The translations under genes were made by a program, and so were the position numbers. Below the pieces are notes generated by a model. The model was not told where the DNA came from, did no database searches, and saw only the letters and a program-made list of their open reading frames with translations. A stretch of DNA of 64,000 nt from Chryseobacterium sp. Lineage in GTDB: Bacteria; Bacteroidota; Bacteroidia; Flavobacteriales; Weeksellaceae. Numbering within the stretch: the stretch's first letter is position 1; every line of letters starts with the position of its first letter. Where the stretch lies: positions 62,001 through 126,000 of the forward strand of contig JAITUA010000017.1 of assembly GCA_031286615.1 (NCBI GenBank), written 5' to 3'. Of this stretch, positions 1-64,000 are shown in pieces.

Positions 1-987
1 GCCGGGCAGTTCGTCAGTATAAGATTTCAGGCAAATGGTAAAGAGGTTATTAATGATTATTCAATGACTTCGGCTCCTTATGAGGGAAAAATATGTCTGG
101 GAATAAAGGTTAACTCTCCTGAAGGTGCTGCTTCTCAGTTATTTCAAAACTATAATATAGGCGACGAACTTTGGGTAAGTGATCCTGGAGGCAGATTTAC
201 ATTGGTGTCTAAACCCAGTGAGTTCAGAACGATTGTAGCTTTTGCTGCCGGTATTGGAATTACCCCGATTTTGAGCCATTTTAAAAATATTCTTCACAAC
301 GAACCCAGAACGCGGTTATTTTTATTTTTTGGAAATAAAAGTTCTGATGATCTGGTGTACCGTGATCAATTGGATACTCTTGCCAGAACATGTGGTGACA
401 GACTTCAGATTTTTTACTTTTTTTCGCAGGAGAAAACAGGAGATCAGTTTTTTTATGGCAGATTGGATGCCAAGAAATTAAATCTTATTATCAATCAGAT
501 TCTTCATTTGGATGATACTGACGAAGAATCTACGATCTGGGATGCAGTAGACGAAGTGCTGATCTGCGGGAAAGGAGAAATGATCAAGACACTGGCCAAT
601 GCCTGCTATCATCACGGGATTCCGAAAAAGAACATCCATTTTGAACTTTTTGAAGAATTTAATGATGATATTTATCCTGTAGAAAAAGAATTTCCTCTGA
701 TTGAAGATATAGAGGTTGAATTTACCATGCTCGGAAAGAAATATACTACTCATCTTCCTGATAACAAGGATAAAATCCTGCAGCAGCTTTTGATCCAGAA
801 GTTTCCGGTTCCTTATTCGTGTAAATCCGGAATTTGTGGAAGTTGTGAATGTTCTTTAGAGGAAGGTGAAGTGGAACTGTTGGAAAATGAGTATCTTACC
901 GAAAAAGAGGAAGAGCAGGGACATATATTAGCTTGTATGTCTATTGTGAAAAGTAAGAAAATAAAGCTTAACTTTGATCTTAGTTGA
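1..987 (+). CDS. Ferredoxin--NADP reductase-like flavoprotein with C-terminal 2Fe-2S domain (5' end missing)
   Basis: The reading frame is open from base 1, so the N-terminus lies outside the window; the ATG at 64 is internal. The start of the visible part carries an FAD-binding motif (NDYSMTSAP). An NAD(P)H-binding stretch follows (AAGIGITPILS, then a late CGKGEM). The C-terminus is a plant-type ferredoxin domain with cysteines spaced CxxxxCxxC (SCKSGICGSC) plus a distal cysteine in LACMS. This order (FAD, NAD(P), 2Fe-2S) is that of PaaE/Hmp-like reductases, which pass electrons from NAD(P)H to a partner oxygenase or other acceptor. The partner is not visible, so the substrate is unknown. 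The stop overlaps the next start by 4 bp, so the two genes are probably co-transcribed. Confidence 0.85.
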   Translation, partial: AGQFVSIRFQANGKEVINDYSMTSAPYEGKICLGIKVNSPEGAASQLFQNYNIGDELWVSDPGGRFTLVSKPSEFRTIVAFAAGIGITPILSHFKNILHNEPRTRLFLFFGNKSSDDLVYRDQLDTLARTCGDRLQIFYFFSQEKTGDQFFYGRLDAKKLNLIINQILHLDDTDEESTIWDAVDEVLICGKGEMIKTLANACYHHGIPKKNIHFELFEEFNDDIYPVEKEFPLIEDIEVEFTMLGKKYTTHLPDNKDKILQQLLIQKFPVPYSCKSGICGSCECSLEEGEVELLENEYLTEKEEEQGHILACMSIVKSKKIKLNFDLS

Positions 988-1601
988 GAGTTATTAGGAA
1001 CATATTTAATCTGGGTTTTATATCATTAGAATTGGGAATTCTGATGATATGCTTCTGTAATGTGTGGGTTTTCGGGCTTACCAATGGGAGAACCTATACT
1101 AAAATCTCAAAAATTCCCCCAAGGGAAGTAGCATTGGTTCTGGGAACATCTCCAAAAATGAGATCCGGAAAATCTAATCCTTATTTTACCAAAAGAATGG
1201 ATGCTGCGGCTCTTCTTTACCATCATGGGAAGATCAAGAAAATTATTGTGAGCGGGGAGAAGAGTACAGGTTACAATGAACCGAGAGCAATGAAAAATTA
1301 TCTGGTTTATCTGGAAGGTGTCCCGGAAGATATTATTGTGGAAGACCCGAAAGGTTTCAATACCTATAAAAGTATTCTCCGTTGTAAGGATGTGTATAAA
1401 AAGAAAAATGTAATTATTGTTTCGCAGGGATATCACAACCTAAGGGCTTTGTTTTTTGCGAGGAACAATGATATGAATGCTTTGGGATTTGATGCTCAGG
1501 ATGTCACAAAATCAGAAAGTTTCTACAGAAACCAGACGAGGGAAATCCTCGCCCGGGTGATTGCTGTAGTCTATTTTATTTTAGGCGTTTCTCCGGATTA
1601 G
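984..1601 (+). CDS. SanA/YdcF-like DUF218 membrane protein
   Basis: This 205-residue protein has one N-terminal membrane segment (about residues 8-33) followed by a DUF218 domain. Family signatures include ALVLGTSPKM (about 50-59) and IIVSGEKS (about 86-93). E. coli SanA and YdcF belong to this family and are linked to envelope barrier function; the biochemical activity is not established. The start is a TTG overlapping the upstream stop, because the next ATG would delete half of the membrane anchor. Translational coupling to the upstream reductase is likely. Confidence 0.75.
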   Translation: MRVIRNIFNLGFISLELGILMICFCNVWVFGLTNGRTYTKISKIPPREVALVLGTSPKMRSGKSNPYFTKRMDAAALLYHHGKIKKIIVSGEKSTGYNEPRAMKNYLVYLEGVPEDIIVEDPKGFNTYKSILRCKDVYKKKNVIIVSQGYHNLRALFFARNNDMNALGFDAQDVTKSESFYRNQTREILARVIAVVYFILGVSPD

Positions 1602-1602
1602 A

Positions 1603-4212
1603 TTAGAAAGGATATCCGAACGCGATATTAACAGTAGGTTTGAAAGGCTGGAAATATTTGAATCTCCATCGGTCTCCATCAGGTTTATTCGGGTCGTAGA
1701 TCTTGTAAGCAAGGTCAATTCTGGCCGTTACATAGGCGATATTCAACCTTAATCCGAATCCACTTCCTATACCTACCTGTTTGAGGAACTTATTGAATTT
1801 AAATTCATCTCCATATCCGTCATTATAATTACGAAGACTCCATGTATTTCCTATATCTGTAAATAAAGCCCCTTCGTAAGTTTTATTGAAAGGAATTCTA
1901 TATTCAATATTGGTCGTAAGCTTTACATTGTCTGTCATATAAGTACGCACTCTTTCATCCACCTGAGAATCTGCAGGACCTAATCCTCCAAATGCTACCC
2001 AGGCTCTGATATCGTTGGAACCTCCATTGAAATATGATTTGATGATTGGCATGTCCTGAGAATTTCCAAACGGTATTCCCACCCCGATAAACTGGCGAAG
2101 TACCAATGTCTGGTTTCCGTTGAATTTGAAATACTTTCTGGCATCAATATCAAATTTTACAAACTGTGCATAAGGTAGCCCGAAAATGGTTTTTTGTGGA
2201 CCGGTAACAACACCTCCGTCGTTATCTTTTTTATTGAATAAGCTTAAAATGTTACCTGCAAGCTCAACTTTTCCATTGAAATAAAAGGCGTTTGGATATT
2301 CTTTTTTCCCAATTTCACTGTATACAAAGTTATAAATCATGGAAGAAATAAGAACGTCCTGTGTCTGCCTGTCTTTATTCACCAATGTTCCTCTGAAGGC
2401 TGTCAAAAGATCAGTTCCCTGTTGATTAAGACTCGCACGGTAAGCGTCGTTCTCGATAATCTTTTTTGAAACTTCATCTACGCTTAGTTTTCCATCTTTA
2501 TAATCTTGTCCGGTTTGTGCAGTTTCAGGGTTAAACATAAAATAATTCCCGAAAACTTCATCTTTTACCCTTCCGTCATTCACAAAATAATCGTAATAAG
2601 CATCTTTATTTTTTGTCAGACTGACCTGAGTATTGAATAAAGTAAGCTTATGATACACCTGATCATTAACACTTGCCTGATAATTCAGCCCCGTATTGAA
2701 AATCAATCTTCCCAAACCGATGTTGTTCTGTATGGATGCCCCTAACAAAATAGATGAAGTAGGCGTATATCGTTTAGGAATGAATTTATAATAATTAAAC
2801 GGAAGTAAAAGTCTCGGGAAATTCAATGATGCCTGAGCTGATATTTCATAGGCAGCAACTCTTTTATCAATATCCTTGGTACTTCTGATCGAGCCAAATG
2901 TTCCTGAAAGGCTCGTGGAAAGGTTTTCTGCCCCTCTGAAAACGTTTCGGGTAGTAAGGTCAACAGAAGGAGAGATACCGAGATTTAAAACCTGAGAATA
3001 ATTGATATCTGTTCCCAGTTTAAACTCATACTTCGGAAGCGGTTTTAATACATATAAAACATCAACAATACTGTCGTTAGGGGAAGCCATTCCTCCTTGT
3101 CTCAGAGAGTCTCTTGCCTTAACGATGCTGAAATTGTTCATCGCCAAAAGATTTCTCTTGGTTACATCAAGTTTAGTCTGGTCAAAAACCTTTTTGCTAT
3201 CCGGAATAATAGCTCTCCATACGGATGAAAGTTTATACTTATCATTCATCGTATGGAATCTTATTCTTCTTAAGCTGTCTTTTTTTGTATTTTTAGGGTA
3301 ATCACCAGGTTCATCAACAATCGCAACATCTATATTTCCGAAAGTCGAAATTTTATAAGGAGTATCCAGAGAGTCTTTATGGATTTCAAGTGTCAAAGGA
3401 ACCTGTTTCCTGCTTTTAAGAGAATCTGCCACAAAATAAACCTCATCATTGGAAGCATTGAATCTGTAGAAGCCAAACTCTCTCATCAGATCAGTAATTC
3501 GGGTTACCTCTCTCTCCAGAACGGTTTGATCAAGTATCTGTCCGGATCTCACAAGACTTCTGTTCAGGTTATAATTGTAGTAACCTTTAATCCCCGCATC
3601 CGGAATATTGTAAAAATAATCCTTGATTCGGGTAGGATCGTTATGTTTAATAGAATAATTAACGGTTGCTTTTTTTGAAGCGGAGTCCAGGGAGTGTTTA
3701 TACGTTACATCCGCATCCCAATATCCTCTGTAGGTAAGTCTTTTTTTAATAGACTCAGCACTTTTTTCACTTCTGGTCTGATCAAGAATCACAGGCGGTG
3801 TTCCCCAATTATGCAGTAAACGATCGAACAGCAGGCTTTTTCCGACACTGCTTTTCATATTGTATTTAAGGAATAAAGAGTCTCTCAGCTTCTGATTTCT
3901 CATCTCACCGGGATAGGTCATATATTCATTAAGTATCGTATCATATTTCGGGTCAGCCATATTGTACAGAAGAAGACTTAATGGCATGAAAAGGAATTGC
4001 TTTTTATTGGGCTTTTGCTGAATATAATCTTTCAGTTCCTCATCGAAAAATTCTTTCTTATCCTCGAACCCTAATGTGTTCTTGGTAAGCAGGTATTCGC
4101 CTTCAGGAACTTTTTTTGTCGTACTACAAGCATAAAGGAGACCAACAAATGTTGCAAATGAGATAATTTTATAATATTTTTGAGGAGAATTCTTATAATG
4201 CTTACAGCTCAT
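1603..4212 (-). CDS. tamL: BamA/TamA-family outer membrane assembly lipoprotein (TamL type)
   Basis: An 869-residue outer membrane beta-barrel protein. The N-terminus has a lipoprotein signal ending LLYAC with Cys29 as the predicted lipidation site. This is the feature that marks Bacteroidota TamL, whose partner is TamB. POTRA-like repeats follow (around 160-300), and the C-terminal half is a barrel with the FNGGSNDIRAW surface motif and a terminal aromatic (AFGYPF). It probably helps insert outer-membrane or surface proteins. The first 15 bases overlap the 5' end of the divergent rRNA methyltransferase gene; no later start keeps a usable signal peptide. Confidence 0.85.
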   Translation of the reverse strand: MSCKHYKNSPQKYYKIISFATFVGLLYACSTTKKVPEGEYLLTKNTLGFEDKKEFFDEELKDYIQQKPNKKQFLFMPLSLLLYNMADPKYDTILNEYMTYPGEMRNQKLRDSLFLKYNMKSSVGKSLLFDRLLHNWGTPPVILDQTRSEKSAESIKKRLTYRGYWDADVTYKHSLDSASKKATVNYSIKHNDPTRIKDYFYNIPDAGIKGYYNYNLNRSLVRSGQILDQTVLEREVTRITDLMREFGFYRFNASNDEVYFVADSLKSRKQVPLTLEIHKDSLDTPYKISTFGNIDVAIVDEPGDYPKNTKKDSLRRIRFHTMNDKYKLSSVWRAIIPDSKKVFDQTKLDVTKRNLLAMNNFSIVKARDSLRQGGMASPNDSIVDVLYVLKPLPKYEFKLGTDINYSQVLNLGISPSVDLTTRNVFRGAENLSTSLSGTFGSIRSTKDIDKRVAAYEISAQASLNFPRLLLPFNYYKFIPKRYTPTSSILLGASIQNNIGLGRLIFNTGLNYQASVNDQVYHKLTLFNTQVSLTKNKDAYYDYFVNDGRVKDEVFGNYFMFNPETAQTGQDYKDGKLSVDEVSKKIIENDAYRASLNQQGTDLLTAFRGTLVNKDRQTQDVLISSMIYNFVYSEIGKKEYPNAFYFNGKVELAGNILSLFNKKDNDGGVVTGPQKTIFGLPYAQFVKFDIDARKYFKFNGNQTLVLRQFIGVGIPFGNSQDMPIIKSYFNGGSNDIRAWVAFGGLGPADSQVDERVRTYMTDNVKLTTNIEYRIPFNKTYEGALFTDIGNTWSLRNYNDGYGDEFKFNKFLKQVGIGSGFGLRLNIAYVTARIDLAYKIYDPNKPDGDRWRFKYFQPFKPTVNIAFGYPF

Positions 4213-4923
4213 ACAATAAAAGTTTTACAATCTTTAGATAAAAAGAAGTTCAGACAAAAATACAATTTGTTTTTGGTTGAAGGTAATAAAATCATTTGTG
4301 AACTTTTTAATTCTAACTTTAAAGTTAAAGAAATATTATCAACCGATCCGCAAAAATTGGACCGTACTGATATTCCTGTTACCCATATCTCTGAAAATGA
4401 ATTAAAAAAAATCAGTTTTCTTAAAACACCAAAAGATTCCGTAGCGGTATGTTATCTTGCTGAGGAAGAAAAATTGGCGGATAAGAATATACAGCTGGTT
4501 TTGGATGGAATACAGGATCCCGGAAATTTAGGAACGATTATACGACTGGCAGACTGGTTCGGGATAGAACAGATCATCTGCAGTGAAGATACCGTAGATG
4601 TTTACAATCCGAAAGTGATTCAGGCTACTATGGGCTCTTTTACCAGGGTTAATGTTGTGTATACTGATCTTGTAGAATATCTTTCTGCAACAGAAAATAT
4701 AAATATCGGAACGGATATGGAAGGGGAGAACATCTACACGTTTGAAAAACCTGAAAAAATCAATCTGATTTTAGGAAACGAAGGGAACGGAATGAGGCCG
4801 GAAACCGAAAAGCTTTTACAAAAAAGCATCAGTATTCCGCGATTTGGGAAATCCCAGTCTACAGAAAGCCTGAATGTTTCAATGGCTGCCGGGATTATTT
4901 TAGGACAGTTATTTTCAAAATAA
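4198..4923 (+). CDS. TrmH/SpoU-family RNA 2'-O-methyltransferase
   Basis: A SPOUT-class methyltransferase of 241 residues. The N-terminal domain (about 1-85) is a substrate-binding domain. The C-terminal knot has the three family motifs: QDPGNLGTIIRLADWFG, LILGNEGNGM and SIPRFGKSQSTESLNVSMAAGI, which bind SAM and form the dimer. The ATG at 4198 is chosen over an upstream in-frame TTG at 4180 because AGGAG lies at 4183-4187 just ahead of it. The likely target is 23S rRNA or tRNA ribose; the exact nucleotide cannot be read from the sequence. Confidence 0.88.
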   Translation: MLTAHTIKVLQSLDKKKFRQKYNLFLVEGNKIICELFNSNFKVKEILSTDPQKLDRTDIPVTHISENELKKISFLKTPKDSVAVCYLAEEEKLADKNIQLVLDGIQDPGNLGTIIRLADWFGIEQIICSEDTVDVYNPKVIQATMGSFTRVNVVYTDLVEYLSATENINIGTDMEGENIYTFEKPEKINLILGNEGNGMRPETEKLLQKSISIPRFGKSQSTESLNVSMAAGIILGQLFSK

Positions 4924-4933
4924 GACTTAGAGA

Positions 4934-4972
4934 TTAGGGCCTAGGAAGTAAAAATAAAATCCTAAGCCCTAA
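4934..4972. terminator. Imperfect hairpin between convergent genes
   Basis: The arms TTAGGGCCTAGGA and TCCTAAGCCCTAA pair with one mismatch. The hairpin sits between the convergent methyltransferase gene and the minus-strand gene ending at 4977. There is no clear T-tract, so intrinsic termination is only probable. Confidence 0.4.
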
Positions 4973-4976
4973 TTCC

Positions 4977-5477
4977 TTAAATCAGCTGTTCCATACTGGA
5001 AACACTTTTATTCTTCTGATATACTTCCATCTTTTTTCTTACATACTTCAATGCTATAGGAGCGAGGTAGATCAATGCTGCACCAATCAGTTTTTTCTTC
5101 CAGTTGGAGCTTTTCATATTCTTTTTGGCGTAATTTCCTACAATAGCGGTAACTCCCAATTTAACAAGGCCGTCAGTAATATTTCCACCTTTGAAAGCTG
5201 AGCTTGCAATTCCTACAGCTGTATTTTTGTTAATCAGTAAATCTTTTACTTCTGAAGTAAGCTGTTTGGCAATGATGTCCTTTCTCAGAACTACTTTTTC
5301 ATCGCCGTCTTCATCTATCTTTTCCTGAAGGTACTGGTCACTTAATCCGTTGGTAAATGCACTCAGACTTTCCTTCGTATTTTTAAAGGTAAGAAGATTC
5401 TCCAGATCACTTATTTCACCTTGAAGCAGTTTTTTCTTTCTTCTTAATTCTTCTATGCTCTCGTATTTTCTGCCCAT
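4977..5477 (-). CDS. Unknown protein with N-terminal coiled coil and one hydrophobic segment
   Basis: A 166-residue protein that I cannot assign to a family. The first 30 residues are a charged coiled coil (EELRRKKKLLQGEISDLENLL). The region around 98-116 is rich in small residues, and a likely membrane segment (KLIGAALIYLAPIALKYV) lies near residue 130-147. It starts three bases after the stop of the holin-like gene, so the two are surely co-transcribed. With the upstream YtxH protein they resemble the small-protein envelope or stress operons common in flavobacteria. The role is inferred from context only. Confidence 0.7.
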   Translation of the reverse strand: MGRKYESIEELRRKKKLLQGEISDLENLLTFKNTKESLSAFTNGLSDQYLQEKIDEDGDEKVVLRKDIIAKQLTSEVKDLLINKNTAVGIASSAFKGGNITDGLVKLGVTAIVGNYAKKNMKSSNWKKKLIGAALIYLAPIALKYVRKKMEVYQKNKSVSSMEQLI

Positions 5478-5480
5478 AGT

Positions 5481-5789
5481 TTAATGATTTAAAAATTTAA
5501 TAACCTGATCTGCAACAGTATTTACGATCTTAGTTTTGAAAGCAACAACGAATGCCATTACCAGTGCATAGAATGCCGCAACAATTAAGAATCCGTAAGA
5601 ATAATTATCCAGTGCTTTTCCGATAAGGAAAGCGATTCCAAAATTGAAAAGGATAATAAAAAAAGCAAAAGCAACAAGCAGTACTACAAAGTAAGTAATG
5701 AGCCCGGCAGAAAGAGACGACTTTTCGGTCGCTTCAATTTTCAGAAGATCTATTCTCTTGGAGGCGTATTCTTTAATAGTTTCTATCAT
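5481..5789 (-). CDS. Phage-holin-superfamily (DUF1469-like) membrane protein
   Basis: A 102-residue integral membrane protein with a short amphipathic N-terminus (IKEYASKRIDLLKIEATEK) and two membrane segments near 28-57 and 63-88. This layout fits the DUF1469/Holin-X group, which is found outside prophages next to YtxH-like genes. No phage genes are nearby, so a lytic role is unlikely. It is followed after three bases by an unknown coiled-coil membrane protein and preceded by the YtxH gene, from which a terminator partly separates it. Confidence 0.75.
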   Translation of the reverse strand: MIETIKEYASKRIDLLKIEATEKSSLSAGLITYFVVLLVAFAFFIILFNFGIAFLIGKALDNYSYGFLIVAAFYALVMAFVVAFKTKIVNTVADQVIKFLNH

Positions 5790-5812
5790 TGTTTTTTTTT
5801 AAAGTTACAAAA

Positions 5813-5840
5813 AAAGGAACTTTTGCACAAAAGTTCCTTT
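5813..5840 (-). terminator. Rho-independent terminator after the YtxH gene
   Basis: A perfect 12-bp stem (AAAGGAACTTTT) with a 4-base loop is followed on the minus strand by seven T. It lies between the YtxH gene and the holin-like gene and probably lowers, rather than abolishes, read-through. Confidence 0.8.
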
Positions 5841-5869
5841 CTGTAATTTACTTAAAAAAGATAAATTAC

Positions 5870-6220
5870 TTATTTTTTTAGATCATTCAGTTCTGCTTCT
5901 ACATCTTTTGCCAAATCTGCAGTTTTAGAAACAATCTGATCTTTATATTTGTCATATCCGTCTTTCACAGTATGTGCTACGCTGTTTGCCGTTTCTTTGA
6001 AAGTAGAAGAAATATTGCCATATTGGTCTTTTACTTTTTCAGAAACCTCTCCGTATTTATTTTTAGCCTGATCTTTAAGATCATTTGCTTTATCCTTTAT
6101 TTTTTTTCTGGTTTCTTTACCTTCTTCCGGTGCATAAAGCATTCCTAAGATTACACCTGCTGCAGCACCTGCAAGAAGTCCTGCCAATATACCTGCTGTA
6201 TTATTTCCTTTTCTAGACAT
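5870..6220 (-). CDS. YtxH domain protein
   Basis: A 116-residue protein. A small-residue-rich hydrophobic N-terminus (GILAGLLAGAAAGVILGMLYAP, about 9-30) is followed by GKETRKKIKDKA, the YtxH signature. A long amphipathic, Lys/Asp-rich helix with LEA-like 11-mer character runs from about residue 40 to the end. Family members are general stress proteins that are probably membrane-attached; their molecular activity is unknown. It heads a minus-strand cluster with the holin-like and coiled-coil genes. Confidence 0.8.
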   Translation of the reverse strand: MSRKGNNTAGILAGLLAGAAAGVILGMLYAPEEGKETRKKIKDKANDLKDQAKNKYGEVSEKVKDQYGNISSTFKETANSVAHTVKDGYDKYKDQIVSKTADLAKDVEAELNDLKK

Positions 6221-6315
6221 TTTAAGTTTTTTAATAATTAATAATAGATTAGTTTTTACAGTAATAAAACTTGCAATTTGTATACCAAAGGAGGCTTTAA
6301 GCCTATTAAAAATTG

Positions 6316-6990
6316 TTAAATCTTTTCGATGTGAGATAAAATAAGTTCTATAGTTTCTTCTTTGGTCAATTCGGAATTATCAATAACGATGGCATCCTCA
6401 GCCTGCTTTAATGGGGCTATTTCACGCTCGCTGTCAATCTTATCACGTTCTATAAGGTTCTGTTTTACCTGCTCTTTATCTGCTTCAATTCCCAGACCTT
6501 GCAGTTCCAAAAATCTTCTGCTGGTCCTTTCGTCAATACTGGCAGTAAGAAAGAATTTGTAGTCCGCATTTGGCAGAACTACTGTCCCAATGTCACGTCC
6601 GTCCATAATGACACCTCCTTTTTCTGCCAAAGTGCGCTGTGACTGCAGCAAAAAGTCTCTTACTTCTTTCTGTTTGGCAACAAGGCTTACATTGTCAGAT
6701 ACTATATTGGTACGGATTTCTTTGGAGATATCCGTGTCATTAAGGAAAAGAATAAGTGTTCCGTCGTTGTTTTTAAACTCAAGGCTGATCTGGTCTAAAG
6801 AAGAGAATAATGTATTCAGATCAATTCCTCCATTCTGGTCAAGACAGTGCTGCAATGCATACCAGGTAACTCCTCGGTAGAGAGCTCCTGTGTCCATATG
6901 AATAAGCCCCAGTTTATCTGCAATGATTTTAGAGATAGAACTTTTTCCGGTAGACGAGTACCCATCGATAGCAATTACAGGTTTTTTCAT
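6316..6990 (-). CDS. cmk: (d)CMP kinase
   Basis: A 224-residue cytidylate kinase that converts CMP or dCMP to the diphosphate with ATP. It has the P-loop GYSSTGKSS (residues 9-17), the substrate motif MDTGALYRG and the MDGRDIGTVV signature near 129-138. Length and motifs are full. It lies directly downstream of porQ on the same strand, a gene pair recurrent in Bacteroidota. Confidence 0.95.
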   Translation of the reverse strand: MKKPVIAIDGYSSTGKSSISKIIADKLGLIHMDTGALYRGVTWYALQHCLDQNGGIDLNTLFSSLDQISLEFKNNDGTLILFLNDTDISKEIRTNIVSDNVSLVAKQKEVRDFLLQSQRTLAEKGGVIMDGRDIGTVVLPNADYKFFLTASIDERTSRRFLELQGLGIEADKEQVKQNLIERDKIDSEREIAPLKQAEDAIVIDNSELTKEETIELILSHIEKI

Positions 6991-7074
6991 ACTGCAAATT
7001 TCAAGATTTTTTCTTAAAAATCAAGAGGAAGTAAGAAAAATTCAGAATAATTAAGAAAATTTCAGCCGGAAAGA

Positions 7075-8067
7075 TTACTCTCCTCTGTGGCTTGAAAGGT
7101 CCATAGAAATTCCTATCTGGTTGACATTTGAAGAGTTGTGATATCTCACGTGGGCATAATCTATGCGAAATCTGGAAACTTTAACTCCAAATCCTGCAGA
7201 AAGTCCTGAGAAATTTCTCTGATCTGCAACCGCCAGCTCATTTCCTCTTTTTACATTATAACCCAAGCGTATGTTGAAATTCTTTTCCGGAAACAATTCC
7301 GCTCCCAATGAAAAGTGGTCTGCAATTTTTCTGCCGGCATTCACTTTCTGTCCGTCCAGGTTATATTCTGAAGAAATATCAAACTTCTGAAGATCATGCG
7401 CAGTAATGGTAATCGCAAGAGGGAAGTTCTTGATTATTCTGGTATAGCCAAGATCAATTCTGAAAGGAAGATTTTCTCTTGTCCCATTGAATGACTTCAG
7501 CTGGAAACCAAAATTTCTCATCACCAAAGAAAGTACCTCTTTGTTCTTTTTATTATGATAGGTAATTCCCGCTGTTCCTGAAATTGCGGAAGAAGTATAG
7601 TTGTCAATTTTTGAGGTAACAAAATTAAGTCCTCCACCAATCGTCCAGTCTTCTTCAAACTGGTAGGCATAGCCTGCACCAATGGCTACATCCGAAGCTT
7701 TGAATTCTCCGTTTTCGAAACCGCTTTCGTCCGTTCTCGGTGTACTTCCATAGCTCATATACCTGGCATTGATGGTAGCCATGTGGCCATTATCAAAGTC
7801 TTTGGCATAAGCAATCGTTCCGTATTTTGAATCGGCAAGATAAGCTGTTGCGTTTACAGAAAGCTGTTTGTCAGAATCTCTATTTAATAGGGCAGGGTTT
7901 GCAATAGCAAAGGAAACATCATAATCTCTTATCGAAATTGCATCGCCACCCAAAGCAGCCTGTCTTGCAGATACAGGTACATTTAAGAACGGATAAACAT
8001 TTGTTCCTGTTTGCGCATAAGAAACAATTCCTGATAGAAATAATGAAAAAATGATAATTTTCTTCAA
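7075..8067 (-). CDS. porQ: Type IX secretion system protein PorQ
   Basis: A 330-residue outer membrane protein with a signal peptide (MKKIIIFSLFLSGIVSYAQ). The mature start NVYPFLNVPVSARQAALGGDAIS is typical of PorQ in the PorV/FadL-like barrel group. In the type IX system PorQ belongs to the attachment complex with PorU, PorV and PorZ, where cargo C-terminal signals are removed. No other T9SS gene is in the window. A consensus promoter lies just upstream on the minus strand. Confidence 0.88.
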   Translation of the reverse strand: MKKIIIFSLFLSGIVSYAQTGTNVYPFLNVPVSARQAALGGDAISIRDYDVSFAIANPALLNRDSDKQLSVNATAYLADSKYGTIAYAKDFDNGHMATINARYMSYGSTPRTDESGFENGEFKASDVAIGAGYAYQFEEDWTIGGGLNFVTSKIDNYTSSAISGTAGITYHNKKNKEVLSLVMRNFGFQLKSFNGTRENLPFRIDLGYTRIIKNFPLAITITAHDLQKFDISSEYNLDGQKVNAGRKIADHFSLGAELFPEKNFNIRLGYNVKRGNELAVADQRNFSGLSAGFGVKVSRFRIDYAHVRYHNSSNVNQIGISMDLSSHRGE

Positions 8068-8085
8068 CTCAATTTATAATTAATG

Positions 8086-8114
8086 CAAAAATAATCCTTT
8101 TTCGTACTTTTCAA
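8086..8114 (-). promoter_or_regulatory. Bacteroidota-type promoter of porQ-cmk
   Basis: On the minus strand a TTG (complement of 8112-8114) is followed 18 bases later by TATTTTTG (8086-8093). These match the TTG and TAnnTTTG elements of the Bacteroidota primary sigma factor, 19 bases ahead of the porQ start codon. Confidence 0.6.
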
Positions 8115-8171
8115 AATATTTCTTACATTATTTCTATTTAATATTTTTCTTTTATCAAAATTTTTAATGAT

Positions 8172-8179
8172 TATATTTG
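8172..8179 (+). promoter_or_regulatory. Bacteroidota -7 element (TATATTTG) of pyrH
   Basis: TATATTTG matches TAnnTTTG exactly, about 55 bases ahead of the pyrH start. No clear TTG is seen at the expected -33 position. Confidence 0.5.
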
Positions 8180-8230
8180 CAAAATCAAAATCGGGGTAGA
8201 CCCATACTAATAAAAAGTTACTAAAAATAA

Positions 8231-8941
<711 letters not shown>

Positions 8942-8964
8942 TCAATTGTATTAGAAAAATATAA

Positions 8965-8999
8965 AAAACACCTGCCACGATTTTCGTGACAGGTGTTTT
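8965..8999. terminator. Bidirectional terminator between pyrH and the lipase gene
   Basis: A 15-bp stem (AAAACACCTGCCACG against CGTGACAGGTGTTTT, one mismatch) with a 5-base loop. It has A and T tracts on both sides, so it can serve both convergent genes. Confidence 0.85.
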
Positions 9000-9020
9000 G
9001 TTTTATAATAGTTTTAACGC

Positions 9021-10358
9021 CTATTTATCTGCTTCAATATTTTGTGTGACATTTTCTTTTTCAACTAAAGTATAATGTGACAAAATCCATTCAATGATCT
9101 GATTTATTATTTTTATAATCATCTCAGATTCAGTGACAGCAGTTACTCCCGGTATCAGATTTACAACATCCGGTTTGGGTAATGGCTGTGGTAAAATAAG
9201 GCCATTTACCTGAGGATTAGGCCCTGTTGCAGGAATACCATTATACATGGCAACATGTTGTACGGCTAGCTGAAGCATATAATCTTGTAAAGTCGCAGGA
9301 GGCGTTTTGATAGTGGTTTGGAGTTGGCCTGGAAGCGACTGGTTTTGTATTCTTGTATAACTGGCTCCTGATTTTGAAGAGTCATCAATAGCCATTTTTT
9401 GTAAAGTTTGTAATATATAAGGAGTCATATTGGTAGTGGCCTGACCATATATAGTTGCAATTTTCTCCAGTTCTGATATTGTCCACGCATGAGGCACTAC
9501 ATCCAGATCATTCCAGTGCATGGTATTCCAGCTTTGGTAAGTACCCTTTTGTTCCTCCCATCCCGGAGGTAACGGTGGAAATTTACTGTTGAATAAGCTT
9601 GCAAATACCGCTTCACCCGGAGTTGGTCCGGCAGTAGGGTATACCAGTGTTACCCCGAAAGCATTCAGATCTTTGTTTTCTTTCAGATAAAGGGCAAGGG
9701 TAGGTGATAATGCTCCTGCAAGGCTGTGCCCGCAAAATATAATGGCTGTGCCCGGTTCCGGATTTAAGCCTGCAAGAAACTGCTGCAGTGTCGTGTTAGG
9801 TGAGGCTGCAAAATCAGGGCTTTTAAGTCCCAGAAGGATACCCACACCTGTAGCAGTGCCTTTTGAAATGTAAGGATCTGTGCCATTATATGGTGATGTA
9901 GTGGGATCGGAAGGGTTATAAGTTGTCCAGTTTACCACTTCTGAAACTGCGAAATCTTCTGTTTCCCAATCGTAAAGTGATGATGGATTAGTTGCTGCTA
10001 CAGCCACAACATAAGCAGGCAATGTAGGACCTCCCGGAAATGCAACAGAATCACATTTAACTACGTATAATGCGTTATCTGCAACTCCTGTAGGGACATT
10101 ATTATTCTTTTCTTCGACCAGGGCAGGTCCCCAGACAAGATCCCAGTTTCCTAATACCGGAGGAACTGAAGGATCAGCTGTTGAAGGTGCTTTCTGACCC
10201 ATTATTTTAACAGGAGGAACATTGTTAAAATAAAAAGATAAGTCATACTGAAGCTGTAATTGCAATTGGATACCTAGGCCGTTGTAGCCTCCTGCGCGGT
10301 TTGCAAGACCTGCCATACCAAATACTTGCTGATAGGCATCTAAAGATGGATTTGTCAT
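9021..10358 (-). CDS. Class 3 lipase-family alpha/beta hydrolase
   Basis: A 445-residue protein with the nucleophile elbow GHSLAG at residues 210-215 (Ser212), preceded by the hydrophobic strand AIIFC. The downstream segment NDLDVVPHAW fits the catalytic Asp region of fungal-type class 3 lipases. No signal peptide is visible: the start is hydrophilic and Gln-rich (GIQLQLQLQYD). It would act in the cytoplasm unless exported by another route. The residues needed for activity seem present; the natural ester is unknown. A 57-codon membrane ORF lies 17 bases upstream on the same strand. Confidence 0.75.
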   Translation of the reverse strand: MTNPSLDAYQQVFGMAGLANRAGGYNGLGIQLQLQLQYDLSFYFNNVPPVKIMGQKAPSTADPSVPPVLGNWDLVWGPALVEEKNNNVPTGVADNALYVVKCDSVAFPGGPTLPAYVVAVAATNPSSLYDWETEDFAVSEVVNWTTYNPSDPTTSPYNGTDPYISKGTATGVGILLGLKSPDFAASPNTTLQQFLAGLNPEPGTAIIFCGHSLAGALSPTLALYLKENKDLNAFGVTLVYPTAGPTPGEAVFASLFNSKFPPLPPGWEEQKGTYQSWNTMHWNDLDVVPHAWTISELEKIATIYGQATTNMTPYILQTLQKMAIDDSSKSGASYTRIQNQSLPGQLQTTIKTPPATLQDYMLQLAVQHVAMYNGIPATGPNPQVNGLILPQPLPKPDVVNLIPGVTAVTESEMIIKIINQIIEWILSHYTLVEKENVTQNIEADK

Positions 10359-10375
10359 GATTTGATGGGTTTAAA

Positions 10376-10549
10376 TTAGTTTATAAAGTGATTATGAGTT
10401 CTTTTATTTAAAATTCTCTTTTGTGTGATATTGTAATCTCTATTGAGAACTTCATTAAATGATAAAGTAAAATAAGCCATAAAAAACGGCGTGTAAATCA
10501 GTAGAAATAACCAAAATATTCTATAGGTATTTGTACCGGAAGACTTCAT
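10376..10549 (-). CDS. Possible small membrane protein (57 residues) upstream of the lipase
   Basis: The ORF starts MKSSGTNTYRIFWLFLLIYT and contains one clear membrane segment (about residues 10-31), then a basic tail ending RTHNHFIN. It ends 17 bases before the lipase start on the same strand, suggesting a two-gene transcript. No homologue is recognised and no strong ribosome binding site is seen, but such sites are often weak in Bacteroidota. Confidence 0.4.
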   Translation of the reverse strand: MKSSGTNTYRIFWLFLLIYTPFFMAYFTLSFNEVLNRDYNITQKRILNKRTHNHFIN

Positions 10550-10641
10550 TTGAGATCATTAGAAACAACCTTCTTTTTACCAAAGCGGGAGCAAGTACAC
10601 AAAATCCATGTGTGAAATACCTATTATTCAAAAACAATCAT

Positions 10642-10649
10642 TATTTTTG
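10642..10649 (+). promoter_or_regulatory. Candidate -7 element (TATTTTTG) of frr
   Basis: TATTTTTG matches TAnnTTTG, about 130 bases before the frr start. No good -33 TTG is visible. The 10550-10778 stretch holds no other gene that I can support. Confidence 0.4.
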
Positions 10650-10778
10650 CAGCACTGAATAGAAAAAAATAGTTTAAAACAGTGAAAGAACACTGATGTT
10701 TACAGGATTTGTGAATTTTAACTAATTGATATTCAGGTTAATTAATAGATGTGTAATTTATCAAACTTTAATATAATA

Positions 10779-11333
10779 ATGGAAGAATTAGATCTTATAT
10801 TAGAATCTGTAAAACAAGACATGGATGCAGCTGTAAAGCACCTGGATCACGCATTTCAAAGAATTAGAGCAGGACGTGCTTCTACAGCAATGGTTCAGGA
10901 TGTAATGGTAGAATACTATGGAGCAATGACTCCTATCAACCAGGTTGCGAATGTTTCTGTTCCGGATGCAATGACAATCTCTATTCAACCTTGGGACAGA
11001 ACTGCCATTAATGCGATTGAAAAAGCGATCATCAATTCAAACTTAGGTTTTGCGCCTTCTAATAACGGAGAAAACATCATCCTTAATGTTCCACCTTTAA
11101 CAGAGGAAAGAAGAAAAGAGCTTGCAAAACAGGCTAAAGTAGAAGCAGAGAATACTAAAGTAACGGTAAGAAATGCAAGACAGGATGGTTTGAAGGAACT
11201 TAAAAAGCTGGATGGAGTTTCTGAAGATGTTGTAAAAGGAGTGGAAGAAGAAATCCAGGCTTATACAGATAAATACGTGAAGATTTGTGATGAGCATCTT
11301 AAGACAAAAGAGGCTGAAATTATGAAAGTATAA
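10779..11333 (+). CDS. frr: Ribosome recycling factor
   Basis: A 184-residue protein that splits the post-termination ribosome with EF-G. Family signatures are HAFQRIRAGRAS (about 24-35), VEYYGAMTPINQVA and LTEERRKELAKQAK. The ATG at 10779 gives MEELDLILESV and the usual family length. An upstream in-frame ATG at 10749 would add ten unconserved residues and is rejected. A strong terminator follows. Confidence 0.95.
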   Translation: MEELDLILESVKQDMDAAVKHLDHAFQRIRAGRASTAMVQDVMVEYYGAMTPINQVANVSVPDAMTISIQPWDRTAINAIEKAIINSNLGFAPSNNGENIILNVPPLTEERRKELAKQAKVEAENTKVTVRNARQDGLKELKKLDGVSEDVVKGVEEEIQAYTDKYVKICDEHLKTKEAEIMKV

Positions 11334-11357
11334 TTTTCAGTTTTTAGAAAAATATTG

Positions 11358-11388
11358 AAGAGGTTTCTTATGGAGACCTCTTTTTTGT
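11358..11388 (+). terminator. Rho-independent terminator of frr
   Basis: The stem AAGAGGTTTC / GAGACCTCTT (one G-U pair) with a 5-base loop is followed by a T-tract. Confidence 0.85.
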
Positions 11389-11529
11389 TGTTTTTTTACT
11401 AATATGTTTAATTTTTACAATGCAACGCATTCTTCTTCCATACTATATTGAGAAGTATTTACGTTCATTCATTATAATATTAAAACAAATCTTGTACTTT
11501 TATATACATACAAGAAATTAAACAGTAAA

Positions 11530-12591
11530 ATGATGACAAAGATTATCGGGGTAGGCAATTACATCCCATCGGAAACAATAACTAATCTATTTTTTGATAA
11601 ACATATTTTTCTTAATGAAAAGGGCATATTATTAAAAGAAAATAATATATCTATTACAGATAAGTTAAAAAAAATTACAGGTATTGAAGAAAGAAGATAT
11701 GCTCATAATACAGAGGTTACTTCAGATCTTGGATTTATCGCAGCTAAGGCTGCTATTGAAAATGCAGGAATAGATCCTGAAACATTAGACTATATTATTT
11801 TTGCCCATAATTTTGGGGATGTTCGCTTTGGAACAGTTCAATCTGATGCGGTTCCAAGTCTTGCGGCAAGGGTAAAACATTTATTAGGAATCAGAAATAA
11901 TTTCTGTGTGGCGTATGATGTTCTTTTTGGATGCCCCGGCTGGATTGAAGGGGTAATACAGGCTAATGCATTTATTAAAGCCGGTATTGCAAAACGATGT
12001 CTGGTGATTGGCGGAGAAACACTTTCCCGTGTAGTGGATATTCATGACAGAGACAGTATGATTTATGCTGATGGAGCAGGAGCGGCTGTGCTGGAGGTTA
12101 ACAACGATGATGACTCCGGAATAAAGGCCCATTTGTCAGCTTCTTATACCTTTGAGGAGAAAGATTATCTGTATTTTGGGAAATCTTACAATAATGAAAA
12201 ATGTCCCGATACAAAATACATCAAAATGGACGGGCGGAAAATTTATGAATTTGCCTTGGTAAATGTTCCGGATGCCATGAAAAAATGTCTGGACAGCAGT
12301 GGATATTCCATAAGTCAGTTAAATAAAATTATCATTCATCAGGCTAATGAAAAAATGGATGAAGCAATTGTTAACAGATTTTACCAATTATATAATACAC
12401 CTGTTCCTGAGAATATAATGCCTATGGTCATTCATAAACTTGGAAACAGCAGTGTGGCGACTATTCCGTCTTTGCTGACTATGATTTTAAAGGATGAACT
12501 TGAACATCATAAGATCCAGAAAGATGATGTGATATTATTTGCTTCTGTAGGGGCAGGAATGAATATCAATGCTTTTGTTTACAAATTTTAA
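11530..12591 (+). CDS. 3-oxoacyl-ACP synthase III-like (KAS III) enzyme
   Basis: A thiolase-fold enzyme of 353 residues. The catalytic triad is visible as Cys135 (FGCPGW), His270 (IIHQAN) and Asn306 (KLGNSS). FabH makes acetoacetyl-ACP to start fatty acid synthesis; relatives build resorcinols, ketones or polyketides. A roughly 20-residue extension near residue 20-45 (FFDKHIFLNEKGILLKENN) is longer than in E. coli FabH and fits the flavobacterial KAS III-like subfamily. It stands alone, without fab or flexirubin genes, so I cannot tell housekeeping from specialised use. A second ATG three bases later is equally possible. Confidence 0.8.
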   Translation: MMTKIIGVGNYIPSETITNLFFDKHIFLNEKGILLKENNISITDKLKKITGIEERRYAHNTEVTSDLGFIAAKAAIENAGIDPETLDYIIFAHNFGDVRFGTVQSDAVPSLAARVKHLLGIRNNFCVAYDVLFGCPGWIEGVIQANAFIKAGIAKRCLVIGGETLSRVVDIHDRDSMIYADGAGAAVLEVNNDDDSGIKAHLSASYTFEEKDYLYFGKSYNNEKCPDTKYIKMDGRKIYEFALVNVPDAMKKCLDSSGYSISQLNKIIIHQANEKMDEAIVNRFYQLYNTPVPENIMPMVIHKLGNSSVATIPSLLTMILKDELEHHKIQKDDVILFASVGAGMNINAFVYKF

Positions 12592-12603
12592 AATATAAAA
12601 AAT

Positions 12604-12662
12604 AAAAGAGGTTGTATCAATGACAAGTGTTAAATCATTTGGCTTTTGAGACAACCTCTTTT
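12604..12662. terminator. Bidirectional hairpin terminator with long loop
   Basis: AAAAGAGGTTGT (12604-12615) pairs perfectly with ACAACCTCTTTT (12651-12662) across a 35-base loop, between the convergent KAS III gene and a lipoprotein gene. Confidence 0.6.
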
Positions 12663-12666
12663 GCTT

Positions 12667-13302
12667 TTACAGACATTGTATTGATCCTTTTTGGTCTTTG
12701 TGCTTTAATAGAGATTGATAGGTTTTGAGTAATTCATCTGCATTACACTGCACTTCTTTACTTGGAATATTTTCCGCTGTTTTTTCTTTCTGATCAGATT
12801 TTATGCTGTATTTCTTTTCAAGGCATTTCAAGGGTTTATCATTCTGAAGATAGATACGGGTTTCTGTAATATCATCCTTCGTAACAGGTTTTTCGGGAGT
12901 GCCGCCATCAAAATTCCATACGGTTTCCTGTCTGAATATAAAGAAAGGCTTTCCATTTTTTATAAAGTATTTTTGAGATCCGGAGAAATGACTGTGTTCT
13001 GCGTAAAAATGCTCTATCACTTTGATCTCATTTTTGTCCGAATAGAAAGTAACTTCCCCAGAAGGTTCATCATTACAATTATAAATAAACTTTGATTGAC
13101 TTAGTTTTTTAGTCTCCAATTGAGTCTGAAGGGCAGCATATTCTTTTTTAATCTGATCAATTGGATCTTTCGCAGTGCTGGCTTGTGCAGAATCCGTTTT
13201 TATGACAGAACTGTCCATTGAAGCAGATTCTTTATGAACTGCTTTATCATTTTTACATGAAAAAGCAAGAAACAAACTTGCTGTGAGAAATAGAATTTTC
13301 AT
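12667..13302 (-). CDS. Unknown lipoprotein
   Basis: A 211-residue protein with a lipoprotein signal (MKILFLTASLFLAFSC, Cys16), then a Ser/Lys-rich linker and a globular part with alternating strands (SKFIYNCNDEPSGEVTFYSDKNEIKVIEHFY). No family is recognised. It is probably periplasmic and anchored to a membrane. It follows another exported protein gene on the same strand, but a terminator lies between them. Confidence 0.75.
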   Translation of the reverse strand: MKILFLTASLFLAFSCKNDKAVHKESASMDSSVIKTDSAQASTAKDPIDQIKKEYAALQTQLETKKLSQSKFIYNCNDEPSGEVTFYSDKNEIKVIEHFYAEHSHFSGSQKYFIKNGKPFFIFRQETVWNFDGGTPEKPVTKDDITETRIYLQNDKPLKCLEKKYSIKSDQKEKTAENIPSKEVQCNADELLKTYQSLLKHKDQKGSIQCL

Positions 13303-13353
13303 AAGACAAATGGTTTGGTGATAGATAAAAATAAAGAAAATAATGTCACAAAA

Positions 13354-13375
13354 AAGGCTTTCGATTGAAAGCCTT
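13354..13375 (-). terminator. Rho-independent terminator
   Basis: A perfect 9-bp stem AAGGCTTTC / GAAAGCCTT with a GATT loop is followed on the minus strand by TTTTTTG. It ends the exported-protein gene at 13381. Confidence 0.85.
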
Positions 13376-13380
13376 ACTTT

Positions 13381-14172
13381 TTATTTGCAATTTTCATTGT
13401 AATCATAAATCACTTCATTGATAATTGAAAGTTTATCTACTGTAGCATTGTTGATTTCATCTCTGATAAATTTCCCGAAACCGGATCTTTTCTTCTCTTC
13501 ATTTTTAAGAGAACCATATTCTCCTTTTGCAATTTTTGCTTTTACATATGGACAGTCTGCAAGGATGATTTTTGCTTTTGCAGGAGTGAGTTCTTCCACT
13601 TTTCCACCTTTTTTAGAAAAGATATAATTGGGATTTTCTCTTAAACGGTCTGTTTCTGCCTGTGTAATTGCCTGTGTGCTGTTGGGAGAAAGAGCTGTAG
13701 GATAACCATAGAGTTTATAAACAGTTACTTTACCCTCTGTCACTACTTCTGCAAACTGATCTGTTCTTGAAAGATTATTGATTGCTTTAAAACCTGCTGA
13801 TAACCCTGTTGAGCTTTCAGAACTGTTTAACGCTTCTCTCATATTCGAATATTTTACCGATTTAAAAATCCTTGGAGTATCACCTTCATATACCATATAT
13901 TCTTTAATATCGTCAGTGTCGTAGGTTTTGAATTTGATCTTATTCTTTACTTTATCAATATCAGCAATGGCTGCAAATTTTACTTTTAACTGATTTTGCC
14001 AAGGACTGGAATATCCTCCGTGCAGATGTACAACGCCTTCAGTCTTTTTTCCGCTTTTATCAATAATGTAACCGTATTTTTCACCGTTGTAGGTGCCGTT
14101 TTCATCCTGATCCTGAGCGTAAGCATTAAGAGATATAAGACCGAACAGGCCAATAAGTAGTAATTTCTTCAT
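13381..14172 (-). CDS. Unknown exported protein
   Basis: A 263-residue protein from the ATG at 14172, which gives a clean signal peptide (MKKLLLIGLFGLISLNAYAQ). The longer frame reaching 14229 adds 19 residues ahead of the signal and is rejected. The mature part has a short beta-rich region (YGYIIDKSGKKTEGVVHLHGG) and many Lys/Asn residues. No known domain is recognised. A single-gene unit with its own terminator. Confidence 0.75.
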   Translation of the reverse strand: MKKLLLIGLFGLISLNAYAQDQDENGTYNGEKYGYIIDKSGKKTEGVVHLHGGYSSPWQNQLKVKFAAIADIDKVKNKIKFKTYDTDDIKEYMVYEGDTPRIFKSVKYSNMREALNSSESSTGLSAGFKAINNLSRTDQFAEVVTEGKVTVYKLYGYPTALSPNSTQAITQAETDRLRENPNYIFSKKGGKVEELTPAKAKIILADCPYVKAKIAKGEYGSLKNEEKKRSGFGKFIRDEINNATVDKLSIINEVIYDYNENCK

Positions 14173-14228
14173 GGTTTTGTTTTTAAGTTTCAGCAAATAT
14201 AATTTTTTATGTTCAAAATAACTCAACA

Positions 14229-14258
14229 AAAAAGCTCCGAAAAAAATCGGAGCTTTTT
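14229..14258 (-). terminator. Terminator of the lptF/lptG-type gene
   Basis: The 12-bp stem AAAAAGCTCCGA / TCGGAGCTTTTT has a 6-A loop and a T-rich tail on the minus strand. Confidence 0.8.
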
Positions 14259-14280
14259 ACTTTTATTATTGATGTCAGAG

Positions 14281-15738
14281 TTATTGATACCTCTGATGTT
14301 CTTTACTTTTGGTAAACCTTTTCGTAATAGGTTTGAATAATACTTTGTATTTTTCAGCATCAAATAATTGTGAATCTGTAAGGGCTTTATACGTCATCCA
14401 AACTCCAAAAGGAAGAAGGATCAGGTTAGGAAGCCATGCGGCAAGATAAGGATTCATTTTTCCGCTCCAGGACATGTTTTCTACTCCAACATTCATTACA
14501 TAAAAGATAATGAAAATCACAATGGCGATGATTACAGGAAGTCCCATTCCTCCTTTTCTGATGATAGAACCTAAACTGGCTCCAATCAGGAAGAAGATAA
14601 TACACGTCACAGAATAGGCAACCATCCTTTGCTGATAAATAACAACTTTACTGAAGTATTTTACATTGGAGCTGTATTCATTCTTTTTAGACTCCAAAGT
14701 GGATTTCAGGTTGTCAAGTCTGTTGTAAGAATTGTAAATGATTTCCAGTTTTTTATCTCCTTTTACTGTATCCAGTTTTATCTGAGTTTTGGGAGCAACT
14801 TTATGTTTATTGCCTTTATCCATATAGGTAATGACAGAATTGGTCTGGTTAAGGACTTCGGATCCAATATTATCAAAAAACTGTTTATTATCTTTTTTGT
14901 TTTTAGCGATGGTTTTATTTAATTGATTATAATTTTCAAAACGGTAATCATCCGTGATCTGTTCTTTTTCAATCGCTTTATTAATAATCTCACTGATGTC
15001 AAAATGAGATACCAATGTATCAAATTTAATAGCCTGATCAGGCTGTTTTATTCTTACATTGTCACCTTTTCCTGCAAATGCATCTTCAAATACATATCCG
15101 TTATACAGTACAAGTTTTAAAAAGTTTTTATTTGCAGCCGGAACAAACTGTCCTTTCTCTGCTACGATAGACTGTTGATTTTCGTAAGCATTCGCTTTTT
15201 TATGTACAAAAACTCCATCAATATTCTCCCCGCTTTCTCCGTGTATCTTGTCAAATTTCACCATATAACCAGGTATCTGGTCTATAAACTGGCCAGGTGT
15301 AAAGTTAAGAGCAGGCTTGGTTTGTGCAATATTGAAAAGCATATTCTTTGCTTTTTTTTGAAAATCGGGAATGATGTTACTTGAGAAAAAATACAGCATG
15401 ATTGCCAAGACTGTTGAGATTCCCAGTAGGGGAGTCATTACTCTGGTCAAAGGAATTCCTGCCGCTTTCATTGCTGCAAGCTCATACCGTTCTCCGAATT
15501 CCCCAAACGACATAATACTCGCAAGGAGAATGGTAAGCGGTAATACCATACTGATGACGTTTACCCCAAGGTAAAAAAGAAGTTTAAGGATCTGCCAGTA
15601 GCTTAATCCTTTTCCCATAAACTGTCCTAATTGAACCCAGATAATGTTTACAATAAAAATAAAAAACAATACGCTGAATATAAAGAAAAACGGTCCAAAG
15701 AAGGTTTTTATGATATATCGGTCTAGTATTTTTAACAT
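14281..15738 (-). CDS. LptF/LptG (YjgP/YjgQ) family LPS-transport permease
   Basis: A 485-residue inner membrane protein with the family layout: N-terminal membrane helices (ILDRYIIKTFFGPFFFIFSVLFFIFIVNI and following, to about 125), a large periplasmic beta-jellyroll segment (about 130-370), and C-terminal helices. It forms the half-channel that, with LptB ATPase, drives LPS toward the outer membrane. LptF and LptG cannot be separated with confidence here. It follows a LolA-like gene on the same strand, with a terminator-like hairpin between. Confidence 0.88.
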   Translation of the reverse strand: MLKILDRYIIKTFFGPFFFIFSVLFFIFIVNIIWVQLGQFMGKGLSYWQILKLLFYLGVNVISMVLPLTILLASIMSFGEFGERYELAAMKAAGIPLTRVMTPLLGISTVLAIMLYFFSSNIIPDFQKKAKNMLFNIAQTKPALNFTPGQFIDQIPGYMVKFDKIHGESGENIDGVFVHKKANAYENQQSIVAEKGQFVPAANKNFLKLVLYNGYVFEDAFAGKGDNVRIKQPDQAIKFDTLVSHFDISEIINKAIEKEQITDDYRFENYNQLNKTIAKNKKDNKQFFDNIGSEVLNQTNSVITYMDKGNKHKVAPKTQIKLDTVKGDKKLEIIYNSYNRLDNLKSTLESKKNEYSSNVKYFSKVVIYQQRMVAYSVTCIIFFLIGASLGSIIRKGGMGLPVIIAIVIFIIFYVMNVGVENMSWSGKMNPYLAAWLPNLILLPFGVWMTYKALTDSQLFDAEKYKVLFKPITKRFTKSKEHQRYQ

Positions 15739-15753
15739 GCGCCAAAATTAATC

Positions 15754-15784
15754 AAAAAGCCACAAAGTTTACTTGTGGCTTTTT
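15754..15784 (-). terminator. Terminator after the lolA-like gene
   Basis: The 12-bp stem AAAAAGCCACAA / TTGTGGCTTTTT with a 7-base loop has a T-tract on the minus strand. It lies between the lolA-like gene and the permease gene, so it likely attenuates read-through into the permease. Confidence 0.75.
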
Positions 15785-15848
15785 ATATTTTGTTATTTTT
15801 TTAACTTTAAAAGCAAATTTGCTTATTTGCCAATTCACTTTCAGCTTT

Positions 15849-16496
15849 TTAAAGTTCTGTAATTACGTAGTTTTTAAACTTATTCTTGTCAAAAACAAAC
15901 ATATTAGGGTCCAGTTGCTGATTTTCTTTGTATTCTTTAATCGCAATTACGGCCACATCTTTGTTGTTTCCGTGCTGCTCCAGTTTTACCATTTGCTTTT
16001 TAGCAGAATCTACAAAAAGATATACGAACTGTATTCCGTTTGCTTTTACCGGTGTAAGTTTAATAAAATCAGCATTCACACCATTTACCATCTTCTTACC
16101 GTTATATGTTACATTATAATCGTTTCTGTAAGTTGTAAGGTAGTTGATAGGGGAGAACATGGTACCGCTTCCGTTAGGCTTAGCGACTGTTACTTCCATG
16201 TCATCTGCATTGATATTGTAAATCTTGCTTCCATCAAAGATCTGTTCTGTATCCATGATCTTCAGTTTGTATTTTTCTCCCGCAGCGTAATAAATACCTG
16301 GTTCAGTTTTCGTCACCTGTCCGTTAAGACCGCTTCCAAAAGAAAATTTGAAGTAAGAATTCTTTTTAGAATTGTAGTTGGCTGTAATATCATCCAATAT
16401 CTTTTTAGCCTTAGCATCAATCTTCTGAGCATCGGCCATACCTACTGCACCTACAACAAAACTTCCTAATATAACTTTTGAAATAATATTTTTCAT
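15849..16496 (-). CDS. lolA: LolA-family outer membrane lipoprotein carrier
   Basis: A 215-residue periplasmic protein with a signal peptide (MKNIISKVILGSFVVGAVGMADAQ). It has the LolA-type open-barrel pattern: an N-terminal helix (AKAKKILDDITANYNSKKNSY), then strands ending in LDPNMFVFDKNKFKN. LolA shuttles lipoproteins through the periplasm. It lies between ftsK and the LPS permease, a common flavobacterial order. Bacteroidota members diverge from E. coli LolA, so the exact cargo is inferred. Confidence 0.85.
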   Translation of the reverse strand: MKNIISKVILGSFVVGAVGMADAQKIDAKAKKILDDITANYNSKKNSYFKFSFGSGLNGQVTKTEPGIYYAAGEKYKLKIMDTEQIFDGSKIYNINADDMEVTVAKPNGSGTMFSPINYLTTYRNDYNVTYNGKKMVNGVNADFIKLTPVKANGIQFVYLFVDSAKKQMVKLEQHGNNKDVAVIAIKEYKENQQLDPNMFVFDKNKFKNYVITEL

Positions 16497-16559
16497 TTTT
16501 TTATTTAATAATCTTTAGACATTTTAAATTTTGAAAGGTTAAATCATTCAATTTTTCCC

Positions 16560-19139
16560 TTAACTACGCAAATCTTCCAAAAACTGTTCCAAAGAATGAA
16601 GATCGCTGATCAGGACCTCTCTTGCTTTAGCTCCGTTAAAACCTCCCACGATACCACTGGCTTCAAGCTGATCCATAATTCTTCCGGCTCTGTTATATCC
16701 CAGTTTCAATTGTCTCTGAAGCATTGAGGTAGAACCTTGTTGGGTAGAAACAATAATTCTTGCTGCTTCTTCAAATAAAGCGTCTTTTTCATTCGGGTCA
16801 AAAGCGCCTACTGTACTTGTGGAGTCTTCAGAAACATATTCAGGAAGTAAGAATGCCGAAGCATATCCTTTCTGTTCTCCAATAAATTCAGCAAGTCTTT
16901 CCACCTCTGGCGTATCTACGAAAGCACACTGAAGTCTCAGGATCTCATTTCCATTGAAATAAAGCATATCTCCTTTACCAATCAGCTGATCTGCTCCCGG
17001 AGAATCAAGGATCGTTCTGGAGTCTACACTGGAGATTACTCTGAAAGCGGCTCTTGCAGGGAAGTTGGCTTTAATCATACCTGTAATTACGTTTACTGAC
17101 GGTCTTTGTGTTGCTACAATAAGGTGTATCCCTACGGCTCTGGCAAGCTGTGCCAGTCTGGCAATTGGTAATTCAACCTCTTTTCCTGCAGTCATAATCA
17201 AATCTGCAAACTCGTCTACCACCAATACAATATAAGGTAAATAACGGTGTCCGTTTTCAGGATTTAATTTTCTTTCAGCGAATTTCTTATTGTATTCTTT
17301 CAGGTTTTTACAGAAAGCATTTTTAAGAAGATCATATCGTGTGTCCATCTCAATACAAAGAGAGTTCAGTGTATTGATTACTTTATTGGTATCTGTAATG
17401 ATTGCTTCTTCTGCATCCGGCAGTTTTGCTAAATAATGTCTTTCAATTTTTGAATATAAAGAAAGTTCCACTTTCTTAGGATCCACCATAACAAACTTCA
17501 GTTCACTTGGGTGTTTTTTGTAAAGAAGCGAAGTAAGGATAGCATTAATTCCTACAGATTTACCCTGACCTGTTGCTCCCGCCATTAGTAAGTGAGGCAT
17601 CTTTGAAAGATCGGCCATGAAAATTTCATTAGAAATCGTTTTTCCGAAAACCACCGGAAGATCCATGTCTGTATTCTGGAATTTCTGAGAAGCAATTACA
17701 GAACGCATAGAAACCATGGTAGGATTTTTTCTTGGAACCTCAATACCGATCGTTCCTTTTCCAGGCATTGGAGCAATAATCCTGATTCCTAAAGCGGAAA
17801 GGTTCAATGCAATATCATCCTGCAGCTTTTTAATAGCAGCAACTCTGATCCCCGCTTCCGGTACAATTTCATATAATGTAACAGTAGGGCCAATTGTTGC
17901 TTTGATTTCTGCGATTCCAACGTTGAAGTTTTTCAGAAGTCCAACGATCTTGTTTTTATTTTCTTCTAATTCTTCTTTATTGATAGAGATTTCTTCACTG
18001 CCATAGTCTTTCAGTAATTCTACAGGCGGCATTTGGAATTTAGCCAGATCCAGCTTGTGATCATACAAACCATGCTTTTCTATCAGTTCCTGAGATTTTT
18101 TATCAGAATCATCCAGAATGTCAATTACAGGAGCTACTTCTACATTGAATTTAATATTTTCCTGTGCCGGTGCAGTGTTTACAGCAGAAGATGGAGTAGA
18201 TGGTCTGATGTCAAACGCTTCTTCCGGAGTAGAAACAGGAACAATAGGTTTTGTAGAAAGATTTAAACTTACCGGTTGGGCAACCTCTCTTGGCTCCGCT
18301 TCAAAAGAAGTGTGGTTTGGAGTAGTAATGGTTTCTATATTGGTGGAAACCGGAACTTCGGGAAATCCTTTCGGAACACTTACAGGCTCTGGTTCTTTTA
18401 TTGTATTGATTGAATTATTGGAAGTGTTATTGGTAACATCACTTACCGTTACACGCGATGGTGCTGTTTCTTCAATTTCTTCAGCTTCTTTTTTTAATTC
18501 CTCATCTGCCTCAAAATCATCATTAGAATCAGGAATCATAGATTTTACTTTTCCAATAGTATTTTCGTTGATTTTATCCAGCTTTGCCTTGATAGAACTT
18601 GGACGAAGATTAAATTCAAGAATAAAATATAAAAGGATACTTGCCGCCAGTACGGTCCATAGACCTACCGTTCCGATAATAGAATTAAGATAATCCATGA
18701 TCTGAAAACCGTACACTCCTCCTAAAACACCTTGTCCTTTAGTAAGTGCTCCCATAAAAATTGGTAGCCAGCAGATAAAAAATAAAGAGTGCCCGAAGGT
18801 TTTCCATGGTTTGAAGATTTTTTTCTTAAGGATCAGCGTACCCACTACAAGAAATAAAAATGCAATGATGAATGAAGCAATACCGATACTTTCAAAAATG
18901 AAAATATTCCCCAGCCAATCACCTGCCTTGCCAAAGATATTGGAAGATTTTATACTCTTGTCAAGCATTGTTCCTGCCTGGCTTTGGTCTGCTTTCCAGT
19001 TCATTAAATAAGAAATGAATGAGAATGCAAGAACAGCCGATAAAAGTATAAAAGTAAGCCCGGAAAAAATGCGCGGCTTAGATAAGATTTTGCCTGCTTC
19101 AGGCGATTCAGTCTGTTTTTTTTGTGTCTTTTTATCCAT
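16560..19139 (-). CDS. ftsK: FtsK/SpoIIIE DNA translocase
   Basis: An 859-residue protein with about four N-terminal membrane segments (about 25-175). A low-complexity Pro/Ser/Thr linker (about 200-330) follows. The motor domain has the Walker A motif GATGQGKS near residue 520 and the Walker B-like VLVVDEFADL. The C-terminal gamma winged helix (TSMLQRQLKLGYNRAGRIMDQLEASGIVG) would read KOPS-like polar sequences. It pumps chromosome ends across the septum and activates XerCD at dif. A TAAATTTG -7 element sits close to the start on the minus strand. Confidence 0.93.
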   Translation of the reverse strand: MDKKTQKKQTESPEAGKILSKPRIFSGLTFILLSAVLAFSFISYLMNWKADQSQAGTMLDKSIKSSNIFGKAGDWLGNIFIFESIGIASFIIAFLFLVVGTLILKKKIFKPWKTFGHSLFFICWLPIFMGALTKGQGVLGGVYGFQIMDYLNSIIGTVGLWTVLAASILLYFILEFNLRPSSIKAKLDKINENTIGKVKSMIPDSNDDFEADEELKKEAEEIEETAPSRVTVSDVTNNTSNNSINTIKEPEPVSVPKGFPEVPVSTNIETITTPNHTSFEAEPREVAQPVSLNLSTKPIVPVSTPEEAFDIRPSTPSSAVNTAPAQENIKFNVEVAPVIDILDDSDKKSQELIEKHGLYDHKLDLAKFQMPPVELLKDYGSEEISINKEELEENKNKIVGLLKNFNVGIAEIKATIGPTVTLYEIVPEAGIRVAAIKKLQDDIALNLSALGIRIIAPMPGKGTIGIEVPRKNPTMVSMRSVIASQKFQNTDMDLPVVFGKTISNEIFMADLSKMPHLLMAGATGQGKSVGINAILTSLLYKKHPSELKFVMVDPKKVELSLYSKIERHYLAKLPDAEEAIITDTNKVINTLNSLCIEMDTRYDLLKNAFCKNLKEYNKKFAERKLNPENGHRYLPYIVLVVDEFADLIMTAGKEVELPIARLAQLARAVGIHLIVATQRPSVNVITGMIKANFPARAAFRVISSVDSRTILDSPGADQLIGKGDMLYFNGNEILRLQCAFVDTPEVERLAEFIGEQKGYASAFLLPEYVSEDSTSTVGAFDPNEKDALFEEAARIIVSTQQGSTSMLQRQLKLGYNRAGRIMDQLEASGIVGGFNGAKAREVLISDLHSLEQFLEDLRS

Positions 19140-19513
19140 AATATCAATGTCGCAAATTTAATGTTTTTTCAACACTAAAAGAATCTTTTTTCTCCAAAAA
19201 ACTTTTTGGAAATCCCACTTTTTACAACGATTATTTAAAATTTGATTAAAAAAATATTGTTCGCAATTATAAAATAAAAATAGGGCTATTTTTTTTGTTT
19301 ATGCAAATCTGATGCTGTTAAATTATATTAACTAATCATATTTGCTTTTCTTTAAAAAAGATAATAAAATTTCTGATTTAAATATAGAAGAATAAAAAAA
19401 ATAATAATATTTAAAATTATGATTGATATTATTAAAGATCATGTGTGTTTTTTGAACTAGTTCAAAGGTTAGGATTTGAAACAACTATAATTTTGTCTCA
19501 TAAAATTTCACAC
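19140..19513. other. AT-rich divergent intergenic region
   Basis: This 374-base gap separates divergent ftsK and the isochorismatase gene. On the minus strand TAAATTTG (19153-19160) matches the -7 consensus for ftsK. On the plus strand CATATTTG (19337-19344) matches seven of eight positions. No coding ORF or RNA is recognised. Confidence 0.5.
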
Positions 19514-20152
19514 ATGGAAAACATATTCAAAACTATTCTGACCTTAGGCCTGATATTAATTTCAATGATTACAATGAACGCACAAAAACAAAAAATGGAA
19601 AACACCGCATTATTAATTATCGATGTACAAAATGATTATTTCCCCGGAGGAAAAATGACATTGGAAAAGGCTGAGCAGGCTGGAGAAAACACAAAAAGGA
19701 TTTTAGAATATTTCAGGAGTAATAATCTTCCTGTCATTCATATCAAACATATCTCAACGGATGAAGGAGCAGCTTTTTTTCTTCCGGATACGGATGGAGC
19801 CAAGATTAATCAGTTGGTTTTACCAAAAGAAAATGAAAAAATAATTACCAAGCATTTTCCCAACAGCTTCCGGGAAACGGATCTCCTGAACTATCTTCAG
19901 TCGAACAAAATCAAAAATCTGGTTATTACAGGAATGATGACGGATGTTTGTGTAGAAGCAACTACGAGAGCTGCTTTCGACTTTGGATTTAATAATTTGA
20001 TTATTGGAGATGCTACAGCAACCAGAAACCGTGAACTGAATGGGGAAGTGGTAAAGGCTGTAGAAGTTCAAAGGTCTTTTTTAGCAGGAATTTCCGCTCT
20101 TGGAAATCTTTATACCCGTGTAATAAATACAAAAGAATTTTTAAGTAAGTAG
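19514..20152 (+). CDS. Isochorismatase-like cysteine hydrolase with signal peptide
   Basis: A 212-residue protein from the ATG at 19514. The first 24 residues (MENIFKTILTLGLI...MNAQ) form a signal peptide. The catalytic residues of the cysteine hydrolase fold are Asp37 (IIDVQNDY), Lys113 (ITKHFPNSF) and Cys146 (TDVCVEATTRAA). Family members hydrolyse amides or N-carbamoyl compounds (nicotinamide, carbamoylsarcosine and others). A second Met at residue 28 (MENTALLIIDVQ) would give a normal cytosolic enzyme. A Crp/Fnr regulator follows. Confidence 0.8.
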   Translation: MENIFKTILTLGLILISMITMNAQKQKMENTALLIIDVQNDYFPGGKMTLEKAEQAGENTKRILEYFRSNNLPVIHIKHISTDEGAAFFLPDTDGAKINQLVLPKENEKIITKHFPNSFRETDLLNYLQSNKIKNLVITGMMTDVCVEATTRAAFDFGFNNLIIGDATATRNRELNGEVVKAVEVQRSFLAGISALGNLYTRVINTKEFLSK

Positions 20153-20179
20153 GCTTAAAAGTGAGCATGTTTTGGATAT

Positions 20180-20277
20180 GCAAGGGCGCAAAATGATATT
20201 TAAAATTGTGCTGAAAATCTTCGATTTTCTTGCGTCTTAAAATAAACAAAGTATATAATAAAACTTTGCGTCTTTGC
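20180..20277. repeat. Inverted repeat with GCAAnGnCGCAAA arms
   Basis: GCAAGGGCGCAAA near 20180 is matched in inverted orientation by TTTGCGTCTTTGC (20265-20277), with two mismatches across about 72 bases. A TTGCGTCTT lies between. The same TTTGCG/CGCAAA words recur in the array at 24.6-25.1 kb, so this may be a member of a dispersed intergenic repeat family. Confidence 0.5.
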
Positions 20278-20391
20278 GCTTACCCAACAAAAATTGAAGT
20301 TCCATTGCTTAGGAACAAAAATAACTTAACATAACTTAATTCAATAAAGGTGTCAATAATTTTGATACCTTTATTTTGCTTAAATAAAACA

Positions 20392-20964
20392 ATGTCTGAT
20401 CTGCTCTATAAAAACATCAGCAACTATGTAAATCTTTCCCAAGAGGATTTCAACCGGTTTATGAAGCCTTTTGAATACAAAAAGTTTAAAAAGAAAGAAG
20501 TTGTTCTCAAAGAAGGGGACTATTGTAATTTTGAAGGATTTGTTCTGAATGGCTGTTTTAAAATCTATTACCTGAACGAAAACGGATTTGAACAGACTTT
20601 GTATTTTGCTGTAGAAGGATGGTGGATCACTGATATAGACAGCCTTATCAACAACGTTCCGAGTATTTTGAATATTGAAGCTCTTGAAGACAGCGAGGTA
20701 TTAATGATTTCCAAAAAAGACAAAGAAAATCTGTACGAAACAATGCCACAGATAGAAAGGCTTTTCAGAATCATGAACCAGAGATCTTCCGTAGCGTTAC
20801 AGAGAAGAATACTTTCATTAACGGGTAAAACAGCAGATAAACGTTATCTTGAGTTTCTTGAAAAATATCCCGGATTGGAACAACGACTTACCCAGCAGCA
20901 GGTTGCAGCTTATCTGGGAATAACGCATGAATTCTTGAGTAAAATCAGAAAGAAAATTCTTTAA
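20392..20964 (+). CDS. Crp/Fnr-family transcriptional regulator
   Basis: A 190-residue regulator from the ATG at 20392; the upstream extension to 20350 is not convincing. It has an N-terminal cNMP-binding-like beta roll (FKKKEVVLKEGDYCNFEGFVLNGCFKIYY) and a C-terminal helix-turn-helix (LTQQQVAAYLGITHEFLSKIRKKIL). The Arg-Ser phosphate-binding pair of cAMP receptors is not evident, so the signal is unknown. Together with its hydrolase neighbour it suggests local control, but a repeat-bearing 240-base gap separates them. Confidence 0.8.
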   Translation: MSDLLYKNISNYVNLSQEDFNRFMKPFEYKKFKKKEVVLKEGDYCNFEGFVLNGCFKIYYLNENGFEQTLYFAVEGWWITDIDSLINNVPSILNIEALEDSEVLMISKKDKENLYETMPQIERLFRIMNQRSSVALQRRILSLTGKTADKRYLEFLEKYPGLEQRLTQQQVAAYLGITHEFLSKIRKKIL

Positions 20965-21186
20965 TAGTATTGACCATTTTTTGGATGTTTCAGGATCAAT
21001 TTTTGAGATTAAAAATAGAAGCCTTCAATCGTGGATATAGGTATTATGAATCTATATTTTCACTGTTTTAAAAATTGAATTTTCCCTAATGTTTTCAGGC
21101 TTATTAAGAATGTTTCAAAATAAGCAAAACAGAGGCCAAAGTGACAAAAAACAGCTTTTTTTAAGCTCTTTGTGGTTTATCATGCT

Positions 21187-21194
21187 TATTTTTG
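21187..21194 (+). promoter_or_regulatory. Candidate -7 element (TATTTTTG) of ccsBA
   Basis: TATTTTTG matches TAnnTTTG, 22 bases ahead of the ccsBA start. A TTTG lies at 21169-21172, but its spacing of 14 is short. Confidence 0.45.
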
Positions 21195-21215
21195 CATGTC
21201 AAGTACAATTAAATC

Positions 21216-24200
21216 ATGAAGAAGCTCCAAGATATTCTTATCTCAACCAGGACAATGGCTGTATTGTTGCTGGTGTATGCATTTGCAATGGCTTATGCAA
21301 CGTTCTTAGAAAACGACTACGGAACTCCTACAGCAAAAGCATTAATTTATGAGGCCAAGTGGTTCGAACTGATCATGGTCCTGCTCATTCTTAATTTCAT
21401 AGGAAATATCGGAAGATACAGACTATGGAAAAGAGAGAAATGGCCGGTTCTTGTGTTTCACCTTGCCTTTATCTTTATTTTTATTGGTGGTGCCATCACA
21501 AGATACATCAGTTTTGAGGGTACTATGCACATCAGAGAAGGTGAAACTTCAAACGAGATCGTAACGGATAAAAATTTCTTTAAAATCCAGATCGAAGAAA
21601 AAGGTGATGTTCTTAATTATCAGGATGTTCCTTATCTGATGTCTCCTTTGAACAAAGATTTGAAAGCAACTTATGACTTCCACGGAAAAGAAGTGAAAGT
21701 GTTTGCTAAAGAATACATTCAAAGAAAAAAAGACAGTCTTGTCGCTGAGCCAAACGGTGCCGAATATCTTCACCTGGTATCTACCGGAAACACCGGAAGA
21801 CAGAATATTTACATCAAACCGGGTGAGACGAAATCGATCAACGGAACTTTGGTGACATTCAACAGAGCTATTGAAGGAGCGGTTGAATTCAAAAATGAAG
21901 GAGGAAAATTATTCATCAAGACACCTGTAGATGCCAACTTTATGACAATGGCTACTCAGGCAACAGGAAGTACTGTGAAAGATGAGTTTCAGCCTCTGGC
22001 ATTAAGAAGTTTATATACCATCAACGAACTGAAACTTGTAGTACCTGAAGGTCTTAAAAAAGGAAGACTGATCGCGATTGAAGGTGACAGAAAGAAAGAT
22101 GCTAACGTTCCTGATATGCTTCAGATTGAGCTTCAGGGACCAAAAACAAAACAAATTGTAGATCTTTCTGTGGAAAAAGGAAATCCTAATGCTTACAAGC
22201 AGGTTACTATGGATGGTTTAAACATCATGGTAGGATTCGGACCTAAAGTATACAATACTCCTTTCGCCTTGAAACTGGATGACTTCATTATGGAAACTTA
22301 TCCTGGAAGTTCATCTCCAAGTGCTTATGAAAGTCATGTAAAAATCATTGATGAGGGTAAAGAAACTCCTTATAAAATCTATATGAACCACGTTCTTAAC
22401 CATAAAGGATACCGTTTCTTCCAGTCAAGCTTTGATCCGGACAGAATGGGAACAGTTCTTTCTGTAAACCACGATTACTGGGGAACTTTGATTTCTTATA
22501 TCGGATACGGACTTTTATTCTTAGGAATGTTTGTGATCTTCTTCTGGAAAGGAACTCACTTCTGGAAACTGAATAAAATGCTGACTGATGCAAACAAAAA
22601 GAAGACAAAAGCAGCAACAATACTTTTAGTGTTTTTAAGCTTAGGTTTAAACGCGCAAAAAATTGAAACACACGGGACAACGGACGGAAGCAGAGAACAC
22701 ATTCATGTAGAAGGTGATAATCACACCCACGCTCCGGCTCCATCTGCTCAACCGCTTGATGGCGCTGCTCCAAAGCAGAATTCATTGGCAACTCCAATGG
22801 GGAAAATGAGATCTATCTCTCCGGACGAAATCATTGCAAGAAACAAAATCAGTAAAGAACATGCTGATAAATTCGGATATCTTTTGGTGCAAAGTTTTGA
22901 AGGAAGAATTGTTCCTATCAATACAGAAGCATTGGATGTTTTAAGAAAATTATACAAAAAAGATAAATTCAAAGGAACAGACGGAAAGTATCTGACTGCC
23001 AACCAATGGTTCCTTTCTATCAATACAGACACACCAAGCTGGACTATGGTTCCGATGATTAAAGTGGGAACGAAAGGAGGTGATGAACTGAAAAATAAAA
23101 CAAAGGCAGATGAAGACGGGTATACTTCATTGATGAACCTTTTCCCTGCAGATGCTAATGGTAATCTGGCTTATATTTTAGAGCATGATTATAATACGGC
23201 ATTCCGTAAAAAACCAGCTGAGCAAACGAACTATGATAAAGAAGTAATTGCTGTAAACGAAAGAGTACAGATCTTCAATGAGTTCTTCAGTGGTCAGTTT
23301 ATGAGAATTGTTCCTGTGAAGAATGATGCCAACCACACATGGCATTCATGGTTAGATCAGAAATTTGAACCGGACATGGAATCTCAACAGGTGATGGGAC
23401 CTTATTTTGCTGAAGCGCTTACTGCACAGAAAACCGGTGATTGGAGTAAAGCAGATACTGAATTGGCGAAGCTTTCAGAATACCAGCAGAAATGGGGTAA
23501 AGCAGTAGTTCCTGCAAAATCTAAAGTTGATCTTGAGGTTTTCATGAATAAAGCAGATATTAACTTTAAACTATTGATTTTTTATACCATTATTGGAGGA
23601 CTTCTTTTAATCTTAGGATTTGTTGAGCTGTTTAAATCCAATAAAGTTTTAAATAAAATCATCAAAGTAATCATTGCTGTTGGTTTAGTAGGATATCTTT
23701 GTCATTTCTTAGGACTTGTAGCAAGATGGTATATCTCAGGACATGCACCTTGGAGTAACGGTTATGAAGCCATTATCTTCATCTCTTGGGTAGGTATTAC
23801 TGCAGGTTTATTATTATACAGAAATTCTAATGCATTAATTCCTGCAGCCGGATTTATGGTGGCAGTTATTATGATGGGATTTGCTCACGGAGGTTCAGCT
23901 CTTGATCCGCAGATCACGCCGCTTGTTCCGGTATTGAAATCATATTGGTTAATTGTTCACGTAGCGATCATTACATCCAGTTATGGATTCTTCGCACTGT
24001 CGATGATTATTGCTGTGATCTCTTTGGTATTCTACATTATATCCAATAAAGAAACTTATAAGATTCACCACGATACTACATTAAAGGAATTGGTAATCGT
24101 TTCTGAAATGTCATTAACAATCGGATTGTTTGCATTAACAGTAGGAAACTTCTTAGGAGGAATCTGGGCAAACGAATCATGGGGAAGATATTGGAGCTGG

Positions 24201-24491
24201 GACCCGAAAGAAACATGGGCGTTCATTTCCATCATGGTATACGCATTTGTATTACACATGAGATTAGTACCTGGATTGAGAAGCAGATGGGCATTCCACG
24301 TAGCAACAATGTTTGCGTTCTGCTCAATGGTAATGACTTATTTTGGGGTAAACTACTACTTAAGCGGACTTCACTCTTATGCAGCGGGAGATCCGGTACC
24401 AGTACCGGCTTGGGTATACATCGGAATAGGAACAATGATTCTTTTATCAGCTGTTTCTTATTTCAAGTTTAAAACCTTAACGAAGAAATAA
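21216..24491 (+). CDS. ccsA: Fused cytochrome c maturation protein CcsBA (ResB-ResC)
   Basis: A 1091-residue system II haem-handling protein. The N-terminal ResB/CcsB part has membrane segments near 12-30, 50-65 and 75-95, then a large periplasmic domain to about 420. A long soluble region follows (about 480-780), including a His-rich stretch HGTTDGSREHIHVEGDNHTHAP. The C-terminal CcsA part (about 790-1085) has eight or so membrane helices and the WWD haem motif WGRYWSWDPKETW. It carries haem out and ligates it to apocytochromes c. A terminator follows. Confidence 0.92.
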   Translation: MKKLQDILISTRTMAVLLLVYAFAMAYATFLENDYGTPTAKALIYEAKWFELIMVLLILNFIGNIGRYRLWKREKWPVLVFHLAFIFIFIGGAITRYISFEGTMHIREGETSNEIVTDKNFFKIQIEEKGDVLNYQDVPYLMSPLNKDLKATYDFHGKEVKVFAKEYIQRKKDSLVAEPNGAEYLHLVSTGNTGRQNIYIKPGETKSINGTLVTFNRAIEGAVEFKNEGGKLFIKTPVDANFMTMATQATGSTVKDEFQPLALRSLYTINELKLVVPEGLKKGRLIAIEGDRKKDANVPDMLQIELQGPKTKQIVDLSVEKGNPNAYKQVTMDGLNIMVGFGPKVYNTPFALKLDDFIMETYPGSSSPSAYESHVKIIDEGKETPYKIYMNHVLNHKGYRFFQSSFDPDRMGTVLSVNHDYWGTLISYIGYGLLFLGMFVIFFWKGTHFWKLNKMLTDANKKKTKAATILLVFLSLGLNAQKIETHGTTDGSREHIHVEGDNHTHAPAPSAQPLDGAAPKQNSLATPMGKMRSISPDEIIARNKISKEHADKFGYLLVQSFEGRIVPINTEALDVLRKLYKKDKFKGTDGKYLTANQWFLSINTDTPSWTMVPMIKVGTKGGDELKNKTKADEDGYTSLMNLFPADANGNLAYILEHDYNTAFRKKPAEQTNYDKEVIAVNERVQIFNEFFSGQFMRIVPVKNDANHTWHSWLDQKFEPDMESQQVMGPYFAEALTAQKTGDWSKADTELAKLSEYQQKWGKAVVPAKSKVDLEVFMNKADINFKLLIFYTIIGGLLLILGFVELFKSNKVLNKIIKVIIAVGLVGYLCHFLGLVARWYISGHAPWSNGYEAIIFISWVGITAGLLLYRNSNALIPAAGFMVAVIMMGFAHGGSALDPQITPLVPVLKSYWLIVHVAIITSSYGFFALSMIIAVISLVFYIISNKETYKIHHDTTLKELVIVSEMSLTIGLFALTVGNFLGGIWANESWGRYWSWDPKETWAFISIMVYAFVLHMRLVPGLRSRWAFHVATMFAFCSMVMTYFGVNYYLSGLHSYAAGDPVPVPAWVYIGIGTMILLSAVSYFKFKTLTKK

Positions 24492-24510
24492 AACGTTCAA
24501 TATATCAATT

Positions 24511-24543
24511 AAAATCCCGGAAAATAAATTCCGGGATTTTTTT
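24511..24543 (+). terminator. Terminator of ccsBA
   Basis: AAAATCCCGG and CCGGGATTTT form a stem (extended by AA/TT) followed by more T. Confidence 0.85.
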
Positions 24544-24582
24544 ATTCCTGTTGTTTTTGATATTTGGAGGAGTTGTTTTAAT

Positions 24583-25115
24583 GCTAAGTTCGCAATGATT
24601 TTTTTATTGTGTTGATTTATCGTTCGCAAAGGCGATTTACTCAGCAAAATGACGTAGTGTCCTTAGCTAAACGAAATGTCTTATAAGCAAAAATAAATAG
24701 CTGGTTTTATCCTAACGCTAAGTTCGCAATGATGTATATTATGATGAGTTAATGTTCGCGAAGGCGTTTCACTCAGCAAAATGAAGTAGTGTCCTTAGCT
24801 AAACGAAGTGTCTTATAACCAAAAGTAAATAGCTGGGTTTTACCTTAACACTAAGTTCGCAATGATTATATTATGATGAATATTGTTCGCAAAGGCGTTC
24901 ACTCAGCAAAATGAGTACAGCTGATTGTAATAAATAGCTGTGGTTTATCCTAACGTTAAGTTCGCAATGATTATATTATGATGAATATTGTTCGCAAAGC
25001 CGTTTCACTCAGCAAAATGAGAGAGCCTTAGCTAAACGAAGTGCCTTTGCGAACACAAATAAAGCACTAACAATAAATTAACTTCGTGGACTTTGCGCTT
25101 AGTTAAATATCTCAA
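24583..25115. repeat. Four degenerate tandem copies of a ~133-bp unit
   Basis: Copies begin near 24583, 24717, 24850 and 24955. Shared blocks, in order, are CTAAGTTCGCAATGAT, GTTCGCAAAGGCG, CTCAGCAAAATGA, CCTTAGCTAAACGAA and a TAAATAGCTG-type tail. Copy 3 lacks the CCTTAGCTAAACGAA block, giving 105 bp spacing. In copy 4 GTTCGCAAAGCC (24990-25001) is opposed by GCCTTTGCGAAC (25043-25054), so the unit can fold. No ORF is supported in the 24492-25216 gap. A short AACTCATAATTC duplication lies at about 25138-25164. Confidence 0.8.
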
Positions 25116-25216
25116 ATCACGAAACCCGTATCAAAAAACTCATAATTCATAACTCATAATTCAAAATTTATTACCATCTTTATGATATCAAAATAATATC
25201 AAATTAAAATTCAATC

Positions 25217-26083
25217 ATGGAAAAAACATTAAAACCTATGTCAGGTTATCTTACACTGGTCATCTGCCTTGCCTTGTTTGTGGCAGCAGTTTACTTTTTT
25301 GTTAGTGGAGTAGATCAAAGTATAGCCTATGTGGTTATTGCAATGCTTTGCTTTCTTCTTTCGTGCTTTTTCTTAAAAGGCTTAATGATTATTCAACCCA
25401 ACCACTCAAGAGTGCTGAACTTTTTTGGAAAATATGTTGGGAGTGTAAAAGAAAACGGATTATTCTTCATCAATCCTTTGTATTCATCACAGAAAATATC
25501 TTTACGTTCTGAGAATTTACAAGGTCAGACTTTGAAGGTAAACGATAAAATGGGAAATCCAATTGAAATTGCGGTTGTCATCGTATGGAAAGTGGGAGAT
25601 ACTTATAAAGCGGCTTTTGATGTAGAACGCTATTCTGATTTCGTAAAAATGCAGAGTGAAGCAGCGGTACGTCATTTGGCAATGAGCTTTCCGTATGATA
25701 ATTTAGAAGATGATCATGCTCCGATTACATTGAGAGAAGGTGGGGATAAAATCAATTCTATTTTGGAGCAGGAACTTACAGACCGTCTTTCAAAAGCAGG
25801 AATTGTGATTCAGGAGGCTAGGATTTCGCATTTGGCCTATGCTTCGGAAATTGCAGGAGCTATGCTTCAGAGACAGCAGGCAACGGCTATTGTAGCGGCA
25901 AGAACCAAAATTGTGGAAGGAGCTGTAGGAATGGTGGACCTTGCATTAAAAAAACTTTCAGAAGAGAATATTGTTGAGCTTGATGATGAAAGAAAAGCAG
26001 CAATGGTAAGCAATTTAATGGTGGTTCTTTGCGGAGAAAAAGCTGCAACACCGATATTAAATGCGGGAACACTTTATAATTAA
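25217..26083 (+). CDS. SPFH (stomatin/prohibitin) domain membrane protein
   Basis: A 288-residue protein with two N-terminal hydrophobic segments (about 10-30 and 34-55). An SPFH domain (about 60-230: IIQPNHSRVLNFFGKYVGSVKENGLFFINP, then the DVERYSDFVKMQSEAAVRHLA helix) and an Ala-rich C-terminal helix follow. Such proteins oligomerise as scaffolds on the membrane. The next small gene encodes a ribbon-helix-helix protein, a pairing that suggests one unit. Confidence 0.88.
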   Translation: MEKTLKPMSGYLTLVICLALFVAAVYFFVSGVDQSIAYVVIAMLCFLLSCFFLKGLMIIQPNHSRVLNFFGKYVGSVKENGLFFINPLYSSQKISLRSENLQGQTLKVNDKMGNPIEIAVVIVWKVGDTYKAAFDVERYSDFVKMQSEAAVRHLAMSFPYDNLEDDHAPITLREGGDKINSILEQELTDRLSKAGIVIQEARISHLAYASEIAGAMLQRQQATAIVAARTKIVEGAVGMVDLALKKLSEENIVELDDERKAAMVSNLMVVLCGEKAATPILNAGTLYN

Positions 26084-26165
26084 AAGTGAAAAATGAATAA
26101 GTAGATTGTAATGCAGATATTTTCTGCACTACAATAGTCAGAAATAATGTTAGAGAATTTAGAAA

Positions 26166-26354
26166 ATGAAATCAGAAAAAGCTCAGAACTCTTCAGAAAG
26201 CAAAAGCAAAAAATCTTTTGTAATAAGGATAGATGAGTCTACTTATAAACTCCTTGAAAAGTGGGCCAATGATGACTTCAGAAGTGTGAACGGACAGATA
26301 GAATACCTCTTGCATCAAAGCCTGATCAATGCAGGGAGAAAGAAGAAAGAGTAG
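26166..26354 (+). CDS. Arc-like ribbon-helix-helix protein
   Basis: A 62-residue protein with a charged N-terminal arm, a beta strand (KSFVIRIDESTYKLLEKWA) and two helices (VNGQIEYLLHQSLINAG), the Arc/MetJ-like fold used for dimeric DNA binding. It lies 82 bases after the SPFH gene and there is no toxin gene beside it. It may regulate the SPFH gene or interact with it; this is inferred from adjacency. Confidence 0.75.
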   Translation: MKSEKAQNSSESKSKKSFVIRIDESTYKLLEKWANDDFRSVNGQIEYLLHQSLINAGRKKKE

Positions 26355-26515
26355 TTTGAAAAAGATGAATTGAGGCGTAGACATGCTCTTTTCAGGGAAC
26401 ATCGCTGTCAAAAGACAGAACTTCCTCTCTTTTTGAAGTTACAGAAAATATAAAAAAGGATTCTTTTTTTAGCTTTTCAATAAATAAATAACAATTCAAT
26501 TAACCTTATACCAAA

Positions 26516-26546
26516 AAGAAAGCAGAGAAATTTTCTCTGCTTTTTT
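26516..26546. terminator. Bidirectional terminator
   Basis: The stem AGCAGAGA / TCTCTGCT has T-tracts on both strands. It overlaps the stop codon of the minus-strand 49-residue gene and faces the plus-strand ribbon-helix-helix gene. Confidence 0.75.
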
Positions 26547-26694
26547 ATTTTATACAACTCTGAAGACTATCTGCTCCAACGTAGAATATGACGAGCCAAA
26601 TCAAGCCTTTAATGGTAAAGAAAGCAAGTCCTGCCCATCCCACACGCTTGAACCACTTCTTAAGCTTTGAGTTATTTTCTTGTGAATTTTCCAT
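26545..26694 (-). CDS. Small membrane protein (49 residues)
   Basis: The ORF reads MENSQENNSKLKKWFKRVGW onward and ends SLQSCIK. A basic amphipathic stretch is followed by a hydrophobic helix (about residues 20-40) with WAGLAFFTIKGLIWLVIFYV-like composition. A promoter with both consensus elements lies 27 bases upstream and a terminator closes the unit, so it is very likely expressed. A 61-codon frame on the other strand is its shadow. The function is unknown; similar short proteins occur in flavobacteria. Confidence 0.7.
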   Translation of the reverse strand: MENSQENNSKLKKWFKRVGWAGLAFFTIKGLIWLVIFYVGADSLQSCIK

Positions 26695-26720
26695 TGGCGA
26701 TTATCAAAATGATTACCCTG

Positions 26721-26750
26721 CAAAGATAAGCATGTTTATAATTAGTCCAA
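26721..26750 (-). promoter_or_regulatory. Consensus promoter of the 49-residue protein
   Basis: On the minus strand TTG (complement of 26748-26750) is followed after 19 bases by TATCTTTG (complement of 26721-26728), an exact fit to TTG-N19-TAnnTTTG. Confidence 0.7.
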
Positions 26751-26829
26751 ATAAAAAACACATTAAAAATTAAAGTTTTGAGGTTCACATAATATTTTTA
26801 TCTTTAGAGAGAACGAAAAGTAAGATTTT

Positions 26830-28380
26830 ATGTCAAAAAAAGTAAAGGATTTCGGAATCGAAAAAACGCTGAAAAATTTAGGTATTAAAGAAGAGAACAA
26901 AGGTACCTCAACAGGCGGGAAATATTTCGCTTCAGGAAAGGTGATAGAAAGCATTTCTCCTGTGGACGGAAAGTTGATCGCTAAAGTAAAGACTTCCGGA
27001 GAAAGTGATTATGACAAAGTAATTGAAACGGCTCAAAAGGCGTTTCAGGAATTCAAACTGATCCCGGCTCCCAAAAGAGGAGAGATCGTAAGACAGCTGG
27101 GCTTAAAATTAAGAGAATATAAAGATGATCTTGGTAAACTTGTTTCTTACGAAATGGGTAAATCATTACAGGAAGGACTTGGTGAAGTTCAGGAGATGAT
27201 TGATATCTGCGACTTCGCTGTAGGACTTTCAAGACAGCTTCAGGGGTATACAATGCACTCTGAAAGACCTGGACACAGAATGTATGAGCAATACCATCCG
27301 CTGGGAGTAGTAGGAATCATTACTGCATTCAACTTTCCGGTAGCCGTTTGGTCTTGGAATACAGCATTGGCCTGGATCTGTGGGAATGTTACTATCTGGA
27401 AGCCATCTGAAAAAACACCGCTTTGTGCTATTGCATGCCAGAATATCATGATGGAAGTAATTAAAGAAAACAATCTTCCGGAAGGAGTTTCAAGTGTATT
27501 GGTATCAGACCACGAAATCGGGCAGAAATTAGTAGACGATAAAAGAGTAGCCCTTGTTTCTTTCACAGGATCTACAAGAGTAGGAAGAATGGTTTCTTCT
27601 AAAGTAGCGGAAAGATTCGGGAAATCTATTCTTGAATTAGGTGGAAACAACGCAATTATCATTACAAAAGAAGCTGATATTGATATGTCTATCATTGGAG
27701 CTGTTTTCGGAGCTGTAGGAACTGCAGGCCAGAGATGTACTTCAACAAGAAGACTGATTATCCACGAAAGTGTATACAATGAAGTGAAAACAAGATTAAC
27801 AAAAGCTTACGGGCAGCTGAAAATTGGAAATCCGTTGGATGAAAACAACCACGTAGGTCCTCTGATTGATACAGATGCTGTAAACCAATACGAAGAAGCT
27901 ATCAAGAAATGTAAAAAAGAAGGTGGGAAATTCGTTGTTGAAGGCGGAGTTTTAACCGGAAAAGAATACGAATCTGGATGCTATGTGAAACCTTGTGTTG
28001 CAGAAGTGAAAAACTCTTATGAGATTGTTCAGCATGAAACCTTTGCACCCATCTTATATCTGATCAAATACAAAACACTGGAAGAAGCTATCGCAATTCA
28101 GAATGATGTTCCACAAGGATTGTCTTCTGCGATCATGACCCAGAACTTAAGAGAAGCAGAATTATTCCTTTCTCATGCTGGTTCAGACTGTGGTATTGCC
28201 AACGTAAATATCGGAACTTCTGGTGCAGAGATTGGTGGAGCTTTCGGTGGTGAAAAAGAAACCGGAGGAGGAAGAGAGTCTGGATCAGACGCTTGGAAAT
28301 ACTATATGAGAAGACAAACCAATACTATAAATTACACCGCACAACTTCCTTTAGCACAAGGAATTAAATTCGATTTATAA
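26830..28380 (+). CDS. amaB: Aldehyde dehydrogenase of the aminoadipate-semialdehyde (ALDH7) type
   Basis: A 516-residue NAD(P)-dependent dehydrogenase with catalytic Cys303 (GQRCTSTRR), general base Glu269 (LELGGNN) and the FTGSTRVG cofactor turn. The [21 protein letters not shown] segment and the [28 protein letters not shown] tail are typical of ALDH7/AmaB enzymes. These oxidise alpha-aminoadipate semialdehyde (in equilibrium with piperideine-6-carboxylate) to alpha-aminoadipate. The lysine 6-aminotransferase gene follows, which makes this role the best fit. Confidence 0.88.
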
Positions 28381-28423
28381 AAGCTTTACTTAAAGCACTC
28401 AAAAAACATAAAACTTAATAACC

Positions 28424-28466
28424 TGAATGATTAAATGCTTCATTCTTTGGATCATTTAATCATTCA
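28424..28466. repeat. Perfect 14-bp inverted repeat between amaB and lat
   Basis: TGAATGATTAAATG (28424-28437) and CATTTAATCATTCA (28453-28466) pair perfectly across 15 bases. There is no T-tract, so it is not a standard terminator. It may be an mRNA processing or stability element, or an operator. Confidence 0.5.
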
Positions 28467-28492
28467 TTTATTAAATCACACAACAATTTATT

Positions 28493-29818
28493 ATGGAACA
28501 GACATTAGATATAAAAGCAAATAAAGTAAAAGAAACAGTAGGAAGACATGTGTTGGCAGACGGTTTCGATTTTGTGATGGATATTGAAAAATCACATGGA
28601 TCTTGGCTTTATGATAAACTTACAGACAGAGAGTACCTGGATATGTTCTCTATGTTTGCATCTGCATCTATCGGATACAATCACCCTTACCTTTTAGAAA
28701 GATCAGAATGGTTGGGAAGAATGGCTGTAAATAAACCTACTTTGGCTGACGTTTACTCTGAAGAATATGCTCATTTCCTTGAAGTATTTGAAAGAGTAGT
28801 TATTCCTGAAGAATTACAATATGCTTTCTTTATCGAAGGCGGAACTATGGGCGTTGAAAATGCTATGAAAGCATGCTTCGACTGGAAAACCCGCAAAAAC
28901 TTTGCAAAAGGATTAGAAACAGAGGCCGGAATCTGTATTCACTTCAAACAGGCTTTCCATGGAAGAAGCGGTTATACTTTGAGTTTAACCAATACTTCTG
29001 ACCCAAGAAAATACCAATATTTCCCAATGTTTAACTGGCCGAGAATTTTAAACCCGAAATTGAAATTCCCGATTACAGAAGAAAACCTTGAAGAAACAAT
29101 CAAAAATGAAAACCTTGCTTTACTTCAGATTGAAGAAGCTATCTTGATGCACCCTGATAAAGTGGCTTGTATCATCATAGAACCTATTCAGGCAGAAGGA
29201 GGTGACAACCATTTCAGAGACGAATTCCTTTTGGGATTAAGAAGAATCTGTGATGACAACGATATCTTACTTATTTTTGATGAAGTTCAGACAGGTATAG
29301 CCATTACAGGAAAAATGTGGGCATTCCAGCACTTTACAGCAAAACCGGACATCATTTCTTTTGGTAAAAAAGCACAGGTTTGTGGTGTTTTAGCGAATAA
29401 AGAAAAATTTGATGAAGTTCCGAATAATGTTTTCAGAGAAAGCTCAAGGATCAATTCTACATTCGGAGGAAACTTTATTGATATGCTTCGTTTTCAGTTG
29501 GTGATGGAGGTGATTGAAAAAGAAAACCTTGTAGAAAATGCAAGAGTAGTTGGAGATTTCTTATTGGAAAGCTTGAAAGCTCTTGCTGAAAAATATCCTG
29601 AAAAGATTTCAAATGCAAGAGGAAGAGGCTTGATGTGTGCTGTTGACCTGCCGTCTGCAGAACAGAGAAATCACCTGATGAATGAGCTTTTCAATGATGG
29701 ATTAATCATTCTTCCATGTGGAGATCAGTCTCTTCGCTTCAGACCTCATTTGAATGTGACAAAGGAAGAAATTCAGCTTGCTTTAGACAAAATTGAAAAC
29801 AATATTAATAAAATTTAA
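28493..29818 (+). CDS. lat: L-lysine 6-aminotransferase
   Basis: A 441-residue class III PLP aminotransferase. It matches the LAT group, with HGSWLYDKLTDREYLDMFSMFASASIGYNHP at the start, FIEGGTMGVENAMKACFDW, the cofactor Asp in IFDEVQTG and the PLP lysine in SFGKKAQVCG (Lys292). LAT moves the epsilon-amino group of lysine to 2-oxoglutarate, giving aminoadipate semialdehyde, which the upstream dehydrogenase oxidises. This is the pathway known from Flavobacterium lutescens. The two genes share a strand with 112 bases between them. Confidence 0.92.
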   Translation: MEQTLDIKANKVKETVGRHVLADGFDFVMDIEKSHGSWLYDKLTDREYLDMFSMFASASIGYNHPYLLERSEWLGRMAVNKPTLADVYSEEYAHFLEVFERVVIPEELQYAFFIEGGTMGVENAMKACFDWKTRKNFAKGLETEAGICIHFKQAFHGRSGYTLSLTNTSDPRKYQYFPMFNWPRILNPKLKFPITEENLEETIKNENLALLQIEEAILMHPDKVACIIIEPIQAEGGDNHFRDEFLLGLRRICDDNDILLIFDEVQTGIAITGKMWAFQHFTAKPDIISFGKKAQVCGVLANKEKFDEVPNNVFRESSRINSTFGGNFIDMLRFQLVMEVIEKENLVENARVVGDFLLESLKALAEKYPEKISNARGRGLMCAVDLPSAEQRNHLMNELFNDGLIILPCGDQSLRFRPHLNVTKEEIQLALDKIENNINKI

Positions 29819-29879
29819 AACACAGGATTTGTAATTTAAAAAAAAACATCGTATATTTAGATACTCAAACAATTAGAAT

Positions 29880-30110
29880 ATGGAAAGAAGTACGAGAGTA
29901 TCAGTTTATGTAAGTGATAACCCTTCAGAAATTCAGTTGGTTAAGTCTAAATTGGATGACGCACAAATTGCAAATACCGTTGAAAATAACTATCTTACGT
30001 TTACCACAACCCCAACAGCAACTTCGCTGAAGGTAATGGTAGATCTGGAAGAAGAAAAAAAAGCATTTGAAATTATTGATGCTTACCTTCAACAAAGTGA
30101 AAATCAATAA
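29880..30110 (+). CDS. DUF2007-type small protein
   Basis: A 76-residue protein of the putative signal-transducing DUF2007 group, related to PII-like folds: VSVYVSDNPSEIQLVKSKLDDAQIANTVEN, then a DLEEEKKAFEIIDAYL helix. It follows lat by 61 bases and precedes a terminator, so it may be the last gene of the lysine operon. A role in lysine use is only inferred. Confidence 0.75.
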   Translation: MERSTRVSVYVSDNPSEIQLVKSKLDDAQIANTVENNYLTFTTTPTATSLKVMVDLEEEKKAFEIIDAYLQQSENQ

Positions 30111-30141
30111 ACAATTTCATAATTTTAAATTTTACTACTTC

Positions 30142-30178
30142 AAACCGAAAATTAATTAAGATTAATTTTCGGTTTTTT
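30142..30178 (+). terminator. Terminator after the DUF2007 gene
   Basis: CCGAAAATTAA pairs with TTAATTTTCGG across a short loop and is followed by six T. Confidence 0.85.
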
Positions 30179-30292
30179 AATTAATTACAAACCATTAAAA
30201 AGATGAATATTTCAAAGGTTGAATGAGCAGCTATTCTGTTTTTCAATTTTTAAATCATTTAATCATTTAATTTTTTAAATCAACTTTACAAC

Positions 30293-30805
30293 ATGAACCC
30301 GGAGATCAAACTAAGACAATCGCAAATTGAAGACAGAAACAGGATTTGGGAAATTATCCAGCAATCTATTGAAAGAAGAAGACAAGACGGAAGCACCCAA
30401 TGGCAGAACGGATACCCTAATCTTGGAACGGTGGAAAGTGATATTGCCAAAGGTTTCGGACATGTTTTAACAGTAGACGGAGAAATTGCAGTTTATGGAG
30501 CCCTGATTCTGAATGATGAACCAGCTTACAGTACCATAGAAGGAGCATGGCTGAGTGATGGTGAGTTTGTAGTGGTTCACAGAGTGGCTGTAGATGAAAA
30601 ATTTGCAGGGCAGGGAATGGTTAAGAAATTTTTTGATCACATCGAAGAATTTACAAAATCCCATGATATTCAGAGTATTAAAGTAGATACCAACCATGAT
30701 AATGTTGCCATGTTGAAAATCCTTGAAGGCAGAGGATATTCTTATTGTGGAGAGGTTCTTTTGAGAGATGGAATGAGGAAGGCTTTTGAGAAGATTATAA
30801 TTTAA
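30293..30805 (+). CDS. GNAT-family N-acetyltransferase
   Basis: A 170-residue GNAT enzyme. The acetyl-CoA binding region is VVVHRVAVDEKFAGQGMVKKFFDHI (about 94-118; motif A with Q-x-x-G-x-A-like Gln-Gly turn), followed by IKVDTNHDNVAMLKILEGRGY, the usual motif B. The substrate is unknown. It stands between the lysine genes and the efflux operon without clear ties to either. Confidence 0.85.
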   Translation: MNPEIKLRQSQIEDRNRIWEIIQQSIERRRQDGSTQWQNGYPNLGTVESDIAKGFGHVLTVDGEIAVYGALILNDEPAYSTIEGAWLSDGEFVVVHRVAVDEKFAGQGMVKKFFDHIEEFTKSHDIQSIKVDTNHDNVAMLKILEGRGYSYCGEVLLRDGMRKAFEKIII

Positions 30806-30881
30806 GCAAAAAGTTAAATCATCTTTCATTGAATTTTTAAAACGGCCTGTATTTATAAACTCTATCAGGTTTGTTCGTTTG

Positions 30882-30905
30882 GTTCTGAACTAATTTCTAC
30901 TTTTG
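30882..30905 (+). promoter_or_regulatory. Promoter/operator of the regulator-RND efflux operon
   Basis: TACTTTTG (30898-30905) is a perfect TAnnTTTG -7 element 16 bases before the regulator start. Just upstream the palindrome GTTCTGAAC (30882-30890) lies where a repressor would block the promoter. TTTG elements occur at 30870 and 30878, with spacings of 24 and 16. Confidence 0.5.
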
Positions 30906-30921
30906 TTCAAATTTTTATATT

Positions 30922-31377
30922 ATGCACCAAAGTATAGAAATTGATGAAAAAATTTTTCAGGATGCCGTAAAATTTTATGGTATCGTGTTCAGCTTACCCC
31001 CTTTAGCATCAAAAATTTATTCCTACCTTCTTTTTGACTATGAGAAAGTAGGAATTACTTTTGACGAGTTTGTTGAAGTGCTCTCCGCAAGCAAGAGCTC
31101 CGTTTCTACCAGTATCTCATTATTGTTAAATGCTCAGCTTATTGTAGATCATAACAAAATGGATGAGCGGAAGCGGTATTTTTTCATCAATGATGAATAC
31201 AAAAAAATACGATTCGAGAAAATTGTCCAGAAAATGAAGGACGAATTAAAACTATTAGATGATTTAAACAATTTTAAAAAAAGTAAAGACGATGGATACA
31301 ATGAAAGAATAGAAGTTTACAAAGCACTCTTAAACAAAAACATAGAAAATATTCAGGAATCTCTTAATAAACTATAA
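30922..31377 (+). CDS. GbsR/MarR-like winged-helix regulator
   Basis: A 151-residue protein with a winged helix (about 15-95): GITFDEFVEVLSASKSSVSTSISLLLNAQLIVDHNKMDERKRYFFIND. A C-terminal helical dimerisation part (KMKDELKLLDDLNNFKKS) follows. It is the first gene of the RND efflux operon and its stop is one base before the adaptor start, so it very probably represses the pump. Confidence 0.85.
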   Translation: MHQSIEIDEKIFQDAVKFYGIVFSLPPLASKIYSYLLFDYEKVGITFDEFVEVLSASKSSVSTSISLLLNAQLIVDHNKMDERKRYFFINDEYKKIRFEKIVQKMKDELKLLDDLNNFKKSKDDGYNERIEVYKALLNKNIENIQESLNKL

Positions 31378-31378
31378 A

Positions 31379-32566
31379 ATGAATAATAAGCTAGTTATAC
31401 TTTCCATTGCAGCGCTTTCACTGACAGCCTGCAAAAAAGAAGCTCCGAAACAGGATGGTGCCAAGCCATATCCTGTTATTTCCGTGGAGTCAAAAAATAT
31501 AGTGGGTTATCAGACGTTTCCGGCTACCATCCAAGGTAGGGTAAACAATGATGTACGTGCAAAAATACAGGGATATATTACCCAGGTATTGGTAGATGAA
31601 GGACAATATGTTACTAAAGGACAGCCTTTGTTCCGTTTGGAAACCAATATCCTGAACGAAAATGCAGCTGCTTCCAAAGCAGGAATCGGTGCTGCTGAAT
31701 CCAGTATTGCCGCTGCTCAGGCTTCTGTGAATGCTGCTCAGGTTGAAGTAAACAAACTAAAACCTCTGGTTCAGAAAAATATCATCAGTAACGTTCAGCT
31801 GCAGACTGCACAAGCTCAGCTGGCACAGGCACAGGCCCAGTTACAACAAGCCAATGCTTCTAAAAGACAGGCACAAGCCAATTATAAAGGAGTAGAAGCC
31901 AATATCGAATATTCCATCATTCGTGCTCCTATTTCAGGGGTGATTGGAAGATTGCCATTAAAAGTAGGAAGTTTGGTAGGACCGTCTGATCAGACTCCTC
32001 TGACAACGATTTCCGATACATCTGAGATCTATGCTTACTTTGCAATGAATGAAAAAGAGTATTTTGATTTCCTTGAAAAGTCTCCGGGAGCTTCTATGCC
32101 TGAGAAAATCAAAAACTTACCAATGGTTGAGCTTCAACTGGCTAACGGAAGTCTTTATCCTGAAAAAGGAAAAATTGAAGCCATTACCGGTCAGATTGAT
32201 CCTACAACAGGGACTATTCAGTTCAGAGTTGCTTTCTCGAATGCTCAGAAATTATTAAGCAATGGTAACAGTGGAACGATCAGATTCCCTCAGCAATATG
32301 ATAATGTTCTTGTAGTACCTGAAAGTGCTACTTACGAACAACAGGGTATTGTTTACGTTTACAAAGTAGAAAAAGGAGATACTGCGAGAAATGTTGTTGT
32401 AAATGTTATTGACAGAATCGACAATTTGGCGCTTATCAAATCTGGAATTAACAAAGGTGAAACAGTTATTGCAGCTGGTATCGGAGGTTTGAAACCGGGA
32501 ACAGCAGTAAAACCGAAGCCAATCAAAATGGATAGTCTTGTTCAATCAATAAAACCGAAATTCTAA
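31379..32566 (+). CDS. RND efflux periplasmic adaptor lipoprotein
   Basis: A 395-residue membrane-fusion protein with a lipoprotein signal (LSIAALSLTAC, Cys18). It has a lipoyl-like half-motif (AKIQGYITQVLVDEGQYVTKGQPLFRLE), a Gln/Ala-rich alpha-hairpin (about 95-180) and beta-barrel and membrane-proximal domains. It links the inner membrane pump to the outer membrane channel. Its stop overlaps the permease start (TAATG). Confidence 0.92.
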   Translation: MNNKLVILSIAALSLTACKKEAPKQDGAKPYPVISVESKNIVGYQTFPATIQGRVNNDVRAKIQGYITQVLVDEGQYVTKGQPLFRLETNILNENAAASKAGIGAAESSIAAAQASVNAAQVEVNKLKPLVQKNIISNVQLQTAQAQLAQAQAQLQQANASKRQAQANYKGVEANIEYSIIRAPISGVIGRLPLKVGSLVGPSDQTPLTTISDTSEIYAYFAMNEKEYFDFLEKSPGASMPEKIKNLPMVELQLANGSLYPEKGKIEAITGQIDPTTGTIQFRVAFSNAQKLLSNGNSGTIRFPQQYDNVLVVPESATYEQQGIVYVYKVEKGDTARNVVVNVIDRIDNLALIKSGINKGETVIAAGIGGLKPGTAVKPKPIKMDSLVQSIKPKF

Positions 32567-35500
32567 TGATAAAAAACTTTATTAACAGACCGGTTTTATC
32601 TACCGTAATCTCAATCTTGATTGTGATTCTCGGTGTGCTAGGGCTGATCTCGTTACCGGTTACACAGTATCCGGACATTGCACCACCTACGGTAAGTGTT
32701 TCCACAAACTATACGGGAGCCAATGCTGAAACGGTGATGAAAAGTGTGGTAGTGCCTCTGGAAGAACAGATCAACGGGGTGGAAGGTATGGATTATATTA
32801 CTTCCAGTGCCGGGAACGATGGTTCTGCACAGATCCAGGTTTTCTTCAAACAAGGAATAGATCCGGATATTGCAGCAGTAAACGTACAGAACCGTGTGGC
32901 CAGAGCAACACCTCTTTTACCATCTGAAGTAACGCGTTCAGGGGTTGTAACCCAGAAGCAGCAGACCAGTGCCCTGATGTATATGTCTTTCTATTCTGAA
33001 AATAAAGATCTGGATGACGTATACCTTCAGAACTTTTTGAATATTAATATTATTCCAAACCTGAAAAGGGTAAATGGTGTAGGGGATGCTAACGTTTTCG
33101 GAGGTAAAAACTACTCGATGAGAATCTGGCTGGATCCGGCAAAAATGGCTGCCTACAGTGTAACTCCTACTGATGTTACCAATGCGATCAACGAGCAGAG
33201 TAGAGAAGCCGCAGCAGGTTCTATCGGACAAAACAGCGGAAGTTCTTTTGAATATATCATCAAATATGTAGGTAAATTCAACGATAAAGAACAGTACGAT
33301 AATATTATCATCAAATCTCTTGCAAACGGACAAAACCTGATGTTGAAAGACGTTGCTAAAGTAGAATTGGCAGGTCAGTCTTATACAGGAATCGGGGAGA
33401 ACGGAAACAATCCTTCTATCAGTATGGGTATCTTCCAGACTCCGGGATCCAACGCACAGGAGATTATTAAAAATATCAAAGCATACCTGAAATCAGCTGA
33501 AGGAACTTTCCCGAAAGGCGTAAAGTATACTTTCAACTTTGATACCAATGAATTCCTTGAAGCTTCTATTGAAAAGGTAGTACATACCCTGATCGAAGCC
33601 TTCATTCTGGTATTTATTGTAGTATATATTTTCCTTCAGGACTTCAGATCTACACTGATCCCGGCCATTGCGGTTCCGGTATCTATTGTAGGAGCTTTCT
33701 TCTTCCTGAATCTCTTCGGATATTCATTGAACCTATTGACCTTGTTTGCATTGGTACTCGCCATCGGTATTGTGGTGGATGATGCCATTGTCGTCGTCGA
33801 GGCTGTTCATGCCAAGATGGAGCATGGTATTTCGGATGCTAAAAAAGCAACGGTGGAAGCGATGGATGAGATTACAGGGGCTATTATCTCTATTACGCTG
33901 GTAATGGCAGCAGTATTTATCCCGGTGACGTTCATTACAGGGCCTACAGGGGTATTCTACCAACAGTTTGGTATCACACTGATTATAGCCATCATCATTT
34001 CTGCTATTAATGCATTAACACTGAGTCCGGTTTTATGTTCATTATTCTTAAAACCTCACGCAGAGCACCATAAAGAGTATAAAAATTTAAACCTGTTACA
34101 GAAGTTTTTCTATAAGTTTAATATTGCTTTTAAAACAACAACTGAACGTTACGGAAGAGGATTTGTATTCTTGTTAAGACATAAATGGGTAACCCTTATT
34201 ATTTTCGCTGTTACCGGAGGAATTTTGTTCTGGGCAAGCAGCAGTATGAAGAAAGGATTTGTACCTACAGAAGACAGAGGGATTATCTTTACCGATGTTC
34301 AGCTTCCTCCGGGAGCTTCTATGGAAAGAACTTACAACGCTTTGAAAACACTTCAGGCTAAAGCACTGAAAGTTCCGGGCGTACAGAACGTAACGATTTC
34401 TACCGGACGAGGATTTTTATCCGGAAACGGAAGTAACAACGGTCTTGCCTTTGTTAAGCTAAAACCATTTGAAGAAAGAAAAAAAGACGGGCAGACTTCT
34501 GAAGATATTACCAAAAAATTATTTGGAATTGTAGGATCTGTTCCTGATGCTAAAGTGGTATTCTTCCAACCGCCGAGTGTACCTGGATTTGGTAACAGTG
34601 CAGGTTTTGAAATGGTATTGCTGGATAAGTCTGGTGGAGAATATGCAGATCTGGATGCTAAAACCAATGAATTCATCGGTAAGCTGATGCAGAGACCGGA
34701 AATTCAGTTTGCGCAGACTTCATTCAATACTAAATATCCTCAGTATCAGATGGAAATTAACGTTCCGCTGAGCAAACAGCTTGGAGTTTCTGTAAATGAC
34801 ATCCTGGCTACCATGCAGGGATATATCGGAGGTATTTATACTGCCGACTTTACCAAGTATGGAAAACAGTTCAGAGTGATGGTTCAGGCCCTTCCTGAAA
34901 ACAGAAAGAATATTGAAAACCTGAATCAGCTTTATGTAAGAACAGGATCAGGGATCATGTCTCCGATTTCACAGTTTGTAACATTGACAAAAGCATACGG
35001 ACCACAATCTGTTAGCCGTTATAACCTGTTTACTTCAGTAAAAGTGACAGGTGCTAACTCTGACGGATACAGTTCCGGGGATGCTATTGCAGCTGTACAG
35101 CAGGTAGCTGATGAAACTCTGAATCAAAACTATGCCGTAGAATTTACAGGGTTGACCAGAGAAGAATTAAATTCAGGATCTCAGACCCTTCTGATTTTCG
35201 GATTAAGTTTGATCTTCGTTTACTTTATCCTTTCTGCACAGTATGAAAGTTATATCCTTCCGCTAATCGTTATTATCTCTCTTCCTCTTGGGGTAATGGG
35301 AGCTTACTTCGGACAGAAGATTATGGGACTGGAAAATAATATTTACTTCCAGATTGCCCTGATCATGCTCGTGGGACTACTGGCGAAAAATGCGATCCTT
35401 ATTGTCGAATTTGCTGTTCAAAGGAGACATCATGGAGAAACCATTGTAATGTCAGCCATCAATGCAGCAAAAGCAAGGGTGAGACCTATTCTAATGACAT

Positions 35501-35712
35501 CATTCGCCTTTATCTTCGGTTTATTACCGTTGGTTCTGGCAAGTGGAATTGGAGCAGTAGGTAACAGATCTATCGCTACGGGTGCGGCAATCGGACTATT
35601 GATAGGAACTGTTTTGGGATTATTTGTAATTCCGGTTCTGTATGTGATCTTTGAAACACTGCAGGAAAAAATTAAACCTATCAAAAAAGAAGATATCAAT
35701 TTAGCAGAATAA
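32566..35712 (+). CDS. RND multidrug efflux permease (HAE1/AcrB type)
   Basis: A 1048-residue pump with the AcrB layout: MIKNFINRPVLSTVISILIVILGVLGLISLPVTQYPDIAPPTVSV, two large periplasmic loops and twelve membrane helices. The proton-relay Asp pair is present in helix 4 (AIGIVVDDAIVVVEAV). Substrates are probably amphiphilic drugs or bile-like compounds. It forms a tripartite pump with the flanking adaptor and channel. Confidence 0.93.
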   Translation: MIKNFINRPVLSTVISILIVILGVLGLISLPVTQYPDIAPPTVSVSTNYTGANAETVMKSVVVPLEEQINGVEGMDYITSSAGNDGSAQIQVFFKQGIDPDIAAVNVQNRVARATPLLPSEVTRSGVVTQKQQTSALMYMSFYSENKDLDDVYLQNFLNINIIPNLKRVNGVGDANVFGGKNYSMRIWLDPAKMAAYSVTPTDVTNAINEQSREAAAGSIGQNSGSSFEYIIKYVGKFNDKEQYDNIIIKSLANGQNLMLKDVAKVELAGQSYTGIGENGNNPSISMGIFQTPGSNAQEIIKNIKAYLKSAEGTFPKGVKYTFNFDTNEFLEASIEKVVHTLIEAFILVFIVVYIFLQDFRSTLIPAIAVPVSIVGAFFFLNLFGYSLNLLTLFALVLAIGIVVDDAIVVVEAVHAKMEHGISDAKKATVEAMDEITGAIISITLVMAAVFIPVTFITGPTGVFYQQFGITLIIAIIISAINALTLSPVLCSLFLKPHAEHHKEYKNLNLLQKFFYKFNIAFKTTTERYGRGFVFLLRHKWVTLIIFAVTGGILFWASSSMKKGFVPTEDRGIIFTDVQLPPGASMERTYNALKTLQAKALKVPGVQNVTISTGRGFLSGNGSNNGLAFVKLKPFEERKKDGQTSEDITKKLFGIVGSVPDAKVVFFQPPSVPGFGNSAGFEMVLLDKSGGEYADLDAKTNEFIGKLMQRPEIQFAQTSFNTKYPQYQMEINVPLSKQLGVSVNDILATMQGYIGGIYTADFTKYGKQFRVMVQALPENRKNIENLNQLYVRTGSGIMSPISQFVTLTKAYGPQSVSRYNLFTSVKVTGANSDGYSSGDAIAAVQQVADETLNQNYAVEFTGLTREELNSGSQTLLIFGLSLIFVYFILSAQYESYILPLIVIISLPLGVMGAYFGQKIMGLENNIYFQIALIMLVGLLAKNAILIVEFAVQRRHHGETIVMSAINAAKARVRPILMTSFAFIFGLLPLVLASGIGAVGNRSIATGAAIGLLIGTVLGLFVIPVLYVIFETLQEKIKPIKKEDINLAE

Positions 35713-35720
35713 AATTAATT

Positions 35721-35775
35721 AGAGAAGCTGGAAGTCAGATATTAGAAATTACTCTAAAAACCATATCTGGCTTCC
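35721..35775. repeat. Intergenic hairpin between pump and channel genes
   Basis: GGAAGTCAGATAT (35730-35742) and ATATCTGGCTTCC (35763-35775) pair with one mismatch; TTAGAAATTA (35742-35751) is also inverted further on as TAATTTCTAA (about 35788-35797). Without a T-tract it looks like a mobile or dispersed intergenic palindrome rather than a terminator. Confidence 0.5.
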
Positions 35776-35807
35776 GGTCTCTTACATCTAATTTCTAATT
35801 TTTTATA

Positions 35808-37223
35808 ATGAAGAGTTTATTAAACATCATAAAAGGAATCACTTTTTCAGTTTTCATACTCGGGGCCATCTCATCCTGTATGGCAAGAAAAGAATATGAA
35901 AGACCGAAGAACGTTGTGGACGAAAAGCTGTTCCGTACAGATATGCTTCCTTCAGACAGTACCAGCATTGCGGATATTTCATGGAAAGAAATATTCACAG
36001 ATCCTATACTGCAGGGGCATATTTCTAAGGCGCTGAATAACAACCTGGATATCAGAATTGCTTTAGAAAGTATTAATTCTGCAGAAGCTTATCTGAAACA
36101 AAGTAAAGCTGCCTACCAGCCGACACTTTCAATTGGACCCAACTATACTTTCCAGACCCAGTCTATCAACACTCAGTTTGGGCAGATCATTGGAGAAAGA
36201 CGTTATGTAAACCAGTTTGACATTACGGCAAGTATCGGATGGGAAGCGGATATCTGGGGTAAATTAAGAGCACAGGAGAAAGCACAGCTGGCCACTTATT
36301 TAGGAACTGTTGCAGCCCATAAAGCAGTTAAAAGCAGTCTGGTATCTTCCATCGCTTCTGCGTACTATCAATTGTTAACTTTTGATGCACAGAAGAGAAT
36401 TATTACAGAAACTATTGCAGTAAGAGAGAAAAATTTAGAAGCGACAAAGGCTTTAAAAATTTCAGGAACAGTTACTGAAGTAGCGGTACAGCAGAGTGAG
36501 GCACTTGTGTTCAATGCAAAGTCATTACTGATTGATATTGATACACAGATCCAGCTTCTTGAAAACACTATGAGTCTTTTAATGGGAGAGCCTTCTCATT
36601 CTATTGAAAGATCTACATTGGAAGCGCAGAACCTTCCGATTGATTTAAAATTGGGATATCCTACTCAGCTTCTGGCTAACCGTCCGGATGTAATGAGAGC
36701 AGAATACAGCTTGATGAATGCTTTCGAATTGACGAATTCTGCCAAAGCTCAGTTTTATCCTACTTTAAAATTGACAGGAAGTGGTGGTCTTCAGTCTGTG
36801 GATATTGATCACTTATTCAGTGTAAATTCATTATTTGCGAATGTAGTAGCAGGGCTGGCTCAGCCAATTCTGAACAAAAGACAGATCAAAACAAATTATG
36901 ATGTAAGTCTTGCCAATCAGGAAACTGCTTATCTGAACTTCAGAAAGACAGTTCTTACTGCCGGAAAAGAAGTTTCGGATGCTATCAGAGTTTTCTCTGT
37001 ACAGGATTCATTCATTGAATTAAAACAAAAAGAGCTGGATGCTTACAAAAAATCGGTTGACTATTCTCAGGAATTGGTAAACTATGGTATGGCAAACTAT
37101 CTTGAAGTGTTGAATGCAAGTGTGAATTCATTGAATGCCGAACTTAACATCTCAAATGCACGATACAGTAAAATGAAAGCTGCCGTAGAGCTTTATCAGG
37201 CTTTAGGAGGAGGTTGGAAATAA
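35808..37223 (+). CDS. TolC/OprM-like outer membrane efflux lipoprotein
   Basis: A 471-residue NodT-family channel. The lipoprotein signal ends GAISSC (Cys24). The two internal repeats of the TolC fold are visible (NNLDIRIALESINSAEAYLKQSKAAYQPTLSIGP, and the later NRPDVMRAEYSLMNAFELTNSAKAQFYPTLKL). It is the third component of the pump operon, followed by a terminator. Confidence 0.92.
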   Translation: MKSLLNIIKGITFSVFILGAISSCMARKEYERPKNVVDEKLFRTDMLPSDSTSIADISWKEIFTDPILQGHISKALNNNLDIRIALESINSAEAYLKQSKAAYQPTLSIGPNYTFQTQSINTQFGQIIGERRYVNQFDITASIGWEADIWGKLRAQEKAQLATYLGTVAAHKAVKSSLVSSIASAYYQLLTFDAQKRIITETIAVREKNLEATKALKISGTVTEVAVQQSEALVFNAKSLLIDIDTQIQLLENTMSLLMGEPSHSIERSTLEAQNLPIDLKLGYPTQLLANRPDVMRAEYSLMNAFELTNSAKAQFYPTLKLTGSGGLQSVDIDHLFSVNSLFANVVAGLAQPILNKRQIKTNYDVSLANQETAYLNFRKTVLTAGKEVSDAIRVFSVQDSFIELKQKELDAYKKSVDYSQELVNYGMANYLEVLNASVNSLNAELNISNARYSKMKAAVELYQALGGGWK

Positions 37224-37246
37224 CCGTATTCTGCAATATAAACGAT

Positions 37247-37277
37247 AAAACGTATGTCAGTAATGGCATACGTTTTT
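37247..37277 (+). terminator. Terminator of the RND operon
   Basis: AAAACGTATG pairs with CATACGTTTT around a 10-base loop, followed by further T. Confidence 0.8.
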
Positions 37278-37368
37278 TTATTGAAATGTTTAAAGATTAA
37301 TTAATTTTCTAATTATCAACCGTGTTAAAATTCTTTAAAAAGTAAAATGAATTTGGATATATATATTT

Positions 37369-37380
37369 AACTACGTAGTT
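37369..37380 (+). promoter_or_regulatory. Perfect 12-bp palindrome AACTACGTAGTT, probable MarR operator
   Basis: The palindrome lies 23 bases before the GNAT gene whose partner is a MarR regulator. MarR dimers bind such short perfect palindromes, so autoregulation is the simplest reading. Confidence 0.6.
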
Positions 37381-37403
37381 TTATACTTTAAAATTGGAAC
37401 ACT

Positions 37404-37892
37404 ATGAAATTACAGATTCATCCCATAGGAAATTCTTATTCGGAACAGGCGATTGACCTGATTTTGAATATTCAGCAGAAGGAGTTTAATATTCCGATCA
37501 CCATTAAAGATCAGCCTGATCTTTTACAGATTGAAAGTTTTTATACGGAAGCTGGCGGTAACTTTTGGGGAGCTTTTGTGGGGGACGAATTGGTAGGTTC
37601 CATTGCATTGGTTAAGTTTGATGAAAGGGCAGGAGCGATCAGAAAAATGTTTGTTAAAAAAGAATTCAGGGGTAAAGAATTGAATATTGCTCAGGAATTA
37701 TTGGAAGTTTTAATTTCTTTCTGCCGTGAAAACGGAATTGATGATCTGTATTTGGGTACCATTACAGTCCTGAAAGCTGCACAGCGTTTCTACGAAAGGA
37801 ATCAGTTTGTGAAAATTGAAAAAGAAAATCTTCCTGCAAAATTCCCTTTGATGAGTGCCGATGATATTTTTTACCATTTAAATATTGACTGA
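37404..37892 (+). CDS. GNAT-family N-acetyltransferase
   Basis: A 162-residue GNAT enzyme with the acetyl-CoA motif IRKMFVKKEFRGKELNIAQELLEVL (about 76-100) and a following LYLGTITVLKAAQRFYERNQFVKIE. It sits two bases ahead of a MarR gene behind a palindromic operator. The pair may detoxify a compound that also acts as the MarR ligand; the substrate is unknown. Confidence 0.88.
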   Translation: MKLQIHPIGNSYSEQAIDLILNIQQKEFNIPITIKDQPDLLQIESFYTEAGGNFWGAFVGDELVGSIALVKFDERAGAIRKMFVKKEFRGKELNIAQELLEVLISFCRENGIDDLYLGTITVLKAAQRFYERNQFVKIEKENLPAKFPLMSADDIFYHLNID

Positions 37893-37894
37893 AT

Positions 37895-38374
37895 ATGAAT
37901 GTGATTAACGAAGCAGGAATTCTTGCTATATCAACCAGATTACACCGTCTCAGTGAACAATTGAGGAAAGACGGAGCATTGATCTATAAAGCATTTGGAA
38001 TTGATTTTGAACTGAAATGGTTTCCGGTGATCTTTACCATTTACAAAAAAGAAATAGCAAGCGTTGTAGAAATTGCCAATGAAATAGGGTATACCCACCC
38101 ATCCACGATCACTCTACTCAAAGAACTTGAAAAGTTGGAGTTGATCCAATGGGAAAAAGACAAGGAGGATGAACGGAAAAGACTTTTTAAATTAACTTCT
38201 AAAGGACAGGAACTTATTGAAAAGATGAAACCCGTTTGGGAACTGATGTCACAGATTCTGGGAGAAATTACCGATAACAATAATAATCTGCTGGCGGCTA
38301 TTGATGAAGCTGAAGAAAAAATTGCAAGCCAGTCTTTTTATCAGAGGGCACTGCAGGTGAAGAATTCTAAGTAA
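37895..38374 (+). CDS. MarR-family transcriptional regulator
   Basis: A 159-residue winged-helix repressor (SVVEIANEIGYTHPSTITLLKELEKLELIQWEKDKEDERKRLFKLTSKG, about 52-105) with helical dimer ends. It is co-transcribed with the preceding GNAT gene and is the likely binder of the palindrome at 37369. Confidence 0.88.
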   Translation: MNVINEAGILAISTRLHRLSEQLRKDGALIYKAFGIDFELKWFPVIFTIYKKEIASVVEIANEIGYTHPSTITLLKELEKLELIQWEKDKEDERKRLFKLTSKGQELIEKMKPVWELMSQILGEITDNNNNLLAAIDEAEEKIASQSFYQRALQVKNSK

Positions 38375-38392
38375 AATAATGATTGGTTACAT

Positions 38393-38427
38393 AAAAAACA
38401 GCTGTACTCCGGTGATAGCTGTTTTTT
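38393..38427. terminator. Bidirectional terminator
   Basis: AAAAAACAGCT and AGCTGTTTTTT form an 11-bp stem with a 13-base loop between convergent genes. The stop of the minus-strand gene lies in its 3' arm. Confidence 0.85.
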
Positions 38428-39061
38428 ATTCTATAATGATATCAAGAGTCTTTTTAAAAGGATGTATACTTTTTAGATATTCTTTGTCTTGTTCTGTTAA
38501 TTCGTTTGTTCCAAGAGCAATATCTTCCCAGGCTTTTCCGTCCTGGCGTTTAAGAACAAATTCAATAGACTCAATTTTGATTTTTTTATTAAGTCCCAGC
38601 ATTCTCAGATCTATGTGTTGTCCTTCTTTGATTTCACCCTCTATAATTTGTCCTGTTAAGAAAAATTTTCTTCCTGTAATCTGAAAAGTATCATTAAGCG
38701 TAAATTGGGCAACGGTTAAATGATGCCAGCTATATCCGCAGTGTCTGCATTGTTTTGCATGTGGAGTACGGGCTAATTTGTTGCATTTCGGACAATTATT
38801 TAAAAAAACTTTTTCAGGAGTTTCAGTCATTATACGCGTTACAATGTTTTGTTTAAAGATCTCATAACCATTTTCTAATAGATTTGTGATTTCAGGGTCG
38901 GAACTTATCCAGCCTTTATCTATCATTATCTTTCTGAATTGTGGATTTTCATTACTCTTGAAAGAAGACATTTGATGTTTTAGGGCTAACTTTTCATGGT
39001 TAGTCATTAAGTTGCTGAAATAGTTGATAATATAATCCGTCGTTTCCTGATCCATATCCAA
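38426..39061 (-). CDS. Unknown protein with zinc ribbon and EF-Tu domain-2-like barrel
   Basis: A 211-residue protein. An alpha-helical N-terminal part (about 1-85) is followed by a zinc ribbon (CPKCNKLARTPHAKQCRHCGY, about 90-110). The C-terminal beta segment (FQITGRKFFLTGQIIEGEIKEGQHIDLR, then KIESIEFVLKR, ALGTNELTEQDKEYLK) resembles domain 2 of EF-Tu-like translation factors. There is no GTPase domain. I do not know its function; nucleic acid or ribosome contact is one possibility. Start could also be the third codon (ATG). Confidence 0.7.
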   Translation of the reverse strand: MDMDQETTDYIINYFSNLMTNHEKLALKHQMSSFKSNENPQFRKIMIDKGWISSDPEITNLLENGYEIFKQNIVTRIMTETPEKVFLNNCPKCNKLARTPHAKQCRHCGYSWHHLTVAQFTLNDTFQITGRKFFLTGQIIEGEIKEGQHIDLRMLGLNKKIKIESIEFVLKRQDGKAWEDIALGTNELTEQDKEYLKSIHPFKKTLDIIIE

Positions 39062-39126
39062 TTGATATTAATTATTTTTCTTGTCTAATGTATTATTTAT
39101 TTCTTTAAAATAGTCATATAATATAA

Positions 39127-39153
39127 ATAACCCGCCAAATTCTGGCGGGTTAT
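39127..39153 (-). terminator. Terminator of the TonB receptor gene
   Basis: ATAACCCGCCA and TGGCGGGTTAT form an 11-bp stem with a 5-base loop just downstream of the receptor gene. Confidence 0.7.
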
Positions 39154-39181
39154 TTGAATTCATTATTGAAATGAAATTATT

Positions 39182-41791
39182 TTAGAATCTCAAAGTCGCT
39201 GCAACAGACCACGTTCTTCCAAAACCAAGGAATCCTGTGTTACCATCAGCAATACCCTGATAAACTCTTCCGGTTTCCTGGTAAGTTTTTCCGGCATTTG
39301 GCCCGCTGGCAATTTTGTCACCTGCAAAAATATTGGAGCTTAATTCAGAAATATAATATTTGTTGAATAAGTTGTAGACATTTGCTCTCAATGTTAAAGA
39401 TTTTTTTGCATCAAGTGTGAATTTGTAAGAAGCACCTACATCAAATAAATTATAGCTTGGCAATTTTACAATTCCTTTTTCTCTTGCTGCCTCAGTAAGG
39501 AAGTTGATTGGGTTAAACTGTGCATATAGCTTGTCATAATATTCCCAGTTGGCATCAATACTGAAAGCTTTGGTAATGCTGTAATCAACTCCAAGGCTTG
39601 CAGTAGTTTGTGCAGCATCTCCAACTTTTAGATCTTTGATGTTAATAACTCCTGTAGCTCCTGCAACTTCCTGATTGTTTTGAACATCAAGAATGTTGAA
39701 ATTTGCATTTCCTTTGTACTTCCAGTTTCCTAATGATAACATCCCTCTAAGCCTAAGGTTAGCAAATGGTCTTGCCTTCGCTTCCAATTCAACACCCTGG
39801 TGTAATTGTCCAACGTTCAGAGCGTTGTAGAAATAAGCATTTCCAAGTTGTAATTGTGAGAAGTTGGCTACATCTGCAGCTCCTGCGTTAAAGGTTCTTG
39901 AAATAAATCTGTCATCCCACTGCGTTCTGTAAGCATTGATATTCACATCTATGTAACGGGATTTGAAACCATATCCTAACTCTACAGAGAAGATTCTTTC
40001 ATTCTTTGCATCGTTGTAAATATTCTGGTTTGAAGGGAACAGTGCGTTGAATAATGGCTGTCTTGAAATAACTCCCGTATTGAAAAATACATTATGATGC
40101 TCATCAATATTATAGTTGGCACCTCCTTTTACAATATAACCCGTTTTGTGATACCATTTTGTTTCCTGGTTTCCAGGAGTATACAGCATATAATCTCTTC
40201 TTTTGTAGTATTGCTCAGAAACTGATCCCTGAACAGATGCACTTAGTTTTTCAGAGCTGTATTCAACCATTCCATATAAACCTGCCCATTTTACCAGGCC
40301 TTCATTGTGGATAGAGACTTTTTGAGCATCTTTAAGTTTGGTAAGAGGTTCCGGTTTTACCGTATTGTTGATATAGTATCCTTTTGGAGCATTTGCCGTA
40401 CTTGAAACAAATAAGGCATCAGATCCCAGCATATCGGTTACAATATCGTAAAGTGCCCCTTTGTAAGTTTTAAGATCAATACCTCCGTTAAAGGTCCAGT
40501 TATTCTTTTTGTAATTAAGATCTGCGATTACGCCATACCAGTCATGAGCATTAATACTTTGCTTTCTTACAATACCATTGGTTCCGTTCAGTGTAGCTAC
40601 ATATTGACCGTTATAATCACCAGGAGAACCTGCTGGTGCAGTAAAGGTTGATTTCTGGAAAGTGTTTCCATTATAATCGGTCACCATGCCACCTCTGTTA
40701 TAACGGTAAATCATATCCCAGTTGATAGTACCGTCTCCGCCCGCACCATAATTCATGAAATTCATAGTTTGACCGCTGCCGTTTTTGATAGAACCGTTCA
40801 GTCCGGTACCACCACCGCCACGTCCCCAAGAACCATAAAGAACGGTAGATAGCTTCAGGTTATCATTCATCGTCCAATCCCAGTTCAATGATGCAATTGG
40901 CTTATGATAAAAGTTAGGTGCTAAATTGAATTGAGAACCATTCAACATTCCCGTTTGGGGATTGTATCTTCTTCCATACGTATCAAATTGCTGTAGAGTA
41001 GCCACATTCGCTCCGGTTGCAGAAGATCTTCTCGTATCATGTACTTGAGGTGCTCCGGTTGCAATTAAATTGAACGCATGTTTTTCATTGGGCTTAAATC
41101 CTGTTGAGAAAAACCAGGAATAACCTTCTCCCTGTGTTCCGTTAATATAACCATCACCTTGCCAACGGGAAAGCAATACAGTTGTTCCCCATTTGTTTTT
41201 TAATCCGGAAGAATACATCGCAGATATTCTGGAGTAATTATCATTACCTACTTCTCCTTTGATCATTGCTTTCTGCTCAGAATCGGTAGCTTTGGTCACA
41301 ATATTGATCGTTCCCCCTACAGAAGGAACTACAAATTTGGAAGCTCCCAAACCTCTCTGAATCTGGATATTGCTTGCAATGTCTGCCAACCCGGTCCAGT
41401 TAGACCAGTATACAGTTCCTCCCTGCATGTCATTTACCGGCTGCCCGTTGATGATCACTGCAATGTTAGCTCCATCAAAACCTCTCATGTTGATTCTGCT
41501 GTCTCCAAAACCTCCGCCCACTTTGGTCACGTACACGGATGGAGTAGACTTCATAATCTCAGGAAATTCTCTGTTTCCTAACTTTTCCTGAATTTCCGCA
41601 GCCTTGATGGTGGAAACTGCAACAGGAGTTTTTCTTTCTTTGGCTGTTTGGGAAAGGTTTCTACCTACCAACATCACCTCATCAATAGATTTTGATTTCT
41701 CTAAAGAATCCTTCGTACTCTGCCCGTAATAAAGGGCGGCCGTAGGTAATACAAGCGCTATAAATAGTCGCTTTTTAAAAATAATGCTCAT
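39182..41791 (-). CDS. TonB-dependent outer membrane receptor
   Basis: An 869-residue receptor with a signal peptide (FIALVLPTAALYYGQ). The plug domain is clear (SIDEVMLVGRNLSQTAKERKTPVAVSTI; SRINMRGFDGANIAVIINGQPVNDM; GGTINIVTK), followed by a C-terminal barrel ending in RTWSVAATLRF. No N-terminal carboxypeptidase-like or SusC-type domain and no SusD partner is present, so it is not a classical glycan transporter. Siderophore, vitamin or metal uptake is possible; the ligand cannot be read. It is a single-gene unit. Confidence 0.9.
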   Translation of the reverse strand: MSIIFKKRLFIALVLPTAALYYGQSTKDSLEKSKSIDEVMLVGRNLSQTAKERKTPVAVSTIKAAEIQEKLGNREFPEIMKSTPSVYVTKVGGGFGDSRINMRGFDGANIAVIINGQPVNDMQGGTVYWSNWTGLADIASNIQIQRGLGASKFVVPSVGGTINIVTKATDSEQKAMIKGEVGNDNYSRISAMYSSGLKNKWGTTVLLSRWQGDGYINGTQGEGYSWFFSTGFKPNEKHAFNLIATGAPQVHDTRRSSATGANVATLQQFDTYGRRYNPQTGMLNGSQFNLAPNFYHKPIASLNWDWTMNDNLKLSTVLYGSWGRGGGGTGLNGSIKNGSGQTMNFMNYGAGGDGTINWDMIYRYNRGGMVTDYNGNTFQKSTFTAPAGSPGDYNGQYVATLNGTNGIVRKQSINAHDWYGVIADLNYKKNNWTFNGGIDLKTYKGALYDIVTDMLGSDALFVSSTANAPKGYYINNTVKPEPLTKLKDAQKVSIHNEGLVKWAGLYGMVEYSSEKLSASVQGSVSEQYYKRRDYMLYTPGNQETKWYHKTGYIVKGGANYNIDEHHNVFFNTGVISRQPLFNALFPSNQNIYNDAKNERIFSVELGYGFKSRYIDVNINAYRTQWDDRFISRTFNAGAADVANFSQLQLGNAYFYNALNVGQLHQGVELEAKARPFANLRLRGMLSLGNWKYKGNANFNILDVQNNQEVAGATGVINIKDLKVGDAAQTTASLGVDYSITKAFSIDANWEYYDKLYAQFNPINFLTEAAREKGIVKLPSYNLFDVGASYKFTLDAKKSLTLRANVYNLFNKYYISELSSNIFAGDKIASGPNAGKTYQETGRVYQGIADGNTGFLGFGRTWSVAATLRF

Positions 41792-42327
41792 GAAATAAAC
41801 TAGCGTTTTTGAATTTAAGGCTGCAAAGATGGATATTTATTTTTTAATAAAGCATTAAATCTTCATTACGTGATTTCATACAGCATACGAATGATCCATT
41901 ATTACTGACTTTTTTGTATGTATTAATTAATTCAGTTCTTTAATTTACAATTTGTTATAAAAGTGAATTATCATAAACAGGAAATATGTTTAAATCAATA
42001 AAATAATTATGCGCTTCTTTATATTTTTCATCGTGACGATTGTTGTTTCTTTAAAATATTCTAATTATTCATCGTTTTGATGATGTAACATTTGGTGATT
42101 GACTAGAGTCATAAACGTTATACCGTTGTTTGATAATTTGTACCGGACAGGAGCACCGATATGAATAATAGTAATTTGAAAGCTGATCAAACTTTTATCC
42201 GCGAGTATATAGGTCTTAAAAATAACTCTATTCTACAATGATTTTATATACCACATCTCAGCATTTAAGGTAAAAATGGTCTTATAGTTGCAGATTTATC
42301 ACCAATCAAACACTAAATTATTATATT
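41792..42327. other. Long AT-rich intergenic region without supported gene
   Basis: This 536-base gap separates the divergent TonB receptor and DUF892 genes. On the minus strand CATCTTTG (complement of 41824-41831) is one base off the -7 consensus for the receptor. A 23-codon hydrophobic ORF (ATG at 42009) and a 26-codon ORF occur but lack support. No RNA structure is recognised. Confidence 0.5.
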
Positions 42328-42900
42328 ATGGAAACGAAGACAGCAACCAAAAAATCACCAGCTAAAAAAACGACATCAGCGAAAGCATCTGCAAAAACTC
42401 CGGCTAAAAAAAATGCAGCCAAAGGTTTGGAAGACCTTTTTGAAGAGTCACTGAAAGATATTTATTGGGCTGAAAAGGCACTCTTGAAAGCTCTGCCAAG
42501 AATGATGAAAAATGCGACAAGCGAAAAACTTAAAGCAGCAATCAACAAACACATTAAGGAAACGGAAGGCCATGTTGACAGGCTGGAAAAATGTTTTAAG
42601 GCACTGGGTAAGAAAGCTCAGGGAAAGAAATGCGATGCTATGCAGGGATTATTGGATGAAGGAAAAAGTATTTTGGAGGAGACCGAGCCGAGAGCAGTAA
42701 GAGATGCAGGAATTATTGCAGCGGCACAAAAAGTTGAACATTACGAAATTGCCACATACGGTACACTTGCAGCCTTTGCAAAAGTATTGAAAGAGAAGGA
42801 TTGTCTTAAAAACCTTTTAAGTACATTAGATGAAGAGAAAAAATGTGATGAGCTGTTAACAAAAGTTGCTGATACCAATCTTAACAGCAAAGCAATATAG
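42328..42900 (+). CDS. DUF892 (YciE/YciF-like) ferritin-like protein with histone H1-like tail
   Basis: A 190-residue protein. The first 32 residues are a Lys/Ala-rich tail (TATKKSPAKKTTSAKASAK) like that of eukaryotic H1 or bacterial DNA-binding tails. The rest is the four-helix DUF892 fold (GLEDLFEESLKDIYWAEKALLKALPRMMKNATSEKLKAAI; HYEIATYGTLAAFAKVL) with conserved Glu/His metal-site residues. DUF892 proteins are induced by stress. The tail suggests binding to DNA or polyanions. A terminator follows. Confidence 0.88.
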   Translation: METKTATKKSPAKKTTSAKASAKTPAKKNAAKGLEDLFEESLKDIYWAEKALLKALPRMMKNATSEKLKAAINKHIKETEGHVDRLEKCFKALGKKAQGKKCDAMQGLLDEGKSILEETEPRAVRDAGIIAAAQKVEHYEIATYGTLAAFAKVLKEKDCLKNLLSTLDEEKKCDELLTKVADTNLNSKAI

Positions 42901-42923
42901 AAACAATGCATTCACTATAAAGA

Positions 42924-42955
42924 AGGAGACCGAATTTATTTCTGGTCTCTTTTTT
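42924..42955 (+). terminator. Terminator of the DUF892 gene
   Basis: GGAGACC pairs with GGTCTCT (one G-U pair) across 12 bases and is followed by six T. Confidence 0.75.
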
Positions 42956-43188
42956 ATTGTCGAAATCTCAGGAGATTCAAAAAATGCTGTTTTAGTTTTT
43001 GATTGATTTTGTATCAATTTTAATATATTTGCAGATATTGTTTGTATCAATCTGATTTTCTCCTATAGCCTACAATTCTAATAGCGATAAAAACTTAGTT
43101 GGTAAAAAATCTCAGGAAAACCGAACATGAGTAACGGCGGTTTGCTTTAAAGAGAAATATAATTTCAGAATTTAAAAGTTAAAAAAAT

Positions 43189-43800
43189 ATGACCCAGCTC
43201 AGTTTGTTTGATTCAGAAGATCTGTATGAATTTCCAAAAGATCTTCTGGAATACAGAGAACATTTTCTGAATCAGGAAGAAGCTGACCGGCTTAAGGCTC
43301 ATCTGCTTGAAACAGCTCCCTGGAAACAAAGAACCCAGAAAATGTATGATAAGATGGTGCTCACACCGCGCTTAACAGCATGGTATGGAGATAAAGAAAA
43401 TGCTTATCCGTCCGGTAATGGCGAGCTGGAGACTAATCCATGGACTCCAGAGCTGTTTTCTTTAAGACAAAGAATAGAAAAAACATTTGGCTATCAGTTC
43501 AATTCCGTATTGCTTAATCTTTACCGGGATCATAATGACTCTGTAGCCTGGCATCGGGATAAGGAAAGCAGATATGGAAACCGTCCGGTGATTGCCTCAA
43601 TAAGTTTAGGACAGACCAGAAACTTTGATTTCCGGAAAAAAGATCATCATCAGAGTAAATACAGCCTTCCTCTTCCTCATGGTTCATTGCTGATTATGAA
43701 AGGAGATTTGCAGGAGAACTGGGAACATCGGATTGCTAAATCTGTAATCTCTATGAAAGAGCGTATCAATCTTACTTTCCGGCTGGTTCGTCAATTATAG
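43189..43800 (+). CDS. alkB: AlkB-family alpha-ketoglutarate-dependent dioxygenase
   Basis: A 203-residue AlkB-like Fe(II)/2-oxoglutarate enzyme, the ALKBH2/3-like type common outside proteobacteria. Iron ligands are His122 and Asp124 (AWHRD) and His180 (ENWEHRI); the RINLTFR motif (Arg192, Arg198) binds 2-oxoglutarate. It removes alkyl lesions from DNA or RNA bases. It stands alone, not fused to Ada. Confidence 0.9.
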   Translation: MTQLSLFDSEDLYEFPKDLLEYREHFLNQEEADRLKAHLLETAPWKQRTQKMYDKMVLTPRLTAWYGDKENAYPSGNGELETNPWTPELFSLRQRIEKTFGYQFNSVLLNLYRDHNDSVAWHRDKESRYGNRPVIASISLGQTRNFDFRKKDHHQSKYSLPLPHGSLLIMKGDLQENWEHRIAKSVISMKERINLTFRLVRQL

Positions 43801-43877
43801 AATATTCATTTATAATGTTTTATGATTGGTGGAGTGTGTTTGCAATATCTCTTTTGGCAGATAAATTGTTGCATTAA

Positions 43878-43905
43878 TAAATGAAGTCCTTGTTGGCTTC
43901 ATTTA
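43878..43905 (+). terminator. Weak hairpin after the alkB-like gene
   Basis: TAAATGAAG pairs with CTTCATTTA around a 10-base loop. The T-tract is poor. Confidence 0.4.
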
Positions 43906-43929
43906 TATCACCATTTAAAATTTAATATT

Positions 43930-44541
43930 ATGAAAAATCTTGTAGTAACACTTTTTGCGGTGGCTGCTTTAACGGCCTGCAAAAAAAATGAACCGACATC
44001 GTCCAGTCAATCCCCGGAAAGTACAACCATATCTCCTCCAGCTGAATCTGGAATGACAGTGAGTGATTCCACTAAAATGACAGAACCAAAAGACCAAATC
44101 ACCTCTCTCAGTGATCAGGACAAAAAGTTTGCAGATGCAGCAGCAAAAGGAGGGCTGATGGAAGTGATGATGGGCGATCTGGCAGCAACCAATGCTGAAA
44201 ATTCCACTGTGAAATCTTTAGGAGCGATGATGGTCACAGATCATACCAAAGCGAATGACGAACTCAAGAAATGGGCGTCAGGAACAGGCTATACCTTACC
44301 TGCAGGTCTGGATGCTGAAAAGCAGAAAATGTATGATGATCTGAAAGCTAAAAAAGGAAAAGACTTTGATAAAAAGTATACGGATCTTATGGTCAGTGAT
44401 CATAAAAAAGACATAGAAGAATTTAAAAAAGAAGCTGCAGAAGGAAAAGAATCTTCTCTGAAATCCTTTGCAGGTAAGACTCTCCCTACATTGGAGCATC
44501 ATCTGAAAGAATCGGAAAAAGCTAAAAATACTGTGAAATAA
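43930..44541 (+). CDS. DUF4142 lipoprotein
   Basis: A 203-residue lipoprotein (FAVAALTAC, Cys17) with a Ser/Thr/Pro linker and a ferritin-like helical DUF4142 domain (about 57-200; DAAAKGGLMEVMMGDLAATNAENSTVKSLGAMMVTDHTKANDELKKWA). The family is frequent among soil bacteria and of unknown function; it is often found with stress genes, as here. Confidence 0.88.
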   Translation: MKNLVVTLFAVAALTACKKNEPTSSSQSPESTTISPPAESGMTVSDSTKMTEPKDQITSLSDQDKKFADAAAKGGLMEVMMGDLAATNAENSTVKSLGAMMVTDHTKANDELKKWASGTGYTLPAGLDAEKQKMYDDLKAKKGKDFDKKYTDLMVSDHKKDIEEFKKEAAEGKESSLKSFAGKTLPTLEHHLKESEKAKNTVK

Positions 44542-44625
44542 TATGACCTGTGTCATAAAACGGACACAGTATATTTGATAATTTTGAAAATGATTAAATA
44601 TATTATTTGTTCTTGATTAATAAGG

Positions 44626-44652
44626 CTCCTCTTTTGTAAGGGGAGTTTTTTA
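44626..44652. terminator. Hairpin between convergent DUF4142 and DUF2383 genes
   Basis: CTCCTCTT pairs with AAGGGGAG (one G-U pair) and is followed by a T-tract on the plus strand. Confidence 0.65.
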
Positions 44653-44656
44653 TTAA

Positions 44657-45118
44657 TTATTCTTTCTTTTTATATTCTTCAATTTTCTTAAACTGGCTGT
44701 AAGAGCTTTTTAGATTGCGAAGCTGTTCGGATACAATTTTATTACTCTTTTCACTCAGATTACCATAGCCCAGAGCATTCTCATAAGTTTCTATGGCTGC
44801 TTTTTCTCCAAACACTACATTTTCCAATGTAGATTCTACCAGATTTCCCATGGTAAATGAATTTTTAATGTCAATCCATGTTCTGTGAATAGCTCCTGCG
44901 ATAGAAGAAGAGTCCTCCGGAACGCCCTTTTTTTCTGTAATGAGATTAATGAGTTCATTTTTCATAATTTTTGACTGGGAAATCATATGGTCATATTCAT
45001 CCTTTACATCAGGATACATTTCCCATACTTTTCCTTCCACTTTTTCAAAACCTTCAATTCTGTCATTGGTAATGTGAAGCAAGTCGTTCAGTACCGATAT
45101 TTCTTGTCGATTGTCCAT
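44657..45118 (-). CDS. DUF2383 / PA2169-family four-helix-bundle protein
   Basis: A 153-residue protein of helices: EISVLNDLLHITNDRIEGFEKVEGKV, the SFTMGNLVESTLENVVFGEKAAIETYENAL segment and a final EQLRNLKSSYSQFKKIEEYK helix. It is a ferritin-like family of unknown activity, often near DUF892 and DUF4142 genes. No signal peptide is present. Confidence 0.85.
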   Translation of the reverse strand: MDNRQEISVLNDLLHITNDRIEGFEKVEGKVWEMYPDVKDEYDHMISQSKIMKNELINLITEKKGVPEDSSSIAGAIHRTWIDIKNSFTMGNLVESTLENVVFGEKAAIETYENALGYGNLSEKSNKIVSEQLRNLKSSYSQFKKIEEYKKKE

Positions 45119-45320
45119 AATATATACTTTTTAGATTAAACATAATACTGCACTAAATTATCATTTAATCAGCAGTATTTTTATAATTCTGGTCATATAG
45201 TCAGACGGATGATTTGCTTATATAATCTTATTTATTTTTTAATAATGAAAAAATGAGTCAACAGGAATAAATAAAAGTCTGATATTCTTTCTTTTTAAGG
45301 AAAAAAACAGGACCTTTGCC

Positions 45321-45413
45321 GAACAATGGGGTGCTGCTGGTAACAGTGGCTGAGATGATACCCAGGAATATACTTCCACACCTGATCTGGGTAATACCAG
45401 CGTAGGGATTGCT
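45321..45413 (+). ncRNA. TPP (thiamine pyrophosphate) riboswitch
   Basis: The Thi-box core is clear: GGGGTGC (45327-45333), GGCTGAGAT (about 45347-45355), ACCC, then ACCTGATCTGGGTAATACC and AGCGTAGGGA. Outer bases CAAT and ATTG can form P1. A near-consensus -7 element GACCTTTG (45310-45317) would start the RNA right at the aptamer. No terminator hairpin is seen in the 35 bases before pnuT, so control is probably at translation. Confidence 0.95.
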
Positions 45414-45448
45414 TACTTATCATCTCATCATTTGATTTTTAAATTAAT

Positions 45449-46045
45449 ATGATGCAGGAAATTTTAAAACAGATTACCTTACCTGAATGGTTCGGAGTCT
45501 TATTCTCAGTAATTCAGGTCTTACTGGCCCGTAAAAACAATGTCAACAACTATCTTTTCGGAATTGCCGGTATTTTGCTTACATTGTATGTGATGCTTAC
45601 TTCAAAACTGTATGCTGAATTTACCTTAAATCTTTATTATCTGATCATGAGCATCTACGGATGGCTGTATTGGAAATTCGGGAAACAGAAATCTGAAATG
45701 GAGATCTCTGTCACCTCAGCTTCTGAAAAGTGGATTGCCGGAGGCATTGTCCTGGGAACTTTTAGTTTATTCTGGTTTTTTCTTACTCATTTTACAGACT
45801 CGGATGTTCCCGTTTGGGATTCTTTAGTAAGTGCTTTTGCCTGGGCAGGAATGTGGCTCATGGCAAGAAGAAAAATTGAAAACTGGATAATCCTCAATAT
45901 CAGTAATATTATTTCCATCCCCTTGCTGCTGCATAAAGAATTGTATCTCTATGCTGTATTAACATCATTCTTGTTTTTAGTAGCAATCTCCGGTTATATG
46001 GAATGGCAAAAAATCATTAAAACCAAAGCTAATGCTCAATACTAA
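45449..46045 (+). CDS. pnuT: PnuC-family transporter, probably thiamine (PnuT)
   Basis: A 198-residue integral membrane protein with about seven hydrophobic segments and PnuC features (YYLIMSIYGWLYWKFGKQK; DSLVSAFAWAGMWLMARRKIENWIILNISNII). PnuC members carry nicotinamide riboside, riboflavin or thiamine by facilitated diffusion. Control by a TPP riboswitch assigns this one to thiamine (PnuT). A second ATG three bases later is possible. It overlaps the next gene by 14 bases. Confidence 0.9.
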   Translation: MMQEILKQITLPEWFGVLFSVIQVLLARKNNVNNYLFGIAGILLTLYVMLTSKLYAEFTLNLYYLIMSIYGWLYWKFGKQKSEMEISVTSASEKWIAGGIVLGTFSLFWFFLTHFTDSDVPVWDSLVSAFAWAGMWLMARRKIENWIILNISNIISIPLLLHKELYLYAVLTSFLFLVAISGYMEWQKIIKTKANAQY

Positions 46046-47063
46046 AGACATCAGAAAAGAACTTCAGGGAGCTTCTGTAATTTCTGATAAGGTGATACAG
46101 CATATTCATGAAGAAGGACTGCTGAAGATCTGGGTACCGAAAAAATATGGAGGGTTAGGATATCGTTTTGAGGAAGGGCTTAAAGCATTATTTGGCTGGG
46201 CTGAAACCGATGGAAGCTTTGGCTGGATGCTGACCCTTTGTGCCGGAGCCAATTATTTCTCAAGAAATATAAAACCAGAAGTGGCTCAATTACTGTTTAC
46301 CAATTCTAACACTTGTTTTGGAGGAAGCGGAATGGTTGGCGGAACTGCAGAAAAACAAAATGATAACACGTATATCATTAATGGATTATGGAATTTTGCC
46401 ACAGGAGCTCCCCATCTGACCCATTTTACACTGAATGCCAGGATTACAGAAAAGGGCAAACCTGTATTAGATCATGAAGGCAGCGAGATAATTCATTCTT
46501 TTATTATTCCGAGAGAACAGGCTGAAATCATTCCCAATTGGAAATCTATGGGAATGAAAGCCAGCGGTACTTATTCATTTACGATTGAGAATGTTGTGGT
46601 GAGTGAAGATTATAGCTTTGTGTACGATCATTTCTTCACGGATGATATTCTGGACAGCATTCCGTTTCGGGTTTTTGCTGATCTGACACTTTTGGTAAAT
46701 TACCTGGGAATGTCTGCTCACTTTATTGAAGAGGCAAGGCTTATCCGTCCTCAGATCAATTTCAAAAACTTTGCAGAATCTGTTGAAAGGCATTTTGAAA
46801 AGGTACTAAGTATGGCCCGAAATATTGAAAATATTCTTGCTGATAACAAAGAGATTTCAGCAGATCAGCAAAATGAGATTCATACTTATGGAACAGCATT
46901 AACAAGTCAATTATCCCACCAGATCCTTACTGTTTATACACAGCTTGGAATACGGGCAACAGCTATTGATTCTGCCGTTTATCAGGTATTCTGTGATTAT
47001 TTTACAGCAGCAATGCACTCCAATTTCAGACCTTCTGATGATGATTTGGATTTTTCTTTTTGA
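46032..47063 (+). CDS. Acyl-CoA dehydrogenase-like flavoprotein in a TPP-controlled operon
   Basis: A 343-residue protein of the acyl-CoA dehydrogenase/flavin monooxygenase superfamily. It has an N-terminal helical domain (LLKIWVPKKYGGLGYRFEEGLKALFGWAETDGSFGWML), a central beta domain (GMVGGTAEKQNDNTYIINGLWNFATGAPH; FIIPREQAEIIPNWKSMGMKASGTYSFTIENVVV) and a C-terminal helical bundle. The absence of a clear catalytic Glu and the layout resemble group D flavin monooxygenases or C-terminal type 2 members. Being translationally coupled to pnuT it should act on thiamine or a thiamine breakdown product; the substrate is unknown. Confidence 0.8.
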   Translation: MLNTKDIRKELQGASVISDKVIQHIHEEGLLKIWVPKKYGGLGYRFEEGLKALFGWAETDGSFGWMLTLCAGANYFSRNIKPEVAQLLFTNSNTCFGGSGMVGGTAEKQNDNTYIINGLWNFATGAPHLTHFTLNARITEKGKPVLDHEGSEIIHSFIIPREQAEIIPNWKSMGMKASGTYSFTIENVVVSEDYSFVYDHFFTDDILDSIPFRVFADLTLLVNYLGMSAHFIEEARLIRPQINFKNFAESVERHFEKVLSMARNIENILADNKEISADQQNEIHTYGTALTSQLSHQILTVYTQLGIRATAIDSAVYQVFCDYFTAAMHSNFRPSDDDLDFSF

Positions 47064-47276
47064 GGTAGATTTAAGTCTGTCAAAAGTCAAACTGTATTAT
47101 GGTCATAAATTTAAACTTAATATGGATTTAATATGATTGATATCCATTTTAGATACTTTGCATCATTGAGTTATAGGCTCAAAAGACATTTAAAGGATGG
47201 ATCATTTTAAAGAAATATATTCCGGTTTATAAGCATGTAAAAAGCTTTATTATTAAGCAATTTAATTTTATAAACA

Positions 47277-47303
47277 AAAGGTGGACTATTACAGTCCACC
47301 TTT
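47277..47303. terminator. Bidirectional terminator
   Basis: AAAGGTGGACT and AGTCCACCTTT form a perfect 11-bp stem with a 5-base loop, followed by CTTTAT. It lies between the convergent flavoprotein and hydrolase genes. Confidence 0.85.
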
Positions 47304-47322
47304 CTTTATAATAGGTATGATA

Positions 47323-48144
47323 TTAAGACTGGATAAATTCCAAAAGATCTTTATTGATCGTTTCATGCTCTGTAGTCGGCATTCCGTGAGGAAAACCTGG
47401 GTAAGTAATCAGTTTACCGTTCTTTAATAATTTCGCTGATTTTATAGCAGAATTTTCAATTGGAACAATCTGGTCATCTTCTCCATGTAAAACCAAAACC
47501 GGAATTTCAACGGCTTTCAAATCTTCTGTGAAATCAGTTTCAGAAAATGCTTTAATACCATCGTAGTGAGCAACAATTCCACCCATCATTCCCTGTCTCC
47601 ACCAGTTTCTCTGAATTCCGTCTTTGATATTGGCTCCTTCTCTGTTGTACCCATAAAAAGGAAACGTCAGATCAAAATAAAACTGGTTTCTGTTGTTTAG
47701 AGTCTGCTCTCTGATTCCATCAAAAACTTCCATTGGCACACCGTCAGGATTGTTTTCACTTTTTACCATAACTGGAGGAACAGCGCTGATTAATACAGCT
47801 TTTTTTGCTCTGCCATTGGCATATTTATGTACATATCGGATTACTTCACCACCACCTGTAGAGTGCCCAATATGAACTACATCTTTTAAATCAAGAAATT
47901 CCACAAGTTCCGCAGCATCAGATGCATATTGTTCAATAGTGTGGTTGTAGATATTCTGGCTAGAGCGGCCGTGGCCTCTTCTGTCATGGGAAATTACTCT
48001 GTAACCTCTCTGTAAGAAAAAGATAACCTGTGCATCCCAATCATCAGATGATAATGGCCATCCGTGGTGAAACATTAATACTGGTCCTTGTCCTTGGTCT
48101 TTGTAAAAAATCTCAGTTCCGTCTTTTAATGTAAATGTGCTCAT
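47323..48144 (-). CDS. Alpha/beta hydrolase, non-haem chloroperoxidase-like
   Basis: A 273-residue hydrolase with the oxyanion HHGWPLSSDDWD, the nucleophile elbow GHSTGG (Ser95), and probable acid and base at Asp224 (HGEDDQIVP) and His253 (FPHGMPTTEH). These are typical of the chloroperoxidase/perhydrolase group, which mostly act as esterases. No signal peptide is present. It is a single gene with its own -7 element. Confidence 0.9.
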   Translation of the reverse strand: MSTFTLKDGTEIFYKDQGQGPVLMFHHGWPLSSDDWDAQVIFFLQRGYRVISHDRRGHGRSSQNIYNHTIEQYASDAAELVEFLDLKDVVHIGHSTGGGEVIRYVHKYANGRAKKAVLISAVPPVMVKSENNPDGVPMEVFDGIREQTLNNRNQFYFDLTFPFYGYNREGANIKDGIQRNWWRQGMMGGIVAHYDGIKAFSETDFTEDLKAVEIPVLVLHGEDDQIVPIENSAIKSAKLLKNGKLITYPGFPHGMPTTEHETINKDLLEFIQS

Positions 48145-48211
48145 GATTTTAAATTTTTAATATTAATTGTTGATTTATGTGATAATTTTTTTTATTGTCT
48201 TAATTCTTTAG

Positions 48212-48219
48212 CAAATGTA
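48212..48219 (-). promoter_or_regulatory. -7 element (TACATTTG) of the alpha/beta hydrolase gene
   Basis: CAAATGTA on the plus strand reads TACATTTG on the minus strand, a perfect TAnnTTTG, about 70 bases before the start. Confidence 0.45.
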
Positions 48220-48439
48220 GTACAGTTTGAGTTCACTGAAATTAATCTAGTTTAATTTCGTTCATATTTAATAAAAAATTTTTATTGGATATCTGATCTG
48301 TTTTTTGCCTGCATTCTTTTGGAGAATCAAATTTTTGTAGAAAAGACACTAAACAAAGATAATGAATGTCCTTTTGCTGTCATCCAGTATATCCTTCTCC
48401 AGAACGAGTTGTTTGACCATTCAGGTTGATTGGATTATA

Positions 48440-49228
48440 TTATTCTAGCCACAGATGTCCCATAGAATACGTTTTGGCTTTACCTGCCACAATCACTCTT
48501 TCTTTTTTATTTTCACAATAGAGCTGTCCGCCTCTTTCAGATAGCTGACGGGCAAAAAGCGTATTTTTTCCTAGCCTTGAAGACCAGAACGGAATAAGCG
48601 AGCAGTGTGCAGACCCGGTTACAGGATCTTCGAGAATAGATGACTGTGGAGTAAAGTATCTTGATACAAAATCACTGTCTGTACCGGCTGCCGTCACAAC
48701 AAGACCGCCGGGATCCAGATTGATAAGGTCAAAAACAGATCTTTCAATGTTGATATTTTTGATATCATCCTCAGAATCATATACCAGAATATAATCTCTT
48801 GATTTGAAAACTTCTTTAGGCTGAATATTGAGCGATCTGGACAAGTTTTCCGGAAGAACAGCAGCTTCAGGCATTCTTGAAGGAAAATCCATATAGTAAA
48901 CACCATCTTTAACTTCAACTGTTAATTCACCGCTTTTCGTTTCAAAAACGATTTTGCTGCTTTGATAGTTTAAGATTGAGATCAGACAGTGTGCTGTAGC
49001 AAGGGTAGCATGTCCGCATAAATCCATCTCTATTTCAGGGGTAAACCATCTCAGATGAATCGTACTGCCGTTATCGATAAAGAAAGCTGTTTCGGCTACG
49101 GCATTTTCACGGGCAATTTTTAAAAGCAGCGCATTGGGTAACCAGGCTTTTAAAGGAACAATACAGGCAGGATTTCCATGGAAAATTTTTTCAGTAAATG
49201 CATCTATTTGATATAATTCTAACTTCAT
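48440..49228 (-). CDS. PhzF-family isomerase-like protein
   Basis: A 262-residue protein of the diaminopimelate epimerase-like fold. It has the PhzF start LYQIDAFTEKIFHGNPACIVPL, the conserved AETAFF (catalytic Glu region), TPEIEMDLCGHATLATAHC and EDPVTGSAHCSLIPFW. PhzF isomerises a phenazine precursor, but many family members have other unknown substrates, and no phenazine genes are present. Confidence 0.88.
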   Translation of the reverse strand: MKLELYQIDAFTEKIFHGNPACIVPLKAWLPNALLLKIARENAVAETAFFIDNGSTIHLRWFTPEIEMDLCGHATLATAHCLISILNYQSSKIVFETKSGELTVEVKDGVYYMDFPSRMPEAAVLPENLSRSLNIQPKEVFKSRDYILVYDSEDDIKNINIERSVFDLINLDPGGLVVTAAGTDSDFVSRYFTPQSSILEDPVTGSAHCSLIPFWSSRLGKNTLFARQLSERGGQLYCENKKERVIVAGKAKTYSMGHLWLE

Positions 49229-49486
49229 GATTGATAAAAATTTCTGTCTCTATCGAAGATACTTTATTTTTCAGACAATTGTTGACAGATTCATTATTCT
49301 GCAGTTTTTTCTTTTTAAAATGGTCGATAAAATAAAGGCTTGTCATTGTTCTTTAAAAAATATAACAATAATTGATTGAAACCCTAAACTAATATGGCCA
49401 ATACCCAAATGTCTTAATATATGCTGGGAAACTCCCTTTTTCAGGGAGCCTCTAAGGTTTTATCTGCTATTACTGAATTCCTGATT

Positions 49487-50080
49487 TTAATAAAATATCT
49501 TCCTGTTCTGAACTTTTATTAAATGCGCATTATGCATTTTTTTAATTGTTCTGATCACTGTTTCCACGCGCAGCCCTGTTAAATTAGCTAGCTGCTGTCT
49601 CGTGAGGGGAATCTGAAATGAATATTTGTTATTGTCATTATTGCCCTTCAGATAGTCCATTACCGTTTTGAGCTTATTTAAAGGATCAGGTGAGGAAACA
49701 TTAAATAGCATCACATACTTGTAATACAACCGCTCAGCCATACATTTAAACATTTTGGAAGGAACTTCCGGATTTTGGTCCAGTAAGCTGAAGAAATCTG
49801 GTTTGGATAATTTGAGAACAGTACAGGGAGTTTTAGCTGTAGCATTGGTAGGGTAGACCTTTTCATCAAAAAGAAATGATTCTCCAAAACTCTCCCCGTC
49901 ATACAAAATGTTTTGAATAAATTCTTTGCCGTCTTCATGATAGTTGTTTAGTTCAACAATGCCATTAATAATCTGATAATAAAACTTTGGCAAACTTCCT
50001 TCATGAAAAATCGTTTGATTCGCTTCAAGGTTTTCATAATTTGCACCATAGGCCAATAATAAATCTTCACCTATTATCAT
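49487..50080 (-). CDS. Crp/Fnr-family regulator (paralogue A)
   Basis: A 197-residue regulator with a cNMP-like beta roll (NQTIFHEGSLPKFYYQIINGIVEL; GESFGESFLFDEKVYPTNATA) and C-terminal helix-turn-helix (LTRQQLANLTGLRVETVIRTIKKM). The cAMP phosphate-binding Arg-Ser pair is replaced, so it probably does not bind cAMP. It closely resembles the regulator at 53406-54023, with almost the same recognition helix. A hairpin at 49432-49448 may end it. Confidence 0.85.
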   Translation of the reverse strand: MIIGEDLLLAYGANYENLEANQTIFHEGSLPKFYYQIINGIVELNNYHEDGKEFIQNILYDGESFGESFLFDEKVYPTNATAKTPCTVLKLSKPDFFSLLDQNPEVPSKMFKCMAERLYYKYVMLFNVSSPDPLNKLKTVMDYLKGNNDNNKYSFQIPLTRQQLANLTGLRVETVIRTIKKMHNAHLIKVQNRKIFY

Positions 50081-50398
50081 GTCTTTAAATTTTATAAGTT
50101 AATAATGAATTATGTTTTAAAATTTATAAACGCACAACAAAAAACAAACCATAATTGATAAAATTTTTGAAAAAAAATACCACATTTTTTATTTGTTTTT
50201 TTGATTCCTTCATCAATTCTCTGATATTAAAAATTCCCTGCCAGAAGGGATTTGTGATATTTTAACATACATTTTATGATTTTAATCATAATATCAGTAA
50301 CAGTATTTCACTATATTTGGAATAATAAAACTAACCCATGAAATAAGGATAACATAAAAACTTGTTAAACTAAAAATTATTAAAGATTATCAAAGATT
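50081..50398. other. AT-rich gap with a plus-strand -7 element
   Basis: This 318-base stretch holds TATATTTG (50312-50319), a perfect -7 element directed at the ORF starting at 50399, and a three-codon mini-ORF at 50338. Nothing else is recognised. Confidence 0.45.
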
Positions 50399-50623
50399 AT
50401 GAAAGACTTGTTTTCATTAAAAGGAAAGAGGAAAGATCATATTATGAGGTATTTTAAGAAAAAAATGTACCAATTGATCGAGAAGGGCGACTGGATTACC
50501 TTCACAATAAAAAAATGGTACAGGACCATGACTATATCTTGCTTTATATGTAATGATTTAGTTGCTTTAGTTATTGTAAAGACAAAGGTTACTCCATTTT
50601 ATGAAAGATATACGGTGTTATAG
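50399..50623 (+). CDS. Possible small basic protein (74 residues)
   Basis: The ORF (MKDLFSLKGKRKDHIMRYFK onward) is rich in Lys/Arg in its first half, with a hydrophobic segment near residue 46-60 containing a Cys-x-x-Cys (SCFICND). A consensus -7 element lies 80 bases upstream, but no homologue is recognised. It could be a real short protein or a chance ORF. Confidence 0.3.
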   Translation: MKDLFSLKGKRKDHIMRYFKKKMYQLIEKGDWITFTIKKWYRTMTISCFICNDLVALVIVKTKVTPFYERYTVL

Positions 50624-50637
50624 TGCTGAGATGCACG

Positions 50638-50811
50638 TTATTCAACTATAGTAAGTAAGATGAAAATCTTCTTTTCCTGGTCATTTACTGAGAAACGTTT
50701 CGCTAGCCAGATTTGAGTATATGGTAAAACTTCTGGAATTCATTTCATTCTTTTGTGCTGATTTTTTATAAGCTCCAGTTCTATCATTTCGTTTCCTGGA
50801 TGTTTGTCCAT
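50638..50811 (-). pseudogene. Possible broken small gene with in-frame TGA
   Basis: A minus-strand frame starts MDKHPGNEMIELELIKNQHK, meets TGA at codon 24 (50740-50742) and then stays open as IPEVLPYTQIWLAKRFSVND to TAA at 50638. The composition on both sides of the stop is protein-like. This may be a decayed gene, or two unrelated short frames. Confidence 0.2.
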
Positions 50812-50823
50812 AAACTAATAGAG

Positions 50824-50952
50824 CTACTTGAAAAAGATCTGATAAACCAAAACCATCCATCCTGTTACGCATAGCCAGGTGATCATTCCGATTATTTTTA
50901 CAGACAAATCCGGACTTTGAAATAATAGACAATCTTTAATAAATTCTTTCAT
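50824..50952 (-). CDS. Possible small membrane protein (42 residues)
   Basis: The ORF begins MKEFIKDCLLFQSPDLSVKI and has one strong membrane segment (IIGMITWLCVTGWMVLVYQIF, about 20-41). Architecture resembles the 49-residue protein at 26545-26694: short polar head, one helix near the C-terminus. A near-palindrome at 51033-51057 lies about 80 bases upstream. A longer frame on the same strand (50681-50932) overlaps and looks less protein-like. Confidence 0.45.
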   Translation of the reverse strand: MKEFIKDCLLFQSPDLSVKIIGMITWLCVTGWMVLVYQIFFK

Positions 50953-51032
50953 ACTTCTAAAATACTTTTATAGTCTGTATTTTATTTACGGAAACCCGTA
51001 ATGATTATCTTTTTATGTTAGATCTCTTAATA

Positions 51033-51057
51033 GGGAACAAATATTATATTTGATCCC
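51033..51057. promoter_or_regulatory. 25-bp near-perfect palindrome with embedded -7 element
   Basis: GGGAACAAATAT, a central T, and ATATTTGATCCC pair with one mismatch. The plus strand contains TATATTTG (51045-51052); the minus strand has AATATTTG, one base off consensus. It may be an operator over a divergent promoter. The rest of the 50953-51343 gap shows no gene. Confidence 0.4.
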
Positions 51058-51343
51058 TGAAGTGATTCTTTCTACACTTATTTTGTACTCATATATTATA
51101 CTTACTAATTCGTCCTTGCTTTGGATTTTATTCATCTTTAATTTTATAGCCTAATCAAAAATTTTTATTCCTTCCATTTAATATGTTGAATGGTTAGATA
51201 CTCTGATATTATAATGTGTAATAAAAATATGAAAGAGAATATTTGCTTTTTACACTTATTATTTTGGTAGCCACAAATATTCTTTTCTCTAAATAATGTT
51301 TGTGATTTTACGCTATTGCGTTTTTAAGATTGATAAAAAATTG

Positions 51344-51351
51344 TATATTTG
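51344..51351 (+). promoter_or_regulatory. -7 element (TATATTTG) of lysC leader
   Basis: A perfect TAnnTTTG match. Transcription would begin about 51357, roughly 12 bases ahead of the leader peptide start. No good -33 TTG at normal spacing is visible. Confidence 0.6.
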
Positions 51352-51368
51352 CCCAGCAAAAAAAGAAA

Positions 51369-51425
51369 ATGATATTATCTAACTTAAAAAAAGGAAAGAA
51401 ACAGTACTTACGTCGAATGTCGTGA
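51369..51425 (+). CDS. Lysine-rich leader peptide of the lysC attenuator
   Basis: An 18-codon ORF, MILSNLKKGKKQYLRRMS then TGA, with four Lys codons within five positions (51387-51401). Its last codons (TGTCGTGA, 51418-51425) are exactly complementary to part of the downstream terminator. Its size, location and composition fit a leader peptide whose translation speed senses charged tRNA-Lys. The peptide itself probably has no function. Confidence 0.65.
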   Translation: MILSNLKKGKKQYLRRMS

Positions 51426-51493
51426 GTCATCTTCCTATTGGTTAGAAATCAAATACATCAGGAGCTTGTCATCACGACAGGCTCTTTTTTTTT
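51418..51493 (+). promoter_or_regulatory. Transcription attenuator of lysC (antiterminator and terminator)
   Basis: Terminator: GAGCTTGTC (51462-51470) pairs with GACAGGCTC (51476-51484), loop ATCAC, one G-U pair, then nine T. Antiterminator: TGTCGTGA (51418-51425) pairs perfectly with TCACGACA (51472-51479), which uses the loop and 3' arm of the terminator. The two folds exclude each other, as in classical amino acid attenuators. The lysC start is 26 bases further on. Confidence 0.75.
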
Positions 51494-51519
51494 GAAAAAT
51501 TTTGACAATTTAATATATT

Positions 51520-52839
51520 ATGAAAGTATTGAAATTTGGCGGGACTTCGGTAGGAAGTCCGGAGCGGATTGAGCAGTTATTACCAATTATCAAATCTCAG
51601 GCATCAGACAAGCATCTTGTTGTTTTATCAGCTGTCTCCGGTACCACAAACGATTTGGTGAAATTATCGGAGCTATATCAAAACAAGGATATTGAAGCGG
51701 CCTATAAACATATTGATGTGCTATATGAGAAATATAAAAAATTTGTAAATGAATTGTTTAAGACAGAAAAAGGGATTCTTGAAGCTTCAGCATTTATTGA
51801 TAAAATTTTTGATCTCTTTTATCAGTTCAAACATAAAAATTTCACTTCCAGTGCAGAGCGTATTATACTTGCACAAGGCGAGATTATTTCAACTACTCTG
51901 TTTCATTTGCATTTAAAGGAAAAAGAAGTCTCTTCTGTACTGTTATCAGCATTAGATTTTATGATAATTGATGAAGATAAGGAACCCAATATTGATGAAA
52001 TAAGAAAAAAAGCATGTATTGAAATAGAAAAATACCAGGAAGAAGTATTATTCATTACCCAGGGATATATATGTAGAAATGCTCAGGGTGAAATTGATAA
52101 TCTGCAGAGGGGAGGTTCTGATTATACGGCTTCATTACTTGGAGCAGCATTGCAGGCAGAAGAAATCCAGATCTGGACAGATATTGATGGGTTCCACAAT
52201 AACGATCCCAGATATGTCCAGAATACTAAGTCTATCGCCAGACTAAGTTTTGATGAAGCAGCAGAATTATCCTATTTTGGAGCCAAAATTCTTCATCCCC
52301 AAAGTGTATTCCCTGCAAGAAAATATAATGTTCCTGTAAGATTATTAGATACCATGAACCCATCTGCAGCAGGAACATTGATCTCGGGAGAGACAACAAA
52401 TCAAAATCAGATTGTAGCCATTGCTGCTAAGGATGGGATTACGGCAATCCGTATTCAGTCTTCCCGTATGCTGATGGCGTATGGCTTTTTGAGAAAGGTT
52501 TTTGAAGTTTTCGAACGGTACAAAACTCCTATAGATATGATTACTACTTCTGAAGTGGCAGTTTCGCTTACCATTGACCAAACGGATAATCTTTCTGAAA
52601 TTGTAAGAGAGCTTAACGCCTTTTCGGCAGTTGAAATTGATAGTGAGCAGTCTATCATATGCATTGTCGGAGATTTTAGAAAAGATAATCATGGATATGC
52701 AACTATGGTCTCTGAAGCGGTAAAGCATATACCGATACGAATGATTTCCTACGGAGGAAGTGAAAATAATATTTCATTATTGGTTCCATCTGTTTTCAGG
52801 ATAGAATCATTGAGATCTCTGCATAACAGATTATTTTAG
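51520..52839 (+). CDS. lysC: Aspartate kinase
   Basis: A 439-residue aspartokinase with the N-terminal KFGGTSVG, the RGGSDYTASLLGAAL and WTDIDGFHNNDPR motifs and tandem C-terminal ACT domains (about 300-439; TAIRIQSSRMLMAYGFLRKVFEVFERYKTPIDMITTSEVAVSLTID). It makes aspartyl phosphate, the first step to lysine, threonine and methionine. It is not fused to homoserine dehydrogenase. The lysine-rich leader suggests the lysine-responsive isoenzyme. Confidence 0.93.
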   Translation: MKVLKFGGTSVGSPERIEQLLPIIKSQASDKHLVVLSAVSGTTNDLVKLSELYQNKDIEAAYKHIDVLYEKYKKFVNELFKTEKGILEASAFIDKIFDLFYQFKHKNFTSSAERIILAQGEIISTTLFHLHLKEKEVSSVLLSALDFMIIDEDKEPNIDEIRKKACIEIEKYQEEVLFITQGYICRNAQGEIDNLQRGGSDYTASLLGAALQAEEIQIWTDIDGFHNNDPRYVQNTKSIARLSFDEAAELSYFGAKILHPQSVFPARKYNVPVRLLDTMNPSAAGTLISGETTNQNQIVAIAAKDGITAIRIQSSRMLMAYGFLRKVFEVFERYKTPIDMITTSEVAVSLTIDQTDNLSEIVRELNAFSAVEIDSEQSIICIVGDFRKDNHGYATMVSEAVKHIPIRMISYGGSENNISLLVPSVFRIESLRSLHNRLF

Positions 52840-52999
52840 TTTAAGGCTGTAAGGTATCAGGCAGGATAAAAAAGTCCTTTTGACCAATAGATGATTTGTT
52901 AAATCGTAATAATTTAATTTTAAGAAAATTTTAACATGATCTTTATTTTTTAGGCATGAACATTGTTTATTTATGTACTAAATACTTAAATATTATATT

Positions 53000-53299
53000 A
53001 TGAATAATTCAGATTACAACAAAGCGGAAAATGCAGTAAACCAAACTGAGAACTCTTTAAAAAATGCAGCTGATGATGCAAAATGGAAGATCAGTGAGTT
53101 AGCGGATAAGGCTAAGGATTATATCAATGAAAAAAGAGATAATGATCAGGAGGCAACTCAGGAAGATTGGTTGGATAGAGTGAAATCAAATGTTTCAGAT
53201 GCATGGGAAGATATTAAAGATAAAGCTGATGAAGCATGGGAAAAAACAAAAGATGCCGCTGAAGATGTGAAAGCAGAATGGAGAAAAAAGACAAATTAA
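53000..53299 (+). CDS. LEA-like amphipathic helical stress protein
   Basis: A 99-residue protein composed almost only of charged residues, Ala and Trp in 11-mer-like repeats (LADKAKDYINEKR; AWEDIKDKADEAWEKTKDAAEDVKAEW). It lacks signal and membrane segments. Late-embryogenesis-abundant-like proteins of this kind are usually disordered and protect during drying or osmotic stress. The function is inferred from composition. A strong terminator follows. Confidence 0.75.
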   Translation: MNNSDYNKAENAVNQTENSLKNAADDAKWKISELADKAKDYINEKRDNDQEATQEDWLDRVKSNVSDAWEDIKDKADEAWEKTKDAAEDVKAEWRKKTN

Positions 53300-53310
53300 G
53301 GTTAGTTTAA

Positions 53311-53344
53311 AATATGGCCGGAATTTTTTAATTCCGGCCATATT
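53311..53344 (+). terminator. Terminator of the LEA-like gene
   Basis: A 14-bp stem AATATGGCCGGAAT / ATTCCGGCCATATT with a 6-base loop precedes a T-rich tract. It may also serve the convergent Crp/Fnr gene. Confidence 0.85.
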
Positions 53345-53405
53345 TTTATTTTATAGTTCATTTGTAATCTATTTTTGATTTCTAAAAATGAAATCTTATT
53401 TCATT

Positions 53406-54023
53406 TTAATATAAAATCCTGCGGCCCTCAAGCTTTATCATTTCATTTTTTACCATTTTTTTTACCGTTCTGATGACTGTCTCAACTCTCAGTCCTGTAA
53501 GATCAGCAATTTGCTGGCGGGTAAGCTCTATAGGAAAACAGTGCTGACAGTCTCCGTCATGATAGCTTTTCAGATAATCCATTACGCCTTTCAGTCGTTG
53601 AATAGGATCTGCTAATGCCAGATTACGGACCATTAAGTTGTTATAATACAGTCTTTGTGATAAACACATATTCATTTCCAGAGAAAGTTCCGGATTACGT
53701 TTAAGCATTTCCATGAAATTATCTTTGGACATCTTTACAATTTCTGTAGTTTGTAAACTTATAGCATTGGTAGGATAAAGCTTTTCAATAAAAAGAAGCG
53801 GATCTCCAAAACTTTGATTTTTACCCAATATGTTATGAATAAATTCCCTTCCGTTTTCAGTAAAGATGTTCAGTTTTACTTTTCCACTGATAATCTGAAA
53901 ATAATATTGTGAATGATCACCTTCTTTGAAAATAAACTCGTGAGCCTTATAGATGACATTTTCACCCCCGAATGAATGAAGGATTTTCTCATCGATATTC
54001 ATGCAGCTTATTGTTTTTTTCAT
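53406..54023 (-). CDS. Crp/Fnr-family regulator (paralogue B)
   Basis: A 205-residue regulator with a beta roll (HEFIFKEGDHSQYYFQIISGKVKLNIF; NQSFGDPLLFIEKLYPTNAIS) and C-terminal helix-turn-helix LTRQQIADLTGLRVETVIRTVKKM. The recognition helix is nearly the same as in the protein at 49487-50080, so both probably bind the same or very similar sites. Four Cys (CMN, CLS, CQHC) are present, but not the N-terminal FNR cluster pattern. Confidence 0.85.
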   Translation of the reverse strand: MKKTISCMNIDEKILHSFGGENVIYKAHEFIFKEGDHSQYYFQIISGKVKLNIFTENGREFIHNILGKNQSFGDPLLFIEKLYPTNAISLQTTEIVKMSKDNFMEMLKRNPELSLEMNMCLSQRLYYNNLMVRNLALADPIQRLKGVMDYLKSYHDGDCQHCFPIELTRQQIADLTGLRVETVIRTVKKMVKNEMIKLEGRRILY

Positions 54024-54162
54024 AATTATGATTTTTCTGTTTTTTTTTTAAAGACTTTAAATAATTTCAATCCTTATGCCATTGATGTTTTTCTTGAAAA
54101 ATGTGGTACGAAATCCTTATGCATAAACCTGTAAAAATTACTGTTTTTTCAAATATTGTGAG

Positions 54163-54170
54163 TATTTTTG
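54163..54170 (+). promoter_or_regulatory. -7 element (TATTTTTG) of the signalling operon
   Basis: A perfect TAnnTTTG match 41 bases before the first kinase gene. A good -33 element is not evident. Confidence 0.5.
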
Positions 54171-54210
54171 ATGCTAAAGTATCCGTAACTAATTATTGAT
54201 TTTAACTTCT

Positions 54211-55686
54211 ATGATTTTAATTGTTGATGACAACCAAAGTAATCTTTATTCACTTCAAAAATTACTTGAATCTAAAGATTTTCAGGTTGAAACGGCCGGC
54301 TCCGGTGAAGAGGCTCTTGGTAAAGCATTGAAAAATGACTATGCCTTAATTATTTTAGATGTTCAGATGCCTGATATGGATGGCTTTGAAGTTGCAGAAA
54401 CGCTTGCAGACTACAGTAAAACGAAAGATGTTCCTATTATATTCTTATCCGCTGTTAATACCGATAAAAAATTCATTACCCAAGGTTACGCTTCTGGTGG
54501 TAAAGACTATGTAACAAAGCCTGTAGATCCTGAAATCCTTCTGCTTAAGGTGAAAACTTTCTATAATCTCCAGGAGCAGAATATTGCAATGAAAAAAACA
54601 CAGCAGAATCTGGAACTGGAAGTGAAAGGAAGAAGGGAATCCCAGGTGACCATGAAATCCCAGATCGATCATTTTCATCTCATGCTGGAGTCTCTTCCTC
54701 AGATTGCATTTACCCTTAATGAAGATGGAATTGTTGATTTCGTTAACGGTAAATGGTATCAGTATTCTGAGAATGAGAAGGATTTCCCTGAAACACATCC
54801 TGATGATTATAATATAACCGAAGAACTGGAGAGATGCAGGAAAAAAGGAAAAGCTCTGGAATTAGAAATCAGAATTAAAAATGTTATTTCAGGTCATTAC
54901 CGATATCATTTGCTTAGGGTAACTCCTGTATATGATGAAGACCGCATTAAAAACTGGGTGGGAACATTTACTGATATTGACGATCAGAAAAAAGTGGAAA
55001 AAGAAAAAGATGAATTCTTAAGTATTGCCAGCCATGAATTAAAAACTCCCTTAACCAGTATTAAAGCCTATGTTCAGCTGTTGGAAAGAAAACTGAAATT
55101 AGACAAAGACAGTCCGGAAGCAGGGTTTCTTACAAAAGTTCAGACACAGATTGAAAAGCTCAATACATTGATCACCGATCTTCTGGATGTGTCGAAAATT
55201 GAAAATGGAAAACTGAAAATAAATAAAAAGCCGGTTAATCTGGAAAATGTAATCAGTAACGCGATTGAAACCATATTACAGACTCATGATGAGCAACAGG
55301 TAAAAATAGAACGCCACGGAACAAAACCTGATATTTTAATTCCTTTGGATGAGATCCGGATCGAACAGGTACTGATTAATTTTCTAACCAATGCTGTCAA
55401 ATATTCCCCTCATAATAATCAGGTGATCGTTACTACTTTTGTGGATCATGAAGCTCAGGAAGTGAGAGTAAATGTTACTGATTTTGGAATTGGAATTCCT
55501 GATTTTAAGCAGGATGCGGTATTCAAAAAGTTTTATCGTGTAGAAGAATCTTCACTACAGTTCCAGGGGATGGGAATCGGGCTGTTTATATGCTCTGAAA
55601 TTATCAAACAGCACCACGGAAATGTTGGTGTTTCCAGTATCGTAGATGAAGGTTCTACGTTTTATTTTACCTTACCATTAAATTAA
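54211..55686 (+). CDS. Response-regulator/PAS/histidine kinase
   Basis: A 491-residue cytoplasmic protein. It contains a receiver domain (about 1-118; acidic Asp-Asp at 6-7, phospho-acceptor Asp50, Lys103), a PAS-like domain (about 153-258), HisKA with His275 (SIASHELKTPL) and HATPase_c (about 375-490; NFLTNAVKY, DFGIGIP, GMGIGLFI). The receiver at the N-terminus suggests that another kinase controls it. The start at 54211 is the ATG; an upstream TTG is rejected. It is first of six same-strand genes. Confidence 0.9.
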   Translation: MILIVDDNQSNLYSLQKLLESKDFQVETAGSGEEALGKALKNDYALIILDVQMPDMDGFEVAETLADYSKTKDVPIIFLSAVNTDKKFITQGYASGGKDYVTKPVDPEILLLKVKTFYNLQEQNIAMKKTQQNLELEVKGRRESQVTMKSQIDHFHLMLESLPQIAFTLNEDGIVDFVNGKWYQYSENEKDFPETHPDDYNITEELERCRKKGKALELEIRIKNVISGHYRYHLLRVTPVYDEDRIKNWVGTFTDIDDQKKVEKEKDEFLSIASHELKTPLTSIKAYVQLLERKLKLDKDSPEAGFLTKVQTQIEKLNTLITDLLDVSKIENGKLKINKKPVNLENVISNAIETILQTHDEQQVKIERHGTKPDILIPLDEIRIEQVLINFLTNAVKYSPHNNQVIVTTFVDHEAQEVRVNVTDFGIGIPDFKQDAVFKKFYRVEESSLQFQGMGIGLFICSEIIKQHHGNVGVSSIVDEGSTFYFTLPLN

Positions 55687-55691
55687 TCTTC

Positions 55692-58600
55692 ATGCCAAAA
55701 AAAATTATACGAAATCTCCAGTTTGGAATTGGTCTTTCACTTCTGATATTGATAGCCAGCTCAGTAGCTTCATACTGGAGTATTCAAAATCAAATGAATC
55801 ACCGTGAGAGCCTTTCAAAAAGCAGGCGTTCTGTAACGGCTGTTAAGGATGTTCTGGTGGCTTTGCTCGATGCCGAGACAGGAAACAGAGGCTATCAGCT
55901 GACTGGAAGAGAAGATTTTCTCGAACCTTATAAACGAGGATTAAGAGAATATTCCAAGGCTTTGGTACTTGTAGAATCATTAGGGGTGCAGGATAAAAAC
56001 CAACAGGAAAGACTTGACGGATTAAAAGTAGCAGTCAGCCAGGTGATGGATAACCTTAAAAATCTGGTGGAAAACAGGCGGAAGGGTATTGTGATGACCC
56101 AACAGCAAATCGTTACCGGCAAAGCTTATATGGATGAGTGCCGTAAAATTGTAAGAGATTTTGTGCAGTATGAAGAAAGTCAGGTAGAAATTAAAAATAA
56201 GGATTTAACACGCTCGTCAGGAACAACAGTCCTTTTTATTGTCTTTTCTGCATTGGCTGCTATAATAGTGACTACATTTTTCTATTTTAAAATGCGTGCC
56301 GACCTTATCAGAAGAGATGAACTGGAGAAAATGCTCAGAGATAAAGATCAGGAAATGACCCGCCGTGTCAGCGCCATCCAAAAAATAGCAAACAGAGTAG
56401 CCAATGGTGATTACAGTGAGAAAGCTGTGGATAACTCGGAGGATGATCTTGGAGATCTTGTAGAATCCCTGAACCACATGACCGAATCCCTTAAAACATC
56501 TTTTGATAAAATTAATAAAAGCGATTGGCGCCAGAAAGGACTTGCTTTGCTGAATGAATCCCTTGTCGGAAATAAATCAGTAAAAGAAGTTTCCAATAAA
56601 GCTTTAAGTCAGCTGATTGAATACGGAAACTGTATCAACGGTTCATTGTATCTTTTTGACGAAGGTATCCTGAAACTCAACAACGCATTCGGGCTGGAAG
56701 CGAATATGAAAAAAACGTTTGAGCAAGGGGAAGGAATGGTAGGACAGGCTTTTAAAAATGCTAAAACACAGGTGTACAATAATCTTCACGAAGATGATTT
56801 TGTAGTAACCTTTGCCAGCAGTACCATTAAGATCTATGGCATCATTCTGATACCGGTTTTTGCAGATGGGCATGCAATAGGAGTTCTTGAATTGGGATCT
56901 ACTTCTAATTTTGATAAAGACAGAATCAGCTATTTTGAGGAATGCTGTGTGAATATAGGAATAGCCCTGAATGCGGCAAAAGGAAGAGAGAAAGAACAGC
57001 AGCTGCTGGAAGAGACTCAGGCACAGTCTGAAGAGCTGCAGGTGCAGCACTCAGAACTTGAAAATCTCAATACTGAACTGGAGGCACAAACACAGAAACT
57101 TCAGGCTTCAGAAGAAGAATTGAAAGTACAGCAGGAAGAGCTGATGCAGGCCAATGCAGAACTGGAAGAACGCTCTCGATTACTGGAAGAAAAAAATCAT
57201 TTGATTGCTGAACGTAACAATGAGATTCAGAAGAAAGTAGAAGAGCTGGCACTCAGTACCAAATATAAATCAGAATTTCTTGCCAACATGTCTCATGAAT
57301 TGCGTACACCTCTTAATTCAATCCTTCTATTATCCAGGTTAATGGCAGAAAATCCGGATGAGAACCTTAATGAAGATCAGGTAGAATCTGCAAGAGTTAT
57401 TCAAAGCTCAGGAACAAGTTTATTAACATTAATAGATGAAATTCTTGACCTGGCAAAAATAGAATCAGGCAAAATGACCCTGGAATACCAGGAAGTTGTT
57501 ATTGAAGATATCATAAAAGACCTGAAAAGCCTTTTCAGTCCCGTATTTCAGGAGAAAGCCCTTCCTTTCAACATTGAAATTGATTCAGACGTACAGAATA
57601 TTATTGAAAGTGACCGTCTTCGGATTGATCAGGTACTAAGAAACCTGCTGTCCAATGCTTTGAAGTTTACCACAAAAGGAAGCATTGATTTACATGTTAA
57701 AAAACACTCTGAAAAACCTGATTTTATTATATTTTCAGTGAAAGATACCGGTATCGGAATAGCAGAAGACAAACAGAAAATTATCTTTGAAGCATTCCAG
57801 CAGGCTGATGGATCTACAAAAAGAAAATTTGGAGGTACTGGTCTGGGACTTTCAATAAGCCGTGAAATTGCGAGGCTTTTAGGAGGTGAGCTGGCTTTGG
57901 AAAGCGCAGTGAATAAAGGTAGTGAATTCAGTTTTATTATTCCTGTACATCCTGTAACTGAAATTATTCAGCCTGAAACCGATCAGGATCTGGTAGAAAT
58001 TATCCGTGAAGATGTTGAGGAAATTCAGAATATCCTGGATGAAGGAGAAAGTAAACATACAAATACTTTAGAAATTCCCGAAGATGTACCTGATGACCGG
58101 GATAATATTCAGGAAGGTGATAAAATTATTTTGATTATTGAAGATGATACCAATTTTGCAAAAGCTTTATTGAAGTATGCCCATTTACAGAATTATAAAG
58201 GTATTGTTGTGGTAAGAGGAGATTATGCTCTGTCAGCTGCCAGACAATATCATCCACATGCTATCTTACTGGATGTTCAGCTTCCTGTAAAAGATGGGTG
58301 GGAGGTAATGGACGAACTGAAGTCTGATACCACTGTAAAAAATATTCCTGTACATATGATGTCTGCTCTACATGTGAAAAAAGAAAGTCTTATGAAAGGA
58401 GCGGTGGACTTCATCAACAAACCTGTTGCTCTGGATAAAATGACTGATGTATTCAGGAAAATTGAAGAAGCATTACAAAAAGGACCTCAAAAAGTTTTAA
58501 TTGTTGAAGAAAATGCCAAACATGCCAGTGCACTGTCTTATTTCCTGAGTAATTTTAATATTTCATTATCAGTAGAACATAGTGTGGAGGATAGTGTAAA

Positions 58601-59294
58601 AGCACTCACTTCAGACTTTGTTGATTGTGTAATTCTGGATATTGGAAGCACAAAAGGAAATGATTATCACGTCATAGAATCAATCAAAACCAACGAGGGG
58701 CTTGAAAATCTTCCGATTATCATTTTTACTGAACATCATTTATCAAAAGAAGAAGAGCTCAAAATAAAGCAGTATGCGGATTCAATTGTGGTGAAAACAG
58801 CGCATTCCTATCAGAGAATTTTAGACGAGGTGGGCTTATTCTTACATTTGGTGGAAGAAAAAAACAGTTCGGCGGAAAGTACCACTGGCAGAATGCTCGG
58901 TTCTTTAACAGAAGTCCTGAGTGGCAAAAAAGTACTCATTACTGATGATGATGTCCGTAATATTTTTTCCTTAACCAAAGCGCTGGAAAAATATAAAGTT
59001 GAAGTCATTGTAGCAATGGATGGAAAACACGCTTTGGAACAAATTAACCACAATCCTGACATAGACGTTATTTTAATGGATATGATGATGCCGGAAATGG
59101 ATGGCTATGAAACAATAAAGCAGATAAGAAAAATGCCGGCCTATAAAAGATTGCCTATTATAGCCGTAACTGCCAAATCTATGATTGGAGAACGTGAAAA
59201 ATGTATAACAGCTGGAGCTTCAGACTATATCTCAAAACCCGTAGATATTGATCAGCTATTGTCGCTCCTTCGTGTTTGGTTATATGAAAGTTAA
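55692..59294 (+). CDS. CHASE3-HAMP-GAF hybrid histidine kinase with three receiver domains
   Basis: A 1200-residue sensor. Order: TM1 (about 9-30), CHASE3 sensor (about 35-175, LLDAETGNRGYQLTG), TM2 (about 178-200), HAMP (about 220-275), GAF (about 285-430), coiled coil (430-525), HisKA with His535 (NMSHELRTPLNS), HATPase (about 635-750), REC1 (Asp861), REC2 (Asp983), REC3 (Asp1130). REC2 looks weakened: its acidic pair is EE and the motif is LDIGSTK. It begins five bases after the previous stop and is probably a hub of a multistep phosphorelay. Confidence 0.92.
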   Translation: MPKKIIRNLQFGIGLSLLILIASSVASYWSIQNQMNHRESLSKSRRSVTAVKDVLVALLDAETGNRGYQLTGREDFLEPYKRGLREYSKALVLVESLGVQDKNQQERLDGLKVAVSQVMDNLKNLVENRRKGIVMTQQQIVTGKAYMDECRKIVRDFVQYEESQVEIKNKDLTRSSGTTVLFIVFSALAAIIVTTFFYFKMRADLIRRDELEKMLRDKDQEMTRRVSAIQKIANRVANGDYSEKAVDNSEDDLGDLVESLNHMTESLKTSFDKINKSDWRQKGLALLNESLVGNKSVKEVSNKALSQLIEYGNCINGSLYLFDEGILKLNNAFGLEANMKKTFEQGEGMVGQAFKNAKTQVYNNLHEDDFVVTFASSTIKIYGIILIPVFADGHAIGVLELGSTSNFDKDRISYFEECCVNIGIALNAAKGREKEQQLLEETQAQSEELQVQHSELENLNTELEAQTQKLQASEEELKVQQEELMQANAELEERSRLLEEKNHLIAERNNEIQKKVEELALSTKYKSEFLANMSHELRTPLNSILLLSRLMAENPDENLNEDQVESARVIQSSGTSLLTLIDEILDLAKIESGKMTLEYQEVVIEDIIKDLKSLFSPVFQEKALPFNIEIDSDVQNIIESDRLRIDQVLRNLLSNALKFTTKGSIDLHVKKHSEKPDFIIFSVKDTGIGIAEDKQKIIFEAFQQADGSTKRKFGGTGLGLSISREIARLLGGELALESAVNKGSEFSFIIPVHPVTEIIQPETDQDLVEIIREDVEEIQNILDEGESKHTNTLEIPEDVPDDRDNIQEGDKIILIIEDDTNFAKALLKYAHLQNYKGIVVVRGDYALSAARQYHPHAILLDVQLPVKDGWEVMDELKSDTTVKNIPVHMMSALHVKKESLMKGAVDFINKPVALDKMTDVFRKIEEALQKGPQKVLIVEENAKHASALSYFLSNFNISLSVEHSVEDSVKALTSDFVDCVILDIGSTKGNDYHVIESIKTNEGLENLPIIIFTEHHLSKEEELKIKQYADSIVVKTAHSYQRILDEVGLFLHLVEEKNSSAESTTGRMLGSLTEVLSGKKVLITDDDVRNIFSLTKALEKYKVEVIVAMDGKHALEQINHNPDIDVILMDMMMPEMDGYETIKQIRKMPAYKRLPIIAVTAKSMIGEREKCITAGASDYISKPVDIDQLLSLLRVWLYES

Positions 59295-59309
59295 ACAGAT
59301 AAAATTCTG

Positions 59310-59675
59310 ATGAATAAGAAAGTCTTAATCGTGGATGATGACCCACGCAATATATTTGCATTGAAGCTAACGCTTAAAGCCCGTGGATATGCCGTTGAAG
59401 CCTGCACAATGGCTCAGGATGCTTTAGAAACTCTGAAGTCCCACCCTGAGTTTTCTATTGTTCTTATGGATATGATGATGCCTGGGATAGATGGGTATGA
59501 AGCCGTAAGAATGATAAGGAATACACAGGAAATCAAACATGTGCCGGTTATTGCTGTCACTGCGCAGGCAATGGCTGAAGACCGCCAGAAATGTCTGGAA
59601 GCAGGAGCTGATGATTACATATCAAAACCAATTGATGTGGACCTGTTAATAACGGCAATAGAAAAACTTTCATAG
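59310..59675 (+). CDS. Single-domain response regulator
   Basis: A 121-residue lone receiver domain (Asp9-Asp10-Asp11, phospho-acceptor Asp54 in VLMDMMMPG, Lys near 106 in SKPID). It closely resembles REC3 of the preceding hybrid kinase. It likely shuttles phosphate between operon proteins. Its stop touches the CheR start. Confidence 0.92.
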   Translation: MNKKVLIVDDDPRNIFALKLTLKARGYAVEACTMAQDALETLKSHPEFSIVLMDMMMPGIDGYEAVRMIRNTQEIKHVPVIAVTAQAMAEDRQKCLEAGADDYISKPIDVDLLITAIEKLS

Positions 59676-60506
59676 ATGCTGGAGCCAAGTATCATAAAAG
59701 ATGAAGAAATAGAATATCTCATCAGAGATGTTTATGAGAGGTATGGCTATGACTTTTCCGGTTATAGCAGAGCTTCATTTAAAAGACGAGTGAACCGTAT
59801 ATGTCTTTTAGACAGGTTTACCAGTTTTGCAGAGCTCAGATACACCGTTATGAATGATGCTGAGTACTTAAAACGTTTTGTAGAAGAAGTTACAGTAAAC
59901 GTTACGGAAATGTTCAGAGATCCTTCTTTTTTCAAAACACTGCGGGATCATATACTGCCTCAGTTAGGTACCTATCCGCTAATCCGGGTATGGATTGCAG
60001 GATGTTCAACAGGAGAAGAAGCGTATTCTATTGCCATTCTGCTGAAAGAAGCCGGTCTTTATAGTAAATCCCTGATTTATGGGACTGATTTGAATCCCGC
60101 CGTTCTTGAAACAGCCAGAGCTGGTATTTTCCCTTTGCAGCAGATGAAACTGTACTCGGAAAACTATATGCTTTCAGGCGGATTAAAAGACTTTTCGGAT
60201 TATTATACCGCCAATTATGATAGTGTAAGATTTGATAAAAGTCTGCAGGAAAAATTGATTTTATCAACACATAACCTTGTGTCAGACAGTTCTTTTAATA
60301 GTTTTCAGCTCATCGTATGCAGGAATGTCTTAATTTATTTTGACAGAGAACTTCAGGAAAGGGTATTCAGGCTTTTTGATGACAGTCTGGAGAATTTAGG
60401 TTTTCTCGCATTGGGAGCGAAAGAAACTCTTCGTTTTTCTGCTATTGACAAAAACTATCATCAGGTTGAAGATCAGAAAATCTGGAAAAAAATTGATCAT
60501 CATTAA
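59676..60506 (+). CDS. cheR: CheR-type protein-glutamate O-methyltransferase
   Basis: A 276-residue CheR: N-terminal helical domain (YDFSGYSRASFKRRVNRICLLDRFTSFAELRY) and SAM-binding domain with RVWIAGCSTGEEAYSIAILL and LIVCRNVLIYFD. CheR methylates glutamates of chemoreceptors. The C-terminal tail and TPR regions of fused CheR proteins are absent. No receptor is in the window, so the substrate in this operon is unknown. Confidence 0.92.
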   Translation: MLEPSIIKDEEIEYLIRDVYERYGYDFSGYSRASFKRRVNRICLLDRFTSFAELRYTVMNDAEYLKRFVEEVTVNVTEMFRDPSFFKTLRDHILPQLGTYPLIRVWIAGCSTGEEAYSIAILLKEAGLYSKSLIYGTDLNPAVLETARAGIFPLQQMKLYSENYMLSGGLKDFSDYYTANYDSVRFDKSLQEKLILSTHNLVSDSSFNSFQLIVCRNVLIYFDRELQERVFRLFDDSLENLGFLALGAKETLRFSAIDKNYHQVEDQKIWKKIDHH

Positions 60507-60517
60507 TAATTACCGGA

Positions 60518-61087
60518 ATGAAATCACAAACCAATACAGAATTAATTGTTATCGGAGGATCAGCAGGAAGCTTACAGGTCATTATAGAAATGATCAAAAG
60601 CCTGGATTATTCAATCCCTGTTCCCATTGTACTTGTGATCCATCGTAAAGCTCAATCCGGAGATATTTTGCGGACATTACTGCAGCAGTTTACAAAAATA
60701 CCGGTCATAGAGGTTGAAGATAAAACTGCGGTTGAAGATAACACAATATATATTGTTCCTGCAGATTATCATTTGCTGTTTGAGAATACTCAATGGATGT
60801 CATTAGACAGTTCGGAAAAAATGAACTATTCCCGTCCATCTATAGATGTTACTTTTAAGTCTGCGGCTGAAATTTATGGACAAAATGTAATAGGTGTCCT
60901 TTTATCAGGGGCTAATGCAGATGGGGTAGAAGGGTTGAGCTATATTAAGAGGAATAATGGGCAGGCCTGGATTCAGGATCCCGAAACAGCAGAGGTGGAA
61001 TTTATGCCTAAACATGCTATAGAAGCAATTGAATATGATTTAATTATCAAACCCGCGGATTTAGCGGATTATATAAAGCAATTATAA
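60518..61087 (+). CDS. cheB: CheB-type methylesterase without receiver domain
   Basis: A 189-residue catalytic CheB domain. The triad is Ser15 (GGSAGS), His42 (VIHRKA) and Asp135 (SGANADG). The usual N-terminal receiver of chemotaxis CheB is missing, so its control would be external, e.g. by the adjacent response regulators. It should reverse the reaction of the adjacent CheR. Confidence 0.9.
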   Translation: MKSQTNTELIVIGGSAGSLQVIIEMIKSLDYSIPVPIVLVIHRKAQSGDILRTLLQQFTKIPVIEVEDKTAVEDNTIYIVPADYHLLFENTQWMSLDSSEKMNYSRPSIDVTFKSAAEIYGQNVIGVLLSGANADGVEGLSYIKRNNGQAWIQDPETAEVEFMPKHAIEAIEYDLIIKPADLADYIKQL

Positions 61088-61115
61088 TATTTAAGAATAG
61101 AATAATCTACATAAT

Positions 61116-61487
61116 ATGAATAAAAAGAGAATTTTAATTTTTGATGATGAAGCGGCTATTTTAGAAGTCATCACCATCATATTTGAAGAAAACGGATATG
61201 ATGTCAGAATTTCAGAGACTTCACACGACATCCTTGAGAAAGTGGCAGATTATCAGCCGGATGTTATTCTGATGGATAACTGGATTCCTAAAATAGGAGG
61301 GGTAGAAGCTACAAAACTTCTCAAAAGCACCGAAGAATTTAAACATATTCCGGTAATTTACGTTACGGCTAATAATGATATTGTTGCTTTAGCATCGGAA
61401 GCAAAAGCAGATGATTATGTTTCAAAACCTTTTAATCTCGATGATCTGGAGGCAATGGTTGCGAAACACTTAAAAGAACAGGTATAA
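61116..61487 (+). CDS. Single-domain response regulator
   Basis: A 123-residue receiver (Asp10-Asp11, Asp54 in ILMDNWIP, Lys104 in SKPFN). It is the last of the six signalling genes, and a terminator follows. No output domain is present, so it acts through another protein. Confidence 0.92.
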   Translation: MNKKRILIFDDEAAILEVITIIFEENGYDVRISETSHDILEKVADYQPDVILMDNWIPKIGGVEATKLLKSTEEFKHIPVIYVTANNDIVALASEAKADDYVSKPFNLDDLEAMVAKHLKEQV

Positions 61488-61511
61488 AACCTGATTTACA
61501 TCAAAAAAATG

Positions 61512-61547
61512 AAGATCTCTCAAAACTTTTGAGGGATCTTTTTATTT
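61512..61547. terminator. Terminator of the signalling operon
   Basis: AAGATCTCTCAA pairs with TTGAGGGATCTT (one G-U pair) and is followed by TTTATTTTT. The stop of the convergent minus-strand gene lies in its tail. Confidence 0.8.
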
Positions 61548-61826
61548 TTCCAATGCTCTAATGATTTGTCCTTTTGTTAAAAGACGGGTATTGACATCAT
61601 GAATTAAAGAAGTCAATAAAAAATACAGCTCCGGATTTCCCATGACAACCTCAGAAAATGTTTTAACCAGAATAAATTTTCTTGAAACAATGTTTTGTGC
61701 AGCAATATATTCATTGCTCACATTGATTTCTATCTTCAATTCTCTTTTTATGGCTAAACTGAAGTACTTATCAATATAATTTTTATCTCTTACCAAATCT
61801 ATTGGTTCGGTTTCTATATGATCCAT
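61542..61826 (-). CDS. Unknown protein (94 residues)
   Basis: The ORF starts MDHIETEPIDLVRDKNYIDK and mixes helices and strands (LKIEINVSNEYIAAQNIVSR; LYFLLTSLIHDVNTRLL). It has no signal or membrane segment and no family is recognised. It lies tail to tail with the signalling operon and divergent from a MarR gene, which makes it a plausible gene, but nothing is known. Confidence 0.55.
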   Translation of the reverse strand: MDHIETEPIDLVRDKNYIDKYFSLAIKRELKIEINVSNEYIAAQNIVSRKFILVKTFSEVVMGNPELYFLLTSLIHDVNTRLLTKGQIIRALEK

Positions 61827-61954
61827 ATGGTTATTTTACTTCTTCTTATTATTTTTCAACAATTATTGTACCGTATTAGATGTTTAATATACCATAATGG
61901 ATGATCGGAAAACATAAGTTACCACAATAGAAGGATATTGTTTCTTTATTAGTC

Positions 61955-61985
61955 TTGATATATATAATGTGATTTAGTATATTTG
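61955..61985 (+). promoter_or_regulatory. Consensus promoter of the MarR-like gene
   Basis: TTG (61955-61957), 20 bases, then TATATTTG (61978-61985): an exact fit to the Bacteroidota promoter. The start codon is 18 bases downstream. Confidence 0.7.
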
Positions 61986-62002
61986 TAAACTATTTAAAAG
62001 AA

Positions 62003-62677
62003 ATGAACTATACGCTTATTAAAGATTTTATAGATCTGCTGGAAGAATTCGAAACAGAAGTCAGCACTTATCCTGAGTTGTACCCGGTAACCGTTCAGGG
62101 TTTTAAAGCATGGATTTCTGATAAAGAGAATATTGAAGAAAATCAAACTGAAGAGCCGTACTGGGAAGGCAAGGAGAATGGAAGGACACCGGAGAGCGCC
62201 ATCAGTACATTACTTGTTCACCTTAACCGGTATGCAAAAACATACTCAAAGTCTGCTATCTCAGATTCTGAATTTTCTACTCAGGAAGACTTTATTTATC
62301 TGATTAATCTTAAAGCTTTTGGTGAGATGACAAAAATGGCTCTTATCAAAAAAAATATTCATGATAAGCCTGTAGGTATGCTGATTATTGCCAGACTTTT
62401 ACGCCAGGGACTTGTTGAACAGACAGACTCTGATGTAGACAAACGCAGTAAATTAATCCGTATTACCGGAAGAGGATTGCAGATCCTGGAAAAGCAAATG
62501 GAAAAAATCCGCCAGGCGACCAATATCGTAGCAGGAAATCTCAATTATTACGAGAAAATGGAGCTTATACGTATTCTTAATAAGCTGGATCGTTTTCATT
62601 ATCCTATTTTTTCACGAAATATCAATCCTGATGAGCTTATCAATACAGTGTATGATGAATATGCGTTTAAATCATAG
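62003..62677 (+). CDS. MarR-like winged-helix regulator
   Basis: A 224-residue protein, longer than usual MarR proteins. The N-terminal part (about 1-75) is acidic and helical, followed by the MarR core: STQEDFIYLINLKAFGEMTKMALIKKNIHDKPVGMLIIARLLRQGLVEQTDSDVDKRSKLIRITGRG (about 93-160) and a dimerisation helix. It could act on neighbouring genes; its ligand is unknown. Confidence 0.8.
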   Translation: MNYTLIKDFIDLLEEFETEVSTYPELYPVTVQGFKAWISDKENIEENQTEEPYWEGKENGRTPESAISTLLVHLNRYAKTYSKSAISDSEFSTQEDFIYLINLKAFGEMTKMALIKKNIHDKPVGMLIIARLLRQGLVEQTDSDVDKRSKLIRITGRGLQILEKQMEKIRQATNIVAGNLNYYEKMELIRILNKLDRFHYPIFSRNINPDELINTVYDEYAFKS

Positions 62678-62789
62678 GCTAAACGATCTGTACAGAGCTT
62701 AGATTGCAGAAAGGAAATATATCTTATTAGAATATATAATCAATTTAAGTAAATCATCAAATATTCTTCGGTTCAGGATCGTAAAATAT

Positions 62790-62821
62790 AAATCCTGCAA
62801 AATTGAATTTTTGCAGGATTT
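62790..62821. terminator. Hairpin after the MarR-like gene
   Basis: AAATCCTGCAAAA pairs with TTTTGCAGGATTT (loop of about six bases). The flanking T-tract is weak on the plus strand; it lies between the MarR gene and the tRNA on the other strand and may serve both. Confidence 0.6.
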
Positions 62822-62868
62822 ATCAAACTTTTAGTGCATTTTTGAAAGATTTTATCTGATACACAAAG

Positions 62869-62942
62869 TGGAGAATACGGGATTCGAACCCGTGACCTTT
62901 TGACTGCCAGTCAAACGCGCTAGCCAACTGCGCCAATCCCCC
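62869..62942 (-). tRNA. tRNA-Ala (anticodon GGC)
   Basis: The complement folds as a complete tRNA: acceptor GGGGGAT/ATTCTCC, D-stem GCGC/GCGC, anticodon stem TTTGA/TCAAA with loop CTGGCAG (anticodon GGC), and T-arm ACGGG-TTCGAAT-CCCGT. The G3-U70 pair, the alanine identity element, is present, and the discriminator base is A. CCA is not encoded. Confidence 0.96.
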
Positions 62943-63306
62943 ATATCTTCTTTTATTGCGAAGCGGGTACAAAAGTAAGTATTTAAATAATATATGCAAC
63001 TATTTTGTAGTTTTTATTTGATAAAAATTTGAAACAGAATACATTTAAATGTTGAGTAGGTGCAAAATTTAGATGCAGAATATTATTTATTGTATTCTGT
63101 AACCACCTTAGAACATTATTTTTATAAATTACAGGGCTAACTTTTTTGTCCTAAGCTCAAATACAGCTTTAAAAATCAGTATTATTGTAAGGAAATAATA
63201 TTCTACAATATTTACGGAGCATTGAATTTTTTTAATCATTAAAAGAAACTACTATCGGGTTTTTGTAGCGTTTTATTACAATATTGTTAATCAGGTAAAA
63301 TTAAAA
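62943..63306. other. Intergenic region between tRNA-Ala and moaD
   Basis: Apart from the tRNA promoter at its left end, I see no gene, RNA structure or clear moaD promoter in this 364-base AT-rich stretch. Confidence 0.5.
62970..62999 (-). promoter_or_regulatory. Consensus promoter of tRNA-Ala
   Basis: On the minus strand TTG (complement of 62997-62999), 19 bases, then TACTTTTG (complement of 62970-62977). Both elements match the Bacteroidota consensus; the tRNA starts 27 bases on. Confidence 0.7.
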
Positions 63307-63549
63307 ATGATACTCAAAATATTAGCATTCGGAATCACGAAAGATATTTTCGGAACTTCGGAAAAAGAAATAGAAATAGACGAAGGTGCCGATGTTGAAG
63401 CACTGAAAACATTGCTGGAAAAAGATTTTCCGGAACTGAAAAAACTGAAATCCTATTTTATTGCCGTTGACGATGAATATGCAGAAGACAGTCAGATCGT
63501 AACAGTTTCTAACGAAATAGCAATAATTCCTCCGGTAAGCGGCGGATAA
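63307..63549 (+). CDS. moaD: MoaD, sulphur-carrier subunit of molybdopterin synthase
   Basis: An 80-residue ubiquitin-like protein ending in the required Gly-Gly (PPVSGG), whose C-terminal thiocarboxylate gives the dithiolene sulphur. It has the expected IDEGADVEALKTLLEKDFPEL helix. The moaE gene follows after five bases. Confidence 0.92.
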   Translation: MILKILAFGITKDIFGTSEKEIEIDEGADVEALKTLLEKDFPELKKLKSYFIAVDDEYAEDSQIVTVSNEIAIIPPVSGG

Positions 63550-63554
63550 CAGAT

Positions 63555-63971
63555 ATGATTGATATAAAAATAACAGAGAATCCACTGGATATCCAGGAAT
63601 GTTTTACCCTTGCTTCAGATCCAGCATGCGGGGGAATTGCATCATTTGTAGGAACAGTACGAAATCATACCAAAGACAAAACTGTTACCAGGCTGGAGTA
63701 TGAGTGCTATCAATCCATGGCCGTTAAGGAGATGCGAAAAATTGCAGATAAGGCTATCTCTTTATTTTCAGTAAAAAATATTGTAGTTCATCATCGTACC
63801 GGAACTTTATTTCCAGGTGATACAGCGGTAATAATCGTCGTAAGCGATGGGCATAGAAATGCTGTTTTCGATGCGTGCAGCTATATTATTGAGACAATCA
63901 AGCAAACGGTTCCTATCTGGAAAAAAGAAGTGCTGGAAAACGGAGAAGAATGGGTTTCTGCACATCCCTGA
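63555..63971 (+). CDS. moaE: MoaE, catalytic subunit of molybdopterin synthase
   Basis: A 138-residue MoaE that converts precursor Z to molybdopterin with MoaD. Signatures: GGIASFVGTVRNHT, RLEYECYQSMAVKEM, VHHRTGTLFPGDTAVIIVVSDGHRNAVFDAC and PIWKKEVLENGEEW, which hold the active-site Lys residues. Complete, ending 29 bases before the window edge; other moa genes probably continue outside. Confidence 0.95.
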   Translation: MIDIKITENPLDIQECFTLASDPACGGIASFVGTVRNHTKDKTVTRLEYECYQSMAVKEMRKIADKAISLFSVKNIVVHHRTGTLFPGDTAVIIVVSDGHRNAVFDACSYIIETIKQTVPIWKKEVLENGEEWVSAHP

Positions 63972-64000
63972 TTTGAGAAATAAAATTTTGTACCTTTACT

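Follow-up and report, generated by a model that had tools for sequence, protein, structure and literature searches.

A riboswitch is a standard means by which lysine controls lysC, and a Chryseobacterium locus where a short open reading frame with clustered lysine codons stands upstream of lysC raises the question of whether the supply of lysine can also be read by the ribosome. The original prediction for this DNA saw a -7 promoter element, a leader open reading frame, an antiterminator arm and an intrinsic terminator here, and direct reading of the window (the whole stretch of DNA that was analysed, 64,000 nucleotides) finds all four (Table 1). As argued below, the leader is very probably a relative of the Bacteroid-trp attenuator that carries lysine in place of tryptophan codons and that would admit transcription into lysC only when lysyl-tRNA is short.

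Anatomy and conservation of the lysC leader

Table 1. Features of the lysC leader region and the evidence for each, in window coordinates.
Feature	Position	Strand	Evidence
Putative -7-type promoter element, TATATTTG (activity predicted)	51344..51351	+	direct reading
Leader ORF, 18 codons, MILSNLKKGKKQYLRRMS then stop	51369..51425	+	direct reading; layout common to relatives
Control codons Lys7 Lys8 Gly9 Lys10 Lys11 (KKGKK)	51387..51401	+	30 distinct leader ends
Segment 1, ACTTACG, protector arm, overlapping Tyr-Leu-Arg codons	51406..51412	+	folds, pair counts
Segment 2, TGTCGTGAGT, antiterminator arm, leader stop codon inside	51418..51427	+	8-base complement to 51472-51479
CTTCCT extension	~51431..51436	+	folding only
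Segment 3, TCACGACA, loop and start of terminator 3' arm	51472..51479	+	direct reading
Intrinsic terminator, 9-bp stem, 5-nt loop, nine T	51462..51493	+	folding, pair changes
lysC, monofunctional aspartokinase, 439 aa	51520..52839	+	family profile matches

The putative promoter element fits TAnnTTTG, which we take to be the Bacteroidetes-type -7 promoter consensus, and it is present in all 24 upstream regions of the alignment. In the leader ORF, which is predicted to be translated, the lysine codons form two pairs (51387-51392 and 51396-51401) with a glycine codon (51393-51395) between them. A short reading frame with clustered codons for one amino acid is thus followed by a gene of that amino acid's own pathway, as expected of an attenuator. 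The LysC protein scores 305.6 bits against the aspartokinase family TIGR00657 (cut-off 208.7), and its best family is PRK09084, the lysine-sensitive aspartokinase 3, at 387.7 bits, which is under the cut-off of 455. Genes for Crp/Fnr-like regulators flank lysC on the minus strand (49487-50080 and 53406-54023), with family scores that all lie below the curated cut-offs.

The leader stop codon (51423-51425) falls within segment 2, and TGTCGTGA (51418-51425) is the exact reverse complement of TCACGACA (51472-51479), just as the original prediction had it for the loop and 3' arm of the terminator. The terminator stem joins 51462-51470 to 51476-51484 and runs into nine T at 51485-51493; the region 51458-51492 folds at -15.9 kcal/mol (z -6.3), and the loop is conserved though it is unpaired in the terminator. 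What the original prediction had not seen is the protector arm, in which ACTTACG (51406-51412) is predicted by folding to pair with CGTGAGT (51421-51427), and which completes a modelled scheme of 1:2, 2:3 and 3:4 pairings. The CTTCCT extension, likewise absent from the original prediction, has predicted partners at ~51392-51399 in the protector and at ~51460-51464 in the antiterminator and would lengthen both hairpins.

These elements are not a chance product, as shuffled sequences, the folding z-score and conservation in relatives all argue. A terminator by the strict rule arose in none of the 20,000 dinucleotide shuffles made of 51345-51495, and a lysine cluster in a short ORF in 49; the folding z-score of 51352-51496 is -4.35. 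Relatives of lysC were taken as the best 80 from a scan of named genomes, in which more existed. The leader is present at all 25 Flavobacteriales loci among these 80 (Chryseobacterium, Paenimyroides, Myroides, Flavobacterium, Avrilella and one unclassified member of Flavobacteriaceae), and the leader motif was found in none of the other 55 lysC loci, nearly all of them Sphingobacteriales by title, where no match to the lysC-leader model exceeds 29.0 bits; one of these 55 (L031) has 15 bases of upstream sequence only and is uninformative on the leader. Within the genus, 18 of 118 genomes encode this LysC at E<=1e-150, and every one of the 18 copies is preceded by the leader (13, and 5 more read on the minus strand). 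The Flavobacteriales and same-genus counts are not independent, because several of the loci come from the same species. Across 395 genomes of the order, the ten with a LysC of at least 66% identity are the same ten that carry the lysC-type leader, which is absent from the four order genomes with a LysC at 53-56% identity: the leader goes together with one type of LysC.

Conservation extends to the control codons themselves. Among leader ends of 36 nt, of which 30 are distinct, Lys8, Lys10 and Lys11 are invariant and Lys7 is present in 28; the filter for these ends demanded lysine at positions 10 and 11, and both also stand in all 39 rows of a motif search made without that demand. Synonymous codons are exchanged at Lys8 (AAA 11, AAG 19) and Lys11 (AAA 23, AAG 7) and once at Lys10 (AAG 29, AAA 1), and codon 9 varies between Gly (24), Ala (3), Ser, Val and Gln (one each). 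The conserved peptide core reads KKxKKxxLRxxS, residues 1-6 vary between lineages, and the ORF of one locus (L041) has one codon more than the other lysC leaders. Lysine codons and complementary arms are therefore kept in Chryseobacterium and in other relatives, which is what the original prediction had proposed to look for; their loss in relatives, which would have spoken against it, was not seen. Two features of single loci were also noted: a tandem repeat with a unit of ~100 bases, recognised by eye at ~2750-3000 before lysC of Olivibacter domesticus (L080), and a fluoride riboswitch match of 43.3 bits on the minus strand of the Myroides sp. 1354 locus (L022:249-309).

Pairing, folding and the predicted switch

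The expectation that both pairings covary is borne out for the terminator but, within the alignments, not for the antiterminator. In 61 lysine and tryptophan leaders taken together, pairing in the terminator stem holds in 100% of cells, and 6 of its 9 pairs carry changes on both sides; the protector is paired in 82.2%, with 3 of 7 pairs so changed. The antiterminator core is nearly invariant (93.2% of cells paired), and no covariation of the 2:3 helix was found in the 25-row or the 61-row alignment. Partners that change together are seen in distant trp leaders, with GTCGTAAG facing CTTACGAC in L295, AACGTGA facing TCACGTT in L243 and TGTGAAC facing GTTCACA in L239. When segments 2 were permuted among 26 distinct loop regions (from 89 unique rows), only 7 of 20,000 permutations fitted as well as the leaders' own, in a test that ignores relatedness and includes at least two rows (W_L158 and X_L286) with the wrong hairpin picked.

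Folding shows how the position of a ribosome would choose between the hairpins. The region 51402-51486 folds into protector plus terminator (-25.8 kcal/mol); from 51414, as with a ribosome on the last lysine codon and segment 1 covered, the antiterminator forms (-21.1), and from 51429, as with a ribosome at the stop codon, the terminator (-18.0). In a stall model of the window with five ribosome footprints, the probability of the antiterminator is 0.58-0.69 at all five when Lys11 is in the A site, and 0.01 (shortest footprint), 0.28, 0.57, 0.65 and 0.69 when it is Lys10. It falls to 0.22-0.59 at Gln12 and 0.00-0.50 at Tyr13; with a single footprint each it rises to at most 0.28 at Gly9 and 0.32 at Leu14, and it is about zero at Lys7, at Lys8 and from Arg15 to the stop. 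Lys7 and Lys8 would consequently lie outside the predicted sensing window. The geometry proposed originally, with stalling at the lysine codons favouring the antiterminator and arrival at the arginine codons or the stop opposing it, is thus reproduced by the folding model for Lys11 and, at most footprints, for Lys10.

With no ribosome, the terminator of the window has a probability of 0.999. When the full-length RNA is folded to equilibrium, the terminator prevails in 27 of 29 lysC leaders, and the minimum probability of the terminator drops below 0.5 in only two of the 29 (0.42 in the window, 0.43 in L098) and in 3 of 54 trp leaders. Switching by pure equilibrium was rejected for most relatives on these grounds; a working switch would have to act during transcription. 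When the modelled RNA ends 3 nt past segment 3, stalls from -1 to +2 codons of the last control codon bring the 2:3 helix to at least 0.5 in 28 of 29 Lys and 51 of 54 Trp leaders, and stalls at +4 to +8 in none of either (0/29 and 0/54); early stalls still allow it in 4 of 29 and 34 of 54. With the RNA ending exactly at segment 3, early stalls are already enough for the helix in 26 of 29 Lys and 52 of 54 Trp leaders, and with an end 6 nt further on, stalls at the control codons bring it to 0.5 in no more than 10 of 29 and 10 of 54. The outcome therefore depends on timing, in models that ignore the polymerase footprint and kinetics. A stall-determined choice between exclusive antiterminator and terminator appears in the folding models for the window, and for the relatives in the co-transcriptional model only.

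The lysC leader is thus likely to be a lysine-starvation switch. With ample Lys-tRNA, the ribosome would run to the stop codon and cover segment 2 (51418-51427), leaving the terminator (51462-51493) to halt RNA polymerase. With scarce Lys-tRNA it would stall at Lys10 or Lys11 and cover segment 1 (51406-51412), so that segment 2 would be free to pair with the emerging 51472-51479 and block the terminator; without translation, the 1:2 hairpin would form and transcription would terminate. Thr and other enterobacterial leaders are classical cases of ribosome-mediated attenuation and share this logic for other amino acids; they gave no significant sequence match, the model Thr_leader reaching only E 0.44 (L041) and 0.53 (L032). 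A proposed leader with some lysine codons is the small ORF SEP5 of Sinorhizobium meliloti, for which a leader role is suggested in PMC10117765; it differs in having mostly threonine codons (six Thr and three Lys) and belongs to another phylum and another gene.

Probable kinship with the tryptophan attenuators

The Bacteroid-trp leader is Rfam family RF01692 (Weinberg et al. 2010, PMC2864571, as given in Table 1 of that paper), and a relation to it had escaped the original prediction. A covariance model of 25 lysC leaders (R1) gave matches with E<=0.01 in 122 of the 395 genomes of the order. Among the loci read, the true leaders were of two kinds, ten before lysC and the others Trp-Trp-Trp leaders before trpE, which this lysine-only model finds with E values down to 1.8e-13. 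A further 60 R1 matches that were fetched comprised 34 Trp leaders and 26 loci without a leader. In all, 54 trp leaders were collected, selected by the stretch TGGTGGTGG; the gene that follows encodes TrpE in all 54, and LysC in all 29 Lys leaders.

The strongest test of this kinship is the reciprocal search. A model of 30 trpE leaders that starts after the last Trp codon and so omits the control codons (R3) recovers all 27 of the lysC leaders given among 89 sources, in the same register, at 57.3-82 bits (E<=6.3e-9), and its match in the window begins at 51402, the codon after the last Lys. The next match, at 39.8 bits, falls on the reverse strand of one of these leaders, and the best in the 55 other lysC loci has 26.8 bits. 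Like Bacteroid-trp leaders, those of lysC have an ORF of ~18 codons with the last control codon placed eight codons ahead of the stop (so in 44 of the 54 trp leaders collected), in many cases an LRxxS end directly before it, a TCGTGA segment and a terminator with TCATCACGACA in loop and arm. In the ten trp leaders with the stop elsewhere, TCGTGA is kept in seven, an argument for its conservation at the RNA level. The differences are Lys instead of Trp codons and lysC instead of trpE downstream.

Against RF01692 itself, both trp loci searched (L111 and L118) score 80.9 and 66.4 bits, over the cut-off of 49, whereas the window scores 21.5 bits, under that gathering score, and one lysC locus (L032) comes near it at 46.2; seven other lysC loci gave no match at E<=1. 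By score and by control codons the lysC leader thus falls outside Bacteroid-trp, while a trp-only model finds its chassis in register. A model of Lys and Trp leaders without control codons (R2) matched 89 of 395 order genomes at E<=1e-4 and 60 of 395 class genomes at E<=1e-3. The part of these matches that was read holds only Trp or Lys leaders, with no other amino acid on the chassis, and otherwise bare terminators, one at 8.3e-7 (L292); the stricter filters used on many genomes lose weak matches, and rarer variants may have been passed over. Same-chassis Trp leaders stand before TrpB, not TrpE, in L242 and L248 (judged by the TrpB N-terminus in the latter), and the trpE leader of L239, at ~1470-1530 on the reverse complement, has mixed control codons, Lys-Lys-Trp-Trp (MRTIVLNKKWWQFTKELVNG then stop).

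The likeness could instead reflect convergence on an efficient terminator-antiterminator pair, since mutual constraint between the two hairpins would narrow the choice of sequence. We consider this unlikely: the likeness spans register, the 18-codon ORF, the LR..S-stop end and ~90 aligned positions, distant trp leaders do the same job with other sequences, and the trpE leader of the window genome itself has another terminator. Very unlikely, too, is an additional action of the terminated leader RNA or peptide in trans as the cause of the conservation, as known for rnTrpL and peTrpL of Sinorhizobium (PMC7298713 and PMC10117765). The peptide core is indeed very conserved; most of its conserved residues, however, fall on control codons or on paired RNA, and the first six residues change with lineage.

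A sensor of arginine or of translation in general, in which the conserved Leu-Arg matters and the lysine codons are incidental to A-rich sequence, would suit an AT-rich leader region in which Leu14-Arg15 is invariant (30 of 30 leaders), an invariance partly built in by a search motif that demanded CTT[AG]CG. This we hold to be highly improbable, given that these codons lie on segment 1, which is paired, and are missing from some trp leaders, that modelled stalls at Arg15 and Arg16 lead to termination, and that Lys8 and Lys11, on either side of the variable codon 9, occur as AAA or AAG and are never replaced by another residue. There is next to no chance that the leader is a metabolite-binding RNA with an incidental ORF, strong nucleotide conservation and alternative folds notwithstanding, as it matched no riboswitch family, maintains its ORF through synonymous changes and shares its chassis with leaders that have Trp codons before trpE. 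The lysine riboswitch (L-box, RF00168), which controls lysC in gamma-proteobacteria and Firmicutes according to PMC12925634 and PMC2659441, was not found in the window, where a tRNA is the sole match of one scan and RF00168 is absent from the nine matches at E<=10 of another, nor in the eight lysC loci searched. Both systems would place lysC under control of lysine supply; the L-box aptamer binds free lysine, whereas the lysC leader would read the charging of Lys-tRNA through the ribosome.

Origin and meaning of the lysine leader

In a LysC tree of 50 rows, the Chryseobacterium genes group with those of Paenimyroides (17 rows, 100/100) inside Flavobacteriaceae, which together with their patchy presence in the genus suggests transfer: the gene and its switch have probably moved between genera together. 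This link to one probably laterally spread type of LysC is a further point of which the original prediction was unaware. Leader presence takes two changes on the tree, and one change in 26% of bootstrap trees.

The lysine leader probably arose by exchanging tryptophan for lysine codons, a direction suggested by the wide distribution of the tryptophan form, which precedes trpE and trpB and occurs in other families of the class. It seems likely to us that a Trp attenuator became a Lys attenuator by such a swap at fixed register, and that the cassette, placed before lysC, then passed from Flavobacteriaceae to Chryseobacterium. Descent from the trpE leader of the window genome (L224, G000:C19) was considered and is judged unlikely, as that leader reads MSNNIWWWLSNSSSGLKVLSCC then stop and its terminator is unlike that of the lysC leader. 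No second copy was found in the window genome, in which R1 and R2 gave the lysC leader only, and no Lys or Trp leader was seen at the next best matches (E 0.02 and 0.002). The same genome has two further aspartokinases besides lysC. Upstream of a ThrA-like aspartokinase (L082, G000:C5) lies an ORF with six consecutive Thr codons (MNLLRNISDISALKSLISGISSVSTFTTTTTTP then stop), which by its sequence is likely to be a threonine attenuator of other make.

Among the open-access papers listed for lysine attenuators, flavobacterial attenuators and Bacteroid-trp, mostly as titles and the beginnings of abstracts, no lysine attenuator of lysC was found, in keeping with the original prediction, which knew of none in flavobacteria. 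A lysine attenuator read by the ribosome would be a second solution for lysC, at loci where no L-box was found, and would widen the circle of relatives of Rfam's Bacteroid-trp to an amino acid other than tryptophan. More broadly, it suggests that an attenuator can be given a new specificity through a change of codons on a retained RNA switch, which may be useful for sensor design.
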